From the NCBI GenBank assembly GCA_004195045.1, contig SGBC01000003.1:248001-312000 (forward strand): DNA of 64,000 bases. The letters run 5' to 3'. Positions 1 through 64,000 of the stretch are shown piece after piece. Made by a program: the position numbers and the translations under genes. The stretch is from Candidatus Acididesulfobacter guangdongensis. Its GTDB lineage: Bacteria > SZUA-79 > Acidulodesulfobacterales > Acidulodesulfobacteraceae. The stretch's first letter is position 1. Each line of letters begins with the position of its first letter. The notes under the pieces were generated by a model. It had not been told where the DNA came from, did not search any database, and was given only the letters and a program-made list of their open reading frames with translations.

Positions 1-2357
1 CTACAATGAATCAGTTTGAAATGTGCAATGAATGTCAAGATGAATACGCAGACCCTTCCAACAGAAGATTTCATGCTCAACCCAATGCGTGTTTTAATTG
101 CGGACCGGAAATTGGATTTATCGATAAAAACGGCAAACAATATTATAACGATATTTTTAATAAAGTTGCAACCCTGATAAAAAAAGGCGGTATAGTCGCC
201 GTTAAAGGTATCGGGGGGTTTCATATAATGTGCGATGCCGCAAACGAGAATGCGGTGAATAGATTAAGGATAATAAAAAATCGCCCTGAAAAACCGTTTG
301 CAGTTATGTTCAAAAACATTTCAGAGGTCTTAAAATATGCTGAGGCCACTGAATATGAAATTAATTTATTAAACTCAAAAGAAAGACCGATTGTGCTGCT
401 TAAATATCACGGAGGTCTTGCAAAAAATATAAATTGCACCCTTACCGCTATAGGCGCATTTTTGCCTTATACCCCTATTCAGCATATAATTTTTTCAATT
501 GTAAATATACCCATAATAGCAACATCTGGAAATATTTCAGATGAACCGATAATATCAGATGATGATGAAGCCTTGTTAAAATTGGGCTCGTCTGTAGACG
601 GTCTATTGATTCACAAAAGACAGATATACCGAAAATGCGATGATTCAGTCATCAAAATAGTTGCCGTCAATAATTATGGCTACGGTAATAACTATAATAA
701 AAATAATAACAATAATAAAAATAATAACTATAATAAAAATAATAACAATAATAACTATAATAACGGTAATAACTATAATAACAATAATAACGATAATAAC
801 AACAGTATTACAGATGACAAATTAAATATATTAAATATAACAGTAAGGCGCTCTCGCGGATTTGTTCCTGCTGCAATTAATGTTCCATGCAGACTAAAAA
901 GAAATATAATTGCAGTCGGTTCAAATTTAAAGAATACGTTTGCTTACGGCATAAAAGACGATGATAAAATTATTTTAAGTCCGCATATAGGGGATTTAAC
1001 AAATATAAATTCATACGATTACTTTTGCGAATGTATTAAAGAAACAATAAAATTTTATGATTTAAAACCTGATGCTATCGTCAGCGATATGCATCCGGGA
1101 TATGAAAGTACGAAATTTGCAGAAGGATTTGCTAAGAAATTTGGCATTGCGCATATCAAACTTCAGCATCATAAAGCGCATATAATTTCTTGTATGGCAG
1201 AAAATTTATTATCTTTAAAACAAGATATTCTCGGAATTTCATGGGACGGAACAGGTTACGGAGAAGACCGGACAATATGGGGAGGGGAGTTTTTTGAGGG
1301 TAATTATTTAAATCTTGAACATATCGGAAATTTTAAAAAATTTAAACTCATAGGAAGCGAAATGGCTATTAAACAGCCGCAAAGAATTTTTTTAAGCCTT
1401 ATATTTGAAATATTAGGCGAAAAAATTATTGATATGTACGGCAATAATGATAATATTAAAAAGGCAATAATTGAAGAGATTACAGGTTTTGCTTCAGAAG
1501 AAATTCGCAAATTATATCATATATGGAAAAATGATATTAATTCTCCTGAAACTTCATCTGTAGGAAGGTTATTTGATGCCGTAGCATGTATGTGCGGTTT
1601 TAAAGGGAAAATTACATATGAAGGGGAGGCTGCTATATATTTAGAAAATTTAGCGTTATCGTCATTAGAGCCGGTATCGGAGTATTCGAAGTATTTATCG
1701 GTTTCTGATTCAGGCGAAACAGGCGAATTTTTAGAAAATGAATATACTAAAAATAAAAAAAGCGGCGGGTATCAAGATAATTATAAATATAACTATAAGA
1801 AGTACAATTATAATAAGTACAATTATAAGTATAATTATAACATCGTCTATGCTAATGATACACTTACTGATAAAATTAATATTAAAAATACAGATACTGC
1901 TAATTTTATAATTGATTGGAGTCCTATAATTTTAAACATTTTTGATGAACTGATTGAATTAAAAAAAAAATCAAATAAAAATATTTTTGAATCATATAAT
2001 AATAACAATAATACTAATACCTATCGCAATGGCAACAACAATAGTGATAGCAATGGCAACAGCAATAACAACAACAATGCTGACAGCAATGATAGTATTA
2101 GCAATAGTAACGCAAATTTAAATACTATAGCTTACAAATTTATAAATACTTTGGTTTCAATCATTATAGACGTATCATTACCAACCAAAAAAAAATATAT
2201 TTGCTTATCTGGCGGAGTGTTTCAGAATAGCATGCTTACAGGTAAATTATATTATGAATTAAAAAAAAGGGGGCTGTCTGTTTTTATAAACCAAAAAGTT
2301 CCGATAAATGACGGAGGCATTTCATTAGGTCAAGCTTTCTATGGCGGCATCATATAA
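1..2357 (+). CDS. hypF: [NiFe] hydrogenase maturation carbamoyltransferase HypF, 5'-truncated by window edge
   Basis: HypF uses carbamoyl phosphate to make the thiocarboxamide that becomes the cyanide ligands of the NiFe site. The frame is already open at base 1; the first in-window Met (base 6) lies just before the second zinc-finger pair (MCNEC at residue 6, then CFNCG at residue 29). The acylphosphatase domain and first zinc finger must lie upstream. A YrdC-like domain follows (TSGNISDEPI at about residue 173, RRSRGFVP at about 291), then a Kae1-like domain with the metal motif HHKAH near residue 390 and DGTGYGED. The visible part is about 783 residues, well over the usual length of this portion, because of low-complexity inserts at about residues 222-268 (Asn-rich), 590-630 (Tyr/Asn/Lys-rich) and 670-712 (Asn/Ser-rich). 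The conserved domain motifs are intact, so the protein is probably functional. The gene converges on the hydrogenase operon. Confidence 0.95.
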   Translation, partial: TMNQFEMCNECQDEYADPSNRRFHAQPNACFNCGPEIGFIDKNGKQYYNDIFNKVATLIKKGGIVAVKGIGGFHIMCDAANENAVNRLRIIKNRPEKPFAVMFKNISEVLKYAEATEYEINLLNSKERPIVLLKYHGGLAKNINCTLTAIGAFLPYTPIQHIIFSIVNIPIIATSGNISDEPIISDDDEALLKLGSSVDGLLIHKRQIYRKCDDSVIKIVAVNNYGYGNNYNKNNNNNKNNNYNKNNNNNNYNNGNNYNNNNNDNNNSITDDKLNILNITVRRSRGFVPAAINVPCRLKRNIIAVGSNLKNTFAYGIKDDDKIILSPHIGDLTNINSYDYFCECIKETIKFYDLKPDAIVSDMHPGYESTKFAEGFAKKFGIAHIKLQHHKAHIISCMAENLLSLKQDILGISWDGTGYGEDRTIWGGEFFEGNYLNLEHIGNFKKFKLIGSEMAIKQPQRIFLSLIFEILGEKIIDMYGNNDNIKKAIIEEITGFASEEIRKLYHIWKNDINSPETSSVGRLFDAVACMCGFKGKITYEGEAAIYLENLALSSLEPVSEYSKYLSVSDSGETGEFLENEYTKNKKSGGYQDNYKYNYKKYNYNKYNYKYNYNIVYANDTLTDKINIKNTDTANFIIDWSPIILNIFDELIELKKKSNKNIFESYNNNNNTNTYRNGNNNSDSNGNSNNNNNADSNDSISNSNANLNTIAYKFINTLVSIIIDVSLPTKKKYICLSGGVFQNSMLTGKLYYELKKRGLSVFINQKVPINDGGISLGQAFYGGII

Positions 2358-2485
2358 GCAGATTAATAAAATAGTCAGAATAAATTAGAACACGATAAAA
2401 ATATACTTTTTTCACATAAAAGTAAATATTTTGAATGATATTAATAATAATAATGATGATTATGACAATGATGTGTTTGGAAAAG

Positions 2486-2582
2486 ATTAGAACACGCAGT
2501 AAACTGTATGCCTTCAAATACGTACAATATTTTTCCGTTAGGTTTAGGTGAAAAAAATTAGAACACGCGCTAAACTGTATGC
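2486..2582. repeat. Direct repeat between hypF and the protease gene
   Basis: A 26-base block beginning ATTAGAACACGC and ending AAACTGTATGC occurs at 2486-2511 and again at 2557-2582 with two differences. A truncated third start (ATTAGAACACG) lies at 2384-2394. The copies sit between the convergent 3' ends of hypF and the maturation protease gene. No hairpin or U-tract is attached. The function is unknown. Confidence 0.7.
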
Positions 2583-2607
2583 GACAGCAAATCAGCTATT
2601 GAATCAG

Positions 2608-3087
2608 CTATTGTTTATTCCGCAGCGGAGTAATATTAAACAACCCGAGTTCTTTTAAAATATCATCTGCGACCGACGGAATGCAAAGTTTTAAAGGCTC
2701 CGTCAGCTCCATAGATACATTATCGCAGTTTTGAGGCACAACCGCAAAAAATATTAATTTTGGGGTAAATCCGGTAAGACCGCACATAGTTATAACATCT
2801 ATAAATTCTACCTCATGTGCCGTTTTTTTCATAAGATTTGCAGGCAGGTCACCATCATGAAATTTGTAAATGCTGCCCGGCTTATCATCGGTTTTAAGCG
2901 CATCTATAATTATTGCAGTTTCCAGATTCAATATTGTATCAAACAACCCGTATCCCATTGTGCTGCCGTCTATCAGCTGAACTTCAGCAGAATTAAATGA
3001 ATAATTTTTATTCAGAAAATTTATTACATGGACGCCAAACCCTTCGTCCTGCAGCAAAATATTCCCTATTCCGATGACTCCTACCAT
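2608..3087 (-). CDS. Hydrogenase maturation protease (HyaD/HupD, peptidase M52)
   Basis: This endopeptidase removes the C-terminal tail of the hydrogenase large subunit after nickel insertion. The 159-residue protein has the family's opening motif (GIGNILLQDEGFGVH) with the Ni-binding acidic residue in DEGFG, a second conserved block IIDALK near residue 60, and a His-containing block (TAHEVEF) near residue 89. The length matches the family. It is the last gene of the leftward hydrogenase operon. The expected substrate is the large subunit encoded at 4539-6224, which still carries a C-terminal extension after its DPCIACGVH motif. Confidence 0.93.
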   Translation of the reverse strand: MVGVIGIGNILLQDEGFGVHVINFLNKNYSFNSAEVQLIDGSTMGYGLFDTILNLETAIIIDALKTDDKPGSIYKFHDGDLPANLMKKTAHEVEFIDVITMCGLTGFTPKLIFFAVVPQNCDNVSMELTEPLKLCIPSVADDILKELGLFNITPLRNKQ

Positions 3088-3122
3088 TTAACTTTTTGTA
3101 TTATTTGTATTAATTTAAAGTT

Positions 3123-3224
3123 GAATTATATAAAATTTAATTTGAATTATATCAATGAATTATATAAAATTTAAGTTAAATTGTATTGTTAAATTATATA
3201 AAATTTAATTTGAATTATATTTAT
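3123..3224. repeat. 34-bp-period tandem repeat, three copies
   Basis: The core AATTATATAAAATTTAA recurs at 3123, 3157 and 3191, an exact spacing of 34 bases, in the gap between the protease gene and the 110-aa gene. The units are A+T-rich and diverge in their second half. This looks like slippage-generated minisatellite DNA; no coding potential or promoter can be assigned. Confidence 0.7.
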
Positions 3225-3260
3225 CATACTTTATGCTTCATGTTAATATACATCTGCAAT

Positions 3261-3593
3261 TCAACTTTTTTTTATAACGCAAGGAGCAAATTTTACCTTA
3301 TCGTTTAAATCACCTATCCCTGAAATATCAAGGATATCTTCTCTTGATGAGTTAAAAAAATTAGTTTTTAATATTTCTCCTGTTTTAAAACAGTAATAAA
3401 TTTTTTGAGCCTTAAATTTTCTATATAGAGCATATTCTTCAATATCGACACGAGCGCCGGAAAAGACAAGCGATCCGCAATTTTCAAAAAACTCGCTATA
3501 ATTATTATAGTCTTCTCTTTTTAAATTCTCATCGTAAGAACTATTTTCTTTAAGACTGTAATAAATATATCCCGCTATTATATTTTTCTCCAT
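3261..3593 (-). CDS. Hypothetical protein in hydrogenase operon
   Basis: This is a 110-residue acidic protein that I do not recognise. It has no membrane segment, signal peptide or metal motif beyond scattered Cys residues (about positions 39, 68 and 105). It lies on the same strand between the cytochrome b gene and the maturation protease gene, so it is probably cotranscribed and may assist hydrogenase assembly or electron transfer. That role rests on position only. Normal codon use and the conserved gene order make it likely to be real. Confidence 0.65.
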   Translation of the reverse strand: MEKNIIAGYIYYSLKENSSYDENLKREDYNNYSEFFENCGSLVFSGARVDIEEYALYRKFKAQKIYYCFKTGEILKTNFFNSSREDILDISGIGDLNDKVKFAPCVIKKS

Positions 3594-3675
3594 TTTTATT
3601 CTTTGATATTTTTATATGTTTATATTTTCTGTTGCATAATTTTTTTTAAAGTAATGTTGCGTTGTCGCTAACATA

Positions 3676-4455
3676 TTAGTCTGCGTCATCTTCTTTTAAG
3701 TTATCCCTTGAATATTTATAACCGCCAAACGGAATCAATATATCACCTTCTTTCCATACAATAGAACGCCACACTTCTATATAAATATGATAGAATATAA
3801 ATATTATGATTAACCATGTTATAAATAAATGTGTTAACGTTACTCCTGTTAATCCGCCAAAGACCCATAGCGTCCAGTCCGTACAAATGTGAAGCATAGC
3901 CGGCCACCATGCGCCTACCGCAGATGTTCCGGTAAAAGAAGCAACATACATTTGAAAACCGGTCGCCATTTGCAATAAAAGCAGGAGATGAAAAAAGGTA
4001 AATATAATTGCATTAAGAGGATCTTGATATTTGCCGGTTTTCGGTTTATTTTTCAAGGTAAAATAATGCTTAATCATCTTGTACATTTCATTAATTTTAT
4101 TTCCGAAAGGCAAAAAACTTTTGTATAAAGGTTCTTTTGTAGAAAAAAAGGCTAGATAAACCCACGCAAAAAATGACACATCGATCAGCACCGCACCTAT
4201 AAAATGGAATTCACGCATCCACGTCATTATAAATGCCTGATAAGTTTCTCCGGAATTTAGTACGCCGCTTATGGGAGAATCCGCCTGCGTCGGGGTTTTG
4301 CCGAATATCAGAAAAGGATATGCTATGTACATGCCTGTGATTATTTGATTTATTATAGATAGAAAAAGCGTCCAGTGTATAATTCTTTTAATTACGGTCA
4401 TTCTATGAACAACTTTTAAATCTGAATCGTCTCCAGAACTGTTTATATTTCCCAT
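3676..4455 (-). CDS. Ni/Fe-hydrogenase b-type cytochrome subunit
   Basis: This integral membrane cytochrome b takes electrons from the hydrogenase small subunit and passes them to quinone. The 259-residue protein has about four hydrophobic spans (roughly residues 27-48, 84-105, 145-172 and 205-228). Candidate heme His residues occur in the first span (RIIHWTLF), near FHFIGAV, and in FFHLLLL, LHICTDW and YHIYIEVW, the expected distribution for the HyaC/HupC family. It lies downstream of the structural subunits, as is typical of group 1 uptake hydrogenases, and ends with an acidic tail. Confidence 0.9.
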   Translation of the reverse strand: MGNINSSGDDSDLKVVHRMTVIKRIIHWTLFLSIINQIITGMYIAYPFLIFGKTPTQADSPISGVLNSGETYQAFIMTWMREFHFIGAVLIDVSFFAWVYLAFFSTKEPLYKSFLPFGNKINEMYKMIKHYFTLKNKPKTGKYQDPLNAIIFTFFHLLLLLQMATGFQMYVASFTGTSAVGAWWPAMLHICTDWTLWVFGGLTGVTLTHLFITWLIIIFIFYHIYIEVWRSIVWKEGDILIPFGGYKYSRDNLKEDDAD

Positions 4456-4538
4456 AACAATATCCTCAATTATTTTTATTAACTAACAACAATTAATAGC
4501 TACAATTATTTTTATTAACTTGTATTATCCCTTGTATA

Positions 4539-6224
4539 TTATCTTATCTTATATTTTTTTACTTCTTTAGTCTTAGGGTCAATTATATGAACTCCGCATG
4601 CTATGCATGGGTCAAACGAATGAACCGTCCTTAAAATTTCTAAAGGTTGAGATAAATTAGCAAGTTTTACTCCTATCAAAGATTCTTCATAAGCGCCTCT
4701 TTGATTGAACGCATCTCTTGGCGACCCGTTCCATGTTGACGGAACAACAATTTGATAATGATTAATCATCTTATTTTTTATGCTTACCCAGTGTCCCACT
4801 GCGCCTCTTGGAGCAGCATCGAGACCAATGCCGATGATTTCTTTATCGGGCATTTCATAATTTGTCCAAGTAGTCTGATCTATAGCCATATTTTTTATTA
4901 ATTCCATAGTCCATGGTTCAAGAGCATCTGCTAAATATTTTGCTTCAATAGCCCTTGCAGCTGTTCTGCCTAATGTTGAAAAGAGGGCGCTTACCGGCAT
5001 ATCGGAAGTTTTCAGTACATAATCGACTAATGATTTTATTTGTTTATTGCCTTTAGCATAAGCAACAAGAGTTCTGGCAAGCGGACCGACTTCCATAGGT
5101 TTATTTTCATATCTCGGTGCTTTTAACCAACTGTATTTACCTTTTTCCTGAACGCTGCCGTCTTTCTTTAAGCCTGTATATTCAGGATCTGTAATACCGA
5201 CGGTAGGATTTAAACCGACTTTTTCATCAGGATATTTATACCATGAATGCGTGACAAATTCAGTTATATTTTTTTCATTTACATCGTGAACTTTTGATAA
5301 ATCTCTATTAAAAATCACTCCTCTGTCTAAATAAAAATTATTCGGGTCTTCATCATCAGTCTGAGGAAAACCGCCGTATGCCAGATAATTTTTTAGTCCT
5401 CCGCCTATGCCTGCAATTGCCTCTTCTTTGTAGTATTTAGCGGCAAGCAGAATGTCTGGAATATATGCGTTATTAATAAAATCTGTTATTTTACGCGTTC
5501 TGAAAAGTATATCGTCCATTCTTTGCGGGTTTAGTAAATCTGCAACTACCGAAATTCCGCCCACGACTATAGTTTGGGAATGCGGGTCTTTAGAGCCCAA
5601 AATCGCTATTATCTGAGCAGGAATTCTTAAAACATCAAGATTGTCTAAATAATGCGACGCTATTAAAAGATTTCCTTCAGGCGGTAATTTATATGCCGCA
5701 TTTCCCCAGTACCCATTGGCAAAAGGTCCGAGCTGACCAGATGAAACAAATGATTTTAAACGTTTTTTAACATCTTCGAATCTTGCCAAACTTGCATTAT
5801 AAGGATTATCGGTGTATGCATAAGCTAAATCCATTGCTTTTTTAGGGTCGGCATCAAGAGCAGAAACGATATCAACCCAGTCAAATCCTGCTAATTGATA
5901 AAAATGAATCATATGATCCTGAACAAATTGAGCACCTTTTAAAATATTTCTAGCCAATCTCGCATTCTTTGGAGGATGAATGCCGAGGGCGTTTTCTATT
6001 GCCCATGTTGCAGTTTCATAATGAGTATATGTGCAGACTCCGCAAATTCTTTGAGCGAATAGACCTGCGTCTTCAGGAGCTCTGCCCTGAAGTATCAGTT
6101 CAATTCCCCTGAACAGTGTTGCCGAAGAATATGCATCGCTTATTGTATCTCCGTTCATTTCTACTTCAATTCTTAAATGACCTTCTATTCTTGTAATCGG
6201 GTCAACTATTATTCGTTTAGACAT
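4539..6224 (-). CDS. [NiFe] hydrogenase large subunit, group 1
   Basis: This subunit carries the NiFe(CN)2CO active site. The N-terminal cysteine pair is in RICGVCTYTHY (about residue 60), the C-terminal pair in DPCIACGVH near the end, followed by a 15-residue tail to be cleaved by the maturation protease. The 561-residue length is normal. The block FDWVDIVSALDADP resembles the large subunits of membrane-bound Isp-type and related group 1 enzymes. It follows the small-subunit gene by 57 bases, so the pair is cotranslated. No disabling change is visible. Confidence 0.96.
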   Translation of the reverse strand: MSKRIIVDPITRIEGHLRIEVEMNGDTISDAYSSATLFRGIELILQGRAPEDAGLFAQRICGVCTYTHYETATWAIENALGIHPPKNARLARNILKGAQFVQDHMIHFYQLAGFDWVDIVSALDADPKKAMDLAYAYTDNPYNASLARFEDVKKRLKSFVSSGQLGPFANGYWGNAAYKLPPEGNLLIASHYLDNLDVLRIPAQIIAILGSKDPHSQTIVVGGISVVADLLNPQRMDDILFRTRKITDFINNAYIPDILLAAKYYKEEAIAGIGGGLKNYLAYGGFPQTDDEDPNNFYLDRGVIFNRDLSKVHDVNEKNITEFVTHSWYKYPDEKVGLNPTVGITDPEYTGLKKDGSVQEKGKYSWLKAPRYENKPMEVGPLARTLVAYAKGNKQIKSLVDYVLKTSDMPVSALFSTLGRTAARAIEAKYLADALEPWTMELIKNMAIDQTTWTNYEMPDKEIIGIGLDAAPRGAVGHWVSIKNKMINHYQIVVPSTWNGSPRDAFNQRGAYEESLIGVKLANLSQPLEILRTVHSFDPCIACGVHIIDPKTKEVKKYKIR

Positions 6225-6281
6225 ATAAGTTCCTCATTATAGATTATAGTTTCGATTTCATTATTTTTTTGTCTTTATTAT

Positions 6282-7664
6282 TTATTTTTTGTTTTCGTTG
6301 CTGTCATTGTCTTTGCCGTTGTTTCCCCCTTTTTCTTTTTCTTTGTTCCGCTTTCCATCTTTTTCTTTATTATTCTTTCTTCTTTTGACTCCTGTGTATA
6401 TTGCGTGGGCAGCCATTCCTACGCCGGCAGCGCCAAATAATGCGACGCCGAATTCATCGGCTGTTGCCTCAACGCCGGGTATAAATATTTTAGCATCTAA
6501 ATTTGGTTTTTCAAAAGGCGTCATTCTGTCCCAAAAAGCCGGTTCTGAACATCCAATGCAGCCGTGTCCGGCTCTCATCGGAAAACTCATATCCTGATTA
6601 TATTGAGCAACAGTGCAGTTATTCCATGTAAAAGGACCTTTGCAACCCATCATATAAAGGCAGTATTGTTTTTTTGCTCCGTCATCGCCCCATTGTTTTA
6701 CATATTCGCCGGCTTCAAAATGACCCCTTCTGTAACAGTTGTCATGCAGTCTTCCTGAATAAGCCCAGAGCGGTCTTCCTAAGCTGTCAAGCATTGGCGC
6801 TTTCCCGACCAAGATGTATTCGACTAATGTGCCGACTAGATTTACAGGATTAGCAGGGCATGCGGGTATATTAATAACCTGCCTGTTTGTAACGGAACTT
6901 AGTCCGACTGAACCTGTGGGGTTAGGGTATGCCGCCGGAATGCCGCCGTAAGAAGCACAGTTCCCGACGGCAACAATAACGCCTGCATTTTTTGCGGTTG
7001 ACTTAGTAATTTCAAGTCCCGTTTTACCTTTAGCGCCTATTGTAAGAAATTTGCCGTTCATACCGGTAGGAATTGCACCTTCGACGACAAGAATATATTT
7101 ACCTTTATATTTTTTTACAGTTTCATCTCTTCTGGCTTCAGCCTGATAGCCCGCAGGCACCATTATGGATTCCATGTAATCGACGCTGACATAATTCAAT
7201 ATAATTTCTGCAGGAGTAGGGTGAGCAGTTCTCAGAAAAGCTTCCGTATTTCCCATGCAATCGCTCATGTCGAGCCATATAAAGGGCGTTCTCGTTAAAA
7301 TATTTGCCGCTCTTGCAACCCTGGGCGCAAAAATCGTAGGAAGCATAAGCGCTGAAGTGAGAAGGGCGGTCCACTGAATGAATTCTCTTCGTGAGACGCT
7401 GCTCGCAGAAAATACATTGTTAAAATTTTCATCAATATCTTTTTGACTTTTAAAATATTCTTTTTCAAGATTGGTTAGGCGGGAATCTACTATATTTAAA
7501 GCTTCATCCGGGTTGTCCGAAATATTTCTCAGAGGATCCCATTTAAAAATTGTCTTATCGGTTTTATCATCATATTTTTCAGAATATTCGTCAGAACAAG
7601 ACTTATTAGTAATTTTTATTTTCTTTTCTTTAGCACCGTTATTTTTTTCATTACTCTTTCCCAT
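6282..7664 (-). CDS. [NiFe] hydrogenase small subunit with Tat signal
   Basis: This is the Fe-S electron-transfer subunit, exported by the Tat pathway with the large subunit. A clear Shine-Dalgarno (AGGAGG at 7671-7676, minus strand) fixes the start, so the twin-arginine motif SRREFIQW lies at residues 91-98 behind an unusually long hydrophilic N-terminal extension. Fe-S ligands follow: C136, VGNCASYGG and NIPACPANP for the proximal cluster, HDNCYRRGHF for the distal, and NNC plus GHGCIGCSEP for the medial. The usual second proximal Cys of the CxxC pair is Asn (DCMGNTE, N139). A C-terminal hydrophobic anchor (FGVALFGAAGVGMAAHA) is followed by a Lys/Asn-rich tail. The total of 460 residues exceeds the usual length of about 370 because of the two extensions. 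Confidence 0.95.
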   Translation of the reverse strand: MGKSNEKNNGAKEKKIKITNKSCSDEYSEKYDDKTDKTIFKWDPLRNISDNPDEALNIVDSRLTNLEKEYFKSQKDIDENFNNVFSASSVSRREFIQWTALLTSALMLPTIFAPRVARAANILTRTPFIWLDMSDCMGNTEAFLRTAHPTPAEIILNYVSVDYMESIMVPAGYQAEARRDETVKKYKGKYILVVEGAIPTGMNGKFLTIGAKGKTGLEITKSTAKNAGVIVAVGNCASYGGIPAAYPNPTGSVGLSSVTNRQVINIPACPANPVNLVGTLVEYILVGKAPMLDSLGRPLWAYSGRLHDNCYRRGHFEAGEYVKQWGDDGAKKQYCLYMMGCKGPFTWNNCTVAQYNQDMSFPMRAGHGCIGCSEPAFWDRMTPFEKPNLDAKIFIPGVEATADEFGVALFGAAGVGMAAHAIYTGVKRRKNNKEKDGKRNKEKEKGGNNGKDNDSNENKK

Positions 7665-8299
7665 TGCTAATTCCTCCTAAATTTAGATATAAATGTGCTA
7701 TATTTCAATCAACAATCAATAATAATTAATCGATAATAAATCATGAATAACCAAAATGAATATGAAATAATTAATAAAAAATGACCAATAATGAATAATC
7801 AATGACTAATAATTAATGACCAATAATAAATAATCAATGACTAATAATTAATGACCAATAATGAATAATCAATAATAAATGGCTAATAATTAATAATAAC
7901 CGATAAAAATTATAATATATAATGTATAGTATAGAATGTTTATAGCATACTAAAAATAACTCCGTTATACTTATCGCTTATCTCAATCGGCATAACAAAA
8001 ATTATATAACTATATAAATAAAAGTCAAATATACTAAATTTTTGAAATTATTATAAAACACGCTTTTATTTATACAATAAATGCAAAAAAATAAAAAAAA
8101 TGGTATATTATAATTACAAAATTTGATTTAATATAATTTTTTTTCTGAATATTGTATAAAAATAACGATTTTAATTTTTTTTTTATGTTTAATTTTTATT
8201 TAATTATTTATTTATTTAACTTTTTTATTTACTATTTATTTATTAAAATATTCCTAAAATATTCCTAAAATATTCATTGGATATGATAATACAGTCTAT
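7665..8299. promoter_or_regulatory. Divergent intergenic region of hydrogenase and hyp genes, with tandem repeat
   Basis: This 635-base region separates the divergent small-subunit and hypA genes and must hold both promoters, but no unambiguous -35/-10 pair stands out in such A+T-rich sequence. At 7782-7893 there is a tandem repeat with a 35-base unit starting TGACCAATAAT: copies at 7782-7816, 7817-7851 and a degenerate third at 7852-7893. No ORF of credible quality is present. Confidence 0.6.
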
Positions 8300-8539
8300 A
8301 TGCATGAACTATCAATAGCATTAGAAGTAATTGAAATGCTTGAAAAAAATAATTATTTAGAAGATATTAGAATCGTTAATGCGATTAATTTAACGATTGG
8401 TAATTATTCAGGGATTGATAAAAATTATCTTGAATTTGCTTTTCAAAATTTAGGCGATGATAGGTTTTCTGAAGTTATTTTGAATTGTGATTATAATGAG
8501 ACTGATGATATTAAAGTTAATGAAATAATAGCGGATTAA
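8300..8539 (+). CDS. hypA: HypA-like nickel-delivery protein lacking the zinc domain
   Basis: HypA hands nickel to the hydrogenase large subunit together with HypB. The start MHELSIALEVIEML is diagnostic, with the Ni-binding His2, and the following strand INLTIGNYSGID matches the family's first domain. The protein is only 79 residues. Family members have about 113 and contain two CxxC pairs making a zinc ribbon; here a single Cys (NCDYNE) is followed directly by DIKVNEIIAD, which looks like the normal final strand. The zinc-ribbon segment therefore appears cleanly deleted rather than frameshifted. It is followed after 117 bases by hypB. Confidence 0.85.
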   Translation: MHELSIALEVIEMLEKNNYLEDIRIVNAINLTIGNYSGIDKNYLEFAFQNLGDDRFSEVILNCDYNETDDIKVNEIIAD

Positions 8540-8656
8540 TTATATATGAATTTTAATATAAATATAAATAATGAAATAAAAAATAATGATAATATCAAAT
8601 ATTATTATATTATTGTATTATTATATTCTTAAATAATATTAACGGAGATTGAAAAA

Positions 8657-9352
8657 TTGTATCCTGAACATAAAAAAATTTCAATTCAAAAAAATGCATT
8701 AGAAGCCAATGAAAATATTGCAAAATCTAATAAATCAAAATTTGAAGCAAGTAAAATATTTGTTGTGAATTTATTAAGCTCTCCAGGTTCAGGCAAGACA
8801 TCCATGATAGAACGCATTGTGCCATTTTTAAAAGATTCAAACGTTAGAGTTTGTGTTATAGAGGGTGACGTGGAAACAGATTTAGATAAAAAAAGAATAG
8901 ATGCGTTAGGCATTCCTTCTTACCAAATTGTAACAAAAGGCACATGCCATCTTGATGCTAAAATGATAGATAAAGCACTTGTAAGTTCAAATTTTGATTT
9001 AATTAATTCAGATATTTTATTTATAGAAAATGTTGGCAATTTGGTATGTCCGACTTCTTTTAATCTTGGCGAAGATTTTAAAATTGTAGTTTTGTCAATT
9101 ACGGAAGGAGACGATAAACCGTTAAAATACCCTGCAGCATTTTATAAATCTGATATTATGATTATTAATAAAATTGATTTATTAAATGTACTGGATTCCA
9201 ACATAAAAAAAATTAAAGAAAATGCATTGTCAATAAATAATAAACTGAAAATATTTGAAATCTCGTGTAAAACAAATGAAGGTATTCAAGAATTAGCCAA
9301 TTATTTTATGGAACAGATCGCCAATAAACATGAGAATAGATCAATATGCTAA
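8657..9352 (+). CDS. hypB: Hydrogenase nickel incorporation GTPase HypB
   Basis: HypB is a GTPase needed for nickel insertion into the hydrogenase. The start is TTG at 8657, with a GGAG ribosome site at 8644. The P-loop SSPGSGKTS is at about residue 42, the metal motif TKGTCHLDA at about 98 (Cys-His pair conserved in the family), IENVGNLVCP at about 125 and NKID at about 171. There is no His-rich N-terminal nickel store. Length (231) is normal. The last codons overlap the start of nfo. Confidence 0.95.
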   Translation: MYPEHKKISIQKNALEANENIAKSNKSKFEASKIFVVNLLSSPGSGKTSMIERIVPFLKDSNVRVCVIEGDVETDLDKKRIDALGIPSYQIVTKGTCHLDAKMIDKALVSSNFDLINSDILFIENVGNLVCPTSFNLGEDFKIVVLSITEGDDKPLKYPAAFYKSDIMIINKIDLLNVLDSNIKKIKENALSINNKLKIFEISCKTNEGIQELANYFMEQIANKHENRSIC

Positions 9353-10191
9353 TAGGTGCCCACGTTTCAATTGCAGGCGGTTTAGAAAATTCGTGTGTTC
9401 ACGCTGTGCAGACAGGTTCAAATGCTATTCAGATATTTACAAAAAATCAAGTAAGGTGGGATTTTAAAGATTTGAAGGAGGACGTTGCGGCAAATTTCAA
9501 AAATTGTATTAATAAACTGGAGATAACGCCTATATCCCATATATCGTATCTTATTAATTTAGGAAGTACAGATGAAAATGTAGAACGAAAGTCATATAAT
9601 CTTTTCATTGAAGAAATAAAGCGATGCCATATTCTCGGTATTAATCAGCTTATATTTCATCCCGGTTCTAACAAAAATTTAACCGAAGATGAAACAGTTA
9701 AAAAAATTTCTTTTAATTTAAAAAAAATAATAGAAGAAACAAATGCGTTATATGGCGGCGATGTATCGTTGACAATAGAAACAACGGCAGGGCAGGGTGC
9801 TGCAATCGGTTATAAATTGGAGCATATAAGGGATATGATTGGCATTATAGACAGCGATAGAATGAAAGTTTGTATAGATACATGTCATATATTTGCGGCA
9901 GGATACGATATAAGAAGCGAAGACGGCTATAATAATTTTATGGAAACATTCAGTAGATTGATTGGACTTAACAGGCTAAGCGCATTTCATCTGAATGATT
10001 CCATGAAAGATTTAAGTTCTAAAATTGACAGACATGCCGGTATCGGAAAAGGTTTTATAGGCACAGATACATTTAAATTTATTATAAACGATAAAAGGTT
10101 CGACAACACGCCTATGGTTGTTGAAACCCCAGGAAATGACAGTGAGCATAAACAAGATATAGATATTATAAAAAGCTTGAGAATATTATAG
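9346..10191 (+). CDS. nfo: Endonuclease IV (AP endonuclease)
   Basis: Endonuclease IV cuts DNA 5' to abasic sites in base excision repair, using three zinc ions. The 281-residue protein has the family's start MLIGAHVSIAGGLENS, the HPGSN block at about residue 104, TIETTAGQGAAIGY, VCIDTCHIFAAGYD, FHLNDS, DRHAGIGKGFIG and VETPGND, so the metal-binding His, Glu and Asp residues are all present. It overlaps the hypB stop by seven bases and is probably cotranslated with hypB. A DNA repair gene in a hydrogenase maturation operon is unusual company. Confidence 0.96.
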   Translation: MLIGAHVSIAGGLENSCVHAVQTGSNAIQIFTKNQVRWDFKDLKEDVAANFKNCINKLEITPISHISYLINLGSTDENVERKSYNLFIEEIKRCHILGINQLIFHPGSNKNLTEDETVKKISFNLKKIIEETNALYGGDVSLTIETTAGQGAAIGYKLEHIRDMIGIIDSDRMKVCIDTCHIFAAGYDIRSEDGYNNFMETFSRLIGLNRLSAFHLNDSMKDLSSKIDRHAGIGKGFIGTDTFKFIINDKRFDNTPMVVETPGNDSEHKQDIDIIKSLRIL

Positions 10192-10629
10192 AAAATATAA
10201 TAAAATAATAATATAATAATATAATAAAATTAAATAATTCGATTATATTGTGATTAAGTATTATATATCATATAATGTCATATAGCCCATATAACGAAGA
10301 TGGCTGTGATTTTAACAGATTTAATTTAAGCATTGTAAAATAAAAATATCTTAATAAAATTATAAATAATGATAAAATTATTGAGGCAATAAAATTAAAA
10401 TAGTCAATATATATTAGACAATATTTTTTAAATTTTTAAATTTTACAATATTAGTTAAATTTTACAATTGACATTCTATAAGAAATATATTTAAATATAT
10501 TAAATAGAGTAATATTGGCTGTGTTAAATTATTAGATGCAGTGCTGATATTTTTGAATATTAGGAACTTTATTGACTTCGTTCTTATAAATTAAATATAG
10601 ATTTTGGCACTATTGAAGTTAACACACTG
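10192..10629. other. Gene-free A+T-rich stretch before tRNA-Gly
   Basis: I see no credible coding region here. The first 60 bases are simple AT repeats (AATAATATAATA type). A possible promoter-like TTGACATTCTATAAG occurs around 10468, but nothing recognisable lies directly after it. Confidence 0.5.
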
Positions 10630-10658
10630 TTACAATGTTGTATTTGTTTATGTATAAT
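10630..10658 (+). promoter_or_regulatory. Sigma-70-type promoter of tRNA-Gly
   Basis: TTACAA (10630-10635) and TATAAT (10653-10658) are separated by exactly 17 bases, about 77 bases upstream of the tRNA. The good -10 box and spacing make this the likely promoter. Confidence 0.6.
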
Positions 10659-10734
10659 AGACCATGTAGATAGTTTGGTGTAGCCGTTAATATTATTGAT
10701 GTGTTTTTTTGCTGTTCAATTTACTTACCAATTT

Positions 10735-10809
10735 GCGGGAATAGCTCAGTGGTAGAGCATCACCTTGCCAAGGTGAGGGTCGCGGGTTCAAGTCCCGTTT
10801 CCCGCTCCA
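10735..10809 (+). tRNA. tRNA-Gly (anticodon GCC)
   Basis: Acceptor stem GCGGGAA pairs with TTCCCGC; the D-arm contains AGCTCAGTGGTAGAGC, the anticodon arm CACCT-TGCCAAG-GTG carries GCC at 10767-10769, and the T-arm GCGGGTTCAAGTCCCGT is canonical. The CCA end is encoded (10807-10809). All stems are complete, so this is a functional tRNA. Confidence 0.97.
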
Positions 10810-10981
10810 TTCAAAACAGCACTAAATAAGCGATTTAAGCCTTTCTTAGCAATATTCTATTCCTTGACATTCTTCTTAAAAATGGTAAAATAAGGTAAAA
10901 AATAGGAAATTATGACACAAAATCCTCCACACATACTGGTCTAACCCCCATATTGTTGGAGTAGATTAAGACACTTTTTTG

Positions 10982-11224
10982 TTATAATTTACCTTGTTTA
11001 TAAGTTATCATAAAACTAATGCTTTTGGAAAGATAATCGTAAATATTTTTTAAGAAAATCTTTCCGGCTTCTATCCTTTTTTTATTTAAATCGGATGGAC
11101 TTAAGGCTTTTGCAATTTCGTCGGCGTTGACGAAGGCGAGCCCTTTGTTTTTATTGAAAACATTAATAACAGTGGTCTTTTCGCTTCCGTTTGCCCCAGC
11201 TATTATAAATATATTTTTTTTTAT
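10982..11224 (-). pseudogene. Zeta-toxin-like P-loop protein, dead N-terminal fragment
   Basis: Reading leftward, an open frame of about 75 codons gives IKKNIFIIAGANGSEKTTVI, then FVNADEIAKALSPSDLNKKR and EAGKIFLKNIYDYLS. This is the N-terminal pattern of zeta-toxin/AAA-type small kinases. There is no ATG, GTG or TTG at the expected start (ATA instead), the Walker A glycine before Lys is replaced by Glu (GSEKT), and the frame ends before the rest of the kinase. It abuts the stop of the LysR gene. It is most likely a decayed remnant; the family call rests on the Walker A context and the NAD-I-A-LSP block. Confidence 0.7.
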
Positions 11225-12153
11225 GAAGTTATTGATTCCCCTTCCTTATTATAATTTTCAAACTCACGCATAGCTTTAAATTTCTCTACGAATTTTTCGG
11301 CGATTTCTATAAAAGCCTTTGCCGATAAAGAAAGGTTGTCTAAAGATTGTGCCGCTAACGCAATTTTTCTTTTTATTTCAGGTTTTATAGGAACGGAACA
11401 TATTCCGCTGTAATTAAGCGGGATTGCAAGATTGGGAATAACGGCGGCTCCGATACCTTCCCTGACCATTTCAATAATAGTGCCTATGTTGCGCGCTTCT
11501 ATATTTTTAATTTCATCCGTTTTCTTTGCAGAATTCATTAAATTAGATGTTACCAGCATTCCGCAGCTTGACCCTTTGAAAGTTAAAAGCGGTTCGCTTA
11601 CAAGTTCTTTTATACTTATGCTTTTTCTGCAGCATAACGGATGTTTTTCGTTAAAAACTGCGAATATTTTGTCTTCTAAGAGTTCAACTGATTCAAGTCC
11701 TTCTGCCGGAAGCACTACAAAACCTAAATCTACTGCGCCTTTTAACAGCCAATCCGTTACTTCCAAATCCGTTCCTTCAAACCATGAAACCTCAATTCCC
11801 GGATATTTGCGTTTGAATTCTTTTAAAATTCCGGGCAAAATTCTTATTGAAACACTTTGAAAACAGCCTATTTTAAGACTGCCGACCTGCAGATTTTTTA
11901 ATGCAGATATATCTTCTTTTAACCGGTCTATTCGGGTCAAGATATCCTTGGCATGATTATAAACTTTTTCGCCTGCTTCGGTAAGGGAAACGGTCTTTTT
12001 GTCGCTTTTAACCAATTTTATTTCAAGTTCGTTCTCAAGCGATGCTACGGAATGGCTCACGGCGGACTGCGTTATATAAAGAGCTTCTGCCGTTTTTGTG
12101 AAATTTTGTGATTCTACGAGAGTTTTTAAAACATTCAATTGAGTTAATGTCAT
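11221..12153 (-). CDS. LysR-family transcriptional regulator
   Basis: This is a 310-residue regulator with the LysR N-terminal winged helix-turn-helix (residues 1-60; FTKTAEALYITQSAVSHSV) and the periplasmic-binding-protein-like effector domain from about residue 90 (VGSLKIGCFQSVSIRILPGI, VDLGFVVLP, GIGAAVIPNLAI). Length and motifs are typical. It is divergent from the methyltransferase gene at 12396 across a 242-base gap, the usual arrangement when a LysR protein controls its neighbour. The effector is unknown. Confidence 0.93.
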   Translation of the reverse strand: MTLTQLNVLKTLVESQNFTKTAEALYITQSAVSHSVASLENELEIKLVKSDKKTVSLTEAGEKVYNHAKDILTRIDRLKEDISALKNLQVGSLKIGCFQSVSIRILPGILKEFKRKYPGIEVSWFEGTDLEVTDWLLKGAVDLGFVVLPAEGLESVELLEDKIFAVFNEKHPLCCRKSISIKELVSEPLLTFKGSSCGMLVTSNLMNSAKKTDEIKNIEARNIGTIIEMVREGIGAAVIPNLAIPLNYSGICSVPIKPEIKRKIALAAQSLDNLSLSAKAFIEIAEKFVEKFKAMREFENYNKEGESITS

Positions 12154-12395
12154 GAGTAAATAATCATTTTAATTATAAAAATTATTCATTTGATTCATTA
12201 TAATCCAAATTTTATAATATATTCAAGTCTATAGTTTTTATTTTGTTTCTAATTTTTATAATTATACGCTCCTATATTTTTTTTGTGGTTAAGTTCATAG
12301 TTAATTGATATTCAAGCAGATTAAGCGGTTATATATTTTATAGAGTTATAATAATTTCATTATTTCACTATTTAAATAAAATAGGAGGTATCAAA

Positions 12396-13187
12396 ATGAA
12401 AGATAATTGGAATGCAGAAGATTACGCAAAAAATTCTCAATGCCAGCTGCAATTAGGCGAAGAGCTTATTGAAAAACTTTCTTTAACAGGCAATGAATCA
12501 TTGCTTGATATAGGCTGCGGAGACGGAAAGATAACCGCAAAATTATCGAAAATTTTAAAAAATGGAGAAGTAGTCGGTATAGATGCATCAGAAAATTTAA
12601 TAAATTTTGCATCAAAAGAATTTCCAAACGATAAATTTCAAAATCTGACATTTTATCAAATAGATGCATGCGCTATTAACTTCTCTGAAAAATTCGATAT
12701 TGCTTTTTCCAACGCTTGTCTTCACTGGGTAAAAGACCATAGCGGCGTTCTTGGAAAAGTGCGTGCATGCCTTGAGCCGAAAGGCAGGATTTTATTCCAG
12801 ATGGGCGGACGCGGCAATGTAGGCGAAGTCTTAAATGCCGTAAAATTAGTCAGCAGCAAAGAAAATTGGAGCATGTATTTCGATAATTTCGTTACGCCGT
12901 ATTATTTTTACGATATAAAAGACTATGAGATATGGCTTTCGGAAAATCATTTTAAGCCTCTGCGTTTGGAACTGATTGAAAAAAATATTAAACATCCAAG
13001 CGAAGAAAGTTTTAAAGGCTGGTTAAGAACTACTTGGTTTCCTTTTACCGACCGCTTGCCGGAGGCGTTAAGGGAAACTTTTCTTGACGCAATATCGGAA
13101 ACTTATAAAATTAAGCATCCGGCAGACAAATCGGGCGGTATTAATGTAAAGATGGTTCGTTTGGAGGTTGAAGCGTATGCCGTATAA
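12396..13187 (+). CDS. SAM-dependent methyltransferase, trans-aconitate methyltransferase-like
   Basis: This is a 263-residue class I methyltransferase with a strong ribosome site (AGGAGG at 12383-12388). Motif I is LLDIGCGDGKITAKL (about residue 43), the acidic ribose-binding residue is in VVGIDASENLI, and FDIAFSNACLHWVKDH is characteristic of the Tam/BioC-like group. The C-terminal part WLRTTWFPFTDRLP resembles Tam proteins, which methylate trans-aconitate and related acids. The substrate here is not proven. It is probably controlled by the divergent LysR gene. Confidence 0.85.
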   Translation: MKDNWNAEDYAKNSQCQLQLGEELIEKLSLTGNESLLDIGCGDGKITAKLSKILKNGEVVGIDASENLINFASKEFPNDKFQNLTFYQIDACAINFSEKFDIAFSNACLHWVKDHSGVLGKVRACLEPKGRILFQMGGRGNVGEVLNAVKLVSSKENWSMYFDNFVTPYYFYDIKDYEIWLSENHFKPLRLELIEKNIKHPSEESFKGWLRTTWFPFTDRLPEALRETFLDAISETYKIKHPADKSGGINVKMVRLEVEAYAV

Positions 13188-13288
13188 ATTTTATATATTG
13201 GCATCAATGTGAATTCTTTTAAAATTGTAGTAAACATTATACCAGAAGGTACTTATGAATATTTTATTTATGCGTTCATTGTTTGTAA

Positions 13289-13386
13289 CGGCGTTTGTGC
13301 GAGTGGCAGGATGAAAGATATAAAGATGGATTTATAATTTTTGACAGGGACAAACGCCGGTGGTTCGATTCCCCTCACTCGCACCA
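13289..13386 (+). other. tRNA-Leu-like RNA locus, degenerate, overlapping a pseudoknot-forming inverted repeat
   Basis: Bases 13299-13386 (88 nt, the length of a tRNA-Leu) begin GCGAGTG and end CACTCGC-A-CCA, giving a perfect 7-bp acceptor stem, discriminator A and encoded CCA. A T-arm follows the pattern GGTGG-TTCGATT-CCCCT with one mismatched pair. The D-arm and anticodon arm are not canonical: the middle (13311-13345) is A+T-rich and no anticodon can be assigned. A 10-base segment CGGCGTTTGT (13289-13298) immediately 5' is the exact reverse complement of ACAAACGCCG (13350-13359) in the variable-arm region. It could be a tRNA pseudogene, a remodelled tRNA or a different structured RNA. Confidence 0.55.
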
Positions 13387-13618
13387 TTTTACAACGGTAA
13401 TTAGATCAGATATAAACAGATATTAAAAAACAGATATAGTTTCTTTGGTTTTAGTTAGCTTAGTTTCTCCTTTTTTTCCTGCTTTGCATATGTTTTTTTA
13501 CGAAAAGATATGGTTGAATTTTTCCAGAGATTGTTAATCAGAAGAATTAAGGATTATTTTTAGATTTCTGTTATTAGTATTTATAAAAAATAAAAACAGA
13601 AGTAAATAAACAGCTATA

Positions 13619-14167
13619 TTATTCGGACAGGTTTTCTTTCATAATCTTAATTTTTTTATTCAACATTTGTTTCATAAATTCAAGGTGTTTAATTTTATTG
13701 CCGATTCTTTTTTTCATCATTTGTACAAATTTCTTTCTTTGTTGCGGCGTTAAAACGTTAAAGAATTTTTGAAAAAAGTTTGCTTTAATTTCAACCATGT
13801 TTTTAACTTTATCTGTAATATTCGATATGAAAACGCTTTTGTTAAACGTGCCGGATTTTATTGCCGAAAGCAGCGGATTTTTGAAGTTTCCCATATTAGA
13901 CCTGAAAGATTTAAATTCTTGACGTTTAAAAAGTATAATTTGACGAACTTGATTTTTATTTAAATGCAATTGCTTTTTAAGCATAAAAACGTTAAACACT
14001 CCAATTCTCATCCGCATATTCATATTGTCGCGGCGCATAAATTTATGCCCCATAAAGTTATGTTTTCGCATACCTTGAAATGCGGAAGCATTAACAGCAA
14101 AATACGCTACCGTAAAAATAAATGCCGACAAAAATATAAACAGTAAAAAAAACTTAGACTTTTTCAT
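13619..14167 (-). CDS. Spy/CpxP-like periplasmic protein
   Basis: This 182-residue basic protein has an N-terminal signal peptide (hydrophobic residues about 6-25, then VNASAFQ). The mature part is helical and rich in Lys, Phe and Met, with the two family repeats recognisable as LHLNKNQVRQI (about residue 68) and LTPQQRKKF (about 140). Spy and CpxP proteins are periplasmic chaperones or stress sensors. It is the gene directly downstream of a histidine kinase/response regulator pair and has its own copy of the same promoter block, supporting a Cpx-like role. Confidence 0.85.
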   Translation of the reverse strand: MKKSKFFLLFIFLSAFIFTVAYFAVNASAFQGMRKHNFMGHKFMRRDNMNMRMRIGVFNVFMLKKQLHLNKNQVRQIILFKRQEFKSFRSNMGNFKNPLLSAIKSGTFNKSVFISNITDKVKNMVEIKANFFQKFFNVLTPQQRKKFVQMMKKRIGNKIKHLEFMKQMLNKKIKIMKENLSE

Positions 14168-14221
14168 TTTGATTTTCTCCTTTAAATAAATTAAAAGTTA
14201 AATAAAATTAAATTAAATTAA

Positions 14222-14330
14222 TAATTGAAGCGAACAATATTCAAAACCTGCTAAAATCATCCATAAAACGATTATATCCAATAAATGTAAATTTAAAATA
14301 AATATTTTGTAAATGATTTAAATTTTACCG
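14222..14330 (-). promoter_or_regulatory. 109-bp promoter block, copy 1 (upstream of Spy/CpxP-like gene)
   Basis: This block is about 90% identical without gaps (about 11 differences by my count) to 16474-16582, which lies upstream of the response regulator. On the minus strand it holds a -10 hexamer TATAAT (14271-14276), no good -35 hexamer, and upstream TTTAC repeats, including GTAAA motifs 22 bases apart on the plus strand. The pattern suits activation by an OmpR-class regulator. It ends 54 bases before the start codon. Confidence 0.75.
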
Positions 14331-14481
14331 TTGGCGGTTCGAATAAAAATATGCGCTTTATTCTATCCGGTTTCTCCAATTTTTTGGCATAGAAGTTTGC
14401 AGTTAATGAAAATTATTCCCTGATTCACGTTGTTGTTGATAAGTTAATAAAACCGGAAAATATCAGATATGTTATGAGATG

Positions 14482-15729
14482 TTATGAGCAAAGAATTTTA
14501 TTTAAATCGATTTTAAAAATATTTTTGCCTCCGGTATATTCGTATATAATTTTTAATCCGTGTTTTTCGATTATTTGTTTTGTTATATATAGACCGAGTC
14601 CGAAACCGTCTTTGTTTTTTGCGTTAATTTCTTTCGAAAAAGGTTCAAACATAACGTCTTCTGAAATAGGCGGCTTTGGTCCTTCGTTTATTATGCTTAA
14701 CACACCTTTTTTGATGCTTACCGTGACGGGAGATTTCCCATTGGTTTTGAATTTAACGGCGTTGTCTATTAAATTTTTTATGCCGATGCTTAACAGTTCG
14801 CAGTCCCCTTTAACCGTATAATCGGGATTATCGGAAACAATGTTTATAACACCGTCGTTTTTTACGAAAAGCAGTTCGTTTGCCCTGTTTATTATGCTGG
14901 TTAAACTGCAGGCAGTTGTATTTAAAATTTCATTTCCAGCAGCTATTTTTTCAGCTGCGAACAGTTCGTTTATAAGCATTTCAAGCCTGTTAAATATGTC
15001 AGAAAAAATTCTTTTTTTATTTTCATCTTCGTCTTTTAATAATTCGAGTGCAATCTTGCCTTTAGTAATAGGCGTTTTTAATTCGTGAGCTATATTTCTT
15101 ATAAACCAGATCCTGGTACTCATAGTTTTTTTCAGATTGTCTATAGTTTCTTTAAATTCTTTTGCCAAAAATCCTATTTCGTCCTTTCTTGAAGCATAGC
15201 TGCTTAAATTGACGTTTATATTTCCGTTTTTAAATTCTTCGATATTGTCCCTTAATTTTTTAAGAGGTCTTATAGAGCGGAATATGCTGATATACAAAAG
15301 AATAAGTATAACGTTTAAACCTACCCAAGCGGCTAATAAAATATTCTGCCTTTCGTTTATACCGGAAATCCTTTCTAATAAGAGATTGATTTTTTCGGTT
15401 TTCGACTTGAAGTATAAATACTTGTTTCCGTTAAAGCTTAATAAATTCAAAGTATAATCAAGACGGGGAGGATTTCTCTTTAATATAATTTTGCCGTTTT
15501 TTAAAATCTTATTGATATTTTTTTGATTTTTTATTAAATTAACGCCGAACACTTTAGCGTCTTTCAATTTATTTTTTTTAACGAGAAATACGGCTTTTCT
15601 TATAAATTTGAAAGTTTCGACACGGTTAATTATTTTATGCGCAAATAAATAAAAAAACAGCAATACCGCAAAAGACAGAATAAAAACTAAATTTATTTTA
15701 AACAATACGGAGTGTCTGTTAATTTTCAT
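14482..15729 (-). CDS. Two-component sensor histidine kinase (CpxA/ArsS-like)
   Basis: This is a 415-residue membrane sensor kinase: hydrophobic span 1 at about residues 9-27, a periplasmic domain of about 100 residues, span 2 at about 129-150, a HAMP region, then the phosphoacceptor block FIRNIAHELKTPI with His near 216. The N-box NLIDNAVKF (about 318), F-box MFEPF and G-box DGFGLGLYI follow, so the ATPase domain is complete. The start overlaps the end of the response-regulator gene by 11 bases. The stimulus is presumably envelope stress, inferred from the Spy/CpxP-like neighbour. Confidence 0.93.
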   Translation of the reverse strand: MKINRHSVLFKINLVFILSFAVLLFFYLFAHKIINRVETFKFIRKAVFLVKKNKLKDAKVFGVNLIKNQKNINKILKNGKIILKRNPPRLDYTLNLLSFNGNKYLYFKSKTEKINLLLERISGINERQNILLAAWVGLNVILILLYISIFRSIRPLKKLRDNIEEFKNGNINVNLSSYASRKDEIGFLAKEFKETIDNLKKTMSTRIWFIRNIAHELKTPITKGKIALELLKDEDENKKRIFSDIFNRLEMLINELFAAEKIAAGNEILNTTACSLTSIINRANELLFVKNDGVINIVSDNPDYTVKGDCELLSIGIKNLIDNAVKFKTNGKSPVTVSIKKGVLSIINEGPKPPISEDVMFEPFSKEINAKNKDGFGLGLYITKQIIEKHGLKIIYEYTGGKNIFKIDLNKILCS

Positions 15730-16417
15730 CGACGTAAAATTTATATCCGTAACCCCTTATAGACTTTATGTATTTAGGATTTCTCGGATCGTCCCCTATT
15801 TTTTTTCTTATTCTTCCTATCAAAACATCGACCGTCCTATCAATGCTTTCATAACTCATAGTTTTAATGTTTTCCAAGATATAGTCCCTTGTAATAACGT
15901 TTCCTTTGTTTTTATATAAAAGTAAAAAAAGTTCGTATTCCGCAGAGGTTAAATCTACGGCTTCCCCGTTTTTTTTAATAAGCATTTTGTTTTCTTCTAC
16001 TTCAAAACCGCCGTTTTTGTTACCAATACTATTGCCGGTGTAATTATCTCTGGTTTTCCTTCTCGATACGGCTCTGATACGCGCAACAAGTTCTCTTGGG
16101 TTATAAGGTTTTGCGACATAATCGTCTGCTCCTATTTCAAGTCCCGTCACTATGTCGGAATAATCGCCTCTTGCCGAAGAAATAATTATCGGAAGACTGT
16201 AACGCTGCGAAACCGATTTGCATACTTCTAATCCGTCAGCGTCGGGTAAGGTCAGGTCTAAAATTAAAAGGTCAAAACCGCCTGCGTTCTCCTTTAAAGC
16301 CATAAGCCCGCTTTCGGCCGTTTCAAAATTTACCAGCTCTATATTGAATTTATGAAGATATTCTTTTAAGAGTTCGGCAATTTCTTTGTCGTCTTCTATC
16401 ATTATAACTTTTGCCAT
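15719..16417 (-). CDS. OmpR-family response regulator (CpxR-like)
   Basis: This is a 232-residue regulator with a receiver domain (EDD acidic cluster at residues 8-10, phospho-acceptor Asp in LLILDLTLPDADG, Lys in VAKPYNPREL) and a C-terminal winged helix (TSAEYELFLLLYKNKGNVITR, then DVLIGRIRKKIGDD and IRGYGYKF). It is the first gene of a pair with the kinase. The 109-bp promoter block at 16474-16582 lies upstream, and the same block precedes the Spy/CpxP-like gene. This suggests it activates both, i.e. autoregulation. Confidence 0.94.
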   Translation of the reverse strand: MAKVIMIEDDKEIAELLKEYLHKFNIELVNFETAESGLMALKENAGGFDLLILDLTLPDADGLEVCKSVSQRYSLPIIISSARGDYSDIVTGLEIGADDYVAKPYNPRELVARIRAVSRRKTRDNYTGNSIGNKNGGFEVEENKMLIKKNGEAVDLTSAEYELFLLLYKNKGNVITRDYILENIKTMSYESIDRTVDVLIGRIRKKIGDDPRNPKYIKSIRGYGYKFYVDEN

Positions 16418-16473
16418 AAAATGTAATAGTAGTAATAATAGTTTATAAAAAATTAAAAATTGAATTCAATTAA

Positions 16474-16582
16474 TAATTAAAGCGAACAATATTTAAAACC
16501 TGCTATAATCATTTATAAAATGATTATATACTATAAATGTTAATTTAAAATAAATATTTGGTAAATGATTTAAATTTTACTG
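16474..16582 (-). promoter_or_regulatory. 109-bp promoter block, copy 2 (upstream of response regulator)
   Basis: This is the partner of 14222-14330, same orientation and same length. It ends 56 bases before the response-regulator start codon, almost the same distance as copy 1. The -10 box TATAAT and the GTAAATGATTTAAATTTTAC element (16561-16580) are preserved, while changes fall mostly between these elements. Confidence 0.75.
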
Positions 16583-16740
16583 ATTTAATTTTAATTTTTT
16601 ACTCTTGAATTTAATAAAAATATTATCGTTTATAAAACATTTAAGAAAAGAAATTAATGAAGCTAATAAAATAAAATTCATGCCTGTTGACAATAATATT
16701 GGAAAATTAATTAACGATTGCGTAATAAAAGGTTCAAAAC

Positions 16741-16944
16741 CTACCTAAAATGTTGAGCTTTTATTGAAGATAAGTCCTCTTTTAGTATTTTTTCAAGCTC
16801 AGCGAGCGATTCTTTTTAACTGCGGATAGATAATAATTCTTCGTCTGCTATTTTTTCTTTGCCGGCAAGCTTTTTATATCTGAGGGAAAGATAAAATGAA
16901 AATATAATTTCTGAAGTTAAAAATAATAATTCGGCAAACAACAT
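16741..16944 (-). CDS. Small membrane protein gene, possibly interrupted by an in-frame TAA
   Basis: A GGAG ribosome site lies five bases before an ATG at 16944. The reading gives 42 residues: a hydrophobic segment (MLFAELLFLTSEIIFSFYLS) and a charged segment, ending at TAA (16816-16818). In the same frame the reading continues for 24 more sense codons with coding-like, amphipathic content (KESLAELEKILKEDLSSIKA) up to TAG at 16741-16743. Either a 42-residue membrane protein is made, or a 67-residue protein has been truncated by a nonsense mutation. No family is recognised. Confidence 0.5.
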
Positions 16945-17202
16945 ATAGTCTCCGTTGATGTAAGGTTAAGAGATAATTATATCAAACGAATGTTGCGGGA
17001 TTATGACGGAAATGTTAAGGAATGATGAATGTTTGGTTAAAAAGAGTTTAAATTTATTTTTTTTTAAAATAAACTTTTGTATTTTTTTTAATATTTTATT
17101 GACAAATCTCCGTTTACCGTATAATATTTAAAATATCCTAAAAGCCTTATTATTTGACGTATTAAAAAAATAAACAAATTTAAATTAACAATCGGAGTTA
17201 TT

Positions 17203-17505
17203 ATGACAAAGAAAGAATTGGTAGACGCTATCGCAGAAGAATCAAATTTATCCAAGATTGACAGCGAAAAGGCTTTAAATTCATTTGTCAATGCCGTTAC
17301 CGCCGCTCTTAAAAAAGGAGACGAAGTTAAACTTATAGGTTTTGGAAATTTCAGCGTTATGGAAAGAGCCGCAAGAAACGGACGCAATCCCCAGACAGGA
17401 AAAGCAATTCAAATTAAAGCTTCTAAAGCTCCTAAATTTAAAGCCGGCAAATCGTTAAAAGATGCGGTTAATACGGTCAATACAAAGAAAAGCGGTAAAA
17501 AATAA
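17203..17505 (+). CDS. HU-family DNA-binding protein
   Basis: This is a 100-residue nucleoid-associated protein with the HU/IHF layout: MTKKELVDAIAEESNLSK helix, GDEVKLIGFGNFSV and the DNA-clasping arm ERAARNGRNPQTGKAIQI with the conserved RNP. The ribosome site is CGGAG about seven bases before the ATG. The C-terminal tail (NTVNTKKSGKK) is slightly extended and basic. It is monocistronic by position. Whether it is HU or an IHF subunit cannot be told by eye; HU is favoured. Confidence 0.94.
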   Translation: MTKKELVDAIAEESNLSKIDSEKALNSFVNAVTAALKKGDEVKLIGFGNFSVMERAARNGRNPQTGKAIQIKASKAPKFKAGKSLKDAVNTVNTKKSGKK

Positions 17506-17572
17506 TATTACTTTTTCGTATTATCTAGTTTTAAATTAGCGCAGTCTAAAAAGAATGTGCAGCGGAGAGAAC

Positions 17573-18811
17573 ATGAACAAACCAATCTTCATCGGAAGAC
17601 AGCCAATAATTAACGGCGACAAAAGCATATTCGGATATGAAATACTGTTCAGAAGTACAGCCGAAGAAAACTCTTCCGGCGTATCGGTATCTGATAATTT
17701 AAGCGCTACCGCAAATGTGCTTGAGAATATATACGATATGGGTCTTAAAGCTCTAATGGGCGAAAAACCGGCATTTATAAACGTAACTCCGGACATTTTA
17801 AAAAAAGGCATGATGGAGCTTTTGCCTAAAGATAAGATTGTGCTTGAAATACTTGAAACAAGCAAAATTGACGATAATGCCGTTTCTATCGTAAATGAAT
17901 TTAAAAAAAGAGGGTTCGGCATTGCTTTAGACGACTTCGTTTATACGGAGGAATGGGAGCCGCTTCTGCCTTTGTCAGATTATGTTAAACTCGATGTTAA
18001 ACAATATTCGAGAACTGAAACAAAGGAAATGCTTTTGCTTCTGAAAAATTACGGAGTAAAATTCTTGGCAGAGAAAGTAGAAACGGATGAAGATTTTCAA
18101 TTTTATAAAAGCCTCGGTTTCGATTTTTTTCAAGGGTATTTTTTTCAAAAGCCTGCCATAATTTCTTCCGTTACCTTAGACCCTGATTATGCAATACTGC
18201 TTAATATATTTAATTCCTTTCAGTCAAATGAGGACATAGAGAAAATTGAATCGCTTTTTAAAATGACCCCGGACTTGATATATCGCCTGCTTATACTTAT
18301 AAATTCCGTAGCTTACGAATTTATGGCAAAAATATCCTCGGTAAAACAGGCTATAGCGCTATTAGGATACGATAATGTTTCAAGATGGATGCTCACTATT
18401 ATTCTTGCCTCCAAAAAAAGCGATTTCAGGTCTGATCCTTTGTTGGAAAGCGCTATAATAAAAGGAAGAATGATGGAAGATATATGCAAAAAATATATAA
18501 ATAAAAATCTTTCCGATAAAGCCTTTCTGGCTGGAATGCTTTCTTTGGTTAATGTTGCTCTGGGAATATCCCTTGAAGAATTATTAAATAAAATAACTGT
18601 CGCTCCAGTCATTTATGAAGCATTAGCAGATCATAAAGGCAAATTGGGAGAATTAGCCGAATTTATGGACGAGTATAACAGCGGCAATTATATTTTGGCG
18701 GGCGCCGTTCTTAAAAGAATTAACCCTAACGCCTCAATTTCCGATATTCTTGAAATAAATACCAATGCTTTAATGTATCTTGAAGAAGTAAAAAAATCAG
18801 GATTAGTTTGA
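17573..18811 (+). CDS. EAL-HDOD signalling protein (YuxH-like)
   Basis: The protein has about 412 residues from the ATG at 17573, preferred over an upstream ATG at 17555 because GGAGAG sits just before it and FIGRQPI is the family's usual start. The N-terminal half is an EAL-like domain (LEILETSKID, GIALDDFVYTEEW, VKLDVKQYS, FLAEKVETDEDF), in which EAL itself reads VLEIL, so c-di-GMP hydrolysis is uncertain. The C-terminal half is an HDOD domain (IYRLLILINSVAYEF, SSVKQAIALLGYDNVSRWM). Such proteins are regulatory; a target is not visible. Confidence 0.9.
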   Translation: MNKPIFIGRQPIINGDKSIFGYEILFRSTAEENSSGVSVSDNLSATANVLENIYDMGLKALMGEKPAFINVTPDILKKGMMELLPKDKIVLEILETSKIDDNAVSIVNEFKKRGFGIALDDFVYTEEWEPLLPLSDYVKLDVKQYSRTETKEMLLLLKNYGVKFLAEKVETDEDFQFYKSLGFDFFQGYFFQKPAIISSVTLDPDYAILLNIFNSFQSNEDIEKIESLFKMTPDLIYRLLILINSVAYEFMAKISSVKQAIALLGYDNVSRWMLTIILASKKSDFRSDPLLESAIIKGRMMEDICKKYINKNLSDKAFLAGMLSLVNVALGISLEELLNKITVAPVIYEALADHKGKLGELAEFMDEYNSGNYILAGAVLKRINPNASISDILEINTNALMYLEEVKKSGLV

Positions 18812-18908
18812 TATACTCCTCATACCTAAACGCAGATAATCTCCGATATCGCTTTTATAATTATCAAGAATTGATTCATTTAACTTAATAATAATTTAAT
18901 AAAAATAG

Positions 18909-19784
18909 CTAATTAGCATTACGCCAAGGCCGCTTAGCTTTACGGTATTGTTTCCATTTCTTTTTTAACAGGCGTATATTATTTATGCGCGAGGCTGTCT
19001 GCCAGCCGCGGAGAAATCCAATTTCAAAAGCTAAATGAGGATTTTGATCGTTTAAAGCGTTGGATATAACAACGGGGGTGTAATCTATATCGTGAATTTC
19101 TCCGAGAATGTCTTGAAGATTCGTTAACGCTTTAACTATTGATGCGCCGTTATCTTTTCCTGTCCATAGCGGCAAAAATGCTTCTGCAGTATAACGAAGG
19201 TTCTTACACTTGATACGCAAGATATGCAACTCTTGTTTATCCATTAGATCAAAGGAATCCCCTTTATTTTTTATCGTTCTATCCCAACTGCGCAACCGTT
19301 TTTTAACAAAATTTGTAAGAGATTTTTTTTTCGTGCTCCATTTGTTGCATTGCTCCATAACCGCCTTTATATCTAAAAGCGGCATAATTAACTGATTAGA
19401 AGGTGCAATGGTTATTGTTGAAAGGCTGCAGTCTAGCAAATATTTACTTAAAAGAGAAACATCGCTGAAAGACGACGGTTGCCGTTCTTTCAATATTTTC
19501 CAATAATCGTTAAGAGAGTCTAAATCGCGGCGGATATTACTTGCTATAAACCAGTCCCGTAATTTTTTTCTATCTTCATTAAGGCGATGTTCACGGTCTA
19601 AAGGTTTAATGAAAATTAATAAGGCACGCAATGCGCGAACCTGCTTTCGCAGCTCATGAAAGTTTTCAGCCGTATTATAATCTATCGCATCATTATTAAC
19701 AACATTTAAAATTTCTTGAACCCGCGCTGTTATTAAATATTTCAGAGATTGGCAAATATCAATGTTTCCCTGTATATAAATCAT
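18909..19784 (-). CDS. CHAD domain protein
   Basis: This is a 291-residue helical protein with the CHAD signature of conserved His/Arg/Lys: FHELRKQVRALRALL near residue 43 and LHILRIKCKNLRYTAEAFLPLW near residue 187. CHAD domains bind inorganic polyphosphate. There is no fused CYTH triphosphatase domain. It stands alone, convergent with the EAL-HDOD gene and divergent from the SEL1-repeat gene. Confidence 0.9.
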   Translation of the reverse strand: MIYIQGNIDICQSLKYLITARVQEILNVVNNDAIDYNTAENFHELRKQVRALRALLIFIKPLDREHRLNEDRKKLRDWFIASNIRRDLDSLNDYWKILKERQPSSFSDVSLLSKYLLDCSLSTITIAPSNQLIMPLLDIKAVMEQCNKWSTKKKSLTNFVKKRLRSWDRTIKNKGDSFDLMDKQELHILRIKCKNLRYTAEAFLPLWTGKDNGASIVKALTNLQDILGEIHDIDYTPVVISNALNDQNPHLAFEIGFLRGWQTASRINNIRLLKKKWKQYRKAKRPWRNAN

Positions 19785-20039
19785 TTTTATTATTTAATTT
19801 TATTAAATTTAATAATATCATAGATATTCTCATTTAATATTGTACACTATTATTTCTTTAAAAAATTATGCAAGCAAAATTTTATTTTTAATTTGTAAAA
19901 ATACTTTATGATTATAATTGCTATTGCATAAAAATTAATTTAATATAAAAAATTCCTTTCATCTTTTTCTTAAATATAAAATATAATATAAATTAAAAAA
20001 TAAATACGTAATTAATAATTTATTGGAGCCATAATATAA

Positions 20040-21227
20040 ATGAATAAAGTTAAAATAATATCATTTTCGCTGTTTTTCTGTCTCATGCTCTTTGATTCAG
20101 GAACTTCTTACGCTATGAAACCGTACGGCGTTATGATAAATAAAGTAAATTCATACTGGGCAAAGCATAATTATAAAAAAGCTTTCTCAATTCTCAAAGT
20201 ATTTGCTTTAAAAGGCAATCCCGCAGCTCAGAGAAAACTCGGTTTTATGTACTATATGGGTTACGGCGTGCCGTTAAACTATCGGAAAGCAAATTACTGG
20301 TTTAAATTAGCGGCAAAAAAAGGAGATGCCGTATCACAGATGGATTTAGGCAACGATTATTTCTACGGATTAGGAATGCCTAAAAATTATAAAAAAGCTC
20401 TTTACTGGTGGAAATTATCCGCTAATCAAAAATACGTTTCCGGCGAATATAATCTTGGATTTATATATTACTACGGATACGGAATTAAAAAAAACTACAA
20501 GAAAGCCGCGCGATGGTATAAACAAGTGGCAAATCATAGCAATATTTACGGAAAATACGCAGAATATACACTCGGATATATGTATTATAACGGAAAATTA
20601 ATATCTGAAAAATGGATAAAAACGCATTACTGGTACAGATATGCAATTAATCAGGGACATAAAGTTATCAGGTCTGAAATAAATGCCGCTTATCATAATA
20701 ACTATATGCACGGCGCATATAAAAAAGCTGTTTACTGGTATAATCTGGCAGCTATACAAAATGACGCATGCGCGCAAAATAATTTGGGACTTTGTTTTTT
20801 TTTAGGACACGGTATCAAGAAAAATTATAGAATCGCGTTTTTCTGGTTTAATTTGGCTGCGCATCAAGGTAATTTTACAGCGGAATATAATGTAGGCAAA
20901 TCGTATTATTACGGAACAGGTGTTAAAAAAAACTATAAATCGGCTGTTTATTGGTTTAGATTTTCTGCAAATCAGGGAGATTCCTCCGCACAGGCATTTT
21001 TAGGATATGCCTATTATAAAGGTAACGGGATAGCTAAAAATTATATTAAAGCCCTTAAATGGTTTATTATTGCTCCCTCTTACGGTTTTGTATTCAACAA
21101 AAAATACTGCCTGTTTCGCAGAGCTTTGAATAATTTAGTCAAATGCCGTCTGAATGCGATACAAATCAAAATAGCTGTTAAAGAAGCTCAGGAATATAGG
21201 AAGAAACAAGCTATCATGAACCCATAA
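20040..21227 (+). CDS. Secreted SEL1-repeat protein
   Basis: This is a 395-residue protein with a signal peptide (hydrophobic residues about 5-20, cleavage near SYA at 25) followed by about eight SEL1-type TPR repeats of 36 residues with the pattern A-x-LG-xx-Y-xx-G-x-G-(I/V)-xx-(N/D)-Y-x-KA-xx-W. The repeats are unusually rich in Tyr, Asn and Lys. Such solenoids bind peptides or proteins in the periplasm. It stands alone and the partner is unknown. Confidence 0.9.
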   Translation: MNKVKIISFSLFFCLMLFDSGTSYAMKPYGVMINKVNSYWAKHNYKKAFSILKVFALKGNPAAQRKLGFMYYMGYGVPLNYRKANYWFKLAAKKGDAVSQMDLGNDYFYGLGMPKNYKKALYWWKLSANQKYVSGEYNLGFIYYYGYGIKKNYKKAARWYKQVANHSNIYGKYAEYTLGYMYYNGKLISEKWIKTHYWYRYAINQGHKVIRSEINAAYHNNYMHGAYKKAVYWYNLAAIQNDACAQNNLGLCFFLGHGIKKNYRIAFFWFNLAAHQGNFTAEYNVGKSYYYGTGVKKNYKSAVYWFRFSANQGDSSAQAFLGYAYYKGNGIAKNYIKALKWFIIAPSYGFVFNKKYCLFRRALNNLVKCRLNAIQIKIAVKEAQEYRKKQAIMNP

Positions 21228-21511
21228 ATTATATAAATTAAGATAGATTTTTTACAATTGAACTTCCGCTAGAAGCGTTGTAAATAATATGCGTCGCTCA
21301 GTTAATAAGCCGGAAAACATAATGTCGGCATGTAGTTTTTGCGGGTTGAGTTTTAATAAAAGCGATATTTATTTTTTTTTATGATATACATCTCAAATCT
21401 GGTTAATATATTAAAAAATATGTTAAAAAACACTAAAATGATTTTATATTTATTATACTGCATTTCTTAAATTATTAAAATAATTTTAATAATTTATCTC
21501 AATGATTATCT

Positions 21512-21542
21512 CTTTTCCGCTTTATGCTTAGCAAGCGGAAAG
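21512..21542. repeat. Short inverted repeat
   Basis: CTTTTCCGCTT and AAGCGGAAAG form a stem of about 10 bp with a loop of ten bases. No U-tract follows on either strand, so it is not a canonical terminator for the SEL1 gene. Confidence 0.5.
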
Positions 21543-21619
21543 AAAATAAATAAACAGGACATCTTTATATCAATTTAAGTATAAATGGAAAAGCAGGTAA
21601 CTACAAGCGGGAGTATAGG

Positions 21620-21740
21620 AATAAATAAATCAGACCCCTTTAATTTTTATATTTAATCTTTCCCATTTTCAAAAACCTCTTCATTTAAATATATTTTAGT
21701 GAGCTTTCTACTTGGAAATAAAATAAATCGGATAGCTTTA
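21620..21740. repeat. Two REP-like motifs of the AATAAATAAATCxGA family
   Basis: The motif AATAAATAAATCAGACCCC occurs at 21620-21638 and a relative, AAATAAATCGGATAGCTTTA, at 21721-21740. Related copies lie at 23532, 23579, 33041 (reverse) and 33128. They are intergenic and concentrate around the two Rpn elements. Confidence 0.6.
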
Positions 21741-21782
21741 TATTGTACCTATCATTAAGAGCGCTCCAATCTTTTATAAAGG

Positions 21783-21856
21783 AAAAGAGCATATATTCTA
21801 TGTAAAATCTGCTGCCTCATTGGTGCATTTTATTAGATTTAATATATGCTCTTTTT
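21783..21856. repeat. 74-bp hairpin with perfect 15-bp arms
   Basis: AAAAGAGCATATATT (21783-21797) is exactly complementary to AATATATGCTCTTTT (21841-21855). An inner AAATCT/AGATTT pair extends the stem. The right arm runs into TTTTT, so it could act as a terminator on the plus strand, but no gene ends near it on that strand. It may be a miniature element. Confidence 0.65.
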
Positions 21857-21977
21857 CGATGCCGCTATAATTTGATTGCTGTATTTTTATTTAAAATTTT
21901 AAAACTTATTTTTAGTTTTTCTGTGCTAATTAAATGCTGTCTGTCCTCAATTTATTAATTTTATTAATTTTAATTTA

Positions 21978-22388
21978 TTAATACTGCATAAAAACTGAAG
22001 CTTTTTCTGCTTTTTCAGTAAGAAACCACGTCGCTCCCTGTATCCCATCTGCTTCAGGAATAAGATCTTTTTCTTCAACTCCAAAAACTGCTGCAGCGAG
22101 ACTGCATCCATAAAGATGAACTTTTCCGGTAGCTTTTAAAGCTTTTACTATTTCATATAGATCAGTTGGAAGCCCCGCTTTTTTTACATTTTCTTTTATA
22201 AGGTCAAGCGAAGCGTCCTGATGATCCAATTTAATTTTTACGCCTTCTTTCGAAAGTAATTTAACAGCCCAGTTTACGCATAAAATATTGACTTCATCAT
22301 AAACAGTAGTTCCTAAATAAGCAAATGCCAAAGGTGTAAGAATTAAATCATAAGCATCTTTTTGAATAATAATAGCCAAAGTTTTCAT
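21978..22388 (-). CDS. DsrE-family sulfur-relay-like protein
   Basis: This 136-residue protein has the DsrE/DsrF-like fold pattern: MKTLAIIIQKDAYDLILTPLAFA at the start and the Cys-containing strand-turn KVHLYGCSLAAAVFGVEEKDLIPEADGI, with Cys near residue 95. Family members bind or transfer persulfide sulfur; single-Cys versions like this may be peroxiredoxin-like or membrane-linked accessory proteins. A good ribosome site (GGAGG) precedes the ATG. A perfect palindrome lies between it and the TetR gene, suggesting TetR control. Confidence 0.85.
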   Translation of the reverse strand: MKTLAIIIQKDAYDLILTPLAFAYLGTTVYDEVNILCVNWAVKLLSKEGVKIKLDHQDASLDLIKENVKKAGLPTDLYEIVKALKATGKVHLYGCSLAAAVFGVEEKDLIPEADGIQGATWFLTEKAEKASVFMQY

Positions 22389-22423
22389 GATGATACCTCC
22401 TTTTATAATTTTATTGTTTAATT

Positions 22424-22443
22424 AATACCGAACATTCGGTATT
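22424..22443. promoter_or_regulatory. Palindromic operator for the TetR regulator
   Basis: The arms AATACCGAA and TTCGGTATT are perfectly complementary with a 2-base centre (CA), 35 bases upstream of the DsrE-like start codon and immediately past the TetR stop. A related half-site (AATGTTCGGT, 23104-23113) lies upstream of the TetR gene itself. This is the size and symmetry of a TetR-family operator. Confidence 0.75.
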
Positions 22444-22459
22444 AAAATTAGTATATAAA

Positions 22460-23053
22460 TCAAGAGTTGTCTATTTTCAAAGCATTCCATACGCATTCAA
22501 ATACTTCATTCTTGTATTCATCTAATGGTTTAGTTATAACATTGTCCCATTTAATCTGGATTAGCCTTACGGGAATACCGGTCAGACAAACTGCCGAAAT
22601 ATACGTATCCATTTTTCTTATGTTTCCTTTTTCCATTTCATTTTTTAGAAATGTTCGCAATGTTTCAAACGGTTCAGAAGAACAAATCGATTTGCCGTCT
22701 TTTATAAATTCTTTATGTTTAACATTTAAGGCATATTCTAAAATTACTTTATCATCTTTTGCTATTTTAAGAAGATTATATATTAAATCTTTTATTTTGT
22801 TTTTTGTCGTTTCTTCAGAATCTATAATTTTATTAAAAAGGTTGCTTAAAAATAAAACCGTGCTGTTAAAAAGTTCGACGGCTATTTCTTCTTTACTATT
22901 AAAATGGTGATATATAGCACCGGTACTTATCTTGGATTCTTTTGCTATATCTCTGATAGAAGTATTATGATAACCTCGAGCAACAAAAAGTTTCATTGCT
23001 TTTCTAAGAATCTCTTCGCGCGTTGATGCCGACCTTTCTTCATTTGTTCTCAT
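22460..23053 (-). CDS. TetR/AcrR-family transcriptional regulator
   Basis: This is a 197-residue repressor with the TetR helix-turn-helix (residues 9-56: REEILRKAMKLFVARGYHN, SIRDIAKESKISTGAIYHHF, SKEEI). The C-terminal ligand domain is not identifiable. It lies upstream of, and on the same strand as, the DsrE-like gene; the operator-like palindrome sits between them and a half-site in its own leader. It probably represses both. The inducer is unknown; sulfur species would be a guess from the neighbour. Confidence 0.92.
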   Translation of the reverse strand: MRTNEERSASTREEILRKAMKLFVARGYHNTSIRDIAKESKISTGAIYHHFNSKEEIAVELFNSTVLFLSNLFNKIIDSEETTKNKIKDLIYNLLKIAKDDKVILEYALNVKHKEFIKDGKSICSSEPFETLRTFLKNEMEKGNIRKMDTYISAVCLTGIPVRLIQIKWDNVITKPLDEYKNEVFECVWNALKIDNS

Positions 23054-23103
23054 AATTAGTATTCAATAATAAAATCAATTTTATAAAACAAAATAACAAA
23101 ACA

Positions 23104-23113
23104 AATGTTCGGT
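23104..23113. promoter_or_regulatory. Operator half-site upstream of the TetR gene
   Basis: AATGTTCGGT is the reverse complement of ACCGAACATT, matching one side of the 22424-22443 palindrome, and lies about 50 bases before the TetR start codon. The other arm is degenerate (flanking ACAAA and TTTGT pair with each other). Confidence 0.5.
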
Positions 23114-23531
23114 TTGTATTTGTATAATACACCAGTCTATTTTACTTTGTCAAGTCTTATTTGCGTATTAGCTTTTTTTATTTGTCTGTAATCAATATTA
23201 GTTAAAACAAGCGTATTCGTCAAATGAGTTACGTTCGGGCAGCTCAGTTTCGTCATGTCTTTATTAATGAAATTCTTAGCCGTATATTGCGATTTTTCTT
23301 ATTAAATAATAATAATAAATTTTAACGGATTTTTATAATTATTGTGATGCGGAAGTTTAATTTTAAAAAAGCTGTCTTAATTTATTGGTTCATTGTAGAA
23401 TTTTAATTCGGTATTTTTGGTATTATACATTCGGTGACGATAGTTCTTTAGAATTACTTTATTTGTTTTTACAGATTATAAAGACAAGAATAATTATTTT
23501 TTTGAAACCGGCAAATGCAATCAGGACTAAT
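23114..23531. other. Gene-free region upstream of TetR
   Basis: No credible gene is present; the longest ATG frame is about 33 codons without family features or a ribosome site. Two further short TTCGGT tracts occur (about 23409 and 23432) and may be weak relatives of the TetR half-site. Confidence 0.4.
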
Positions 23532-23603
23532 AGAATAAATAAATCGGATAGCTTTTATTTTTGATTGCAATTACACATAGAATAAATAATATAGCTGACT
23601 TTA
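23532..23603. repeat. REP-like motif pair at the edge of Rpn element A
   Basis: AGAATAAATAAATCGGATAG (23532-23551) is followed by AGAATAAATAATATAGCTGA (23579-23598), which touches the 3' end of element A. They belong to the same motif family as the copies at 21620, 21721, 33041 and 33128. Confidence 0.6.
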
Positions 23604-24629
23604 ATTTAAAAAAGATTATCAATACAATCCTTCTTCTTTAAGGACGGCAATAACGTTTTCTACTGTATAGTTTACGTTAAAAGCAATCTGTTCCGGAGTA
23701 GCTTTAAAGTTCCTGCGTAAGTTTATTATAAATTCCCTCTTGGCAGCTGATGCTCCTTCCGCTTTCCCTTCCGCTTTTCCTTTTTCAATTCCTTTTTCAA
23801 TTCCTTCCTTATAGAAAGGATCATCTTCCAGTTTTATGGTAATAGGCATTTTATCCTCCAGTTCTTTAGCAGTCTGTATTAAATTAGGTCTTAGATGTAA
23901 TAAGTTTATAAGCTTAAGTTTATAATCTTCAAGTTCCAACGGTTTAAGAGACGAAAGACGTGAAGTTACTTCCAATATTAAAGTTCTTTCATCTTTGGCG
24001 GAACAAAGCACGGAAAGAACAACATCGTTTAAATCGTCTGAACTTAAAAGTTCGTTGCAGTCTATGCTTTTTATGTCTTTAATAGAGTAGTTAAAACTAA
24101 GATGTTCTCTAATAATGGAGTTTTCCATGCTTAATGGTTTAGAACCTATATAAAGAACCGTCTGTTTTGGTTCTTTAGAGTAGATTGAATATATATAGGT
24201 ATAATACTTAAGCATCCTTAACGGCATCAAAGAATCGTTTTCCGTTTGAAGTTCAAGATGAAATATGCTGTCATCTTCAAGCCTTAAAAGAAGATCCGCC
24301 CTTAGCTCCTCTACCTTAGGAAAACTGACGTCTAAAGACTCAATCGCTTTCTTGCCGGTAAGTATCTCTACAAACTTTTTAGGATAACCTTTTAGTATAT
24401 CCTTTAGAGTTCTGTCATACTTGAAGTTAAAATCCGGCATCATGCTGTTAGATTATATTTTTTTATTTGTTTTATAGTTTCAGCATTTTAATATTTTATT
24501 CTTTATTATATCATAACATGTTGAAATTTGTAAAAAAATTATCTTTTAAAATTTAACCAAATTTTTATCCTTCGGTTAAGTTAATTATATAGTGTCATAT
24601 TTTATTCCAGTCAATTGGGGGGGGGGGGG
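23600..24629 (-). mobile_element. Rpn-type mobile element, copy A
   Basis: About 1030 bases are nearly identical to 31913-32960 in opposite orientation. Identity begins at a run of C (13 on the minus strand, 24617-24629; eight in copy B) and stops just after the nuclease gene at AAATTAAA. Flanking DNA differs between copies. No terminal inverted repeat or target duplication is evident. The near identity points to recent movement or gene conversion. Confidence 0.75.
23619..24440 (-). CDS. Rpn-family recombination-promoting nuclease / putative transposase, copy A
   Basis: This 273-residue PD-(D/E)XK-type protein of the Rpn/PDDEXK transposase family has its catalytic region at RADLLLRLEDDSIFHLELQTE (about residues 48-68), with Asp and Glu-Leu-Gln in the expected places. 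The C-terminal part carries the tail repeat GIEK x2, then GKAEGKAEG, and a final helical domain. The start at MPDF is chosen because copy B begins there; copy A also has an ATG one codon earlier. Rpn proteins are DNA endonucleases reported to promote RecA-independent recombination. It differs from copy B by two GIEK repeat units and very few bases. Confidence 0.9.
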   Translation of the reverse strand: MPDFNFKYDRTLKDILKGYPKKFVEILTGKKAIESLDVSFPKVEELRADLLLRLEDDSIFHLELQTENDSLMPLRMLKYYTYIYSIYSKEPKQTVLYIGSKPLSMENSIIREHLSFNYSIKDIKSIDCNELLSSDDLNDVVLSVLCSAKDERTLILEVTSRLSSLKPLELEDYKLKLINLLHLRPNLIQTAKELEDKMPITIKLEDDPFYKEGIEKGIEKGKAEGKAEGASAAKREFIINLRRNFKATPEQIAFNVNYTVENVIAVLKEEGLY

Positions 24630-24753
24630 CTAATATATAAAAAAACCTCTTCATAGTATATTATATTATTTTAAATTTATAATTATAAAAATTAGTTTAG
24701 TTTATATAATTGCAAATTATGCAACGGATTAGAAAGAAGAAACTAAAAAGAGC

Positions 24754-24887
24754 GACAATTTTTGTCAATAGGTGACAATTTTTGTCGCTTTTTTATATAA
24801 TTTTATAACTTATTGATAATATAGAATAAATTATAATAATTTTAAAATAATAGGTTAATTTTTATAAAAATGTTGACAATTTTTGTC
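24754..24887. promoter_or_regulatory. Three GACAATTTTTGTC palindromes, candidate enhancer sites for the pilin promoter
   Basis: The 13-base element occurs at 24754-24766, 24774-24786 (20 bases apart, two helical turns) and 24875-24887. They lie about 225-360 bases upstream of the predicted sigma-54 start of the pilin gene, the place for an enhancer-binding activator such as PilR. TGTC is also part of the PilR site described in Pseudomonas. The first two are nested inside AGCGACAA...TTGTCGCT followed by T6, which might also fold as a terminator. Confidence 0.55.
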
Positions 24888-25084
24888 AGCTATGTTAAAA
24901 ATAACCACTATATTATTTGTAAATATTAATATTGTTTTTAGTAAAATTTATCAACGATATAACAAATAAATAATTTGAATTTAAACAAATTTTATAATAA
25001 ATTCAAATAATTACGACAATTAAAAATATAAAAACTAAAAATAAATACGTTAAAATTAACGTTAAATAGACAAAAAATTAAGAT

Positions 25085-25100
25085 TGGCATATTAGTTGCA
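25085..25100 (+). promoter_or_regulatory. Sigma-54 promoter of the pilin gene
   Basis: TGGCATATTAGTTGCA matches the -24/-12 consensus (TGGCA then TTGC, with GG and GC at the correct spacing). Transcription would start near 25112, so the ATG at 25096-25111 cannot be the translational start. The real one is 25174 with an AAAGGAGG ribosome site. RpoN control of the major pilin is the rule in many proteobacteria. Confidence 0.8.
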
Positions 25101-25173
25101 TATTATAATAATGAAAAGAAAAAATAATAAAAAGAATAAAAAACAAAGTACTTTAATTAAAGGAGGCAACAAA

Positions 25174-25863
25174 ATGAACATTAACAGACTCAAAAGTCAA
25201 AAAGGCTTCACACTGATTGAGCTTTTGATTGTTATCGCCATTATCGGCATATTGTCGGCGATAGCTATTCCGACGTATTTGAATTACGTTAACAGAGCAA
25301 AGGATTCGGAAGCTCACACTAATCTGGGCGCGATATTCACGTCGGAAACGGCGTTTGCCGCAACAAATTCGGTTTATATTTCGGCAGGAAATGCTGAATC
25401 GACGGGAATGCCGGATATATCCTCTTCTTTGACGACTCCAACAGCCGTCCACACATTCTACCCAACTGGGCAAACTGTTGACGCTTCAAACGGACCGTTT
25501 AGTTGTACAGCTAATCTTTTAGTACCTACAAGCACATATACTATCACTAATGGAGTAGCAATTGCGGCAACACCTTATACAGGAACTGGTGGTCCGAGTG
25601 CTGGCGGATTTGCCACAATGGGTTTCATTCCTAAAGGCAGTTTGTATTTCTGGTATCAAGTTTCAACTTCCCCGGCTGCCAACACGACAGCTCCGACAGG
25701 TACTAGTGTTACCTCAATGTCTCCGAGTACGGCAACCGACGGATCTTGCGGCGGAGGTTTAACCGCCTTAGCCGGAACGGATTTTGCAGGTTCAAATCCT
25801 CAAATTTACGCTATTAACGATTATGCGACGACGCCTACTCTAACGCTGGGTCATTCATTCTAA
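25174..25863 (+). CDS. Type IV pilin (PilA-like prepilin)
   Basis: This is a 229-residue prepilin. The leader [11 protein letters not shown] is followed by the cleavage site G^[22 protein letters not shown], the textbook class III signal with Glu5. Two Cys residues (FSCTAN, GSCGGG) could close a C-terminal disulfide loop. The C-terminal half is rich in Thr, Ser, Ala, Gly and Pro, suitable for O-glycosylation. The gene is less A+T-rich than its surroundings, as expected for a highly expressed gene. It has its own sigma-54 promoter and a strong terminator, so it forms its own transcript ahead of the glycosyltransferase-like genes. Confidence 0.93.
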
Positions 25864-25914
25864 TAGAAATACGGAATGATGTTTTAAAACGTTTGAGCGT
25901 AGCGTGCAGCTTTA

Positions 25915-25955
25915 TTCCCCTTTATCAGATGCTTGATAAAGGGGAATATTTATTT
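25915..25955 (+). terminator. Intrinsic terminator after the pilin gene
   Basis: TTCCCCTTTATCA (25915-25927) pairs fully with TGATAAAGGGGAA (25934-25946), a 13-bp stem with a 6-base loop, followed by TATTTATTTTA. It lies 51 bases after the pilin stop. Confidence 0.85.
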
Positions 25956-26022
25956 TATAGTTAAGGTATCTGATTTATTTTATTATCTGCTCCTTACTTA
26001 ATCTATTCAAAATAGCCTGATT

Positions 26023-28494
26023 ATGAAAACAAAGAAATTAAAAACAGCCGGATTTGCATTATTAATCTTATTCCTGTATTTTCTCGTCTTTGTTTTTATG
26101 ACCTATCCTTTAATACTTCGCTTTTCTTCTGCAATTCCCGGAAACGGCGGAGACCAGTATTTAATGACTTGGTTTTTCTGGGAGTTTTATCATTACGTCT
26201 TTGTTCTTCACAGGTTTCCTTATTTTACGCATTTAGTTTATTATCCCTTCGGCGTTCCTTTATACGTTACGACCGATATGCCGGTTAATTCTTTCATAGC
26301 TTCCGTTATCTATTATTTTTCTCATAATCTGCTGCTTGCGTTTAATATAATATTTTTATTATCAAGTCTTTTAAACGGATATTTTGCATATCTTCTTGCA
26401 AAAGATGTTTTAAAAAATAAAACCGCTTCATTTTTTGCGGGACTTATATTTGCTTTTTCTCCTGTATTAATAGAACAGATGAGATGGGGCGATATAAATA
26501 TCTGGTCTTGTTACGGCATTCCTTTATATATATTATTTTTCAACAGGCTTTATAAAGAACCGAAAACAAAAAACGCAGTCGGCGCGGCAGCAGGTCTGTT
26601 TCTTGCCACTTATGCGGGATTTTACGAATTTACCGCTATGCTTTTAGTCTATTCTTTATTTTTCATAGTTTATAGATTTATCGAAGAAAATTACAAAACA
26701 GGGAAAGAAAAGCCGCATTATGTAGAAAAAGCGCAGAGCGGGGCATCCGGTAAAATACGCGAAACATTTCTTGCCGGTTTAACTTGCGCGGATATAAAAC
26801 AGCGGTTTTTAAACAATATTCGCGGCAATAGAATATTTAATAGGAAATATATAAAAAGCCTGCTATTAATGACCGGTTTATTTGTTTTAGTTTCATCGCC
26901 TTTTTTGTTTCCAGCCGTATATTACGTTTATTTAAAACCCGGAATATTGGAGCTTAATCCGACTTTGTTCTGGACTAAAGCCTACAGTTCGACTTTTATC
27001 AATTTATTTATACCGCCGTTCTTTAACCATGCGCTTCTGCCGTTAACAAAAGCTATTTATTTTAATAAATTTTATCCCATTATCGACAGAGGAATGAATT
27101 CTAATAACTTTTTAGGCTACGTTCCAATTCTGTTTTTTACGGCGGGCATATATTATTATTTTAAACTTAAAAAGAAAAGCGGTTTGAAAATATATAACAT
27201 AAATAAATCTATTGAAAATAAATCTATTGAACCTCTTAACTCTTCAGGCGTTAAAAATATCGGAAATATAGAAAATAATATAGATAATAATAAGATAAAA
27301 AATAACGGCATAAAAAATCAGCCGGAAACTGAAAATAATATTTATAAAAATGCCGAAAAAGAAATTGATAAAGACGAATTAGATAATTTTAAATTTTATT
27401 TAACGGCTTTTATATTTTTTCTGCTAATGGCGTTGTCTCCTTTAATCCATATAGCAGACAACATAAGAGTATTTGACCCTTTTGTCTATATCCTCGATAT
27501 TCTGCCAGTAATAAAAGACGTGCAGGAGTCAGGCAGGTATATGATAATCGGGATGCTTTTTTTCGGCATATGCGCCGGTTTCGGTTTAAAATATTTTTTA
27601 GAAAGCGTAAAATCAAATCCTGAAATGTTATATAAATATAATTTGAGCCGTTATATAATCAATAAAATACAAGATAGAAAATCTAAAAAAACTGAAAAGT
27701 CGAAAGAAACGGGAATGCCGATAAAAACAGAAACGTCTAAAAAAACGGGAATTGAAAAAAATATCAATAATACAGGCAAAAACTCAAAAAATCTTTACGA
27801 TAAAATCTCTTATATTTCCTTTATAGCTGCTGTATTTATATTTACAATAGCCGGATACAGCTCTTTCGGTTTTGAAATGCGCGACTTTAAAATAACGAAA
27901 GGAATTTATAAATTAAAGAAAGCGCCTTACGGTCCGGTTCTTGTTATTCCTTTTATTCAAGGCGGGTTTAAGATGTATCAGCAGACAATTTATCAGAAGC
28001 CTATGTATGCCGGATACGTCATAAGATACGGTTTTCATAATCTATATAAAAAATATCTGCCTTACAGGTTTTATGACGCTTATGGAGAAAATTACAAAAC
28101 AAATTATAATCAGGTAGATATTTACAGACTCGGTATGCCCAATTATTTGATAAGAAATTTTAAATATTTAAAAATACTTAAGGTGAAATATCTTTTAATA
28201 CTCAAAAACAGGCTTGACGGCTATGCGGGGGTCTATAACGACGCTGCAAACCCAAATTATACAGACGGTAAAAAACATCAAAATAATAGGGATATTCATA
28301 ATTCCCTGAACGGTACGGACGGTAAAAACATTGTTAAGCGGATAGTTTACGGCAGCGCGGTAAAAAGAAATCTAACGCCTTTGGAAATTAAACAAAAATC
28401 TTTGTATTACATAAATAAATTTATAAAGGCGGAAAAAGGCAAAGTCGGAGTGCTGTATAACGGAAAAAATATTATGATACTTATCTTAAAATAA
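26023..28494 (+). CDS. GT-C-type membrane glycosyltransferase-like protein
   Basis: This is an 823-residue polytopic protein with about ten hydrophobic spans. The first luminal loop has the acidic motif of GT-C enzymes (PGNGGDQYLMTWFFWEFYH), followed by a YYPFGVPL segment typical of this family. Such enzymes take sugars from lipid-phosphate donors and act on the periplasmic side. The substrate is unknown; next to the pilin gene it may modify pilin or surface glycans. It contains two hydrophilic Asn/Lys-rich inserts (about residues 385-450 and 545-590) and a C-terminal soluble domain. Confidence 0.75.
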   Translation: MKTKKLKTAGFALLILFLYFLVFVFMTYPLILRFSSAIPGNGGDQYLMTWFFWEFYHYVFVLHRFPYFTHLVYYPFGVPLYVTTDMPVNSFIASVIYYFSHNLLLAFNIIFLLSSLLNGYFAYLLAKDVLKNKTASFFAGLIFAFSPVLIEQMRWGDINIWSCYGIPLYILFFNRLYKEPKTKNAVGAAAGLFLATYAGFYEFTAMLLVYSLFFIVYRFIEENYKTGKEKPHYVEKAQSGASGKIRETFLAGLTCADIKQRFLNNIRGNRIFNRKYIKSLLLMTGLFVLVSSPFLFPAVYYVYLKPGILELNPTLFWTKAYSSTFINLFIPPFFNHALLPLTKAIYFNKFYPIIDRGMNSNNFLGYVPILFFTAGIYYYFKLKKKSGLKIYNINKSIENKSIEPLNSSGVKNIGNIENNIDNNKIKNNGIKNQPETENNIYKNAEKEIDKDELDNFKFYLTAFIFFLLMALSPLIHIADNIRVFDPFVYILDILPVIKDVQESGRYMIIGMLFFGICAGFGLKYFLESVKSNPEMLYKYNLSRYIINKIQDRKSKKTEKSKETGMPIKTETSKKTGIEKNINNTGKNSKNLYDKISYISFIAAVFIFTIAGYSSFGFEMRDFKITKGIYKLKKAPYGPVLVIPFIQGGFKMYQQTIYQKPMYAGYVIRYGFHNLYKKYLPYRFYDAYGENYKTNYNQVDIYRLGMPNYLIRNFKYLKILKVKYLLILKNRLDGYAGVYNDAANPNYTDGKKHQNNRDIHNSLNGTDGKNIVKRIVYGSAVKRNLTPLEIKQKSLYYINKFIKAEKGKVGVLYNGKNIMILILK

Positions 28495-28615
28495 TAAAAC
28501 AGCACGCACGCCAGCAGCCTTGCAGACTTGAAAATTTGCGGATTTGAAGAAAATATCCATATAAAGATATAAGCATAATTATGCATAACTCGGGAATAAT
28601 ACGGCACTTTGATAC

Positions 28616-28667
28616 AGCCTTTATATAGTTATATACGTTATAGCCTTTATATAGTTATATACGCTAT
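28616..28667. repeat. 26-bp tandem duplication upstream of the second GT-C gene
   Basis: A 26-base unit (AGCCTTTATATAGTTATATA and six more bases) is present twice in a row (28616-28641, 28642-28667) in the 240-base gap between the two GT-C genes. Confidence 0.75.
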
Positions 28668-28743
28668 ACAATAGTATAATTGCACAATAGTGCAATGGCA
28701 CAATACAATATAGTACATTTGAATTTGAACGCATTTGCAAATA

Positions 28744-30822
28744 ATGAAAAGAACCTTAAATATTTTATATAAAATTTTTATCCTGATATTCTTGGCAGGT
28801 TTTATCGGACTGTGGCTTACAGGTCTTTTTCATATATCAAATTTATGGAGGGGCGACAGCGACAACGCTTTTCCGGTTATAGCGGGAAATGCCATACTGC
28901 ATGGCAATTTTCTGCTTAAAGGATATTATCTTTCTTCTCTCGTAACATATTATCCGGTTGATTTGTATCTTAACGCGCTATTCATAAAACTTTTAGGTTT
29001 TAGACCCCTTTTAATACATATAGTTCCATTTTTTATATATCTTGCCTTGATAGCCGTAGCCTATTTATATGTAAGAGAGCCGTATGTTTCATATAATAAT
29101 AGAATTAAAACAGGCGAAAAATATAATAATTCAGAAATAAACAATACAAATATAAATAATACAAAAACACATAATACGGATATACATAATGACAATGCGC
29201 ATACAAATAAAACAAATGCAATAAACAGAGTAAATAAACTAAAAATAGTAAATATGCATAAAGATAAAAATTACCGGAAAATATCGGCGGCAGGTATTCT
29301 GATGATTTTTCTGTTTCTCGGTTTACCAGTTAAAGCATTTGCTTTTTTTATGCTTCAGGAACTTCACGGTTCAACGATAGTTATATCTCTGATAGCCATT
29401 CTGCTCTTTAACCGCTTCCTGAAGGTTAAATCAGGCGGATTTATATTTCTTGCGACAGGCGCCGCTGTTTTGGCAATCGATGCTTTAAACGATAATCTTT
29501 CGCTGATTATATGCGCAGCGCCGCTTTTTGCGGTTCTGTTTTTATATTATTACAAAAATACTGCCGCCGCAGCGCAGCAGACGTTTTCTTATATAAAAAA
29601 TCGTTATTTTTATGCAATGGCAGCGATAATATCGGCGGTACTGATAAAAGAAGCAGCGGTTCATCTTATCGCAAATATGGGAGGATTCAAGGTTTCGCGA
29701 GCTCTTCCGGTAGCTTTTATTCATTTAAGAAAAATATCTGAAAATATTTATTTTTACTTTGACGGTTTGCTGAGGCTTTTTGACATTAATTTCTTCGGCA
29801 AAATGCTTTTCAGCGAATCTGCCTTCCTGACGCTTTCAAAGTTTATAATTCTTGCAGCCGTCTTTGGATTAGTAATTTATGCTCTTATAGCCAAAATTAA
29901 AGAAAATTATTCTAATGCAATTAACTTAATTTTAATTAAAAAAACAGGAACTATCGTCAGACCGGAAGCCAAAAATATAGAATCTGAATTAAAGCCTGAA
30001 CAGGAATCAGGGTCAGGAACAGGATCTAAATTGGAGTCGGGGTCGTGGTCGGAATCTGGGTTGAAGCCGGAATCGAAGCTAAAGCCGAAGTCAGAATCGG
30101 AAAACAGCGGATTTAAAAGTGAAGACAAAGCAGGCAGTTTAAAATTTGATGCAGCAGATAAAGATTTTATAGATTTTACTCTTTCCGCAGCCGTAATATT
30201 TTTAAGCGCTGCTTTTCTGCTAAGCGATATTGCCATAAGCAGGGCTTCTGCCAGATATCTCACTCCCGTGGCGGTTTACGCTTTGATTCTATCTTTTAGG
30301 ATTGTGCCGGGTTATATATTTAAATATATTGAAAAAACCAAGTTTAAGATTGTTGCGGCGTTTATAATTGTCGTCTATATGGCTGCGTTTATCAATCAAG
30401 CTATGTATCCTATACCGAAGAGCCCATTCCGACCGCTTGGAAAATGGCTTTTGAAACATCATCTGAATTACGGTTACGGTTCTTACTGCGATGCCGGCAT
30501 TATAACCCTGATGACTGACGGAAAGGTTAAAGTGAGGCAGACGCTGTTTAATAGCAGCTATTCCGATAAATTAGTCCAGTATAAATGGCTCTCTAAAACA
30601 GGATGGTATAAAAAGAAAGGTTTTTTTGTGATATATTCGGAGCATTTTATATACGGCAGTATTAATAAACGGCTTATTATTAAAGAGTTTGGAAAACCCG
30701 GCAAAATTTATATCGAAGATTTTCAAGGCACTATAGGAAGAGCTTACGGAAGACCCGCGGGCAAAAATACTATGCCGCCGTATGTTATATTAATTTACAA
30801 TAAAGGAATAAACATAGACTGA
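28744..30822 (+). CDS. Second GT-C-type membrane protein
   Basis: This polytopic protein has about 692 residues from the ATG at 28744 (a TTG three codons earlier is possible; neither has a clear ribosome site). An early luminal loop carries the acidic motif NLWRGDSDNAFPVIAGNAIL, and about ten membrane spans follow, with a soluble C-terminal domain. Two inserts are obvious: Asn/Thr-rich at about residues 115-175 and Glu/Ser/Pro-rich (repeats of SGS and KPES) at about 405-455. It is probably a paralogous glycosyltransferase of the same locus. The family call rests on topology and the loop motif. Confidence 0.65.
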   Translation: MKRTLNILYKIFILIFLAGFIGLWLTGLFHISNLWRGDSDNAFPVIAGNAILHGNFLLKGYYLSSLVTYYPVDLYLNALFIKLLGFRPLLIHIVPFFIYLALIAVAYLYVREPYVSYNNRIKTGEKYNNSEINNTNINNTKTHNTDIHNDNAHTNKTNAINRVNKLKIVNMHKDKNYRKISAAGILMIFLFLGLPVKAFAFFMLQELHGSTIVISLIAILLFNRFLKVKSGGFIFLATGAAVLAIDALNDNLSLIICAAPLFAVLFLYYYKNTAAAAQQTFSYIKNRYFYAMAAIISAVLIKEAAVHLIANMGGFKVSRALPVAFIHLRKISENIYFYFDGLLRLFDINFFGKMLFSESAFLTLSKFIILAAVFGLVIYALIAKIKENYSNAINLILIKKTGTIVRPEAKNIESELKPEQESGSGTGSKLESGSWSESGLKPESKLKPKSESENSGFKSEDKAGSLKFDAADKDFIDFTLSAAVIFLSAAFLLSDIAISRASARYLTPVAVYALILSFRIVPGYIFKYIEKTKFKIVAAFIIVVYMAAFINQAMYPIPKSPFRPLGKWLLKHHLNYGYGSYCDAGIITLMTDGKVKVRQTLFNSSYSDKLVQYKWLSKTGWYKKKGFFVIYSEHFIYGSINKRLIIKEFGKPGKIYIEDFQGTIGRAYGRPAGKNTMPPYVILIYNKGINID

Positions 30823-30968
30823 ACGATATAATCGCGATTTGCAATGTGTAATGTTGTAATGCGCAGCGTGAAATATAAAATACGGAATATATAATATATA
30901 ATGCGTAATATATTAATATATAATAATATAATATTATCGACCGAATTTATACTGCATTATAATTATAT

Positions 30969-31739
30969 TTACAGCATATTATTTTTTTTATTGTTTTTAT
31001 TTAAATAGTCGCATTTATATATATTGTATTTGCATAATATAAATTGCGAAGCCGTTTTAATAACGCCCAGACCATACTTTACGCTGCGGCTGAAGCCTAT
31101 GGAAGAAGAATCTCGCTCATATCTTGTAGGACATGATATTTCTCCTATTCTGAAGCCGAAAAGATGAGACTGCGCTATAATCTGATTGTCAAATATAAAA
31201 TCGTCAGAGTTGGTTTCAAAAGGAACTTTGAGCAGCAATTTTGAAGAAAATGCGCGGTAGCCGGAATGGTATTCGGACATTTTAAGATTAAATACAAAAT
31301 TTTCAAAATATGTAAGAAATCTGTTGGATATATATTTGTATATAGGCATTCCTGCGGTAAGAGCGTTGCTTTTGCCGACTATTCTTGAGGCGAGAACCAT
31401 ATCGTAATCATCCGAGGCTATCATAGCTGCCATAGCGGTAACGAGTTTAGGGGAATACTGATAATCGGGATGAAGCATAACTATAATGTCGGCATTCAGT
31501 TTAAGAGCTTCTTTATAACATGTTTTCTGATTTCCGCCGTACCCTTTATTTTTATCGTGAACTATTACTTTTAATCCAAGTTGTTTTGCTACGTTTGCTG
31601 TTTTATCCGTGCTTGCGTCGTCAACTACTATTATATCATCTATTATACCGTCTTTCGGCAGTTCGCTATAGGTTTTTTCAAGCGTTTTTTCAGCATTATA
31701 AGCAGGCATAACTACTATTATTTTTTTATTATTCAGCAT
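30969..31739 (-). CDS. Family 2 glycosyltransferase (dolichyl-phosphate mannose synthase-like)
   Basis: This is a 256-residue GT-A enzyme: VVMPAYNAEKTL at the start, IIVVDDASTDKT, NKGYGGNQKTCYKEAL, and the catalytic region IIVMLHPDYQYSP. No membrane domain follows, as in DPM1-type synthases that load sugar onto polyprenyl phosphate. Such lipid-linked sugar is the donor GT-C enzymes need, and two GT-C-like genes lie next to it (convergent). Together they look like a surface or pilin glycosylation module. Confidence 0.88.
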   Translation of the reverse strand: MLNNKKIIVVMPAYNAEKTLEKTYSELPKDGIIDDIIVVDDASTDKTANVAKQLGLKVIVHDKNKGYGGNQKTCYKEALKLNADIIVMLHPDYQYSPKLVTAMAAMIASDDYDMVLASRIVGKSNALTAGMPIYKYISNRFLTYFENFVFNLKMSEYHSGYRAFSSKLLLKVPFETNSDDFIFDNQIIAQSHLFGFRIGEISCPTRYERDSSSIGFSRSVKYGLGVIKTASQFILCKYNIYKCDYLNKNNKKNNML

Positions 31740-31912
31740 AAGAATATTTTATATAAAATATTATTTAAATGCAATATTATCGTATAAATAATCTAATTAA
31801 ATAATAAATAAAAAAATAAAATAAAGTATTCTTAACTTGTAATGTAAAAAAATATTGCAATTCCAGGGCGAAAATTTTATGCAAAAAAATACTTGACTTA
31901 CCAATGTATCAG

Positions 31913-32960
31913 CCCCCCCCAATTGACTGGAATAAAATATGACACTATATAATTAACTTAACCGAAGGATAAAAATTTGGTTAAATTTTAAAAGATAATT
32001 TTTTTACAAATTTCAACATGTTATGATATAATAAAGAAAAGATATTAAAATGCTGAAACTATAAAACAAATAAAAAAATATAATCTAACAGCACTATGCC
32101 GGATTTTAACTTCAAGTATGACAGAACTCTAAAGGATATACTAAAAGGTTATCCTAAAAAGTTTGTAGAGATACTTACCGGCAAGAAAGCGATTGAGTCT
32201 TTAGACGTCAGTTTTCCTAAGGTAGAGGAGCTAAGGGCGGATCTTCTTTTAAGGCTTGAAGATGACAGCATATTTCATCTTGAACTTCAAACGGAAAACG
32301 ATTCTTTGATGCCCTTAAGGATGCTTAAGTATTATACCTATATATATTCAATCTACTCTAAAGAACCAAAACAGACGGTTCTTTATATAGGTTCTAAACC
32401 ATTAAGCATGGAAAACTCCATTATTAGAGAACATCTTAGTTTTAACTACTCTATTAAAGACATAAAAAGCATAGACTGCAACGAACTTTTAAGTTCAGAC
32501 GATTTAAACGATGTTGTTCTTTCCGTGCTTTGTTCCGCCAAAGATGAAAGAACTTTAATATTGGAAGTAACTTCACGTCTTTCGTCTCTTAAACCGTTGG
32601 AACTTGAAGATTATAAACTTAAGCTTATAAACTTATTACATCTAAGACCTAATTTAATACAGACTGCTAAAGAACTGGAGGATAAAATGCCTATTACCAT
32701 AAAACTGGAAGATGATCCTTTCTATAAGGAAGGAATTGAAAAAGGAATTGAAAAAGGAATTGAAAAAGGAATTGAAAAAGGAAAAGCGGAAGGAAAAGCG
32801 GAAGGAGCATCAGCTGCCAAGAGGGAATTTATAATAAACTTACGCAGGAACTTTAAAGCTACTCCGGAACAGATTGCTTTTAACGTAAACTATACAGTAG
32901 AAAACGTTATTGCCGTCCTTAAAGAAGAAGGATTGTATTGATAATCTTTTTTAAATTAAA
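31913..32960 (+). mobile_element. Rpn-type mobile element, copy B
   Basis: This is the partner of 23600-24629 in opposite orientation. It begins with eight C (31913-31920) and ends just after the nuclease gene. Compared with copy A it has two more 12-base GIEK codon repeats and a shorter C run, the expected marks of slippage. REP-like GGTGTC motifs follow immediately. Confidence 0.75.
32096..32941 (+). CDS. Rpn-family recombination-promoting nuclease / putative transposase, copy B
   Basis: This 281-residue twin of the protein at 23619-24440 is identical apart from four GIEK units instead of two before the GKAEGKAEG tail. The PD-(D/E)XK region RADLLLRLEDDSIFHLELQTE is intact. Both copies are full length, so either could be active. 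The two copies flank the pilin/glycosyltransferase locus in inverted orientation, which would let recombination invert the whole roughly 8-9-kb segment. Confidence 0.9.
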   Translation: MPDFNFKYDRTLKDILKGYPKKFVEILTGKKAIESLDVSFPKVEELRADLLLRLEDDSIFHLELQTENDSLMPLRMLKYYTYIYSIYSKEPKQTVLYIGSKPLSMENSIIREHLSFNYSIKDIKSIDCNELLSSDDLNDVVLSVLCSAKDERTLILEVTSRLSSLKPLELEDYKLKLINLLHLRPNLIQTAKELEDKMPITIKLEDDPFYKEGIEKGIEKGIEKGIEKGKAEGKAEGASAAKREFIINLRRNFKATPEQIAFNVNYTVENVIAVLKEEGLY

Positions 32961-33276
32961 TTAAAGGTGTCAAAAATAAAGGTGTAAAAATAAAGCCGCA
33001 GAGCAGTTGTTTATCAGCTTGGCGGGCTTTCATTCCGAGTAAAAAGGTGTCAAGTAAAAAAGTGTCAGATTTATTTATTCTTACTATTTACATTGACAGC
33101 ATTTGACGAGGTTGCAATAAATAAATTAATAAATAAATCGGATACCTTTGTTCTAATGATTATTTCGAATTTTTATATTTCAAAGAAACTAAAATCTAGC
33201 GGAGTTCAAAAATTAAATAAATATGGTATAATGATAAAACAATAAAAGAATACAACAAAATAATTACAATAATCTT
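32961..33276. repeat. Gap with REP-like GGTGTC/AATAAATAAATC motifs
   Basis: Immediately after element B come AAAGGTGTC (32963) and AAAGGTGT (32978), then CCGAGTAAAAAGGTGTC (33036-33052), AAAAAGTGTCAGATTTATTT (33056-33075) and AATAAATAAATCGGATACC (33128-33146). No gene is present. The motifs share words with the 42616-42748 palindrome (CCGAGTA, GTAAAAGGTGTC). Confidence 0.6.
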
Positions 33277-33591
33277 ATGTTTATCTATTTATATATATCG
33301 CTATCTTTTCTCAGTCTCTTAATTGCAATTAATATTGCGGAGCACTTGTTTTTATTTAAAAAACTTGAAGTAACTTCGATTGATTTTGAAAATAAAATAT
33401 TAGAATTTATATCAAAAGATAATCAAATCGTTTTGACGCTTAAAGCTATAGATAAAAATAAGAACGATAAATATTTTCTCAATATCAGCAATAAAAATAA
33501 ATGTATTTTTATTATATATAAGATGGATATAAATAAAAGGGTTTTAGTTTTCTACGGCAATAAATTTCCCATACTGTATTTTTTAAAATAA
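33277..33591 (+). CDS. Hypothetical membrane-anchored protein
   Basis: This 104-residue protein is not recognised. It has one N-terminal hydrophobic segment (about residues 3-28) and a basic C-terminal part with alternating beta-type residues (IVLTLKAID, CIFIIYKMDI). No ribosome site is evident. It stands 72 bases before yjbQ on the same strand. It could be an inner-membrane-anchored small domain; coding status is likely but not certain. Confidence 0.5.
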   Translation: MFIYLYISLSFLSLLIAINIAEHLFLFKKLEVTSIDFENKILEFISKDNQIVLTLKAIDKNKNDKYFLNISNKNKCIFIIYKMDINKRVLVFYGNKFPILYFLK

Positions 33592-33662
33592 TAATTAAAT
33601 TATAAATTATTTAATTATTAACCTGTCAAATAATTATAAAATTATAAAAAATTATTAAAAAA

Positions 33663-34091
33663 ATGATATCCGATTTTGAAATTAACACGTTAAAAAAGAC
33701 TAATTTTATCGACATTACGGATGAAGTCAGAAATTCAATGAATTCCTGCTTTAACAAACCGGACTCCGGCAATAAAGAAGCTTTTTCAACAAGCGGACTG
33801 TGCCTGATATATACTCCGCACACAACCGCGGGAATAATAATAAACGAAAACGCCGATCCCGATGTTGTCTTAGATATACAAAACTTTTTAAAAAGTATTA
33901 TACCCGCCGGCATCAAATTTAATCACGCTGAAGGAAATTCAGACGCTCACGTAAAATCTTCAATAATCGGCAACTCTAGAATTGTTCCGATTTTAAACGG
34001 AAAACTTCTTCTCGGCAGATGGGAAGGTATTTTTTTATGTGAATTTGACGGTCCCAGAACCAGAAAAGTTATAGTTGCGGCAGTTAGATGA
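33663..34091 (+). CDS. YjbQ family protein (secondary thiamine-phosphate synthase)
   Basis: This is a 142-residue protein of the UPF0047/YjbQ family, with side activity as a thiamine-phosphate synthase; the true role is unclear. Conserved blocks are present: YTPHTTAGIIINENADPDV, HAEGNSDAHVKSSIIG and GRWEGIFLCEFDGPR. The His residues of the putative metal site are all there. Length is normal. No thiamine genes are adjacent. Confidence 0.93.
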   Translation: MISDFEINTLKKTNFIDITDEVRNSMNSCFNKPDSGNKEAFSTSGLCLIYTPHTTAGIIINENADPDVVLDIQNFLKSIIPAGIKFNHAEGNSDAHVKSSIIGNSRIVPILNGKLLLGRWEGIFLCEFDGPRTRKVIVAAVR

Positions 34092-34265
34092 ATCGAGCGA
34101 GCAGGATTAGCAAAAATCACTGAATAATAGACATAAAGAGCAGATAAAGCGGTTTTAAATCGCTGTCTTTAATATATGACGATTGCAATGTACATAGCTG
34201 CGATTTATATACATTGCAATGTCTATAAAATAATAATTACGCATCCGTAAATATAGCGATACGAC

Positions 34266-34541
34266 TCAAGGATATACTTGACCTTGAAACGACGGTCCGT
34301 AAGACTGCGGTCCCTGAGGAGGCTGCGGCGGTCCTTGTGGCGGAGGAGGAGGTCCGTAAGATTGAGGCTGCGGTCCCTGTGGCGGAGGAGGAGGTCCTTG
34401 AGGAGGCGGCGGGGGCGGAGGTCCGTAAGATTGAGGCACCGGAGGTCCATAAAAACCGCCGCGGACGGCACATCCCGATAAACTTAGTGTTATAAAGCCA
34501 ATCATAAATAAGAAAAGCAATAAGATAAGATTTTTTCTCAT
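34266..34541 (-). CDS. Proline-rich lipoprotein
   Basis: This is a 91-residue protein with a lipoprotein signal peptide (MRKNLILLLFLFMIGFITLS, lipobox LSGC with Cys24). The mature part is almost entirely Pro, Gly, Gln, Ser and Tyr in repeats such as SYGPP and PPPPQGP. A ribosome site (GGAG) precedes the ATG. The high G+C of the repeat against this A+T-rich genome supports selection for the protein sequence. The role is unknown; an extended envelope spacer is possible. Confidence 0.8.
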   Translation of the reverse strand: MRKNLILLLFLFMIGFITLSLSGCAVRGGFYGPPVPQSYGPPPPPPPQGPPPPPQGPQPQSYGPPPPPQGPPQPPQGPQSYGPSFQGQVYP

Positions 34542-34961
34542 TTTATTTTCTCCATATAAAAAAATTATATTAAATTAAAATTCGTTGTTTATTAATTCGT
34601 TTTTCCATTAATATGTTAGCCGTTAATATTTTAATATATTGTATAAAAAATGCTGCATACGACTTGTGATTGTTATTATCGCATATTATTTCCAATACTT
34701 ATTTACATTATACCACATCGCCAATTAATAATTAATTATCATCTTGCGGCAATGTTTTTTATTCGTTTTATATTTATATATTAACAGATAATAACAAAAT
34801 TGGTTAGAATGGAAACTTTATTATATTGGATAGTTGGGGATAATAGGGATAATTGGGAATAGACAATATTTATTTAAAATGTAGTTAATCCTTAATTAAT
34901 AGTAAAAAATAGTGTCCGCTTCCAATTAATATATGCATCAATTAATAGCGATTAAGAGGTG
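34542..34961. other. Gene-free gap with degenerate REP-like words
   Basis: No coding region is credible. Near pabC there are AAAAATAGTGTCCGCTTCC (34905-34923), similar to AAAAATAGTGACCGTCCC at 37033-37050, and AGAGGTGTCAGAC (34955-34967), which runs into the last codons of pabC. Confidence 0.45.
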
Positions 34962-35699
34962 TCAGACAATATTGTCTATATCTATTTCTATGTCATGCGG
35001 TTCAAGCATCGCATTAATTAAAGAAATTTTTTTAAAATTTTTCAAATCAGCCGTACGAACTTTAATTTCTTTAATTATACATTCATTTAAAAGATACCGT
35101 CTTTTGACTCCGTTCAGCAGATAACTTTCAGGAGTCACCCATTCTTTGCCGTCATACAAAATAATATTAGAATAAGACGTATCTGTTATCAATCCTTTTT
35201 TAACTATAAGAATATCAAAATCGTCGCCGCAAGGATTATTGTCGTCGTGTGAGTTATAGCCGCGACGAAGACTATCGCTGCTGCGCGAATTTTTATTATC
35301 TTTGTTATTATTGATTAAATTTGCAGGTAAATTTGACTGATTTTTATTTTTGAAAATTTTAGACTCGTTAAATAAATTATTAATAGAATCTCTATTTTCA
35401 AATTTTAGGCTGTAATCTATATCCGATTCTACAAGCTTTAATCTTTTAATATTTTTTTTTATATACGGTAAAATTTCAATACTTTCTATTTTATCTGAAT
35501 AAACTATCCTGCATTTAAATATTCCTTTCTTAAACTCTGCTGCGGGGGACGGAAGAAATTTTCCGATATCTATAAATTCGCTTTTCAGCAGGTTTTTTTT
35601 AAAAAAATGAATAATAGTGTCGTTCAGTCTTTTGTTATGGTAGTCTATTAGCTTGTAGTTTCCGTTTTCTAATTTAACTGTTTCTATAAATCGGCACAT
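34962..35699 (-). CDS. pabC: Aminodeoxychorismate lyase-like class IV aminotransferase (PabC)
   Basis: This PLP enzyme would release 4-aminobenzoate from aminodeoxychorismate for folate. The 245-residue protein has FIETVKLENGNYKLIDYHNKRL at the start (Arg typical of the family), KKGLITDTSYSNIILYDGKEWVTP and GVKRRYLL, the cofactor-binding blocks of class IV aminotransferases. The catalytic Lys is not placed with confidence. An Asn/Ser/Asp-rich insert occurs at about residues 112-152. The start overlaps the end of pabB by 26 bases, so the pair is one operon. Confidence 0.82.
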   Translation of the reverse strand: MCRFIETVKLENGNYKLIDYHNKRLNDTIIHFFKKNLLKSEFIDIGKFLPSPAAEFKKGIFKCRIVYSDKIESIEILPYIKKNIKRLKLVESDIDYSLKFENRDSINNLFNESKIFKNKNQSNLPANLINNNKDNKNSRSSDSLRRGYNSHDDNNPCGDDFDILIVKKGLITDTSYSNIILYDGKEWVTPESYLLNGVKRRYLLNECIIKEIKVRTADLKNFKKISLINAMLEPHDIEIDIDNIV

Positions 35700-36903
35700 A
35701 TATCTTCCGTATCATCTCGTTATATTCTTTTATAGCGGTGCTGTAAACAGTTATGCCTCCGCCGCTTCTATAGTATAATTTGTTGTTTATATTTTCAATA
35801 AATCTTATCATAACGGAACTTTTAAGGCAATTTTTTATTCCGTCGTAATAGCCGAAAACTCCGGTATAATATCCTCTCGTTTCTAATTCTGCCTGTTTAA
35901 TAATTTCTAAAGTCTGGTCTTTAGGCGCTCCGGACACTGAACCTGCAGGCAATAAGCTTAGAAAGATATCTCCGAATTTATTGGTATAATTAATTTTTAA
36001 TTTGCCCTCAATTTCAGAAACCGTCTGGAATAATGAACCCGAGTTTGTGTTAATTTTTTCGGTATAACGGAATTTGTTTACCTTTACGTCCGAACTGATT
36101 ATATTCAGGTCGTTTCTTAATAAATCCACAACGGTAATATGTTCTGCTAATTCTTTATCGTCATCTATTAAAATCTTTTCGGCATTTTTTAATCCGGCAT
36201 TAATTGTGCCTTTGACCGGATATGTAAAAATTCTGTTATTCTCATCTATGTTAATAAATGATTCCGGTGAAAAAACTACGAACTCATAATCGTCTTTTTT
36301 AAAATAAAGCTTATATTTTGCGCAGCTCAGATAAAAAATTTCTTCTAAAGAAAAATTATAAATTTCTATAGGCGTTTTAAAAGTCAGATTTAGTAGATAT
36401 GAATTGCCGTTTTTCTGATTATCCGCCACCAATTTAAAACAGTCATTATACGTTTCAAAATTTATAGGAAATTTTTTCATATATTTATTTTTCCAGACTT
36501 TATGCATAAATGGGTTATAATTATAATTTTTAAACCCGTCTATATTGTATTTAAGCAGAATATCATCATATTTAGATTTTTTAAATTTGTCATCTTTATC
36601 ATATTCTTTTTTATTGTTATTGTATTTTTCATAATAATCATACCTGTTGTTATTATTGCCGGTATATCTATTAGCGCGGTATTTATCAAGATTATTATGT
36701 TTTTCATCGTTATCATGATTACATTGCTTTTGCAGACAATCCGAAGGGTTTGCGTCCGCGGCGTTTGTGTTCGGCAGCTCAAATATCAAAGGATATTCTA
36801 ATTCAAAATCAATAATAAATACGAAGCCGACTCTTTTTTCGCCGTATTTATTCATTAAATTAAAGAAATTTAATGTGTCTGATGAAATTTTATAAGAATT
36901 CAT
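35674..36903 (-). CDS. pabB: Aminodeoxychorismate synthase component I (PabB)
   Basis: PabB aminates chorismate for folate synthesis. The C-terminal chorismate-binding domain is clear: YPVKGTINAG, DDKELAEHITVVDLLRNDL, LLPAGSVSGAPKDQTLEII and YYTGVFGYYDG, which hold the catalytic Lys/Glu and Mg sites. The N-terminal domain is shortened and interrupted by an Asn/Lys/Tyr-rich stretch at about residues 55-120. The total of 409 is a little short for the family. No PabA (amidotransferase) gene is in the window. It is cotranscribed with pabC. Confidence 0.9.
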   Translation of the reverse strand: MNSYKISSDTLNFFNLMNKYGEKRVGFVFIIDFELEYPLIFELPNTNAADANPSDCLQKQCNHDNDEKHNNLDKYRANRYTGNNNNRYDYYEKYNNNKKEYDKDDKFKKSKYDDILLKYNIDGFKNYNYNPFMHKVWKNKYMKKFPINFETYNDCFKLVADNQKNGNSYLLNLTFKTPIEIYNFSLEEIFYLSCAKYKLYFKKDDYEFVVFSPESFINIDENNRIFTYPVKGTINAGLKNAEKILIDDDKELAEHITVVDLLRNDLNIISSDVKVNKFRYTEKINTNSGSLFQTVSEIEGKLKINYTNKFGDIFLSLLPAGSVSGAPKDQTLEIIKQAELETRGYYTGVFGYYDGIKNCLKSSVMIRFIENINNKLYYRSGGGITVYSTAIKEYNEMIRKIYVPIYRNS

Positions 36904-37031
36904 TTAAAAAAATAATTTCAGATAGGCAAGCTTGCGATACAAGATTTTATAGTAAAATATTATATCATAAATAGAAAAACATTTTATAGAAATAAAATAA
37001 TAAGGACAGAAAATAAACGGAAATTTACAGC

Positions 37032-37056
37032 AAAAATAGTGACCGTCCCTAATTTT
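37032..37056. repeat. REP-like motif AAAAATAGTGACCGTCCCTA
   Basis: This intergenic motif lies between pabB and the MCP fragment. It is like a known class of short interspersed repeats in proteobacteria and shares the start with 34905-34923. It is a single copy here, so the assignment is tentative. Confidence 0.4.
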
Positions 37057-37189
37057 GCCGCTAATTGTGCACATAATTTTATGGTAATATATTATATTAT
37101 TAATTATTAATGAACTATGCGTCAAAGTTTGATGATTGTCCTAAATATTTTATTGCATATATTATTATAATAAGCTATATTGTATCTTA

Positions 37190-37245
37190 TTTTAGTTATT
37201 TTAGTTATTTTAGTCATTTTAGTCATTTTAGTTACTTTAATTTTT
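37190..37245. repeat. 10-bp tandem repeat (ATTTTAGTTA type)
   Basis: TTTTAGTTA/TTTTAGTCA recurs five times with a 10-base period between pabB and the MCP fragment. The rest of 36904-37360 is A+T-rich and holds no gene. Confidence 0.6.
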
Positions 37246-37360
37246 TTAATTATTTTAATTTATTTATATAACTGATAAAGTTGGTTTTATCAAAAAAAAG
37301 AAAGAATACTCCGGTTCTCAGGCGAGAGCAGTTCATATAACTGGTGCGACTATATAATAG

Positions 37361-37876
37361 TGTAAGTATAGAATTTCCGTCATTAACGACATAGTCGACC
37401 AGACTAATTTTCTTGCATTGAACGCTGCAATAGAAGCGGCAAGAGCCGGAGAGCAGGGGAGAGGTTTTGCGGTAGTGGCGGACGAAGTAAGAAAGTTAGC
37501 CGAAAGAACAACAAAGGCTACAAAAGAAATAGAATCAATAGTGGTAAATATTCAAAATCAAACGCATAAAGCCGTTAAATCTATGGAAAAAGGGAAAATA
37601 GACGTCAATAACGGCAGCCTTAAGGTTTCTAAGGCTTCTGAATCTATTCAAAGCATAAATATTTTAACCAACAAACTGAAAGAGATGATAACCGGCATAG
37701 CTACGGCATCGGAAGAGCAGTCTATGGTTTCCGAAGAAATTTCTAAATCTTCCGAAGCTATTCTTGTAGCTCAGGATAATGCTACAAGCAGTTCAAAACA
37801 GGTTTCGGCTTCAAGTGAAGAGCTTGCAAATCTTGCCGTGAACCTGTCGAAATTAGTTGCGGTTTTTAAGGTTTAA
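37361..37876 (+). pseudogene. Methyl-accepting chemotaxis protein, C-terminal signalling fragment
   Basis: The open frame from 37361 reads [20 protein letters not shown] and then the hairpin tip core [26 protein letters not shown], continuing through the descending coiled coil to the C-terminus (LVAVFKV). All upstream parts (sensor, membrane spans, HAMP, ascending helix) are missing, and a stop lies at 37358-37360. A TTG at 37418 could start translation but has no ribosome site. It is most likely a 5'-deleted MCP gene. Confidence 0.85.
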
Positions 37877-38028
37877 ATTAAGTACGGATGACGATAAAAA
37901 TATTATTCAGCTATTATTAATTTAATTTTATAGAAAAATTGTTCCCGTAATATTGTATGACATAATATGATATAATAATAATATGCGTATAATAAAATAA
38001 TTTCTATAAAAAATAACGGAGAGAAATC

Positions 38029-38415
38029 ATGGCTAAAATTAATAATATTGTAAAAGAGGTGTTGGATAAAACTGAAATGCTGGTAATTGGGACATGCGGC
38101 GCAGACGGCGTGCATCTGTCGGCGACATGGGGTGAGTATGTAAAAAATATCGGTCTAATCGACGATGAAATAATTTTAATACCTTCCGGCGGATTAAGCA
38201 AAACAGAGGAAAATTTAAAACTTAAAAATAATATAGAAGTTTTAATAGGTTCTAAGCAGGTTCAAAGCGCTCACGGCGCAGGTCAGGGCATAAGCATTTT
38301 CGGAAAAGGCGAATTCGTATATTCCGGAGAAATTTTCGACAGGGTTAAATCAAAATATTCATGGATAAGGGCAGTTTTAATGATAAAAATCGAATCGTTC
38401 AGCACGCAGCTATAA
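38029..38415 (+). CDS. FMN-binding split-barrel (pyridoxamine 5'-phosphate oxidase-like) protein
   Basis: This 128-residue protein has the split beta-barrel pattern of the PNPOx-like family: MLVIGTCGADGVHLSATWGEYVK, then IILIPSGGLSKTEENLKLKNNIEVLIGSK and GISIFGKGEFVY. FMN or F420 binding is likely from the family; the substrate is not known. A ribosome site (GGAGAG) precedes the ATG. It stands alone. Confidence 0.85.
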   Translation: MAKINNIVKEVLDKTEMLVIGTCGADGVHLSATWGEYVKNIGLIDDEIILIPSGGLSKTEENLKLKNNIEVLIGSKQVQSAHGAGQGISIFGKGEFVYSGEIFDRVKSKYSWIRAVLMIKIESFSTQL

Positions 38416-38806
38416 TATAATAATGTTATATTGTAATACTGCTTATAAGTTATATTTATAGCTGCAGTAATGGCGACAATAGAAATTAAATTGCAATACT
38501 GATGATATTTGCTTATGTAATTGCGCATTTGCAATTGCATACTGAGCAGAGTATGCTTAATTATTATTATTGTTATTTTATTCTTATTTCTGTCATTATT
38601 TCTAGTTGTCTTGCTTTCACTTTTTCCTTTCCTTTCCTTTATAGCTTTATATCTTTTAAGTTGATGCTCAAGACATAATAATTTATAAAATCAGATTGTA
38701 AAATTTTAAAAAAATATTTGTATTCGTTGGTGGAATATTATAAAATTAATTAACAATAATATATAATTTATATTAAAATAACCTTTTATATAATAAATAA
38801 TTTACT
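38416..38806. other. Gene-free gap
   Basis: No gene or structured element is convincing. A pyrimidine-rich run (CCTTTCCTTTCCTTT near 38627) and short imperfect repeats (TTGCAATACTG, TTGCAATTGCATACTG) are the only features. Confidence 0.4.
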
Positions 38807-39208
38807 ATGATAACTATAGATAATAAAATTAAATATTCGAAAGAAGAATTAAAAGATAAGCTGAAGCAGTTATGTAATACCGCAGCGTCAATACAGTTTG
38901 CCGCCCACGATATAGCCGGTTTTTTAAAAAAGGACGAAAGCTCGGAGCATATCAGCGAAGAAGATGTTATGTCAAGTTTAATTTCAGCAGAAACTCATTT
39001 TAGGAGTTTTGTAAGCGTTGATTTATTGCTGCAAATAAAACAGAGCATAGCGTCAAGATTTCAAAAGATACAAAATACGGAAGGATATGACGTAAAAACA
39101 ACGTTAATAATTAAAAGAATATCCGAAAATATAGAAAAGGTAATAATGGAAATAATAGACGAACACATAGAAAACGAAATATCTGCAGGATCTCTTCTGA
39201 ATAAATAA
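38807..39208 (+). CDS. Hypothetical helical protein
   Basis: This is a 133-residue acidic, mostly helical protein that I do not recognise. It has no signal peptide or membrane span. The N-terminal segment KYSKEELKDKLKQLCNTAASIQFAAHDIAGFL suggests a helix bundle. Codon use and the conserved frame support coding. It is followed by two further unknown genes in the same direction and then, convergently, a PilB-like ATPase gene. Confidence 0.6.
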   Translation: MITIDNKIKYSKEELKDKLKQLCNTAASIQFAAHDIAGFLKKDESSEHISEEDVMSSLISAETHFRSFVSVDLLLQIKQSIASRFQKIQNTEGYDVKTTLIIKRISENIEKVIMEIIDEHIENEISAGSLLNK

Positions 39209-39357
39209 ATAGCATATAGAAAAAGATTAAATTTCGTCATTGCGCAAACGATTTGGCGGCTGCGATAACGGCGATGTTTCAATACAGATAAACTATAAGC
39301 GTAGCAGTTAATAAAAATTAGCTAAATTATATTTGCATGTAATATTTTAAAATCTAT

Positions 39358-39948
39358 ATGATATTATTAGACATCGTAGAACATTTGAAATTGTTAAAAA
39401 TAAAAAATTTTATTATCGTAAAAAATTTTCTTTACAGCAAGTCGTCGGTTTCCGAAATTTTTAAAGACCCTGATTTATTGTTTATAGTAATAAAAGAAGA
39501 ATCTTGTGTAATAGATTCTCTAATAAATCCTAACGCAGAGTATTTTGTATGCGGACGCAATATTGTTTTAAATAAGAAAAAATTTCCTGTTCTATTGCAG
39601 GTTATCAGATTAAACAACGATGATAACCTTATTTATCTGTCGCATACTTTTGCGGGTAAAAATTCAGACATAACGCTTATTAAAAATTTTAATGACCAAA
39701 AGTTAGGCGCTATAATTATGATAGATAATAATTTTAAATCGCTTTTGATAAAATTTGAAATTAGCAGCAGCCAAAAAATCCGCGGTTATTTGAAAATATT
39801 ATCAGATTCTAAATTATTTCAAAACGCGAGAGACATAGGAACCGGATTAGAATATGATGAATTAAAACCTGCGGTAGATGTAATTTTCAGCGATAAGCAA
39901 AAAATATTTCATTCTTTGCTTAATAATGACAATTGTGACGATTTATAA
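39358..39948 (+). CDS. Hypothetical protein
   Basis: This 196-residue protein is not recognised. It is mixed alpha/beta, with LLFIVIKEESCVIDSLI and YFVCGRNIVLNKKKFPVLLQVIR blocks, no membrane segment and an acidic C-terminus. It is preceded by the 133-residue gene and followed by a 60-residue gene, all on the plus strand. The role is unknown. Confidence 0.6.
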   Translation: MILLDIVEHLKLLKIKNFIIVKNFLYSKSSVSEIFKDPDLLFIVIKEESCVIDSLINPNAEYFVCGRNIVLNKKKFPVLLQVIRLNNDDNLIYLSHTFAGKNSDITLIKNFNDQKLGAIIMIDNNFKSLLIKFEISSSQKIRGYLKILSDSKLFQNARDIGTGLEYDELKPAVDVIFSDKQKIFHSLLNNDNCDDL

Positions 39949-40051
39949 TTTAATAAGTAAAAATTATTATACTTCAATAACATAAACATATTGTAAAATA
40001 AGGATACATAACTAAAAGTGCGGCAGCGGAAAAATACGAGGAACAGATATT

Positions 40052-40234
40052 ATGTTTTTTAAAACTTTAATCACTAGATTATTTAAGATTGAAAATAATT
40101 ATCAGGAAGGATATAATAAGGGCTATTTAGACGGTTATAAAAAAGCCTCAGAAGATAAGAGCGAAAAACAGGAAAGATATAAAAAAACCGCAATATACCG
40201 CAAAGACAATATTTCGACTCATGAAGAAATATAA
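40052..40234 (+). CDS. Small hypothetical protein with GY-repeat
   Basis: This 60-residue charged protein has a ribosome site (GAGGAAC) before the ATG and a short repeat, EGYNKGYLDGYKKA, at residues 19-32. No family is recognised. It is last in a run of three unknown genes. Confidence 0.55.
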   Translation: MFFKTLITRLFKIENNYQEGYNKGYLDGYKKASEDKSEKQERYKKTAIYRKDNISTHEEI

Positions 40235-40269
40235 ATTGTAGAAAAATAAATCTTATTTTTTATATTTAT

Positions 40270-42033
40270 TTATGACGTTTTTTCTTCTTCCGACAAATAT
40301 TCCGATATTTCATCGTATGAAGTAATGCCGGCTTCTAATTTTTCAATAGCAGAATCTCTTAAAAAACGCATGCCGTTTTCGCGGGCGTATTCCGTTATTC
40401 TAGATTCGTCCGCGTTCTGATATATCAGTTTGCTTATATTTTCATTAATCTCAAGCATTTCGTAAATTGCGGCTCTGCCTTTAAATCCGGTATGCATACA
40501 TTCGGGACATCCTTTTTTCTTATATACTTTAATATTTTTATTTCTAACAGGATAAGTGGAATCGATTTCCTTGCATACCGGACATAGTTTCCTTACTAAT
40601 CTTTGGGCTATCACAAGATTTAGACTTGAAGCTATAAGATAAGGGTCTATACCCATGTTTATCAGCCTTGAAATAGTTAATATTGCGTTGTTCGTATGGA
40701 TTGTGGAAAGCACCATGTGACCGGTCAACGCCGCTTTTATAGAAATTTCCGCCGTTTCTTTATCTCTTATTTCGCCAACCATAATAATATCGGGGTCCTG
40801 CCTTAATAATGCGCGAAGAACCTCCGCAAAAGTGAAATTTATTTTCTCTCTTACGTTAACCTGCGTTATCCTGTCCATATTGTATTCTATAGGGTCTTCC
40901 ACCGTCGTTATATTTAAAGATTTTCTGTCAAGGTCGTTCAGAGCGCTGTACAGAGTGGTAGTCTTGCCGGAACCTGTAGGTCCGGTAACCAATGTTATGC
41001 CGTAAGGTTTATGTATTGCATTTTTAAGTATTTTTATATTATCTTCCGAAAATCCTAATTTTGAGATATTAAGTTCAATGGCGCCTTTATCTAATATCCT
41101 CAGTACAGTTTTTTCGCCGTAAAGCGACGGCAGGGTAGATACTCTTAAATCAATATAATTGCCCTTATAATTTACTTTTATATGACCGTCCTGAGGCAGC
41201 CTCTGTTCGGATATATCAAGATTTGCCATTATTTTTATTCTCGATATTATAGCGTTTTTAAGGTCAGACGAAGTTGATGACGCTTCTATAAGTTTGCCGT
41301 CTAGTCTGTATCTTATCAGCAATTCTTTTTCATAGCATTCTATATGGATATCGGAAGCGTTTATTTTTATAGCGTCCGATATAGTTCTGTTTACAAACTG
41401 TATTATTTTATTATTGTCGGGAATTGTAATATCTATTAATTCTGTTTTAGCTTCGGGTTGATTTTCATTTTTATTGCCGCCGCCGTCGTTTAAAATAGTT
41501 CCCGCATTATAATATTTGCCTATCAGCTGATTAATTTCGGATTTAGAGATAATTTTCTGTTCTATTGGACATCCGACATAAAATTTTAAATCATCCTCGG
41601 CTGCCGCATCTAAAAGATTTGCAGCAAAAACATATAGTTTATTATTTTCCTTTTTATACGGAACAATGTCGTAATTAAGGGCTATAGAGACGGGAATAAG
41701 CCGTATCAAATCTTGGTCTATAGTTTTCTGAATATTTTTATCGGAATCTAATTCCTGAAATTCGGAAGACAGAAAATCAATGAATCCGTCATTTTTTTCA
41801 AATTGCAATTTAGAAGACGAACCAACTAATGAATCCTGTTTTTCTTGCTGTTCGTTTAATATATCGTCTAATTGAGATTGCGTGATTATTTCGCTTCTCA
41901 CTAAAATATCGCCTAATTTAAGATATTTATTTTCTAAATCGTTTAATTTTTTTTGTGTGCTTAAAGCGTTATTTATTGTAAGTTCGTCGGTAATACCTTT
42001 TTTTATTAATAATTCGCCTAATTTAGCCTTCAT
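40270..42033 (-). CDS. PilB/GspE-type secretion ATPase (paralogue 1)
   Basis: This is a 587-residue hexameric ATPase of the type IV pilus / type II secretion class. It has two N-terminal MshEN-like domains (LGELLIKKGI, LGDILVRSEIIT), Walker A GPTGSGKTTTLYSAL, Asp-box, Walker B DPDIIMVGEIRDKETA, His-box TGHMVLSTIHTN and a tetra-Cys zinc site (CPVC ... CPEC). All functional motifs are present. A second such gene lies at 60330. Without a neighbouring pilC it is unclear which system this copy drives. Confidence 0.93.
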   Translation of the reverse strand: MKAKLGELLIKKGITDELTINNALSTQKKLNDLENKYLKLGDILVRSEIITQSQLDDILNEQQEKQDSLVGSSSKLQFEKNDGFIDFLSSEFQELDSDKNIQKTIDQDLIRLIPVSIALNYDIVPYKKENNKLYVFAANLLDAAAEDDLKFYVGCPIEQKIISKSEINQLIGKYYNAGTILNDGGGNKNENQPEAKTELIDITIPDNNKIIQFVNRTISDAIKINASDIHIECYEKELLIRYRLDGKLIEASSTSSDLKNAIISRIKIMANLDISEQRLPQDGHIKVNYKGNYIDLRVSTLPSLYGEKTVLRILDKGAIELNISKLGFSEDNIKILKNAIHKPYGITLVTGPTGSGKTTTLYSALNDLDRKSLNITTVEDPIEYNMDRITQVNVREKINFTFAEVLRALLRQDPDIIMVGEIRDKETAEISIKAALTGHMVLSTIHTNNAILTISRLINMGIDPYLIASSLNLVIAQRLVRKLCPVCKEIDSTYPVRNKNIKVYKKKGCPECMHTGFKGRAAIYEMLEINENISKLIYQNADESRITEYARENGMRFLRDSAIEKLEAGITSYDEISEYLSEEEKTS

Positions 42034-42112
42034 ATATTGAAATTTATTATTTTAATTATTTATTAATTCTCAGTTTATTATATTTTTGTATTTTTACATT
42101 TACATCGCATGT

Positions 42113-42367
42113 TTATTTTTTTCGTATATAAAATTTATATACGCCGCTATCTTCGGCGGATTCAACTAATTCGTTGCCAGTCCTTTTGCACCACGCCGGC
42201 ACATCGCTTACAGAACCCGGGTCTGTTATTATAAATTCTAAAATTTCTCCGCTGTTCAAACTCTCAAATTCTTTTCTCATTTTAAGAATGGGTTCAGGAC
42301 AGAATAAACCTGACGCGTTGAAAGTTTTGTCAGCGTTTACGACTGTTTTATCCGCACTTGCCGCCAT
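42113..42367 (-). CDS. TusA/SirA-like sulfur-carrier protein
   Basis: This 84-residue protein has the family signature LFCPEPILKMRKEFESL (catalytic Cys in CPxP at about residue 23) and the second motif ITDPGSVSDVPAWCKRTGNEL. TusA-type proteins carry persulfide sulfur for tRNA thiolation, cofactor synthesis or sulfur metabolism. An N-terminal extension of about 16 residues precedes the usual start. It lies upstream of the PilB-like gene on the same strand, probably by chance. Confidence 0.92.
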   Translation of the reverse strand: MAASADKTVVNADKTFNASGLFCPEPILKMRKEFESLNSGEILEFIITDPGSVSDVPAWCKRTGNELVESAEDSGVYKFYIRKK

Positions 42368-42615
42368 TGACGCATAACCCCCCGCTAAAATTAATTATAT
42401 AAATTTTTAACTATAATAATATTTTTTTGTTAATTTTGCAATACATTTTGTTATATGCGGCTTTTTAATTTTTTCAACGGTTTTGCGATTTATTAGTCAA
42501 GTATCTTAATAAGTATCTTAATGCAGTATTTTATATACAGAAATACAGCCGTTATTTCAAATACAATTTTATTTATAAAATTTTATTTGAATTATTTGTA
42601 ATACACAGTTTAAAC

Positions 42616-42748
42616 AATATCCTTAATCCTGCAATAGAAAATATTTATGCATTTCTTTGCTCGGTTAAGCGAAATATAAGTAAAAAGTAAAAGGTGTCTG
42701 ACACCTTTTCCGAGTAGATAACTTTCTATTGCAGGATTAAGGAATATT
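42616..42748. repeat. 133-bp nested palindromic element (REP/MITE-like)
   Basis: Three hairpins are nested: an outer 24-25-bp inverted repeat (42616-42640 against 42723-42748, one base bulged; TCCTTAATCCTGCAATAG type), a CTCGG/CCGAG pair (42660-42664, 42710-42714), and a central perfect palindrome AAAAGGTGTC-T-GACACCTTTT (42689-42709). It sits in a 530-base gene-free gap with nothing else recognisable. The central word recurs near Rpn element B. Confidence 0.8.
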
Positions 42749-42897
42749 TTAATGCAATATTAATTTGAAATAAGTATAATAGAACAAGTATAGTATTTAT
42801 TTTATCGAACTTATATTTTGCCGACGCTTAAGAGATATTTAATCAATATTTATTTAACTGATAGCGACATATATTATATTTATATTATTAAGCCGCA

Positions 42898-45800
42898 ATG
42901 AAATTGTTTTCATTATTTAAAAAAAGAAGATATTTATTAGTATTTTTTTTCATGTTGCTTGTAATTTTTTCTTTAAGCTCTATACTATTTTTTACCTCTC
43001 CTTATTTTGACAATATTGCAAAAAATTATGCGCAGAATTATCTGACAAAAATGCTGCATAAAAAGACGACTATAGGAGAATTAAAAATTTCCTTATTTTC
43101 CCCTCAGGTCAGAATAACCGATTTAAAACTGAAAGATTTTACGTCAATAAAAAGGATAAATATATATTTTGGACGCTTTGATTTCTTCGGCAGAAAGATT
43201 ATAATTAATAAAATTTATGTGGACGAACCGGCAGTAAAAATAATTTTAAAAAAAAATAAAATACTTAATTATAGAGGTTTTAGAAAAGTTTTAAAATCTT
43301 TTACCAAAAAATCGTCTTTTTCGCTCTTATCCGTATCGGTTAAACATATAGCAGTGCGGGGCGGCGGTTTAAGATTTAAAGATATCGGTAAAAAACTTAA
43401 TTTGACCGTAAAAAAATTTAAGCTTGATTTTTTTATTAAAAAAAGCGGTAACGCTTTTTTAAAAGGCGTTTACGGATACGGAAAATTTTTAAGTTATGAT
43501 GCGCCGTATATACATTTAAAAACTGCGCTCTACAATCAGATTTTTTCGTCGTCTTCAGCATATATTCATATGTTTAACCGTTTTGTCAAAATAAAAAATC
43601 TGTCTTTTTCTGCAAAATATTTTAAAACGGTTTCAAACGGAATAATTTATTTTAAGAAACATCCTATTCCAGTAGCATATTCCGATAAAAAGAATAAAAA
43701 GCGGAGCAAAAAACAAAGCGTCAAAAGCAGCAGCGGAAATAAAGAAAGTTCTTTTATCCGTTCTGTTAATTTTATTAAAGGGTTTTATATTACTTCCAAC
43801 CTGAGCATTCCAAGTTTGTCTAAACTTCCAGAAAATATAAAACCGTTTCCGATTAACGGCGGATTAAATTTAACGATCCGCGCTTCCGGAAATTTACTTA
43901 GAAATTTAAAAGTAAAAAGTAAAATTCGTCTGACTGATTTTATTTTTTCCGGGGCAGCTATTAAAAATGGCGTCATACTTGCAAATTATTCTCTTGATTT
44001 GGCAAGAACTTTTAAACATACTAAATATATTAAACATATTAAAACCATCGGATACCGCAAAGACCGCAAGTCTAAAGACGGCAAAACCGATAAATCTAAT
44101 AATCGCAGCACGTCCAACATATCTAAACTGTCTGGCATATCCAATAAATTTAATACATCTAATGCATATAATAAATCTGATTTATCCAATGTATCCGGCA
44201 AACTCCTTAAAAAAGAGAACATTTTTCATCTTAGAGGTATCGTAAAATTTCCCGAAATCAAATTAACAATGTTTAACGGCAGATTTGATTCAAAAGGGCA
44301 GATAAATTTAGCCGATATGCAGGGTAAATTTAATTCTAAATTAAGTAAACTGTCCATAGGAAAGATTATAGATTTTTATGATGCAGAAAAGATTCCTCAA
44401 TTTACTGGAAACGTATATGGAAAGGTTAAAACATTTATAAGGATCGGAAAAAATTTCTATGTTGCCAATTTGGAAAGTTTTATTGTAAAAAAACCCGTCG
44501 AGTTGTTTAAATACAGGTCAAAAGGCATAAGAAAAATTATTTACGTAAATTACTTGAATAATGTTAATGTAACCGGAAATACTCTAATTAATAATAATTC
44601 TGTTGTGCTTAATAATGTCAGAGCAGATTCAAGATATATAAAAGCGGATTCCTCCGGCGTTATATCCTATCAATCTAAATTAGGAAGCTTATCGATATTG
44701 ATAAACGGTAAATATAAATCAATGCCGGAAGTAAGTTTATTAAAAAAATATAAAGGCAGATATTTCAGTCCGGCTTCTTCAGGCGCGGTAAAAGTTAATA
44801 TTAAAGGAAATTTTAAGTCAATATCCTATTTTCTGAAAGGAAACGTAAAATCGCTGTCTATAAATAAATATTTTAAAAACTACGGCGGAAAATTCAATAT
44901 AAATATTTTACCGCACGGAGCTGTTTATTTTAAAAAAGTTCTGCTGAAAGAAAATTATATCGGAAATAGCGGCAGCATAAGCGATAACAGCAAAAGCGCT
45001 AATGCGGGCACAATCAGTTTTTCAGGCAAAATATTTAAGGTCAACGGGAAAAGTCTTATTAAAGCCTATTTTCACGCTTTACATATACATTTCGGAGCAG
45101 ATAATATCGCAGGCATGTTTAATGCAAAAGGTACAATAGGCGGAGCTTTTTCTGATCCGAATATTTATATTGCGTTATTTTCCAGGAAAATAAATATTTA
45201 CAGACAATATTTATATAATTTAAATTCAAGTTTAATAATAAACAAAAGAAATTTAAAAATTAAAACATTATCCGTCGGCAATCAGATTTCCTCCCCGTCG
45301 GTAATTCACTGCTCTGGGACTATTAACTTTAAGGCGTCAAAAACCAGAAATTATAATTATAACGCAAATATTTACGCAGACAATATAAAACTTTCAAGTC
45401 TGAATTTTATTAAGAACATAGATAGGAATCACAATAAAAATAAGAATCAAAATAAAAATAAAAACAAGGACAAAAACAATTCGGCAAACAATATTAATAC
45501 CGCCGGCGGCAATAATATCAACGGCAATAATATTAACATTAAAGGGCTGCTAAATTTTAATCTCCATATAGGCGGTTTTTTTAAATTTCCCGCCATTAGC
45601 GGCAGCATGTCGGCAAACGATATATATTTAAATAATTATTATTTAAATACCGTAAGCGCAAGATTTTTATCCGCAAACAATAAAAAAATAAAAATAAGTA
45701 TTAGCGCTATGAACGGGAAAATAAACACTAATGCTTCAGTTATACTAAAAAAAGGGTATCCGTTCAGGTTTTTGTCTAAAATAAAAGATGCCGGCGTTAA

Positions 45801-47355
45801 TTATAAAAAAACATTAATTGTTTTAGACGGAGGTATTTACGGAAGCGGAGATTTAAACTCTATCGGCAGTTCCTATATTTTTAGCAAATTAGACTATTTA
45901 TACATAAAACACGGTTCTCTGTTTTTAAAAAACGTAAAAAATATACGTTTTGCATACATGAACCGCAATCTGACAATCAGCGGTTTTAAACTTAAAGGCA
46001 AATTAAATTATTTTCAGCTCAGAGGCAATATTACGAATAAATATTACAATCTTATTATTAATGCCAGCACGAGTCTTTCTATTTTAGATTTTTTCTCAAA
46101 TAAAATAATCAATTCTTCAGGATTTATTTCCAGTTCAGCCGTTATTTTCGGTCCGGTAAAACATCCGGAAATTTACGGATATGCAAACATCAAAAAAGGA
46201 TTAATAGAAACCTCCGCAAATCCTATGTACACAGTATCGCGTTTGAGGGGACATATTACTTTTAATAAAAATTTGCTGATGATTAATAAATTACGGTTAA
46301 GGCTGTTAAACGGGTTTTTTTCAGGAGACGGTTTTATACGTATGAAGGATTTTAAGCCCGTTTATTATCATTTAAGAACTGAATTTAATTCGGCGGTTTA
46401 CCGTCAGTCAAACTATTTTTACGCAATCGCAGGCGGGACTTTAACATATAACGGCAATAATAAAAAAGGACTTATCTCGGGAAGCGTAAAAATTAAAAAA
46501 GCTATTTATGATAGAAAGATTAATTTTTCTTCTTTTCTTATAAAATACAAAAGATATGATTTTATTAAACCCGCTGCGAAAAAAAATGTTTTTAATCCTT
46601 CGTTAAATATTAAAATAAAAGCGGACAACACTATTTTTATCAGAAACAATATAGCAGACGCCGTTTTTAACGCAGATTTAAATATTTTAGGACGGCTGTA
46701 TAATCCTGTCGTAACCGGTGTCGTAGATGCTAAAAAAGGAGAAATTTATTTTAGAGGCAATAGATTTAAATTGTATTACGCAAATCTAGACTTTAATAAT
46801 CCATATAAAATATCACCTTCTTTCGCCGTATCGGCATATACGCATATAAGCCAGTACATTATCAGAATGAATGCGAACGGTTCGCTTTTAAATTTTAACG
46901 TTAATTTTTCCTCAACGCCGCCTCTTTCGGAACTTTCTATCGTGTCAATGCTTGCCCTTGGCGTTACCAGCAATTCTATTTATGCAAATTCGGCGGGAAG
47001 CATAGCGGCATCGGAGGCGGCTTCCGCAATAGGCGGCGGTCTGGAACACAGTATTACGGGAACTATATCAAGCTATTTCGGTTTTAAAAACTTGTCGGTA
47101 ACGCCGTCATATTCCGTTATAACGCATAATGCGGCTCCTCAGGTGCTTGTAACGAAAAAAATTGCTCATAACTTATCGGTTTCCTACAGCAATATTATTT
47201 CTTCCCAATCGTCGCAATCTGTTACGCTCACTTATGATATAACACATCATATATCTTTAGTAGGAGAATGGGAAAATAACGAACTTGCGCCGAATAATTC
47301 TAATATTTACAGCGAGGTCGGCGGAACTATCGAATTTCATTTCAGGTTTTATTAA
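42898..47355 (+). CDS. TamB-like translocation and assembly module protein
   Basis: This is a 1485-residue protein with one N-terminal membrane anchor (about residues 11-33) and a long beta-rich periplasmic body ending in the TamB/DUF490 C-terminal domain (GVVDAKKGEIYFRGNRFKL, IVSMLALGV, SVSYSNI). Such proteins bridge the two membranes for outer-membrane protein or lipid transport. Asn/Lys-rich inserts occur at about residues 375-440 and 850-880 (NKNKNQNKNKNK type). It is followed after 253 bases by an Omp85 gene, the usual TamA partner. Confidence 0.9.
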   Translation: MKLFSLFKKRRYLLVFFFMLLVIFSLSSILFFTSPYFDNIAKNYAQNYLTKMLHKKTTIGELKISLFSPQVRITDLKLKDFTSIKRINIYFGRFDFFGRKIIINKIYVDEPAVKIILKKNKILNYRGFRKVLKSFTKKSSFSLLSVSVKHIAVRGGGLRFKDIGKKLNLTVKKFKLDFFIKKSGNAFLKGVYGYGKFLSYDAPYIHLKTALYNQIFSSSSAYIHMFNRFVKIKNLSFSAKYFKTVSNGIIYFKKHPIPVAYSDKKNKKRSKKQSVKSSSGNKESSFIRSVNFIKGFYITSNLSIPSLSKLPENIKPFPINGGLNLTIRASGNLLRNLKVKSKIRLTDFIFSGAAIKNGVILANYSLDLARTFKHTKYIKHIKTIGYRKDRKSKDGKTDKSNNRSTSNISKLSGISNKFNTSNAYNKSDLSNVSGKLLKKENIFHLRGIVKFPEIKLTMFNGRFDSKGQINLADMQGKFNSKLSKLSIGKIIDFYDAEKIPQFTGNVYGKVKTFIRIGKNFYVANLESFIVKKPVELFKYRSKGIRKIIYVNYLNNVNVTGNTLINNNSVVLNNVRADSRYIKADSSGVISYQSKLGSLSILINGKYKSMPEVSLLKKYKGRYFSPASSGAVKVNIKGNFKSISYFLKGNVKSLSINKYFKNYGGKFNINILPHGAVYFKKVLLKENYIGNSGSISDNSKSANAGTISFSGKIFKVNGKSLIKAYFHALHIHFGADNIAGMFNAKGTIGGAFSDPNIYIALFSRKINIYRQYLYNLNSSLIINKRNLKIKTLSVGNQISSPSVIHCSGTINFKASKTRNYNYNANIYADNIKLSSLNFIKNIDRNHNKNKNQNKNKNKDKNNSANNINTAGGNNINGNNINIKGLLNFNLHIGGFFKFPAISGSMSANDIYLNNYYLNTVSARFLSANNKKIKISISAMNGKINTNASVILKKGYPFRFLSKIKDAGVNYKKTLIVLDGGIYGSGDLNSIGSSYIFSKLDYLYIKHGSLFLKNVKNIRFAYMNRNLTISGFKLKGKLNYFQLRGNITNKYYNLIINASTSLSILDFFSNKIINSSGFISSSAVIFGPVKHPEIYGYANIKKGLIETSANPMYTVSRLRGHITFNKNLLMINKLRLRLLNGFFSGDGFIRMKDFKPVYYHLRTEFNSAVYRQSNYFYAIAGGTLTYNGNNKKGLISGSVKIKKAIYDRKINFSSFLIKYKRYDFIKPAAKKNVFNPSLNIKIKADNTIFIRNNIADAVFNADLNILGRLYNPVVTGVVDAKKGEIYFRGNRFKLYYANLDFNNPYKISPSFAVSAYTHISQYIIRMNANGSLLNFNVNFSSTPPLSELSIVSMLALGVTSNSIYANSAGSIAASEAASAIGGGLEHSITGTISSYFGFKNLSVTPSYSVITHNAAPQVLVTKKIAHNLSVSYSNIISSQSSQSVTLTYDITHHISLVGEWENNELAPNNSNIYSEVGGTIEFHFRFY

Positions 47356-47407
47356 TTGTTTATTTTATAATATATATTTATAATACAGTAAAAATATATA
47401 ATAAAAT

Positions 47408-47565
47408 AAAATACTGCAGGGTATTGAATGATAAAATCATAATAAAATAAGGCGCTTTATGTTTATAATAAACTAAAATACTGCAGGGTATTGACTGATA
47501 CAATCATAATAAAATAAGACGCTTTATATTTATAATACAATAAAATATAGCGGGATATATTAGAC
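47408..47565. repeat. 67-bp tandem repeat between tamB-like and Omp85 genes
   Basis: ATACTGCAGGGTATTGA recurs at 47411 and 47478 with the following bases also repeated (period 67), and a degenerate third unit begins near 47544. It looks like a slippage or duplication product, with no coding potential. Confidence 0.7.
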
Positions 47566-47608
47566 ATAAATATAAAATAAATAAAAATATGAATAAATAA
47601 ATAAAAAC

Positions 47609-50461
47609 GTGAATAAATATACAAACATTATACCGAAAATTGAATTATGTTTAAATTTTTTATTTGTTCTTACGGTAATATTACTAATATTATCGGGCAG
47701 TTTGTGCTATAACCTGCCGGCATCTTACGGATTGAACGTTAATACCGCCAAAAATAAAAACATGGAGAGTGTAGGTTCTGCCTTAATTTATTCTTTGCCC
47801 TTAAAAACAAAAATAGAATCGATATCATACCGCCTGCCGTCAAATATTAAACTTAACTCAATAAAATATTATATTCATATAAAAAAAGGGCAATATTTTT
47901 CTATGTATAACATTGAAAAAACAATTAAAGCTCTTTATAAATCTAAACTCTTTTCGAACGTAATGGTTTTTTATAGATATAAAAATAGGAAAATATATTT
48001 AAAACTTCTTTTATTTCCAGAAGTTTATATAAAAACAATAACTATAAAAGGGCTAAACAATTCAGACATCGGTAAAAAATTAATATTAAACAGAATTAAA
48101 CTGAAAATTAACGGACAGTATCTGCATTCTTATAAAAAAGAATCAATAAAAATAATAAAACAATTATTAAAAAATTCAGGTTATCCTTTTGCCCATGTTT
48201 CACTAAATTCTTATGTGCTTAGAAAAGATAAAAAATATATAATAAATATAACTATAGCTTTAAATAAACCCGTCCTGATTTCAAAAGTCTTCGTACACTG
48301 GAAAACATTTTATCCTGCGAAAATTCTTTCTTCGTCTATTAAAGAAATTTCAGGCAAACCTCTAAGCAGGTCTTTAATAAAAAATTTCAGAAAGCGTATA
48401 AGGCATATTTATATTAAGAAAAATTATCTGAATCCTATAATAGAACCAACAGTGATAAAATATATAAATAAATATAAAACTATATTATTATTTTCAATCC
48501 ACCCGGGCTATAAAATATTATTTCATTTTAAAGGAATTAGACCGTATAATTCTGATTTTATTAAAAACAATGTTTTTACCGTTCATAATGTTTTCATTTT
48601 TGATAAGGGAACTTTCTTGGCGTTTAAAAAAGTTTTAAGGAATTTTTTTAAAACAAAAGGCTATTTTTTTAATAAAGTTTCTTTTAAGGAAATAAAAAAT
48701 AAACATAGCAGAATAATTAACCTATTTTATAACGTCAATAAAGGCTATAAAGTTGCCGTAAAAAATATAATAATTACAGGCAATAAGCCTTTCGGCATCT
48801 CAAGGATAGATTCTTTAATGAGGACGCACGTATCTTCATTATTTGCACCTGAGTTTTTCTGCGAAAGAAGATTAAAAAGAGATATTGAAAATATAGAAAA
48901 TTTTTATAATAATCAGGGCTATTTGAGCGCCAAAGCAAATTACAGTCTGAAATTCGGCAAAGATAAAAAATCGGTAATAATATATATTGATATAACAAAA
49001 AATATACGAACATATATAAAAAGCATCAGTATTGAAGGTCTTCCGTTGAAGATAAAAAATGAGGTTAAAAGTTATTTTAAAAAAATGGTAGATAAACCGC
49101 TTAAAATATTAGACGCAGATAACGGAAAAAATTTAATTGAAACAGACCTTTCTAATGCAGGCTATATTTTTTCAAAAACAAGATTGCGGATAGTTTATTC
49201 AAAAAATAAAAACGGATGCAGGCTGTATTATTCTACGCAGAAAAGCCGGAAGGTTATTATAAAAAACATTTTTATTACCGGAAATACTATAACAAAAACA
49301 GGATATATAAAATCGCTTATTTTATTTAAAAAAGGTCAGGTTTATAATCAGAGCAGCATAATTAAAACCCAAAACGATTTATATAAAACCGGATTATTTA
49401 ATTCGGTTGCCATAAAATTAGAAAATCCTGAGAATATTAAAAAATATAAGAACATAATTATTCAGGTAAAAGATTCTAAACCGATAAGTTTAAGTTTCGG
49501 TGCAGGCTACGGAACATATACGAGATACAGGGGATTTTTTCAGATTAACGACGACAATCTGTTCGGTTCAGGAAAATCTCTATCTATGCGGTTCTCAAAA
49601 AGCGCTATTTACACTAATCTTTTATTTGATTATTATGATCCCGCTATTTTTAATTATAGAAGACTGGCATTTAATGCCGAAGCGTTAGATTCAGATATCA
49701 TTACGCTAAATTATACCTTGCATAAAGAAGGAACGTCTTTTTCGCTGATAAGAAAATTTAATCACAAGTTAAAGGGTTTATTGTCTTATAATATGTCATA
49801 CGACAATCTGTCGGGGTTAAATCCTGGCGTTGACGTCACTCCGCGCGATACCGGTTTCACAAGGATAAGCTCGCTTGAAGCGTCGCTTATTTATAATTCG
49901 AAAAATAACGTATTTAATCCGACATCCGGTAATCTTACAGATATAAGATTATCTTATTCGTCAGCCATATTAGATTCGCAGATAAATTTTGCCAAATTAT
50001 TTGTTCATACGGAACAATTTATACCGTTTGTTTATGATACGGTTTTGGAATATTCCTTAAGATTCGGATATATAAGACCGCTATCGCCGACGGAGCAGGT
50101 GCCTATTAACGAAAGATTCTTTCTTGGAGGCAGAACAACCGTCAGGGGATTTCCGCAGGATTCTATCGGCGTGATAAATCAGTATGGCTATGCCGAAGGC
50201 GGAGACGTTATGGAAAATTATAATCTTCAGCTAAATATCCCCGTATATCACAATATTGATTTATTCGGCTTCCAGGACGGAGGAAATGTTTTCTTAACCA
50301 CGTCGGATATTAAACCTTTGGTACTGTATAAATCTGCCGGAGCGGGCATAATGTATTTATCCCCTATAGGACCGATAAGTTTTTCATACGGTTTTATTCT
50401 GACGAGGGAACCTTACTGGCCGTCGGGAGGGGTAAATTTTACGGTTGGAACGTCTTTTTAA
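47609..50461 (+). CDS. Omp85-family outer-membrane assembly protein (TamA/BamA-like)
   Basis: This 950-residue protein starts at GTG (47609), with a signal-type hydrophobic stretch (about 10-35). About seven POTRA-like beta-alpha-alpha-beta-beta units fill residues about 60-625 (for example IKTITIKGL, VKNIIITGNKP, IKSISIEGL, IKNIFITGNT), then a 16-strand-type barrel with the diagnostic loop-6 motif GGRTTVRGF and a C-terminal aromatic end (VGTSF). The partnership with the TamB-like gene favours a TamA-type role, though the POTRA number exceeds both BamA (five) and TamA (three). Confidence 0.9.
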   Translation: MNKYTNIIPKIELCLNFLFVLTVILLILSGSLCYNLPASYGLNVNTAKNKNMESVGSALIYSLPLKTKIESISYRLPSNIKLNSIKYYIHIKKGQYFSMYNIEKTIKALYKSKLFSNVMVFYRYKNRKIYLKLLLFPEVYIKTITIKGLNNSDIGKKLILNRIKLKINGQYLHSYKKESIKIIKQLLKNSGYPFAHVSLNSYVLRKDKKYIINITIALNKPVLISKVFVHWKTFYPAKILSSSIKEISGKPLSRSLIKNFRKRIRHIYIKKNYLNPIIEPTVIKYINKYKTILLFSIHPGYKILFHFKGIRPYNSDFIKNNVFTVHNVFIFDKGTFLAFKKVLRNFFKTKGYFFNKVSFKEIKNKHSRIINLFYNVNKGYKVAVKNIIITGNKPFGISRIDSLMRTHVSSLFAPEFFCERRLKRDIENIENFYNNQGYLSAKANYSLKFGKDKKSVIIYIDITKNIRTYIKSISIEGLPLKIKNEVKSYFKKMVDKPLKILDADNGKNLIETDLSNAGYIFSKTRLRIVYSKNKNGCRLYYSTQKSRKVIIKNIFITGNTITKTGYIKSLILFKKGQVYNQSSIIKTQNDLYKTGLFNSVAIKLENPENIKKYKNIIIQVKDSKPISLSFGAGYGTYTRYRGFFQINDDNLFGSGKSLSMRFSKSAIYTNLLFDYYDPAIFNYRRLAFNAEALDSDIITLNYTLHKEGTSFSLIRKFNHKLKGLLSYNMSYDNLSGLNPGVDVTPRDTGFTRISSLEASLIYNSKNNVFNPTSGNLTDIRLSYSSAILDSQINFAKLFVHTEQFIPFVYDTVLEYSLRFGYIRPLSPTEQVPINERFFLGGRTTVRGFPQDSIGVINQYGYAEGGDVMENYNLQLNIPVYHNIDLFGFQDGGNVFLTTSDIKPLVLYKSAGAGIMYLSPIGPISFSYGFILTREPYWPSGGVNFTVGTSF

Positions 50462-50544
50462 TTGATATATTGTATTCCAAAGTATTTAGGTATTTTAGGT
50501 ATTTAGGTAACGATAAAAAATTAAAAAAATAGCACGAAACTAAT

Positions 50545-52020
50545 ATGGATATATTGTATTCCAAAGGCGGTTTAAAAAAAGGTTTTTCTACAGGAACGGT
50601 CAGCGCAGGCGCAATAAGGTCGTCGATACGGTATTATTTTACGAAAGAAAAATTTGAAACTATTTCAGTAGATATGCCCGGAGGAGAATCCGTTAATATC
50701 GATGTTATGGATTTATCACACAGATTTTTAAAAAACGGGATAAAAATATCTACCGCCGTTATTCAGAAGTTTTCAGGAGACGATATAGATGTAACCGGCG
50801 GCATTAAGATATACGCCGATTTTATGATTATCTGCAAAAAAGTTAATAAAAATTTAAATATTCAAAATAATAATAAAGGTGCAGACGAATATGAATATGA
50901 TAATGACCGTAATAATGATTCTGATAAAATTATTGCTGAAGATATTGAAAATGATTTAAATAATTCTGATAAAATTATTGCCGAAGTTTTTGAAAATGAT
51001 TTAAAGGATTATTTTAACGAATTTTATCATAATAAATTAACTTTTTATGATAAAATTATAAATACCGATGCCGGAGATTTTTTCTTCTCATCGGCTGAAG
51101 GCATTGGTATAGCTACTAAACAGGGGCTGCCGGTCAGAGTAGGATATCCTGCTGTAAATCCTGTTCCGAAAGACATGATAAAAAAAAATGCTTTAAATGA
51201 ATTGAACGGTTTAACTGCTGCAGTTGCAGTATGCAGATTCAATAAAAAAATAAATGAAAATAATAAGGTATTAAACGATTCAAATGATGTTTTGCAAACC
51301 GTAAATTTTTTTTTATCGGTATTATATATACCTGACGGTGAGGAAATTTCTAAAAAGACTTTAAATTCAAGGCTTGGCATAAATGGCGGATTAAGTATTT
51401 TAGGGACTACAGGCTATGTTGTTCCGATATCCGCAAAAGCCTGGCTTGATACTATTAAGTCATCATTGAATTTTTTATCTGAAAATAACATTAATTTATG
51501 CGTGTTTACGCCGGGCAGATTCAGCGAAAAGTGCGCTATGAAAATTTTCACGGATCTGCCGGAAGAGTATTTTATAGAAATAGGCGACTTTGTGTCATAT
51601 TCAGTGAGAAAGGCGGCTGACTTCGGAATTAAAAATATTATTTTAACGGGTCAGTTCGGGAAGATTGTTAAAATATCCCAGGGGGAAAGAAATACCAACG
51701 CTAAATATAGCCGGCTAAATCTGAATTATATTGGAGAAATAATTAAAAATAGCGGGTATATGCGGCGCGGCGGCTCCGATGATTATTATGAGGACGAGGA
51801 CGATGTTAGCGCTATTTATAAAAAAGTGATTAATTCAAATACTTCAAGGGAAGCATTTTCTTATATAGAAAACATAAAAAATGAAAATATCAAAAATGGA
51901 ATTATCAATAAAATACTTTATAATGCGAAAAATAATATAGAAAAAATAAATAACAATAAGGTAAAATGCAAGATAATACTTTTATCATATTCGGGAGAAA
52001 AAATATTTGAAACTAAATAA
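50545..52020 (+). CDS. cbiD: Cobalt-precorrin-5B C1-methyltransferase CbiD
   Basis: CbiD methylates C1 in the anaerobic cobalamin route. The motif KKGFSTGTVSAGAIRSS at the start corresponds to the family's GYTTGTCAAAA block; GIGIATKQGLPVRVGYPAVNPVP, LGINGGLSILGTTGYVVPISAKAW and the FGKIVKISQG region follow. The protein is 491 residues, longer than usual (about 370), because of an acidic/Asn-rich insert at about residues 110-160 that contains a tandem copy of a SDKIIAE...ENDL unit. It overlaps the next gene by 14 bases. Confidence 0.92.
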   Translation: MDILYSKGGLKKGFSTGTVSAGAIRSSIRYYFTKEKFETISVDMPGGESVNIDVMDLSHRFLKNGIKISTAVIQKFSGDDIDVTGGIKIYADFMIICKKVNKNLNIQNNNKGADEYEYDNDRNNDSDKIIAEDIENDLNNSDKIIAEVFENDLKDYFNEFYHNKLTFYDKIINTDAGDFFFSSAEGIGIATKQGLPVRVGYPAVNPVPKDMIKKNALNELNGLTAAVAVCRFNKKINENNKVLNDSNDVLQTVNFFLSVLYIPDGEEISKKTLNSRLGINGGLSILGTTGYVVPISAKAWLDTIKSSLNFLSENNINLCVFTPGRFSEKCAMKIFTDLPEEYFIEIGDFVSYSVRKAADFGIKNIILTGQFGKIVKISQGERNTNAKYSRLNLNYIGEIIKNSGYMRRGGSDDYYEDEDDVSAIYKKVINSNTSREAFSYIENIKNENIKNGIINKILYNAKNNIEKINNNKVKCKIILLSYSGEKIFETK

Positions 52021-53581
52021 AATTTATATAATCGGTGTTTCAAAATGTTTCAGCGCAAATATTTCGCTGGAACAGTCTATATTAAAAATTTCTCATATCG
52101 ATTCTATCTTTGCAAGAAAGGAAGATGAATATATTTTAAAAAAAATTAAACATGAACATAATATAATAAAAAGTTCTCAAATCTTTTACGGAAGCAAAAT
52201 ACAGTTTATATTAGATTATATAACGGAAAATATAACTAAAAAAAATATATTGGTTTTAGCCGACGGGGACCCTAATTTCTTCGGAATTGCCGGAACTATA
52301 TTTAATAATACCGATGAAAAGTTCAGAAGATATATAGAAATTTTTCCGGCGGCAAGCTATATGCAAAAAGGTTTTGCATCTATTGGAATATCAATGTCGG
52401 ATTCTGAAATAATAAGCCTTCACGGAAGAAATGTCTCAAACCTTTTTAAGGCTCTTTATACATCTAAAAATATCGGTATATATACGGATAAAATTAATAA
52501 TCCGTTTCAAATTTATAAAATTTTAATGGAAAAAGGTTTTAGCGGCTATTATAAATTTCATGTTTTAAGCGAATTGTGCTCTAAGAATGAAAAAACATTA
52601 TCCTTAAATATTAAAACAGAACAAAATTCAAATAAAATAAATATCCAAAAAGCGCTGGAAGAATTTGAAGATACGAAAAACATTGTAATTTTGGAACACG
52701 TTATTAATAAAAAAAACAATGTCGGCGAAAATTGCAATAACGGCGGAGCCGATAGCTGCGGTAATTGTAATAATAAAAGCCGCACGGCAAACAATAATAC
52801 AGGAAATAACATTATACATACCGGTTTTCATACTGATGCCGATATCAGTACAGACGCTAATGATAGTATTAATGGCGGTGCAGCTGCGGTTGCCGATGCC
52901 GGTGTCAAAATAATTGCAGATGCGGATGTAAATGCTAACGCTAATGTTAATGCTAATGTTAATGTTAATGTTAGTGTCAATATATTAGGAATAAACGATG
53001 ATGATTTTATTCACGGCAAAGGAGAGCCGACAAAAAAAGAAATACGCGCGGCTGCCTTAAGTATGCTTGAACTTAAAAGGAACAGCGTCGTGCTTGATGC
53101 CGGATGCGGAAGCGGAAGCGTAAGTATTGAAGCCGCCGCAGTAGCCTCTGAGGGAATGATTTATTCAATAGACAAAAATAAGATAAAAATAAATAATTTA
53201 TTAAAAAATATTAAAAAATTTAAAAGACCCAATATAGAAGCTATGCTTGGTGATATGCCTGCAATTTTCAATTACTTAAAAGATAAATTTGCAGCTGAAC
53301 ATATTCAGCCGGATTCTATTTTTGTCGGCGGAGGAGGCATATCTATAGACGATATTATACAAACTTCCTTTGAAATGCTCAAATCAGGCGGAATAATTGT
53401 TGTAAATTGCGTTATGATTGATACGCTTAATAAAGTGATGTCATATATAGAAAATAATAAATCAAAAATAAGATATGAGATAATTTCTTTAAATATTTCA
53501 CGTTTAGAATCAATATCTTACAGTTCATATTTTAAAGCGTTAAATCAGGTATATCTTATAAAAATAATCAGAACAAAATAA
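52007..53581 (+). CDS. cbiET: CbiE-CbiT fusion (CobL-type precorrin-6Y C5,15-methyltransferase)
   Basis: This fusion methylates C5 and C15 and decarboxylates the C12 side chain. The start is TTG at 52007 with GGGAG upstream. The CbiE-like domain (1-235) keeps VLADGDPNFFGIAGTI but has GVSKCF where the usual first glycine-rich motif (GxGP-like) is expected. A hinge of about 85 residues, rich in Asn, Ala, Asp and Val (NANANVNANVNVNVSVN), connects to the CbiT domain (IHGKGEPTKKEIRAAALS, VLDAGCGSGSVSIEAA). The third element of a 38-base repeat begins inside its last codons. Confidence 0.9.
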   Translation: MKLNKIYIIGVSKCFSANISLEQSILKISHIDSIFARKEDEYILKKIKHEHNIIKSSQIFYGSKIQFILDYITENITKKNILVLADGDPNFFGIAGTIFNNTDEKFRRYIEIFPAASYMQKGFASIGISMSDSEIISLHGRNVSNLFKALYTSKNIGIYTDKINNPFQIYKILMEKGFSGYYKFHVLSELCSKNEKTLSLNIKTEQNSNKINIQKALEEFEDTKNIVILEHVINKKNNVGENCNNGGADSCGNCNNKSRTANNNTGNNIIHTGFHTDADISTDANDSINGGAAAVADAGVKIIADADVNANANVNANVNVNVSVNILGINDDDFIHGKGEPTKKEIRAAALSMLELKRNSVVLDAGCGSGSVSIEAAAVASEGMIYSIDKNKIKINNLLKNIKKFKRPNIEAMLGDMPAIFNYLKDKFAAEHIQPDSIFVGGGGISIDDIIQTSFEMLKSGGIIVVNCVMIDTLNKVMSYIENNKSKIRYEIISLNISRLESISYSSYFKALNQVYLIKIIRTK

Positions 53582-53681
53582 TAAAAACAATTTATTTATT
53601 ACAATTCAGAACAAAATAATAAAAACAATTTATTTATTACAATTCAGAACAAAATAATAAAAACAATTTATTTATTACAAT
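53568..53681. repeat. Three perfect 38-bp tandem copies spanning the cbiET stop codon
   Basis: A 38-base unit (TCAGAACAAAATAATAAAAA and 18 further bases) occurs at 53568-53605, 53606-53643 and 53644-53681. The first copy contains the last cbiET codons and its TAA; the third ends one base before the cbiL ATG. Expansion or contraction would alter the intergenic spacing without touching either protein. Confidence 0.85.
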
Positions 53682-53682
53682 A

Positions 53683-54450
53683 ATGAATAATTATTTGCTT
53701 AATATCGTGGGAGTTGGTCCAGGAGACCCTGATTTAATTACGCTGAAAGCGGTTAAAATTTTGAAAGAGAGCGATTTTATTTTTTATCCGAGAGTTTTAT
53801 ATTCAAATAATAATTTTGCTTTGGATATTTTAAAAGGCAATCTGATTGATATTCATGATTCTAAACTTATACCTTTGGATATAGAAATGAAAAAAAATTT
53901 TAATCTTAATAAAACGCTTTATGATGAAAATGCATTAAAAATTATTCAAAAATTAAAAGCAAATTATCTATGTTCCTATATAACGATAGGGGACCCCGCT
54001 TTCTACAGCACTTATGCGGAACTGTACAAATCGCTGAAACAACTGGCGGATAGTCATAATATAGCTTTAAATGTAAACATAATTTCCGGAATTTCATCTT
54101 TTAATTATTTGCTCGGCTTAATAAAGGAACCGTATGCGGTAAAAAAAAGTTCGGTTTTAATTAGCGTACCTATAGGCAAAACCGATTCGGAACTTGAATC
54201 GGAAATCAATTTTATTATGTCTTCAAAAGAAAAACCGTCTATGATAATTTATATGAAAGCCGGAAATAATATATATGATATACTGCATATCTATAGAAGA
54301 ATGCTTTACAATGATTTTAAGAACGGTAAACTTAAATTTTATATATTGGAAAAATCTGTGCTGAAAGATGGCATCGATTTGGACTGTACTGAGCCCGTCA
54401 ATAGCGGCGGCTATGATTATTTTTCTATTCTTGCGGCAATTTTTATATAG
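53683..54450 (+). CDS. cbiL: Precorrin-2 C20-methyltransferase CbiL
   Basis: This is a 255-residue SAM-dependent tetrapyrrole methylase of the CbiL/CobI type: LLNIVGVGPGDPDLITLKAVKIL at the start, SYITIGDPAFYSTYAELYK and NVNIISGISSFNYLLGL. The family fold and length are normal. No ribosome site is visible; the upstream 38-bp repeat separates it from cbiET. It acts early in the corrin pathway. Confidence 0.9.
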   Translation: MNNYLLNIVGVGPGDPDLITLKAVKILKESDFIFYPRVLYSNNNFALDILKGNLIDIHDSKLIPLDIEMKKNFNLNKTLYDENALKIIQKLKANYLCSYITIGDPAFYSTYAELYKSLKQLADSHNIALNVNIISGISSFNYLLGLIKEPYAVKKSSVLISVPIGKTDSELESEINFIMSSKEKPSMIIYMKAGNNIYDILHIYRRMLYNDFKNGKLKFYILEKSVLKDGIDLDCTEPVNSGGYDYFSILAAIFI

Positions 54451-54600
54451 ATTTTATAATAGCGGATATAGCGAAAAAAGTATAAACTGAGACTAAACTG
54501 AGACTAAATTAATAATAAATTAAGAATAAATTAAATAAAAACAGAGTCTAAACTTATTATAACTTATAACTAAAAAAACAAAATCTAAACTATATAAATT

Positions 54601-55398
54601 ATGGATATGCAATATATTGAAAAATATAAAATTTATTTTATCGGAGCCGGTCCGGGAGACCCTGAATTATTGACCGTTAAAGCCTATAAAATATTATTGG
54701 CGTCCGGCTGTGTTTTTTATGCAGGTTCTTTGATAAATAAAGAGTTATTAAAAATACCTGGTTCAGACTGCATACTTTACGATATGAGCGGCATGTGCTT
54801 TGAAGAAATTGCAGAAAAAATAGCGATGATGTATGACGCCGGTACTATAACATCTGTTCTTCATGCAGGGGATTCGTCGCTTTATTCTTCAATCAGCGAA
54901 CAGGCGGCGCTGCTTGAAATAAAACAGGCAAATTATGAAATTATTCCGGGCGTCACAGCCGCTTTTGCAGCCTGCGCTTCCAATAAATCAACGCTCACAT
55001 TGCCTGATGTTTCCCAGACTGTGATATTTTGCAGGGCTGCAGGCAGAACCGGAAAATTGCCTGACGGACAGGATATAAAAAGCCTTGCATCGCATAAAGC
55101 GACCATGGCGATATATTTAAGCTTTGGACTGATAGATTCCGTTGTATCGGATCTTTTAGAAAGTTATGACGAAAACACATATTGTTTAATAGCAAAAGAC
55201 GTGTCTTTAAAATCGGAAATACTTATAGAATGTAAATTAAAAGATGTTTTAAGCATTGCAAAAGCCAGATCTATCAAAAATATGGCGGTGCTGCTTGTAG
55301 GAAATGCGCTTGCTGGCAAATATTCAATTGACCATAAATCTAAATTATATGACGAGAATTTTTTTCACACATTCAGGAAAGCAAAGGAAAGCCGATAA
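54601..55398 (+). CDS. cbiF: Precorrin-4 C11-methyltransferase CbiF
   Basis: This is a 265-residue tetrapyrrole methylase with YFIGAGPGDPELLTVKAYKIL, VFYAGSLINKELL, VLHAGDSSLYSSISEQ and NYEIIPGVTAAFAACA, the blocks that mark CbiF/CobM. Length is normal. The 3' end overlaps the start of cbiG. The 150-base gap upstream is A+T-rich with short repeats only. Confidence 0.93.
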   Translation: MDMQYIEKYKIYFIGAGPGDPELLTVKAYKILLASGCVFYAGSLINKELLKIPGSDCILYDMSGMCFEEIAEKIAMMYDAGTITSVLHAGDSSLYSSISEQAALLEIKQANYEIIPGVTAAFAACASNKSTLTLPDVSQTVIFCRAAGRTGKLPDGQDIKSLASHKATMAIYLSFGLIDSVVSDLLESYDENTYCLIAKDVSLKSEILIECKLKDVLSIAKARSIKNMAVLLVGNALAGKYSIDHKSKLYDENFFHTFRKAKESR

Positions 55399-56974
55399 AG
55401 CCGGTAATTATTTAAACAAGGCGGCTATATTCGCTTTTACCGAAAACGGTAAAAAACTTGCATCAAAACTTTCAGACGGATTGCATAATTATTATAAACA
55501 CGGCGGCAGTCATCAGCTAAAGTACCGGCAGCGCCAGCCGCAAAGATTGCATAATTCTTATACATATGGCGGCAGCGGTAATTGCGGAAACTGCAGCGGC
55601 AGCGATTACGATAGTAATTATGAAAAACGCTATAATAACAGCGGCAATAAAGTTTTTCATAACTGCAATGTTTATAATATCGGTATCGGCACTTTTGAAT
55701 TTTTTAATTACGATAATGATAATTATCGTGAAAATATAGAATTCGCTTTTAACGAATATGATTTTTTAATTTTTTTTCTTTCGCTTGGCGCAGTCATAAG
55801 GCTTATATCTCCGTTTATAAAAAGCAAACTGTCCGACCCGGGAGTAATAATTATTGATGAAAAAGGCAATTACGCAATAAGCGCGCTTTCGGGGCATATC
55901 GGAAGAGCCAATGAATTGTGCGTTTCAATAGCTGAAATTATAGGCGCAGCTCCGGTAATAACGACTGCTACCGATATCTCAGAAAAGTTTTCTTTAGATA
56001 TGTTCGCAAAAAAATTTAATTTGAACATTGAAAATAAAAATTGTATAAAATTTATTAATAAATCATCCTTAAGCGCTCAAAAAATAATAATTTTTATCCC
56101 TGAGTCAGACCTTATTCTGAGCAGCAATGAATGTTTTAGAAATGAAATTAAAGACTATTTTACAGACTTTACTCAGCCTGTACAATTTATCTATAAAAAA
56201 AACGATATAGAAGAAATATTGAAAGAGCATTATAATAAGTTAAATTACAAACGTGATAACCGGTCGGAAGAAATATTAAAAGAGCGTTGCAATGAGTCAA
56301 ATTATAATAAGTCAAGCAATAACAAATCATATGATAATGGAACGGGTAATAACAAATCATATGATAATAAGTCAAATAATGACAAATCATATGCTAATGA
56401 ACCTGTAAGACCTGCAAGTCTAAATATTATAGTCATTTCTTATAAAACAGATGTGCTAATAAATTTGAAAACGCCGAATTTTACGTTTGATGAATTATCA
56501 TGTGCGGAATTACATTACAATATAAATATTTGCAGATTGTTTCCGAGAAATCTGTCGATAGGAATAGGATGTAATAAAAATACCGCTTTTGAAGAAATTG
56601 AAAATTTTATTCAAGAGATATTTAATCAAAATAGTCTTTCTATGCTCAGTATCAGAAACGTCGCTACAATAGATATTAAATCGGAAGAGAAAGGGATTTT
56701 AAAATTTGCCGAAAAATACGCTCAATATATTGATTTCTTTTCCAAAGACGAAATTAATAATTTTTTATATGAATATAAAAGAGATTTAAGAACTGACAAT
56801 TATTGTAATAATGTGAAGCCGGACGGGACTGCCGATACGTCGTCAGCCTGTTTCCGCTACACTGGCGCATATTCCGTTTGCGAACCGTGCGCACTTTTGT
56901 CATCCGATATAAATAAGGAGTTATTAATATGCAAAAAAAAGAAAATGAATACGACAATAGCTGTTGCGATATAA
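55349..56974 (+). CDS. cbiG: Cobalamin biosynthesis protein CbiG (lactone opening)
   Basis: CbiG opens the lactone ring and releases the two-carbon fragment in the anaerobic route. The start at 55349 is chosen (MTRIFFTHSG); an upstream in-frame ATG at 55304 lies deeper inside cbiF. AAIFAFTENGKKLASKL matches the family's N-terminus. The central domain has FFLSLGAVIRLISPFIKSK, SALSGHIGRANEL and PVITTATDISEKFSLD. The C-terminal domain has SIGIGCNKNTAFEEIENFI. Inserts sit at about residues 35-100 and 290-345 (Asn/Lys/Ser-rich, NNKSYDN repeats). It overlaps cbiH by 46 bases. Confidence 0.9.
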   Translation: MTRIFFTHSGKQRKADKAGNYLNKAAIFAFTENGKKLASKLSDGLHNYYKHGGSHQLKYRQRQPQRLHNSYTYGGSGNCGNCSGSDYDSNYEKRYNNSGNKVFHNCNVYNIGIGTFEFFNYDNDNYRENIEFAFNEYDFLIFFLSLGAVIRLISPFIKSKLSDPGVIIIDEKGNYAISALSGHIGRANELCVSIAEIIGAAPVITTATDISEKFSLDMFAKKFNLNIENKNCIKFINKSSLSAQKIIIFIPESDLILSSNECFRNEIKDYFTDFTQPVQFIYKKNDIEEILKEHYNKLNYKRDNRSEEILKERCNESNYNKSSNNKSYDNGTGNNKSYDNKSNNDKSYANEPVRPASLNIIVISYKTDVLINLKTPNFTFDELSCAELHYNINICRLFPRNLSIGIGCNKNTAFEEIENFIQEIFNQNSLSMLSIRNVATIDIKSEEKGILKFAEKYAQYIDFFSKDEINNFLYEYKRDLRTDNYCNNVKPDGTADTSSACFRYTGAYSVCEPCALLSSDINKELLICKKKKMNTTIAVAI

Positions 56975-57759
56975 CATCTGATTTGAACTGCGGCAGTATG
57001 GCGTACGGAAAAATTACTTTGGTAGGAACGGGACCCGGTGATATTAAGCATTTAACGAAAGCAGCCGTTGAAGCGATAGAAGAATGCGGCGTCATAATAG
57101 GATATTCGACCTACCTGAAGCAAATTAGTGCAATGCTGCGCGAAGAGCAGGAAAAACTGCATTTTAATATGAAAGATGAAATTACGAGATGCGAAGCAGC
57201 TATAAATAAATCTATGGAAGGTGAAAGAGTCGTCGTAGTTTCGGGAGGCGATGCAGGTATTTACGGTATGAGCGGGCTTCTATTGGAACTATTGGAAAAA
57301 AAATCGCTTATAGGTAAAATTCCTTTGGATTTCATACCGGGCGTTCCGGCTTTTTGCAGCGCCGCATGCTCTGTCGGCGCTCCTATTATGAATGATTTTT
57401 GCGTTATTTCGCTGTCTAATCTTTTGACTCCTTGGGAAGAAATTGAAAAACGACTGGATTTTGCTTCAAAAGCAGATTTTGTCATCATTATTTATAATCC
57501 TAAAAGCGCTAAAAGAAAAGATGAATTAACTGCGGCAAAGGAAATTTTATTAAAGAATATTAATAAAACCAGACCTGCCGCAATTGTTAAGGCGGCATCA
57601 AGACCGGACGAAGAAATTGTAATAACGACACTTGAACATATAGATGAATTTTCTTTAGTCAGTATGAATACGACTATCATCATCGGCAACAGCACCACAT
57701 TTGTAAAAGATTTTTATATGATAACAAGAAGGGGATACGGAAACAAGTATCGATTATAA
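56929..57759 (+). CDS. cbiH: Precorrin-3B C17-methyltransferase CbiH
   Basis: This is a 276-residue tetrapyrrole methylase that methylates C17 and contracts the ring. It has ITLVGTGPGDIKHLTKAAVEAI, VVVVSGGDAGIYGMSGLLLEL, DFIPGVPAFCSAACSVGAPIMNDFCVISLSNLLTPW and VIIYNPKSAKRKDEL, the CbiH/CobJ signature. A ribosome site GGAG lies nine bases before the ATG, inside cbiG. A 25-residue N-terminal extension precedes the fold. It is the last gene of the corrin operon. Confidence 0.94.
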   Translation: MQKKENEYDNSCCDITSDLNCGSMAYGKITLVGTGPGDIKHLTKAAVEAIEECGVIIGYSTYLKQISAMLREEQEKLHFNMKDEITRCEAAINKSMEGERVVVVSGGDAGIYGMSGLLLELLEKKSLIGKIPLDFIPGVPAFCSAACSVGAPIMNDFCVISLSNLLTPWEEIEKRLDFASKADFVIIIYNPKSAKRKDELTAAKEILLKNINKTRPAAIVKAASRPDEEIVITTLEHIDEFSLVSMNTTIIIGNSTTFVKDFYMITRRGYGNKYRL

Positions 57760-57868
57760 AATAATTTGATAAATTGCGAAGCAGCGCAAAAAAGTATAAA
57801 TATAAAAATAAAATAAAATAAAAAATTATAAAGCAAATGCTTATAAAAAAAGCGGAGGATTAATTGCT

Positions 57869-58801
57869 ATGAAAGTTTTAATTACGGGCGGAGCTGGTTT
57901 TATCGGTTCTAATTTATGCGAAAGGTTGTTAAATGAAGGCAACGAAGTGTTATGTATGGATAATTTTTTTACCGGTTCAAAAGAAAACATAAAAGAATTT
58001 AAAGATAATTATAATTTTGAATTAATAAGACACGATATATCCGAACCTTTTAATATTGAAGCCGATTTTATTATTAATCTGGCATGTCCGGCTTCTGTTC
58101 CGTTCTACCAGAAAAATCCTCTTAAGACAATGAAAGATAATGTTTTTGGAATATTTAACGTCATGGAAAACGCAAGAAGATTAAATATTCCGGTGCTGCA
58201 TACTTCCACATCCGAAGTTTACGGTTCTCCTTCTGTTCATCCTCAACCCGAGACTTACAGCGGCAATGTTAATCCGACATCTATAAGGTCTTGCTATGAT
58301 GAAGGGAAGAGAGCGGCGGAAACTATTATGTTTGATTATCACAGAACTTACGGCACAGATATTAAAATAGTGCGCGTGTTTAATACATACGGTCCAAAAA
58401 TGCTTGAAGACGACGGAAGAGTGGTTTCCAATTTTATAGTTCAGGCGTTAAAAGGGATAGATTTGACGGTTTACGGAGACGGAAAACAAAATCGTTCATT
58501 CTGTTATATTTCTGATTTACTAGACGGAATTATGCTTTTAAAAAATTCAAAAAATTTTACTGGTCCTGTTAATCTCGGCAATACTTACGAGTTTACAATA
58601 ATAGATTTCGCAAAATTGGTTTTGTCTCTGACCGGTTCTAAATCAAAAATAGTATTTAAAGATCTGCCTAAAGACGACCCGATTCAGAGACGACCTGATT
58701 TATCGCTTGCAAAAGAAAAATTGGGATACAATCCCAAAGTTAATATCGAAGCAGGCTTAAAATTAACTATTGAATATTTTAAGAAAAGAATGGGATTGTA
58801 A
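57869..58801 (+). CDS. NAD-dependent UDP-glucuronate decarboxylase-like epimerase/dehydratase
   Basis: This is a 310-residue extended SDR enzyme: [15 protein letters not shown] (NAD site), [22 protein letters not shown], the catalytic STSEVYGSP and YDEGKR (YxxxK). The block [28 protein letters not shown] is distinctive for UDP-xylose synthases, which turn UDP-glucuronate into UDP-xylose. A good ribosome site (GCGGAGG) precedes the ATG. It may feed sugar to the surface glycosylation genes. Confidence 0.9.
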
Positions 58802-58844
58802 ATTTTTAATCCAACGGCAGCTGAGAGAATTTTTAAGACAAATG

Positions 58845-60056
58845 TTATTTTTTAGTAAAATTAATGACGTCTATAATCGGAAGATAAATAGCGAGCGCTA
58901 AAAATAAAACCATTCCGAATATAATGCTCAGCAGAATAGGTTCTATTGATGCCTGCAATATGTTAAGCTGATGGTCTAAATCTTCGTCGAAATAATCGGC
59001 TACCTTGTTAAGCATCTCGTCTATATGACCCGTTTCTTCGCCGACGCTTACCATTTGAATTATTATTGGAGAAAAAATTTTTGAATCTATAAAACTTTGT
59101 GTGATGGATTTGCCTTTTGTGATTTCTTCCTGCAATTCATCTATTTTTCTTGTAAAATATTTGTTGTCTACAGAATTCCTTATAAGTTCAAAAGCACGGT
59201 TAACCGGTATTCCGCTTTGAAATAAAAGACCGAATATTCTTGTAAATTGACCCATCATAGATTTATAAAAAATACTTCCGAATATGGGGATTTTTAATTT
59301 GTATTCATCCCACCATAGCCTGCCGCTAACCGAATTCAAATAAAGTTTGACGGAAATAATGAGCGCTGCAAAAATTGCCAGCATAATATACCAGAAATTA
59401 ACAAAGAAATCGGAAATAGCGACTAAGATTCTGGTTTCAAGAGGAAGAGGCACATTAAAACTGCTGTAGAGCATAGCAAATTTTGGAATAACAAATCCTA
59501 TTAAAACGGCAGTTGCAATAATTATAGCAGTAATAACTAATTTTGGATAAAATGTCGCGCTTTTAACTTTTGCTTTAATAGCCATTTCTTTTTCCATAAG
59601 CAAGGCAATTCTGACTAAGACGTCATATAAAAGACCAGTCGATTCGCCTACCTCAACCATGTTAACGTATATTTCGGAAAATATTTTTGGATGATTGCTC
59701 AAGCTTTTTGCAAGTGTCTGACCGCTTTCAAGGTCATCTTTGACTTCCTGAAGAACAATTTTAAATTTCTTATTTCTTGTAAACTCAATCAGAGAAGTTA
59801 AACTTTTGCTGATAGGAACGCCTGACTGATATAAAGTGGCAAGTTGACGTGAAAAAATAATTATATCTTTTTTTGATATAGATTGAAAAGAAGGAATAAG
59901 TTCGTTCATAGAAATACTTGATTTTTCAACAACCGATAACGGAATCAACTGAAGATTTTCAACGTTCTTTTCCGCTGCAAGCAGGGAAGCCGCTTCAATT
60001 TGACCGACAACTAACTTACCGTTTCTGCTTCTTGCCCTATAAATATAAATTGACAT
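58845..60056 (-). CDS. pilC: Type IV pilus inner-membrane platform protein PilC
   Basis: This is a 403-residue T2SF-family protein: two cytoplasmic helical domains (FSRQLATLYQSGVPISKSL; FTRIFGLLFQSGIPVNRAF) and three membrane spans (about residues 170-193, 215-240 and 370-395), with VEVGESTGLLYDVL and VSVGEETGHIDEMLN motifs. PilC couples the PilB motor to pilus assembly. It is downstream of the pilB paralogue 2, the normal pilB-pilC order. Confidence 0.94.
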   Translation of the reverse strand: MSIYIYRARSRNGKLVVGQIEAASLLAAEKNVENLQLIPLSVVEKSSISMNELIPSFQSISKKDIIIFSRQLATLYQSGVPISKSLTSLIEFTRNKKFKIVLQEVKDDLESGQTLAKSLSNHPKIFSEIYVNMVEVGESTGLLYDVLVRIALLMEKEMAIKAKVKSATFYPKLVITAIIIATAVLIGFVIPKFAMLYSSFNVPLPLETRILVAISDFFVNFWYIMLAIFAALIISVKLYLNSVSGRLWWDEYKLKIPIFGSIFYKSMMGQFTRIFGLLFQSGIPVNRAFELIRNSVDNKYFTRKIDELQEEITKGKSITQSFIDSKIFSPIIIQMVSVGEETGHIDEMLNKVADYFDEDLDHQLNILQASIEPILLSIIFGMVLFLALAIYLPIIDVINFTKK

Positions 60057-60329
60057 TTGTTATTATTTATTATGTTATTTTATTATGTTATTTTTTACAA
60101 ATTATAATTATTATACTAATATATCAATTAATAAACATTAATAACAATATATAATATTTACAATATATATTATATTATATTATATTCTGCCATAGAAGAT
60201 TTAAAAAGATTAAAATTCATTAAGGATAAGACTTACTTTATATTATATTTTGTTTAAAATATGACATATTCATTTTCATTACTTTAATTATTTGTTGATT
60301 TTTTATCATTTTTGTACGGTCAATTTTAT

Positions 60330-62090
60330 TTAAATATCCTGTGTTGCCTGCAGTACTTCTTCTATAGCAGTAAGCCCTTCCAGCGCTTTTATTATGCCGT
60401 ATCTTCTCAGCGTAATAAAACCGTTTGTAACAGCCGTATTCCTTATTAGAGAGGCATCGGCTTTTTCTAAAATCAATTTTTGTATATTATTGTCAGGAAC
60501 CAATAATTCATATATAGGAATTCTTCCTTTAAAACCTGTGCCTCTGCATTCAGGACAGCCTTTTTCTTTATAAAAATAAACTGTTTTATTTTCAGGCAAA
60601 CCCAATTCTTTTAATAATTCTGCATCGGGCTCGTACGGTTTTTTGCATTTATCGCAAAGTTTTTTTAGCAGTCTTTGACCAATAATGCCTACAATAGCGG
60701 ATGCTATCAAAAAAGGTTCTATCTGCATATCTATCAGTCTTGATATTGTGCTAGAGGCATCCTGCGTATGAAGGGTTGAAATTACAAAATGACCAGTTAA
60801 TGAAGCCTGTATCGCTATTTTAGCGGTTTCTATATCCCTTATTTCTCCGACAAGTATAATGTCGGGGTCCTGTCTTAAAACTGACCTTAGAATATCGGCA
60901 AAAGACATTCCGCCTTTAAGATTGGCTTCGACCTGATTTATATATTTTATCTTATATTCAACCGGATTTTCAACGGTTACTAAGTTCTTATTTAATTTAT
61001 TTAATTCTGACAATATTGAATAAGCAGTAGTTGTCTTTCCTGAGCCGGTAGGTCCGGTTATCAGAAATAATCCGTATTTTTTGTTTATAAGTTTTAATAT
61101 TTTGCCTTTAGTTATATCGTCAATATACGAAGATTCTGATATTTTATTTATCTTGGATGATTTATCTAATATTCGCAGTACAGCTTTTTCTCCGTTTATC
61201 GTAGGCAGTATAGAAACCCTTATGTCAAGTTCTTTTCCAGAAAGCGTAATATTAAATCTTGAATCCTGCGCATTTCTTTTTTCGGCGATATCCATATTAG
61301 AAATTATCTTAATTCTTGCAATCAAAGGATTTATAAATTGCTTTGGAAGTTTTTTAATTTCAAAAAGTTCCCCGTCTATTCTTTCTCTTATTAAAATTTC
61401 ATCTTCTAACGGTTCTATATGTATATCTGAAGCTCTGTTCTTCGATGCCGAAACTATTATGTCGTTTACTAATTTAATTATATTTATATCTTCCGATTCT
61501 ATAATTTCTTTGTTTATAGCATCGCCTGCCGGTGCTGCAAAAACGGAAGAGGTGGCAGAATTGACGCCGGTTGTGCTTTTTTGCGGTCCTTTGTTTAAAT
61601 TTAAGGCTATATGCTCTGAATTATCGGCTTTTATAATATCTTTGGCGGAATATACAAAATCGATGGCTCTGAGTATCTCGTGTTCTCTTGCGACTGCAAT
61701 TTCTATATCATAATTAACTGCTTTTTTAAGAGCGTCTCCGGCAAAAACATTTAGAGGGTCAGATATAACTACGGTCAGGATATTGTCCGAAAGATTAATA
61801 GCAACCATCTTAAACTGTTTTGAAAGGGCTTCAGGTAAAATTTTACCTATTGCGGGGTCTATGGCGATTTTGGACAGCTCTATTTTCTTAATACTGAGCT
61901 GCTGAGATAAAGCGTTAATTATATCGTCTTCCGACAGAATACTAAGAGAGACTAAAGCTGTTCCCAGCCTCATATTTCTTTTTTTTGCTTCATTAAGGGC
62001 AGATTCTAATTGCGTAGGATTAAGCATCTTAGAATCGACTAAAATTTCTCCAAGTTTTTTTGATTTTAATAAATTGTTTAAGATTGCCAT
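60330..62090 (-). CDS. pilB: Type IV pilus assembly ATPase PilB (paralogue 2)
   Basis: This is a 586-residue motor ATPase with N-terminal MshEN-type domains (LGEILVDSKMLNPTQL, LGTALVSLSILSEDDII), Walker A GPTGSGKTTTAYSIL, Walker B DPDIILVGEIRDIETA, TGHFVISTLHTQDA and a tetra-Cys zinc motif (CDKCKKPY ... CPECRGTGF). All motor residues are present. It is followed by pilC, so it is the better candidate of the two ATPases for the pilus extension motor. Confidence 0.95.
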   Translation of the reverse strand: MAILNNLLKSKKLGEILVDSKMLNPTQLESALNEAKKRNMRLGTALVSLSILSEDDIINALSQQLSIKKIELSKIAIDPAIGKILPEALSKQFKMVAINLSDNILTVVISDPLNVFAGDALKKAVNYDIEIAVAREHEILRAIDFVYSAKDIIKADNSEHIALNLNKGPQKSTTGVNSATSSVFAAPAGDAINKEIIESEDINIIKLVNDIIVSASKNRASDIHIEPLEDEILIRERIDGELFEIKKLPKQFINPLIARIKIISNMDIAEKRNAQDSRFNITLSGKELDIRVSILPTINGEKAVLRILDKSSKINKISESSYIDDITKGKILKLINKKYGLFLITGPTGSGKTTTAYSILSELNKLNKNLVTVENPVEYKIKYINQVEANLKGGMSFADILRSVLRQDPDIILVGEIRDIETAKIAIQASLTGHFVISTLHTQDASSTISRLIDMQIEPFLIASAIVGIIGQRLLKKLCDKCKKPYEPDAELLKELGLPENKTVYFYKEKGCPECRGTGFKGRIPIYELLVPDNNIQKLILEKADASLIRNTAVTNGFITLRRYGIIKALEGLTAIEEVLQATQDI

Positions 62091-62129
62091 ATGGTTATAT
62101 TGTTTACAATGTTTATAATTCTATATTAC

Positions 62130-62196
62130 CGTAATATTAACTATTAACGCATCTATTAACTAACGCATCTATTAACTAACGTATAATGAATTACAA
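62130..62196. repeat. 17-bp tandem repeat upstream of pilB
   Basis: CTATTAACTAACGCAT-type units recur about three times between pilB and aroD. No promoter or terminator can be assigned. Confidence 0.5.
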
Positions 62197-62214
62197 AATT
62201 ACAAAACTATGAAA

Positions 62215-63093
62215 TTACAAAATACTAAAATTGCAAGATTCATAAATTCTATTAAATGTATTGATATCTACCTGACCCGGAGCGGTGGGCAATCCATCGT
62301 TTATTGAACAGTATGACAAAAAAGACCCGTAATTCAATGAGAGAATGCGGGTTAATCTTCCTTTATCTCCCATTCCGAAAATTATAAATTCAGGATAATT
62401 TCCAATATCCGAATTTCTTAATTCGTTTATTTTATTACAAATAGATAATATATCAAGCACTTCCTGTTTTGACGCAATAAGCGCCGCCATTTTAAAAAAA
62501 TCTGCTTTCATATAGCTTGCTTCAATATAGAATTGCATTGCTTTTTTTAAATTAATAAAAGAGTTGAAATCGTGCACCGATAAAATAACCTCAGAATTTT
62601 TGCTATGCGCAAATTTTATAAATTCGGCAATCAAATAAGGCTCTATTGTATCTTGTTCGATATCAACCGTTTTTATTCCATTGTCTATAAGTTTATTTAA
62701 AAAGGATAATTTATTTGCTGCGGCTAATTTGTATTCAGCTGTATTTTTATTTATATTTTCAATATTTGCGGTATAATTTTTGCAGTCGTTTTTTGCTTCT
62801 TTATTTATGCTGTTCAAATTATTTTTGTCGTCTTTATTGTAAATGTTTCTTCTAGTTGCTATGACAGGCAAATTAAATTTTTCGCTGCATGAAATTATTT
62901 CAGGAAGATATTTGTTGAAAAGTAATTCTTCTTGAAGGTCTATTAAAAGGTCAAATCTTATTTCAACACATGAAAAATTATTGTTTGCAGCATCTTCCAT
63001 AACAGAAATAACTTTAGATAGTTCTACTTTTCCTATAGATGCGCAAACATGGGGTTTTTTATCGGTTTCTTTTTTAATTTCAGATAAGAGCAT
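62215..63093 (-). CDS. aroD: 3-dehydroquinate dehydratase type I (AroD)
   Basis: This enzyme dehydrates 3-dehydroquinate in the shikimate pathway through a Schiff base. The 292-residue protein has VCASIGKVE, VEIRFDLL, VDIEQDTIEPY, the catalytic His in VILSVHDFNSF, the Schiff-base Lys in KADFFKMAALI, and GDKGRLTRIL plus DGLPTAPGQVDI at the end. It is longer than usual (about 230-250) because of an Asn/Lys-rich insert at about residues 88-120. It lies upstream of pilB in the leftward group. Confidence 0.92.
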   Translation of the reverse strand: MLLSEIKKETDKKPHVCASIGKVELSKVISVMEDAANNNFSCVEIRFDLLIDLQEELLFNKYLPEIISCSEKFNLPVIATRRNIYNKDDKNNLNSINKEAKNDCKNYTANIENINKNTAEYKLAAANKLSFLNKLIDNGIKTVDIEQDTIEPYLIAEFIKFAHSKNSEVILSVHDFNSFINLKKAMQFYIEASYMKADFFKMAALIASKQEVLDILSICNKINELRNSDIGNYPEFIIFGMGDKGRLTRILSLNYGSFLSYCSINDGLPTAPGQVDINTFNRIYESCNFSIL

Positions 63094-63115
63094 ATTTTTA
63101 TTTTTTTATTTTATA

Positions 63116-63310
63116 TTATTTTTTATTTTTTTCTGAAGCAAGGACTCCTCCCATTCCCCATTCATCCTTTGGGAAATCTTCTATCGCAACCCAGACGTGC
63201 GATATATCCAAGTCTAATGATTCAGCAACAGATTTAGATACTGATTTGATTAATCTTTCTTTTTGCTCTTTTGTTCTTCCTTCCAGCATTTTAATAGATA
63301 TAAAAGGCAT
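63116..63310 (-). CDS. 4-oxalocrotonate tautomerase family protein
   Basis: This 64-residue protein begins MPFISIKMLEGRTKEQKERLI. Pro2 becomes the N-terminal catalytic proline after Met removal. Further along, SHVWVAIEDFPKDEWGMGG matches the family's second half. A ribosome site (GAGAGGG) precedes the ATG. Tautomerases of this size act as hexamers; the physiological substrate is unknown here. Confidence 0.93.
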   Translation of the reverse strand: MPFISIKMLEGRTKEQKERLIKSVSKSVAESLDLDISHVWVAIEDFPKDEWGMGGVLASEKNKK

Positions 63311-63661
63311 AATATCCCTCTCTTTTAAAAATTAAATAAAAAAATAAAATTATAAATTATAAATATAAATTTTAAATGTAAATTATAAATCGTCATGCGA
63401 TTATAAAATATATCAAAAAAAAACATAAAATACAATTTGAATTGCATACACGCAATATAAATAAAAGATTGAGAATATTTATTATTTTTTTAAACAATTT
63501 TTTAGATTCAAGGTTAAAAATTTATGAAGAATATTCATAGCTTTATCATATTATAACGATGAATTATAGCGGTGCATTGTTCTTCATAGAATAAAGGAAA
63601 CGTTATTTTATTTCTACCGCAGCGTACCGCGTACCGTACGAGAACGGTATCAAAATATATT

Positions 63662-63690
63662 TTGACATTTATATAATCATATATTATAAT
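63662..63690 (+). promoter_or_regulatory. Perfect consensus sigma-70 promoter of a candidate small RNA
   Basis: TTGACA (63662-63667) and TATAAT (63685-63690) are separated by 17 bases: both hexamers and the spacing match the consensus exactly. Transcription should start near 63697. No ORF follows. Confidence 0.75.
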
Positions 63691-63696
63691 ATAATT

Positions 63697-63824
63697 AATA
63701 AGTGAGATGAGATAAATTAGTTAGATTTAAGACTTGTGCTTAATGTTTTTCATCTTCAAACTCCTTATTTAATGTCCTCCTACCCGCCGAATTATTAAAA
63801 ATATTTTTTCGGCGGGTTTTTATT
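63697..63824 (+). ncRNA. Candidate small RNA (about 125 nt)
   Basis: The segment runs from the start site of the consensus promoter to an intrinsic terminator. It has no coding region longer than nine codons. Two single-stranded-looking motifs complementary to ribosome binding sites, CTCCTT (63761-63766) and GTCCTCCTA (63774-63782), precede the terminator stem, and AGATGA (63706 region) can pair with TCATCT (63750 region). This layout resembles bacterial trans-acting sRNAs that pair with Shine-Dalgarno sequences. No family match can be made by eye. Confidence 0.6.
63782..63824 (+). terminator. Intrinsic terminator of the candidate small RNA
   Basis: ACCCGCCGAA (63782-63791) pairs with TTCGGCGGGT (63808-63817), then TTTTATTT. 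The strong G+C stem in very A+T-rich DNA and the T-tract only on the plus strand make the direction clear. Confidence 0.85.
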
Positions 63825-63904
63825 TGCTTAATTCAACTTATAATCAAGTTGTATAATTAAATAAAAATTAATTAAAATAAAATTTACATCAACATAAAAA
63901 AATA

Positions 63905-63933
63905 TTGACATGATAATTTTTTTTAATTATACT
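63905..63933 (+). promoter_or_regulatory. Sigma-70 promoter of the partial tRNA at the window end
   Basis: TTGACA (63905-63910) and TATACT (63928-63933) with 17-base spacing lie 47 bases upstream of the tRNA. Confidence 0.65.
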
Positions 63934-63980
63934 TATCTAATCGCTTAGAAATAAAATAATACTATTCATTCTTTATTCAT

Positions 63981-64000
63981 TCCCCGATAGCTCAGCCGGC
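63981..64000 (+). tRNA. Partial tRNA (5' end only), probably tRNA-Asn
   Basis: TCCCCGA acceptor strand, TA, then GCTCAGCCGGC of the D-arm are present before the window ends. The combination is typical of tRNA-Asn, but the anticodon lies outside the window. Confidence 0.8.

Follow-up and report, generated by a model that had tools for sequence, protein, structure and literature searches.

The closest described systems for a tRNA-like locus of the kind considered here are the class II tRNA-Leu (RF00005), the tRNA pseudogenes and pseudo-tRNAs of bacteria, and tmRNA (RF00023). Among the pseudo-tRNAs, tRNA-Other of Bacillus cereus has a role outside translation (PMC3399842). Here we report a tRNA-like locus in the genome of Candidatus Acididesulfobacter guangdongensis, situated in a stretch of 64,000 nucleotides that was analysed as a whole and is referred to below as the window. 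In our judgement the locus is likely to be a foreign tRNA-Leu relic, non-functional, acquired horizontally and lying at a rearrangement junction.

The perfect 7-bp acceptor stem, discriminator and encoded CCA that an earlier note had described, together with a total length of 88 nt, are all present in the sequence at 13299-13386 (Table 1), with A73 at 13383 and CCA at 13384-13386. The acceptor stem can be extended to 9 bp (13297-13305 with 13376-13384), and whichever ancestor the locus had, both its paired acceptor and its T-loop are intact. The T-stem carries a single mismatch, and the T that causes it, at tRNA position 51, occurs in none of 124 comparison tRNAs. Compared with a functional tRNA-Leu, the 7-bp acceptor, A73 and CCA are there, while the intact cloverleaf with its D-arm, anticodon arm and long variable arm is not. 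The note had further denied the locus a canonical D-arm and anticodon arm; the D-stem is indeed absent, whereas a tRNA-Leu model finds an alignment for a degenerate version of the anticodon arm. This candidate remnant lies about where an anticodon arm is expected, and its anticodon position would read UAU rather than UAA.

Table 1. Features of the tRNA-like locus and its surroundings (window positions)
Feature	Position	Strand	Remarks
Unique stretch holding the tRNA-like locus	13257..13600		Between independently syntenic blocks: left to about 13256, right from about 13601
Segment a, CGGCGTTTGT	13289..13298	+	Exact 10-bp complement of 13350-13359
5' acceptor strand, GCGAGTG	13299..13305	+	Exact complement of 13376-13382; acceptor typical of tRNA-Leu
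Degenerate interior, equivalent of D, anticodon and variable region	13306..13358	+	From interior identity comparisons and shuffles
Possible remnant anticodon arm, about ATGGA TTTATAA TTTTT	13326..13342 (approximate)	+	tRNA-Leu covariance model R1, filters off; weak
Segment a', ACAAACGCCG, partner of 13289-13298	13350..13359	+	Exact 10 bp; last base is the first T-stem base
T-arm, GGTGG-TTCGATT-CCCCT	13359..13375	+	One T.C mismatch at 51-63; exact tRNA register to the acceptor
3' acceptor strand CACTCGC, discriminator A, encoded CCA	13376..13386	+	From sequence and tRNA-Leu covariance model alignment

Neither ARAGORN, a check that the note had proposed, nor Rfam at its gathering threshold calls a tRNA at 13299-13386; the only tRNA that either reports in the window is a tRNA-Gly at 10735-10809, and permissive Rfam scoring gave nothing useful. 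We trained a covariance model on 28 tRNA-Leu genes from which the locus was left out. This model nevertheless aligns it at 27 bits (E 2.7e-5), a score that within the window the real tRNA-Gly alone exceeds. No unrelated position in the 64 kb scores above 10.5 bits, and a match of 12.5 bits comes from the locus read on its reverse strand. Working tRNA-Leu genes score about 80-94 bits, so that the locus combines significant similarity to the tRNA family with the loss of essential parts, as befits a pseudogene or relic. Bacterial genomes and viral contigs were also scanned with a composite pattern of acceptor, T-loop and CCA, which occurs there in at least 134 distinct sequences. Among the matches listed, only this locus goes unrecognised by ARAGORN, the remaining 133 all being ARAGORN tRNAs and nearly all of them tRNA-Leu (93 UAA, 24 UAG). 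Because the covariance scores and the pattern matches agree, the top half can be assigned to the tRNA-Leu type, which bears out the note's description of the locus as tRNA-Leu-like and lends support to its suggestion of a dead tRNA. An intact tRNA merely overlooked by the software is ruled out, the D-arm being absent and the T-stem mismatched.

The interior is far less telling. Its median identity to tRNA-Leu interiors is 48%, compared with 43% for random 53-mers from the window (95th percentile 50%) and 66% for pairs of working tRNA-Leu genes. The similarity to tRNA-Leu is weakly above chance, with 32 of 500 shuffles attaining the same mean score (about p 0.06), and we do not claim the interior as clear tRNA-Leu; judged from its sequence, homology to a tRNA-Leu interior is possible. 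That this similarity is only marginally above chance counts against a relic, as does the intact acceptor and T-arm standing beside a near-random interior, a pattern beyond even decay. When uniform decay was simulated up to the observed divergence of the interior, the top-half sites were never left intact (no joint cases); the comparison set had been selected by those same top-half sites, and because it is thereby matched to the locus the simulation has the value of a guide and not of a test. Decay spread evenly over the gene, which a simple neutral pseudogene would lead one to expect though it is not strictly defining, is thus not what is seen here, and since it fails to yield an intact top half with a diverged interior, either the interior has been partly replaced or the top half has been constrained.

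Constraint on the top half would be expected of a tRNA-derived RNA working outside translation, in which a top-half minihelix would be retained to serve processing or charging, while a leader helix would switch it off via the variable region. We regard such an RNA as unlikely. It would account for the preserved top half beside the near-random interior, and pseudo-tRNAs with roles of this general kind do exist, as the B. cereus example illustrates; on the other side stands the T-stem mismatch base, found in no real tRNA of the comparison set. The idea is not absurd, and is possible but unsupported save for the uneven preservation. Its bearing on the remaining evidence, the leader and the search for homologues, is taken up in the following paragraphs.

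The 5' flank of the locus is exactly complementary over 10 bp to the variable region (13289-13298 with 13350-13359), just as the note had stated, and the resulting helix a shares base 13359 with the T-stem and bases 13297-13298 with the extended acceptor. Matches of at least 10 bp arose in 11 of 5000 shuffles of the 30-nt flank, a figure that speaks for a functional RNA gated by its leader; against this, ordinary tRNA genes have equally long matches, with 3 of the 1166 tRNA genes in the genomic loci examined showing at least 10 bp in their 30-nt leader. The match is therefore uncommon, at about 0.2-0.3%, and it was picked by a reader seeking such features. Of 10-bp inverted repeats with 5 or more G/C, the window itself contains five distinct ones (6 k-mer pairs), compared with 0-3 in Markov sequences. 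Overall the locus folds in an ordinary manner (z -1.0 to -1.7), which likewise gives no help to a functional RNA. With the leader included, the helix-a fold (-29.5 kcal/mol) is favoured over a forced tRNA-like fold (-20.8 kcal/mol), as a leader-operated switch would have it; since the difference is about 9 kcal/mol, a tRNA would be hindered, not helped, by the leader. A full pseudoknot would oblige the 16-nt T-arm segment to bridge both helices end to end, and this geometry would argue against the T-arm and both helices forming together. The pseudoknot or switch put forward in the note consequently finds no backing in the folding scores, in the leaders of ordinary tRNA genes or in covariation, for which there was no homologue. 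Coincidence is the most likely origin of the leader match, and because ordinary tRNA genes sometimes display such matches, the apparent pseudoknot is no evidence for a new RNA device. Slightly less probable still than the general case is the specific arrangement of a tRNA-Leu-derived RNA that lacks the decoding half, retains the acceptor/T-arm minihelix and is gated by a mutually exclusive 10-bp leader helix with the former variable region.

The acceptor/T-arm/CCA pattern is absent from all 29 other genomes of the phylum that were examined, and searches for a conserved RNA in 60 relatives, phages and plasmids returned just weak matches, either to a short T-arm or to A+T-rich sequence. Exact viral searches with two longer patterns found no match, while two 17-mer matches in the exact viral search had no tRNAs nearby and are taken as chance. 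The covariation of the helices that the note had proposed to examine accordingly found no homologue in relatives, phylum genomes or viral searches, and the absence of one from the 60 relatives, the phages and the two exact viral searches leaves a functional top-half RNA with no sign of conservation. The host genome encodes 46 canonical tRNAs, in which tRNA-Leu is represented by five kinds, and its functional tRNA set is complete. A copy of a host tRNA is ruled out, given that the 3' end of the locus has no second copy in its own genome at up to 3 mismatches and that the acceptors of the host tRNA-Leu genes differ.

It is very improbable that the locus is a tmRNA-like RNA in reduced form, carrying a short frame between acceptor and T-arm. 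Such a frame does exist (ATG AAA GAT ATA AAG ATG GAT TTA TAA, 13311-13337) and opens within an ATGA stop-start overlap, and the T-loop matches the tmRNA model, if not significantly (7.1 bits, E 1); an A+T-rich interior easily yields such short frames, however, and there is neither conservation nor any other tmRNA domain. The host moreover possesses a normal tmRNA elsewhere in the genome, scoring 187 bits, and with the model match insufficient, tmRNA identity was rejected.

The locus occupies a unique stretch with no clear second copy in its own genome. To its left, relatives share LysR, a methyltransferase and about 70 bp, and this block also has a second, partly degraded copy in the same genome (C1:894-897 kb); downstream of the methyltransferase, the content varies among relatives. 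The duplication relates window 11007-13256 to C1 about 894.5-896.8 kb and comprises the LysR 3' region and the methyltransferase, the latter 99% identical and the other LysR copy fragmented. To the right, homology to relatives begins again at about 13601, with a histidine-kinase block, and at this edge three same-genus genomes carry a rubrerythrin-like gene as neighbour instead. The two blocks are not adjacent in the relatives examined, nor is their junction common to them; with no site in common, the relatives offered no place at which to look for the intact tRNA-Leu that the note had named as its refutation. Such a setting, the near-random interior and an 89% match of the 3' 35 nt to the tRNA-Phe of a distant genome would suit a recombination chimera or attachment-site remnant, in which a mobile element left a tRNA 3' end as half an attachment site, with unrelated DNA making up the interior. 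We think this doubtful: it leaves unexplained why, 70 nt upstream, a 5' acceptor strand matches perfectly, the 53-nt interior has a length that fits tRNA-Leu, no intact donor tRNA carrying the 3' end is present in the genome, and inspection by eye recognised no integrase or phage gene adjoining the locus, an absence that also tells against a relic brought in by mobile DNA. A terminator was looked for and not found.

One 3.3-kb contig of a same-genus genome bears a dense tRNA array and is of mobile-element type, so that the group probably has mobile carriers of tRNAs; any connection between that contig and the present locus would be an inference. The array (L386, G006:C141, 990-2123) comprises at least 12 tRNAs flanked by small ORFs without Pfam match, and includes a tRNA-Arg-like copy with a palindromic insert (about 1855-1961) and a tRNA with an odd anticodon loop and no CCA (1593-1677).

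Several further features of the window deserve mention in their own right. A motif close to GTGAACATTATACCAGGAG lies at about 13228-13249 and recurs at loci L004, L007, L009 and L010, upstream of several different genes within the family, in some cases accompanied by an upstream inverted half, ATGTTCAC; it is perhaps a shared operator or leader. Two near-identical ORFs (MPDFNFKYDRTLKDILKGYPKKFVEILTGKK...) in opposite orientation, at 23619-24443 (-) and 32096-32941 (+), differ in a short GIEK repeat and have no Pfam match. Asparagine-rich low-complexity runs such as NNYNKNNNNNNYNN interrupt otherwise conserved enzymes at 6-2357 and elsewhere, including a HypF-like protein and cobalamin-pathway proteins.

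To return to the tRNA-Leu relic, its history may be pictured as follows. A tRNA-Leu gene, probably for the UAA isoacceptor, a type that viral contigs commonly carry, would have been acquired horizontally, presumably with a phage or other mobile element, and would have lost its tRNA function after arrival, its interior disappearing through decay plus local replacement. It would now rest where the LysR/methyltransferase block meets the histidine-kinase block, and its leader match, if transcribed, would make a misfold more favourable than the tRNA-like fold. As a relic the locus is of little importance, one more tRNA remnant, of use as a sign that mobile DNA was once present at a rearrangement junction; had selection in truth kept the top half, it would exemplify a tRNA reduced to its acceptor/T-arm domain.

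Set against the known systems, the locus resembles tRNA-Leu (RF00005) in its acceptor (GCGAGTG/CACTCGC), A73, CCA, T-loop, total length and full-length covariance model alignment, and departs from it in lacking a D-stem, in its degenerate anticodon and variable arms, in the T-stem mismatch and in scoring below the Rfam threshold. With tmRNA (RF00023) it shares an acceptor and T-arm without a normal anticodon arm, whereas at 88 nt it has none of the other tmRNA domains, and the genome has a normal tmRNA of its own. Like the bacterial tRNA pseudogenes and pseudo-tRNAs it is non-canonical, tRNA-like and plausibly linked to mobile DNA; tRNA-Other (PMC3399842), in contrast, has a recognised anticodon, relatives and a phenotype, none of which is known for the locus described here.
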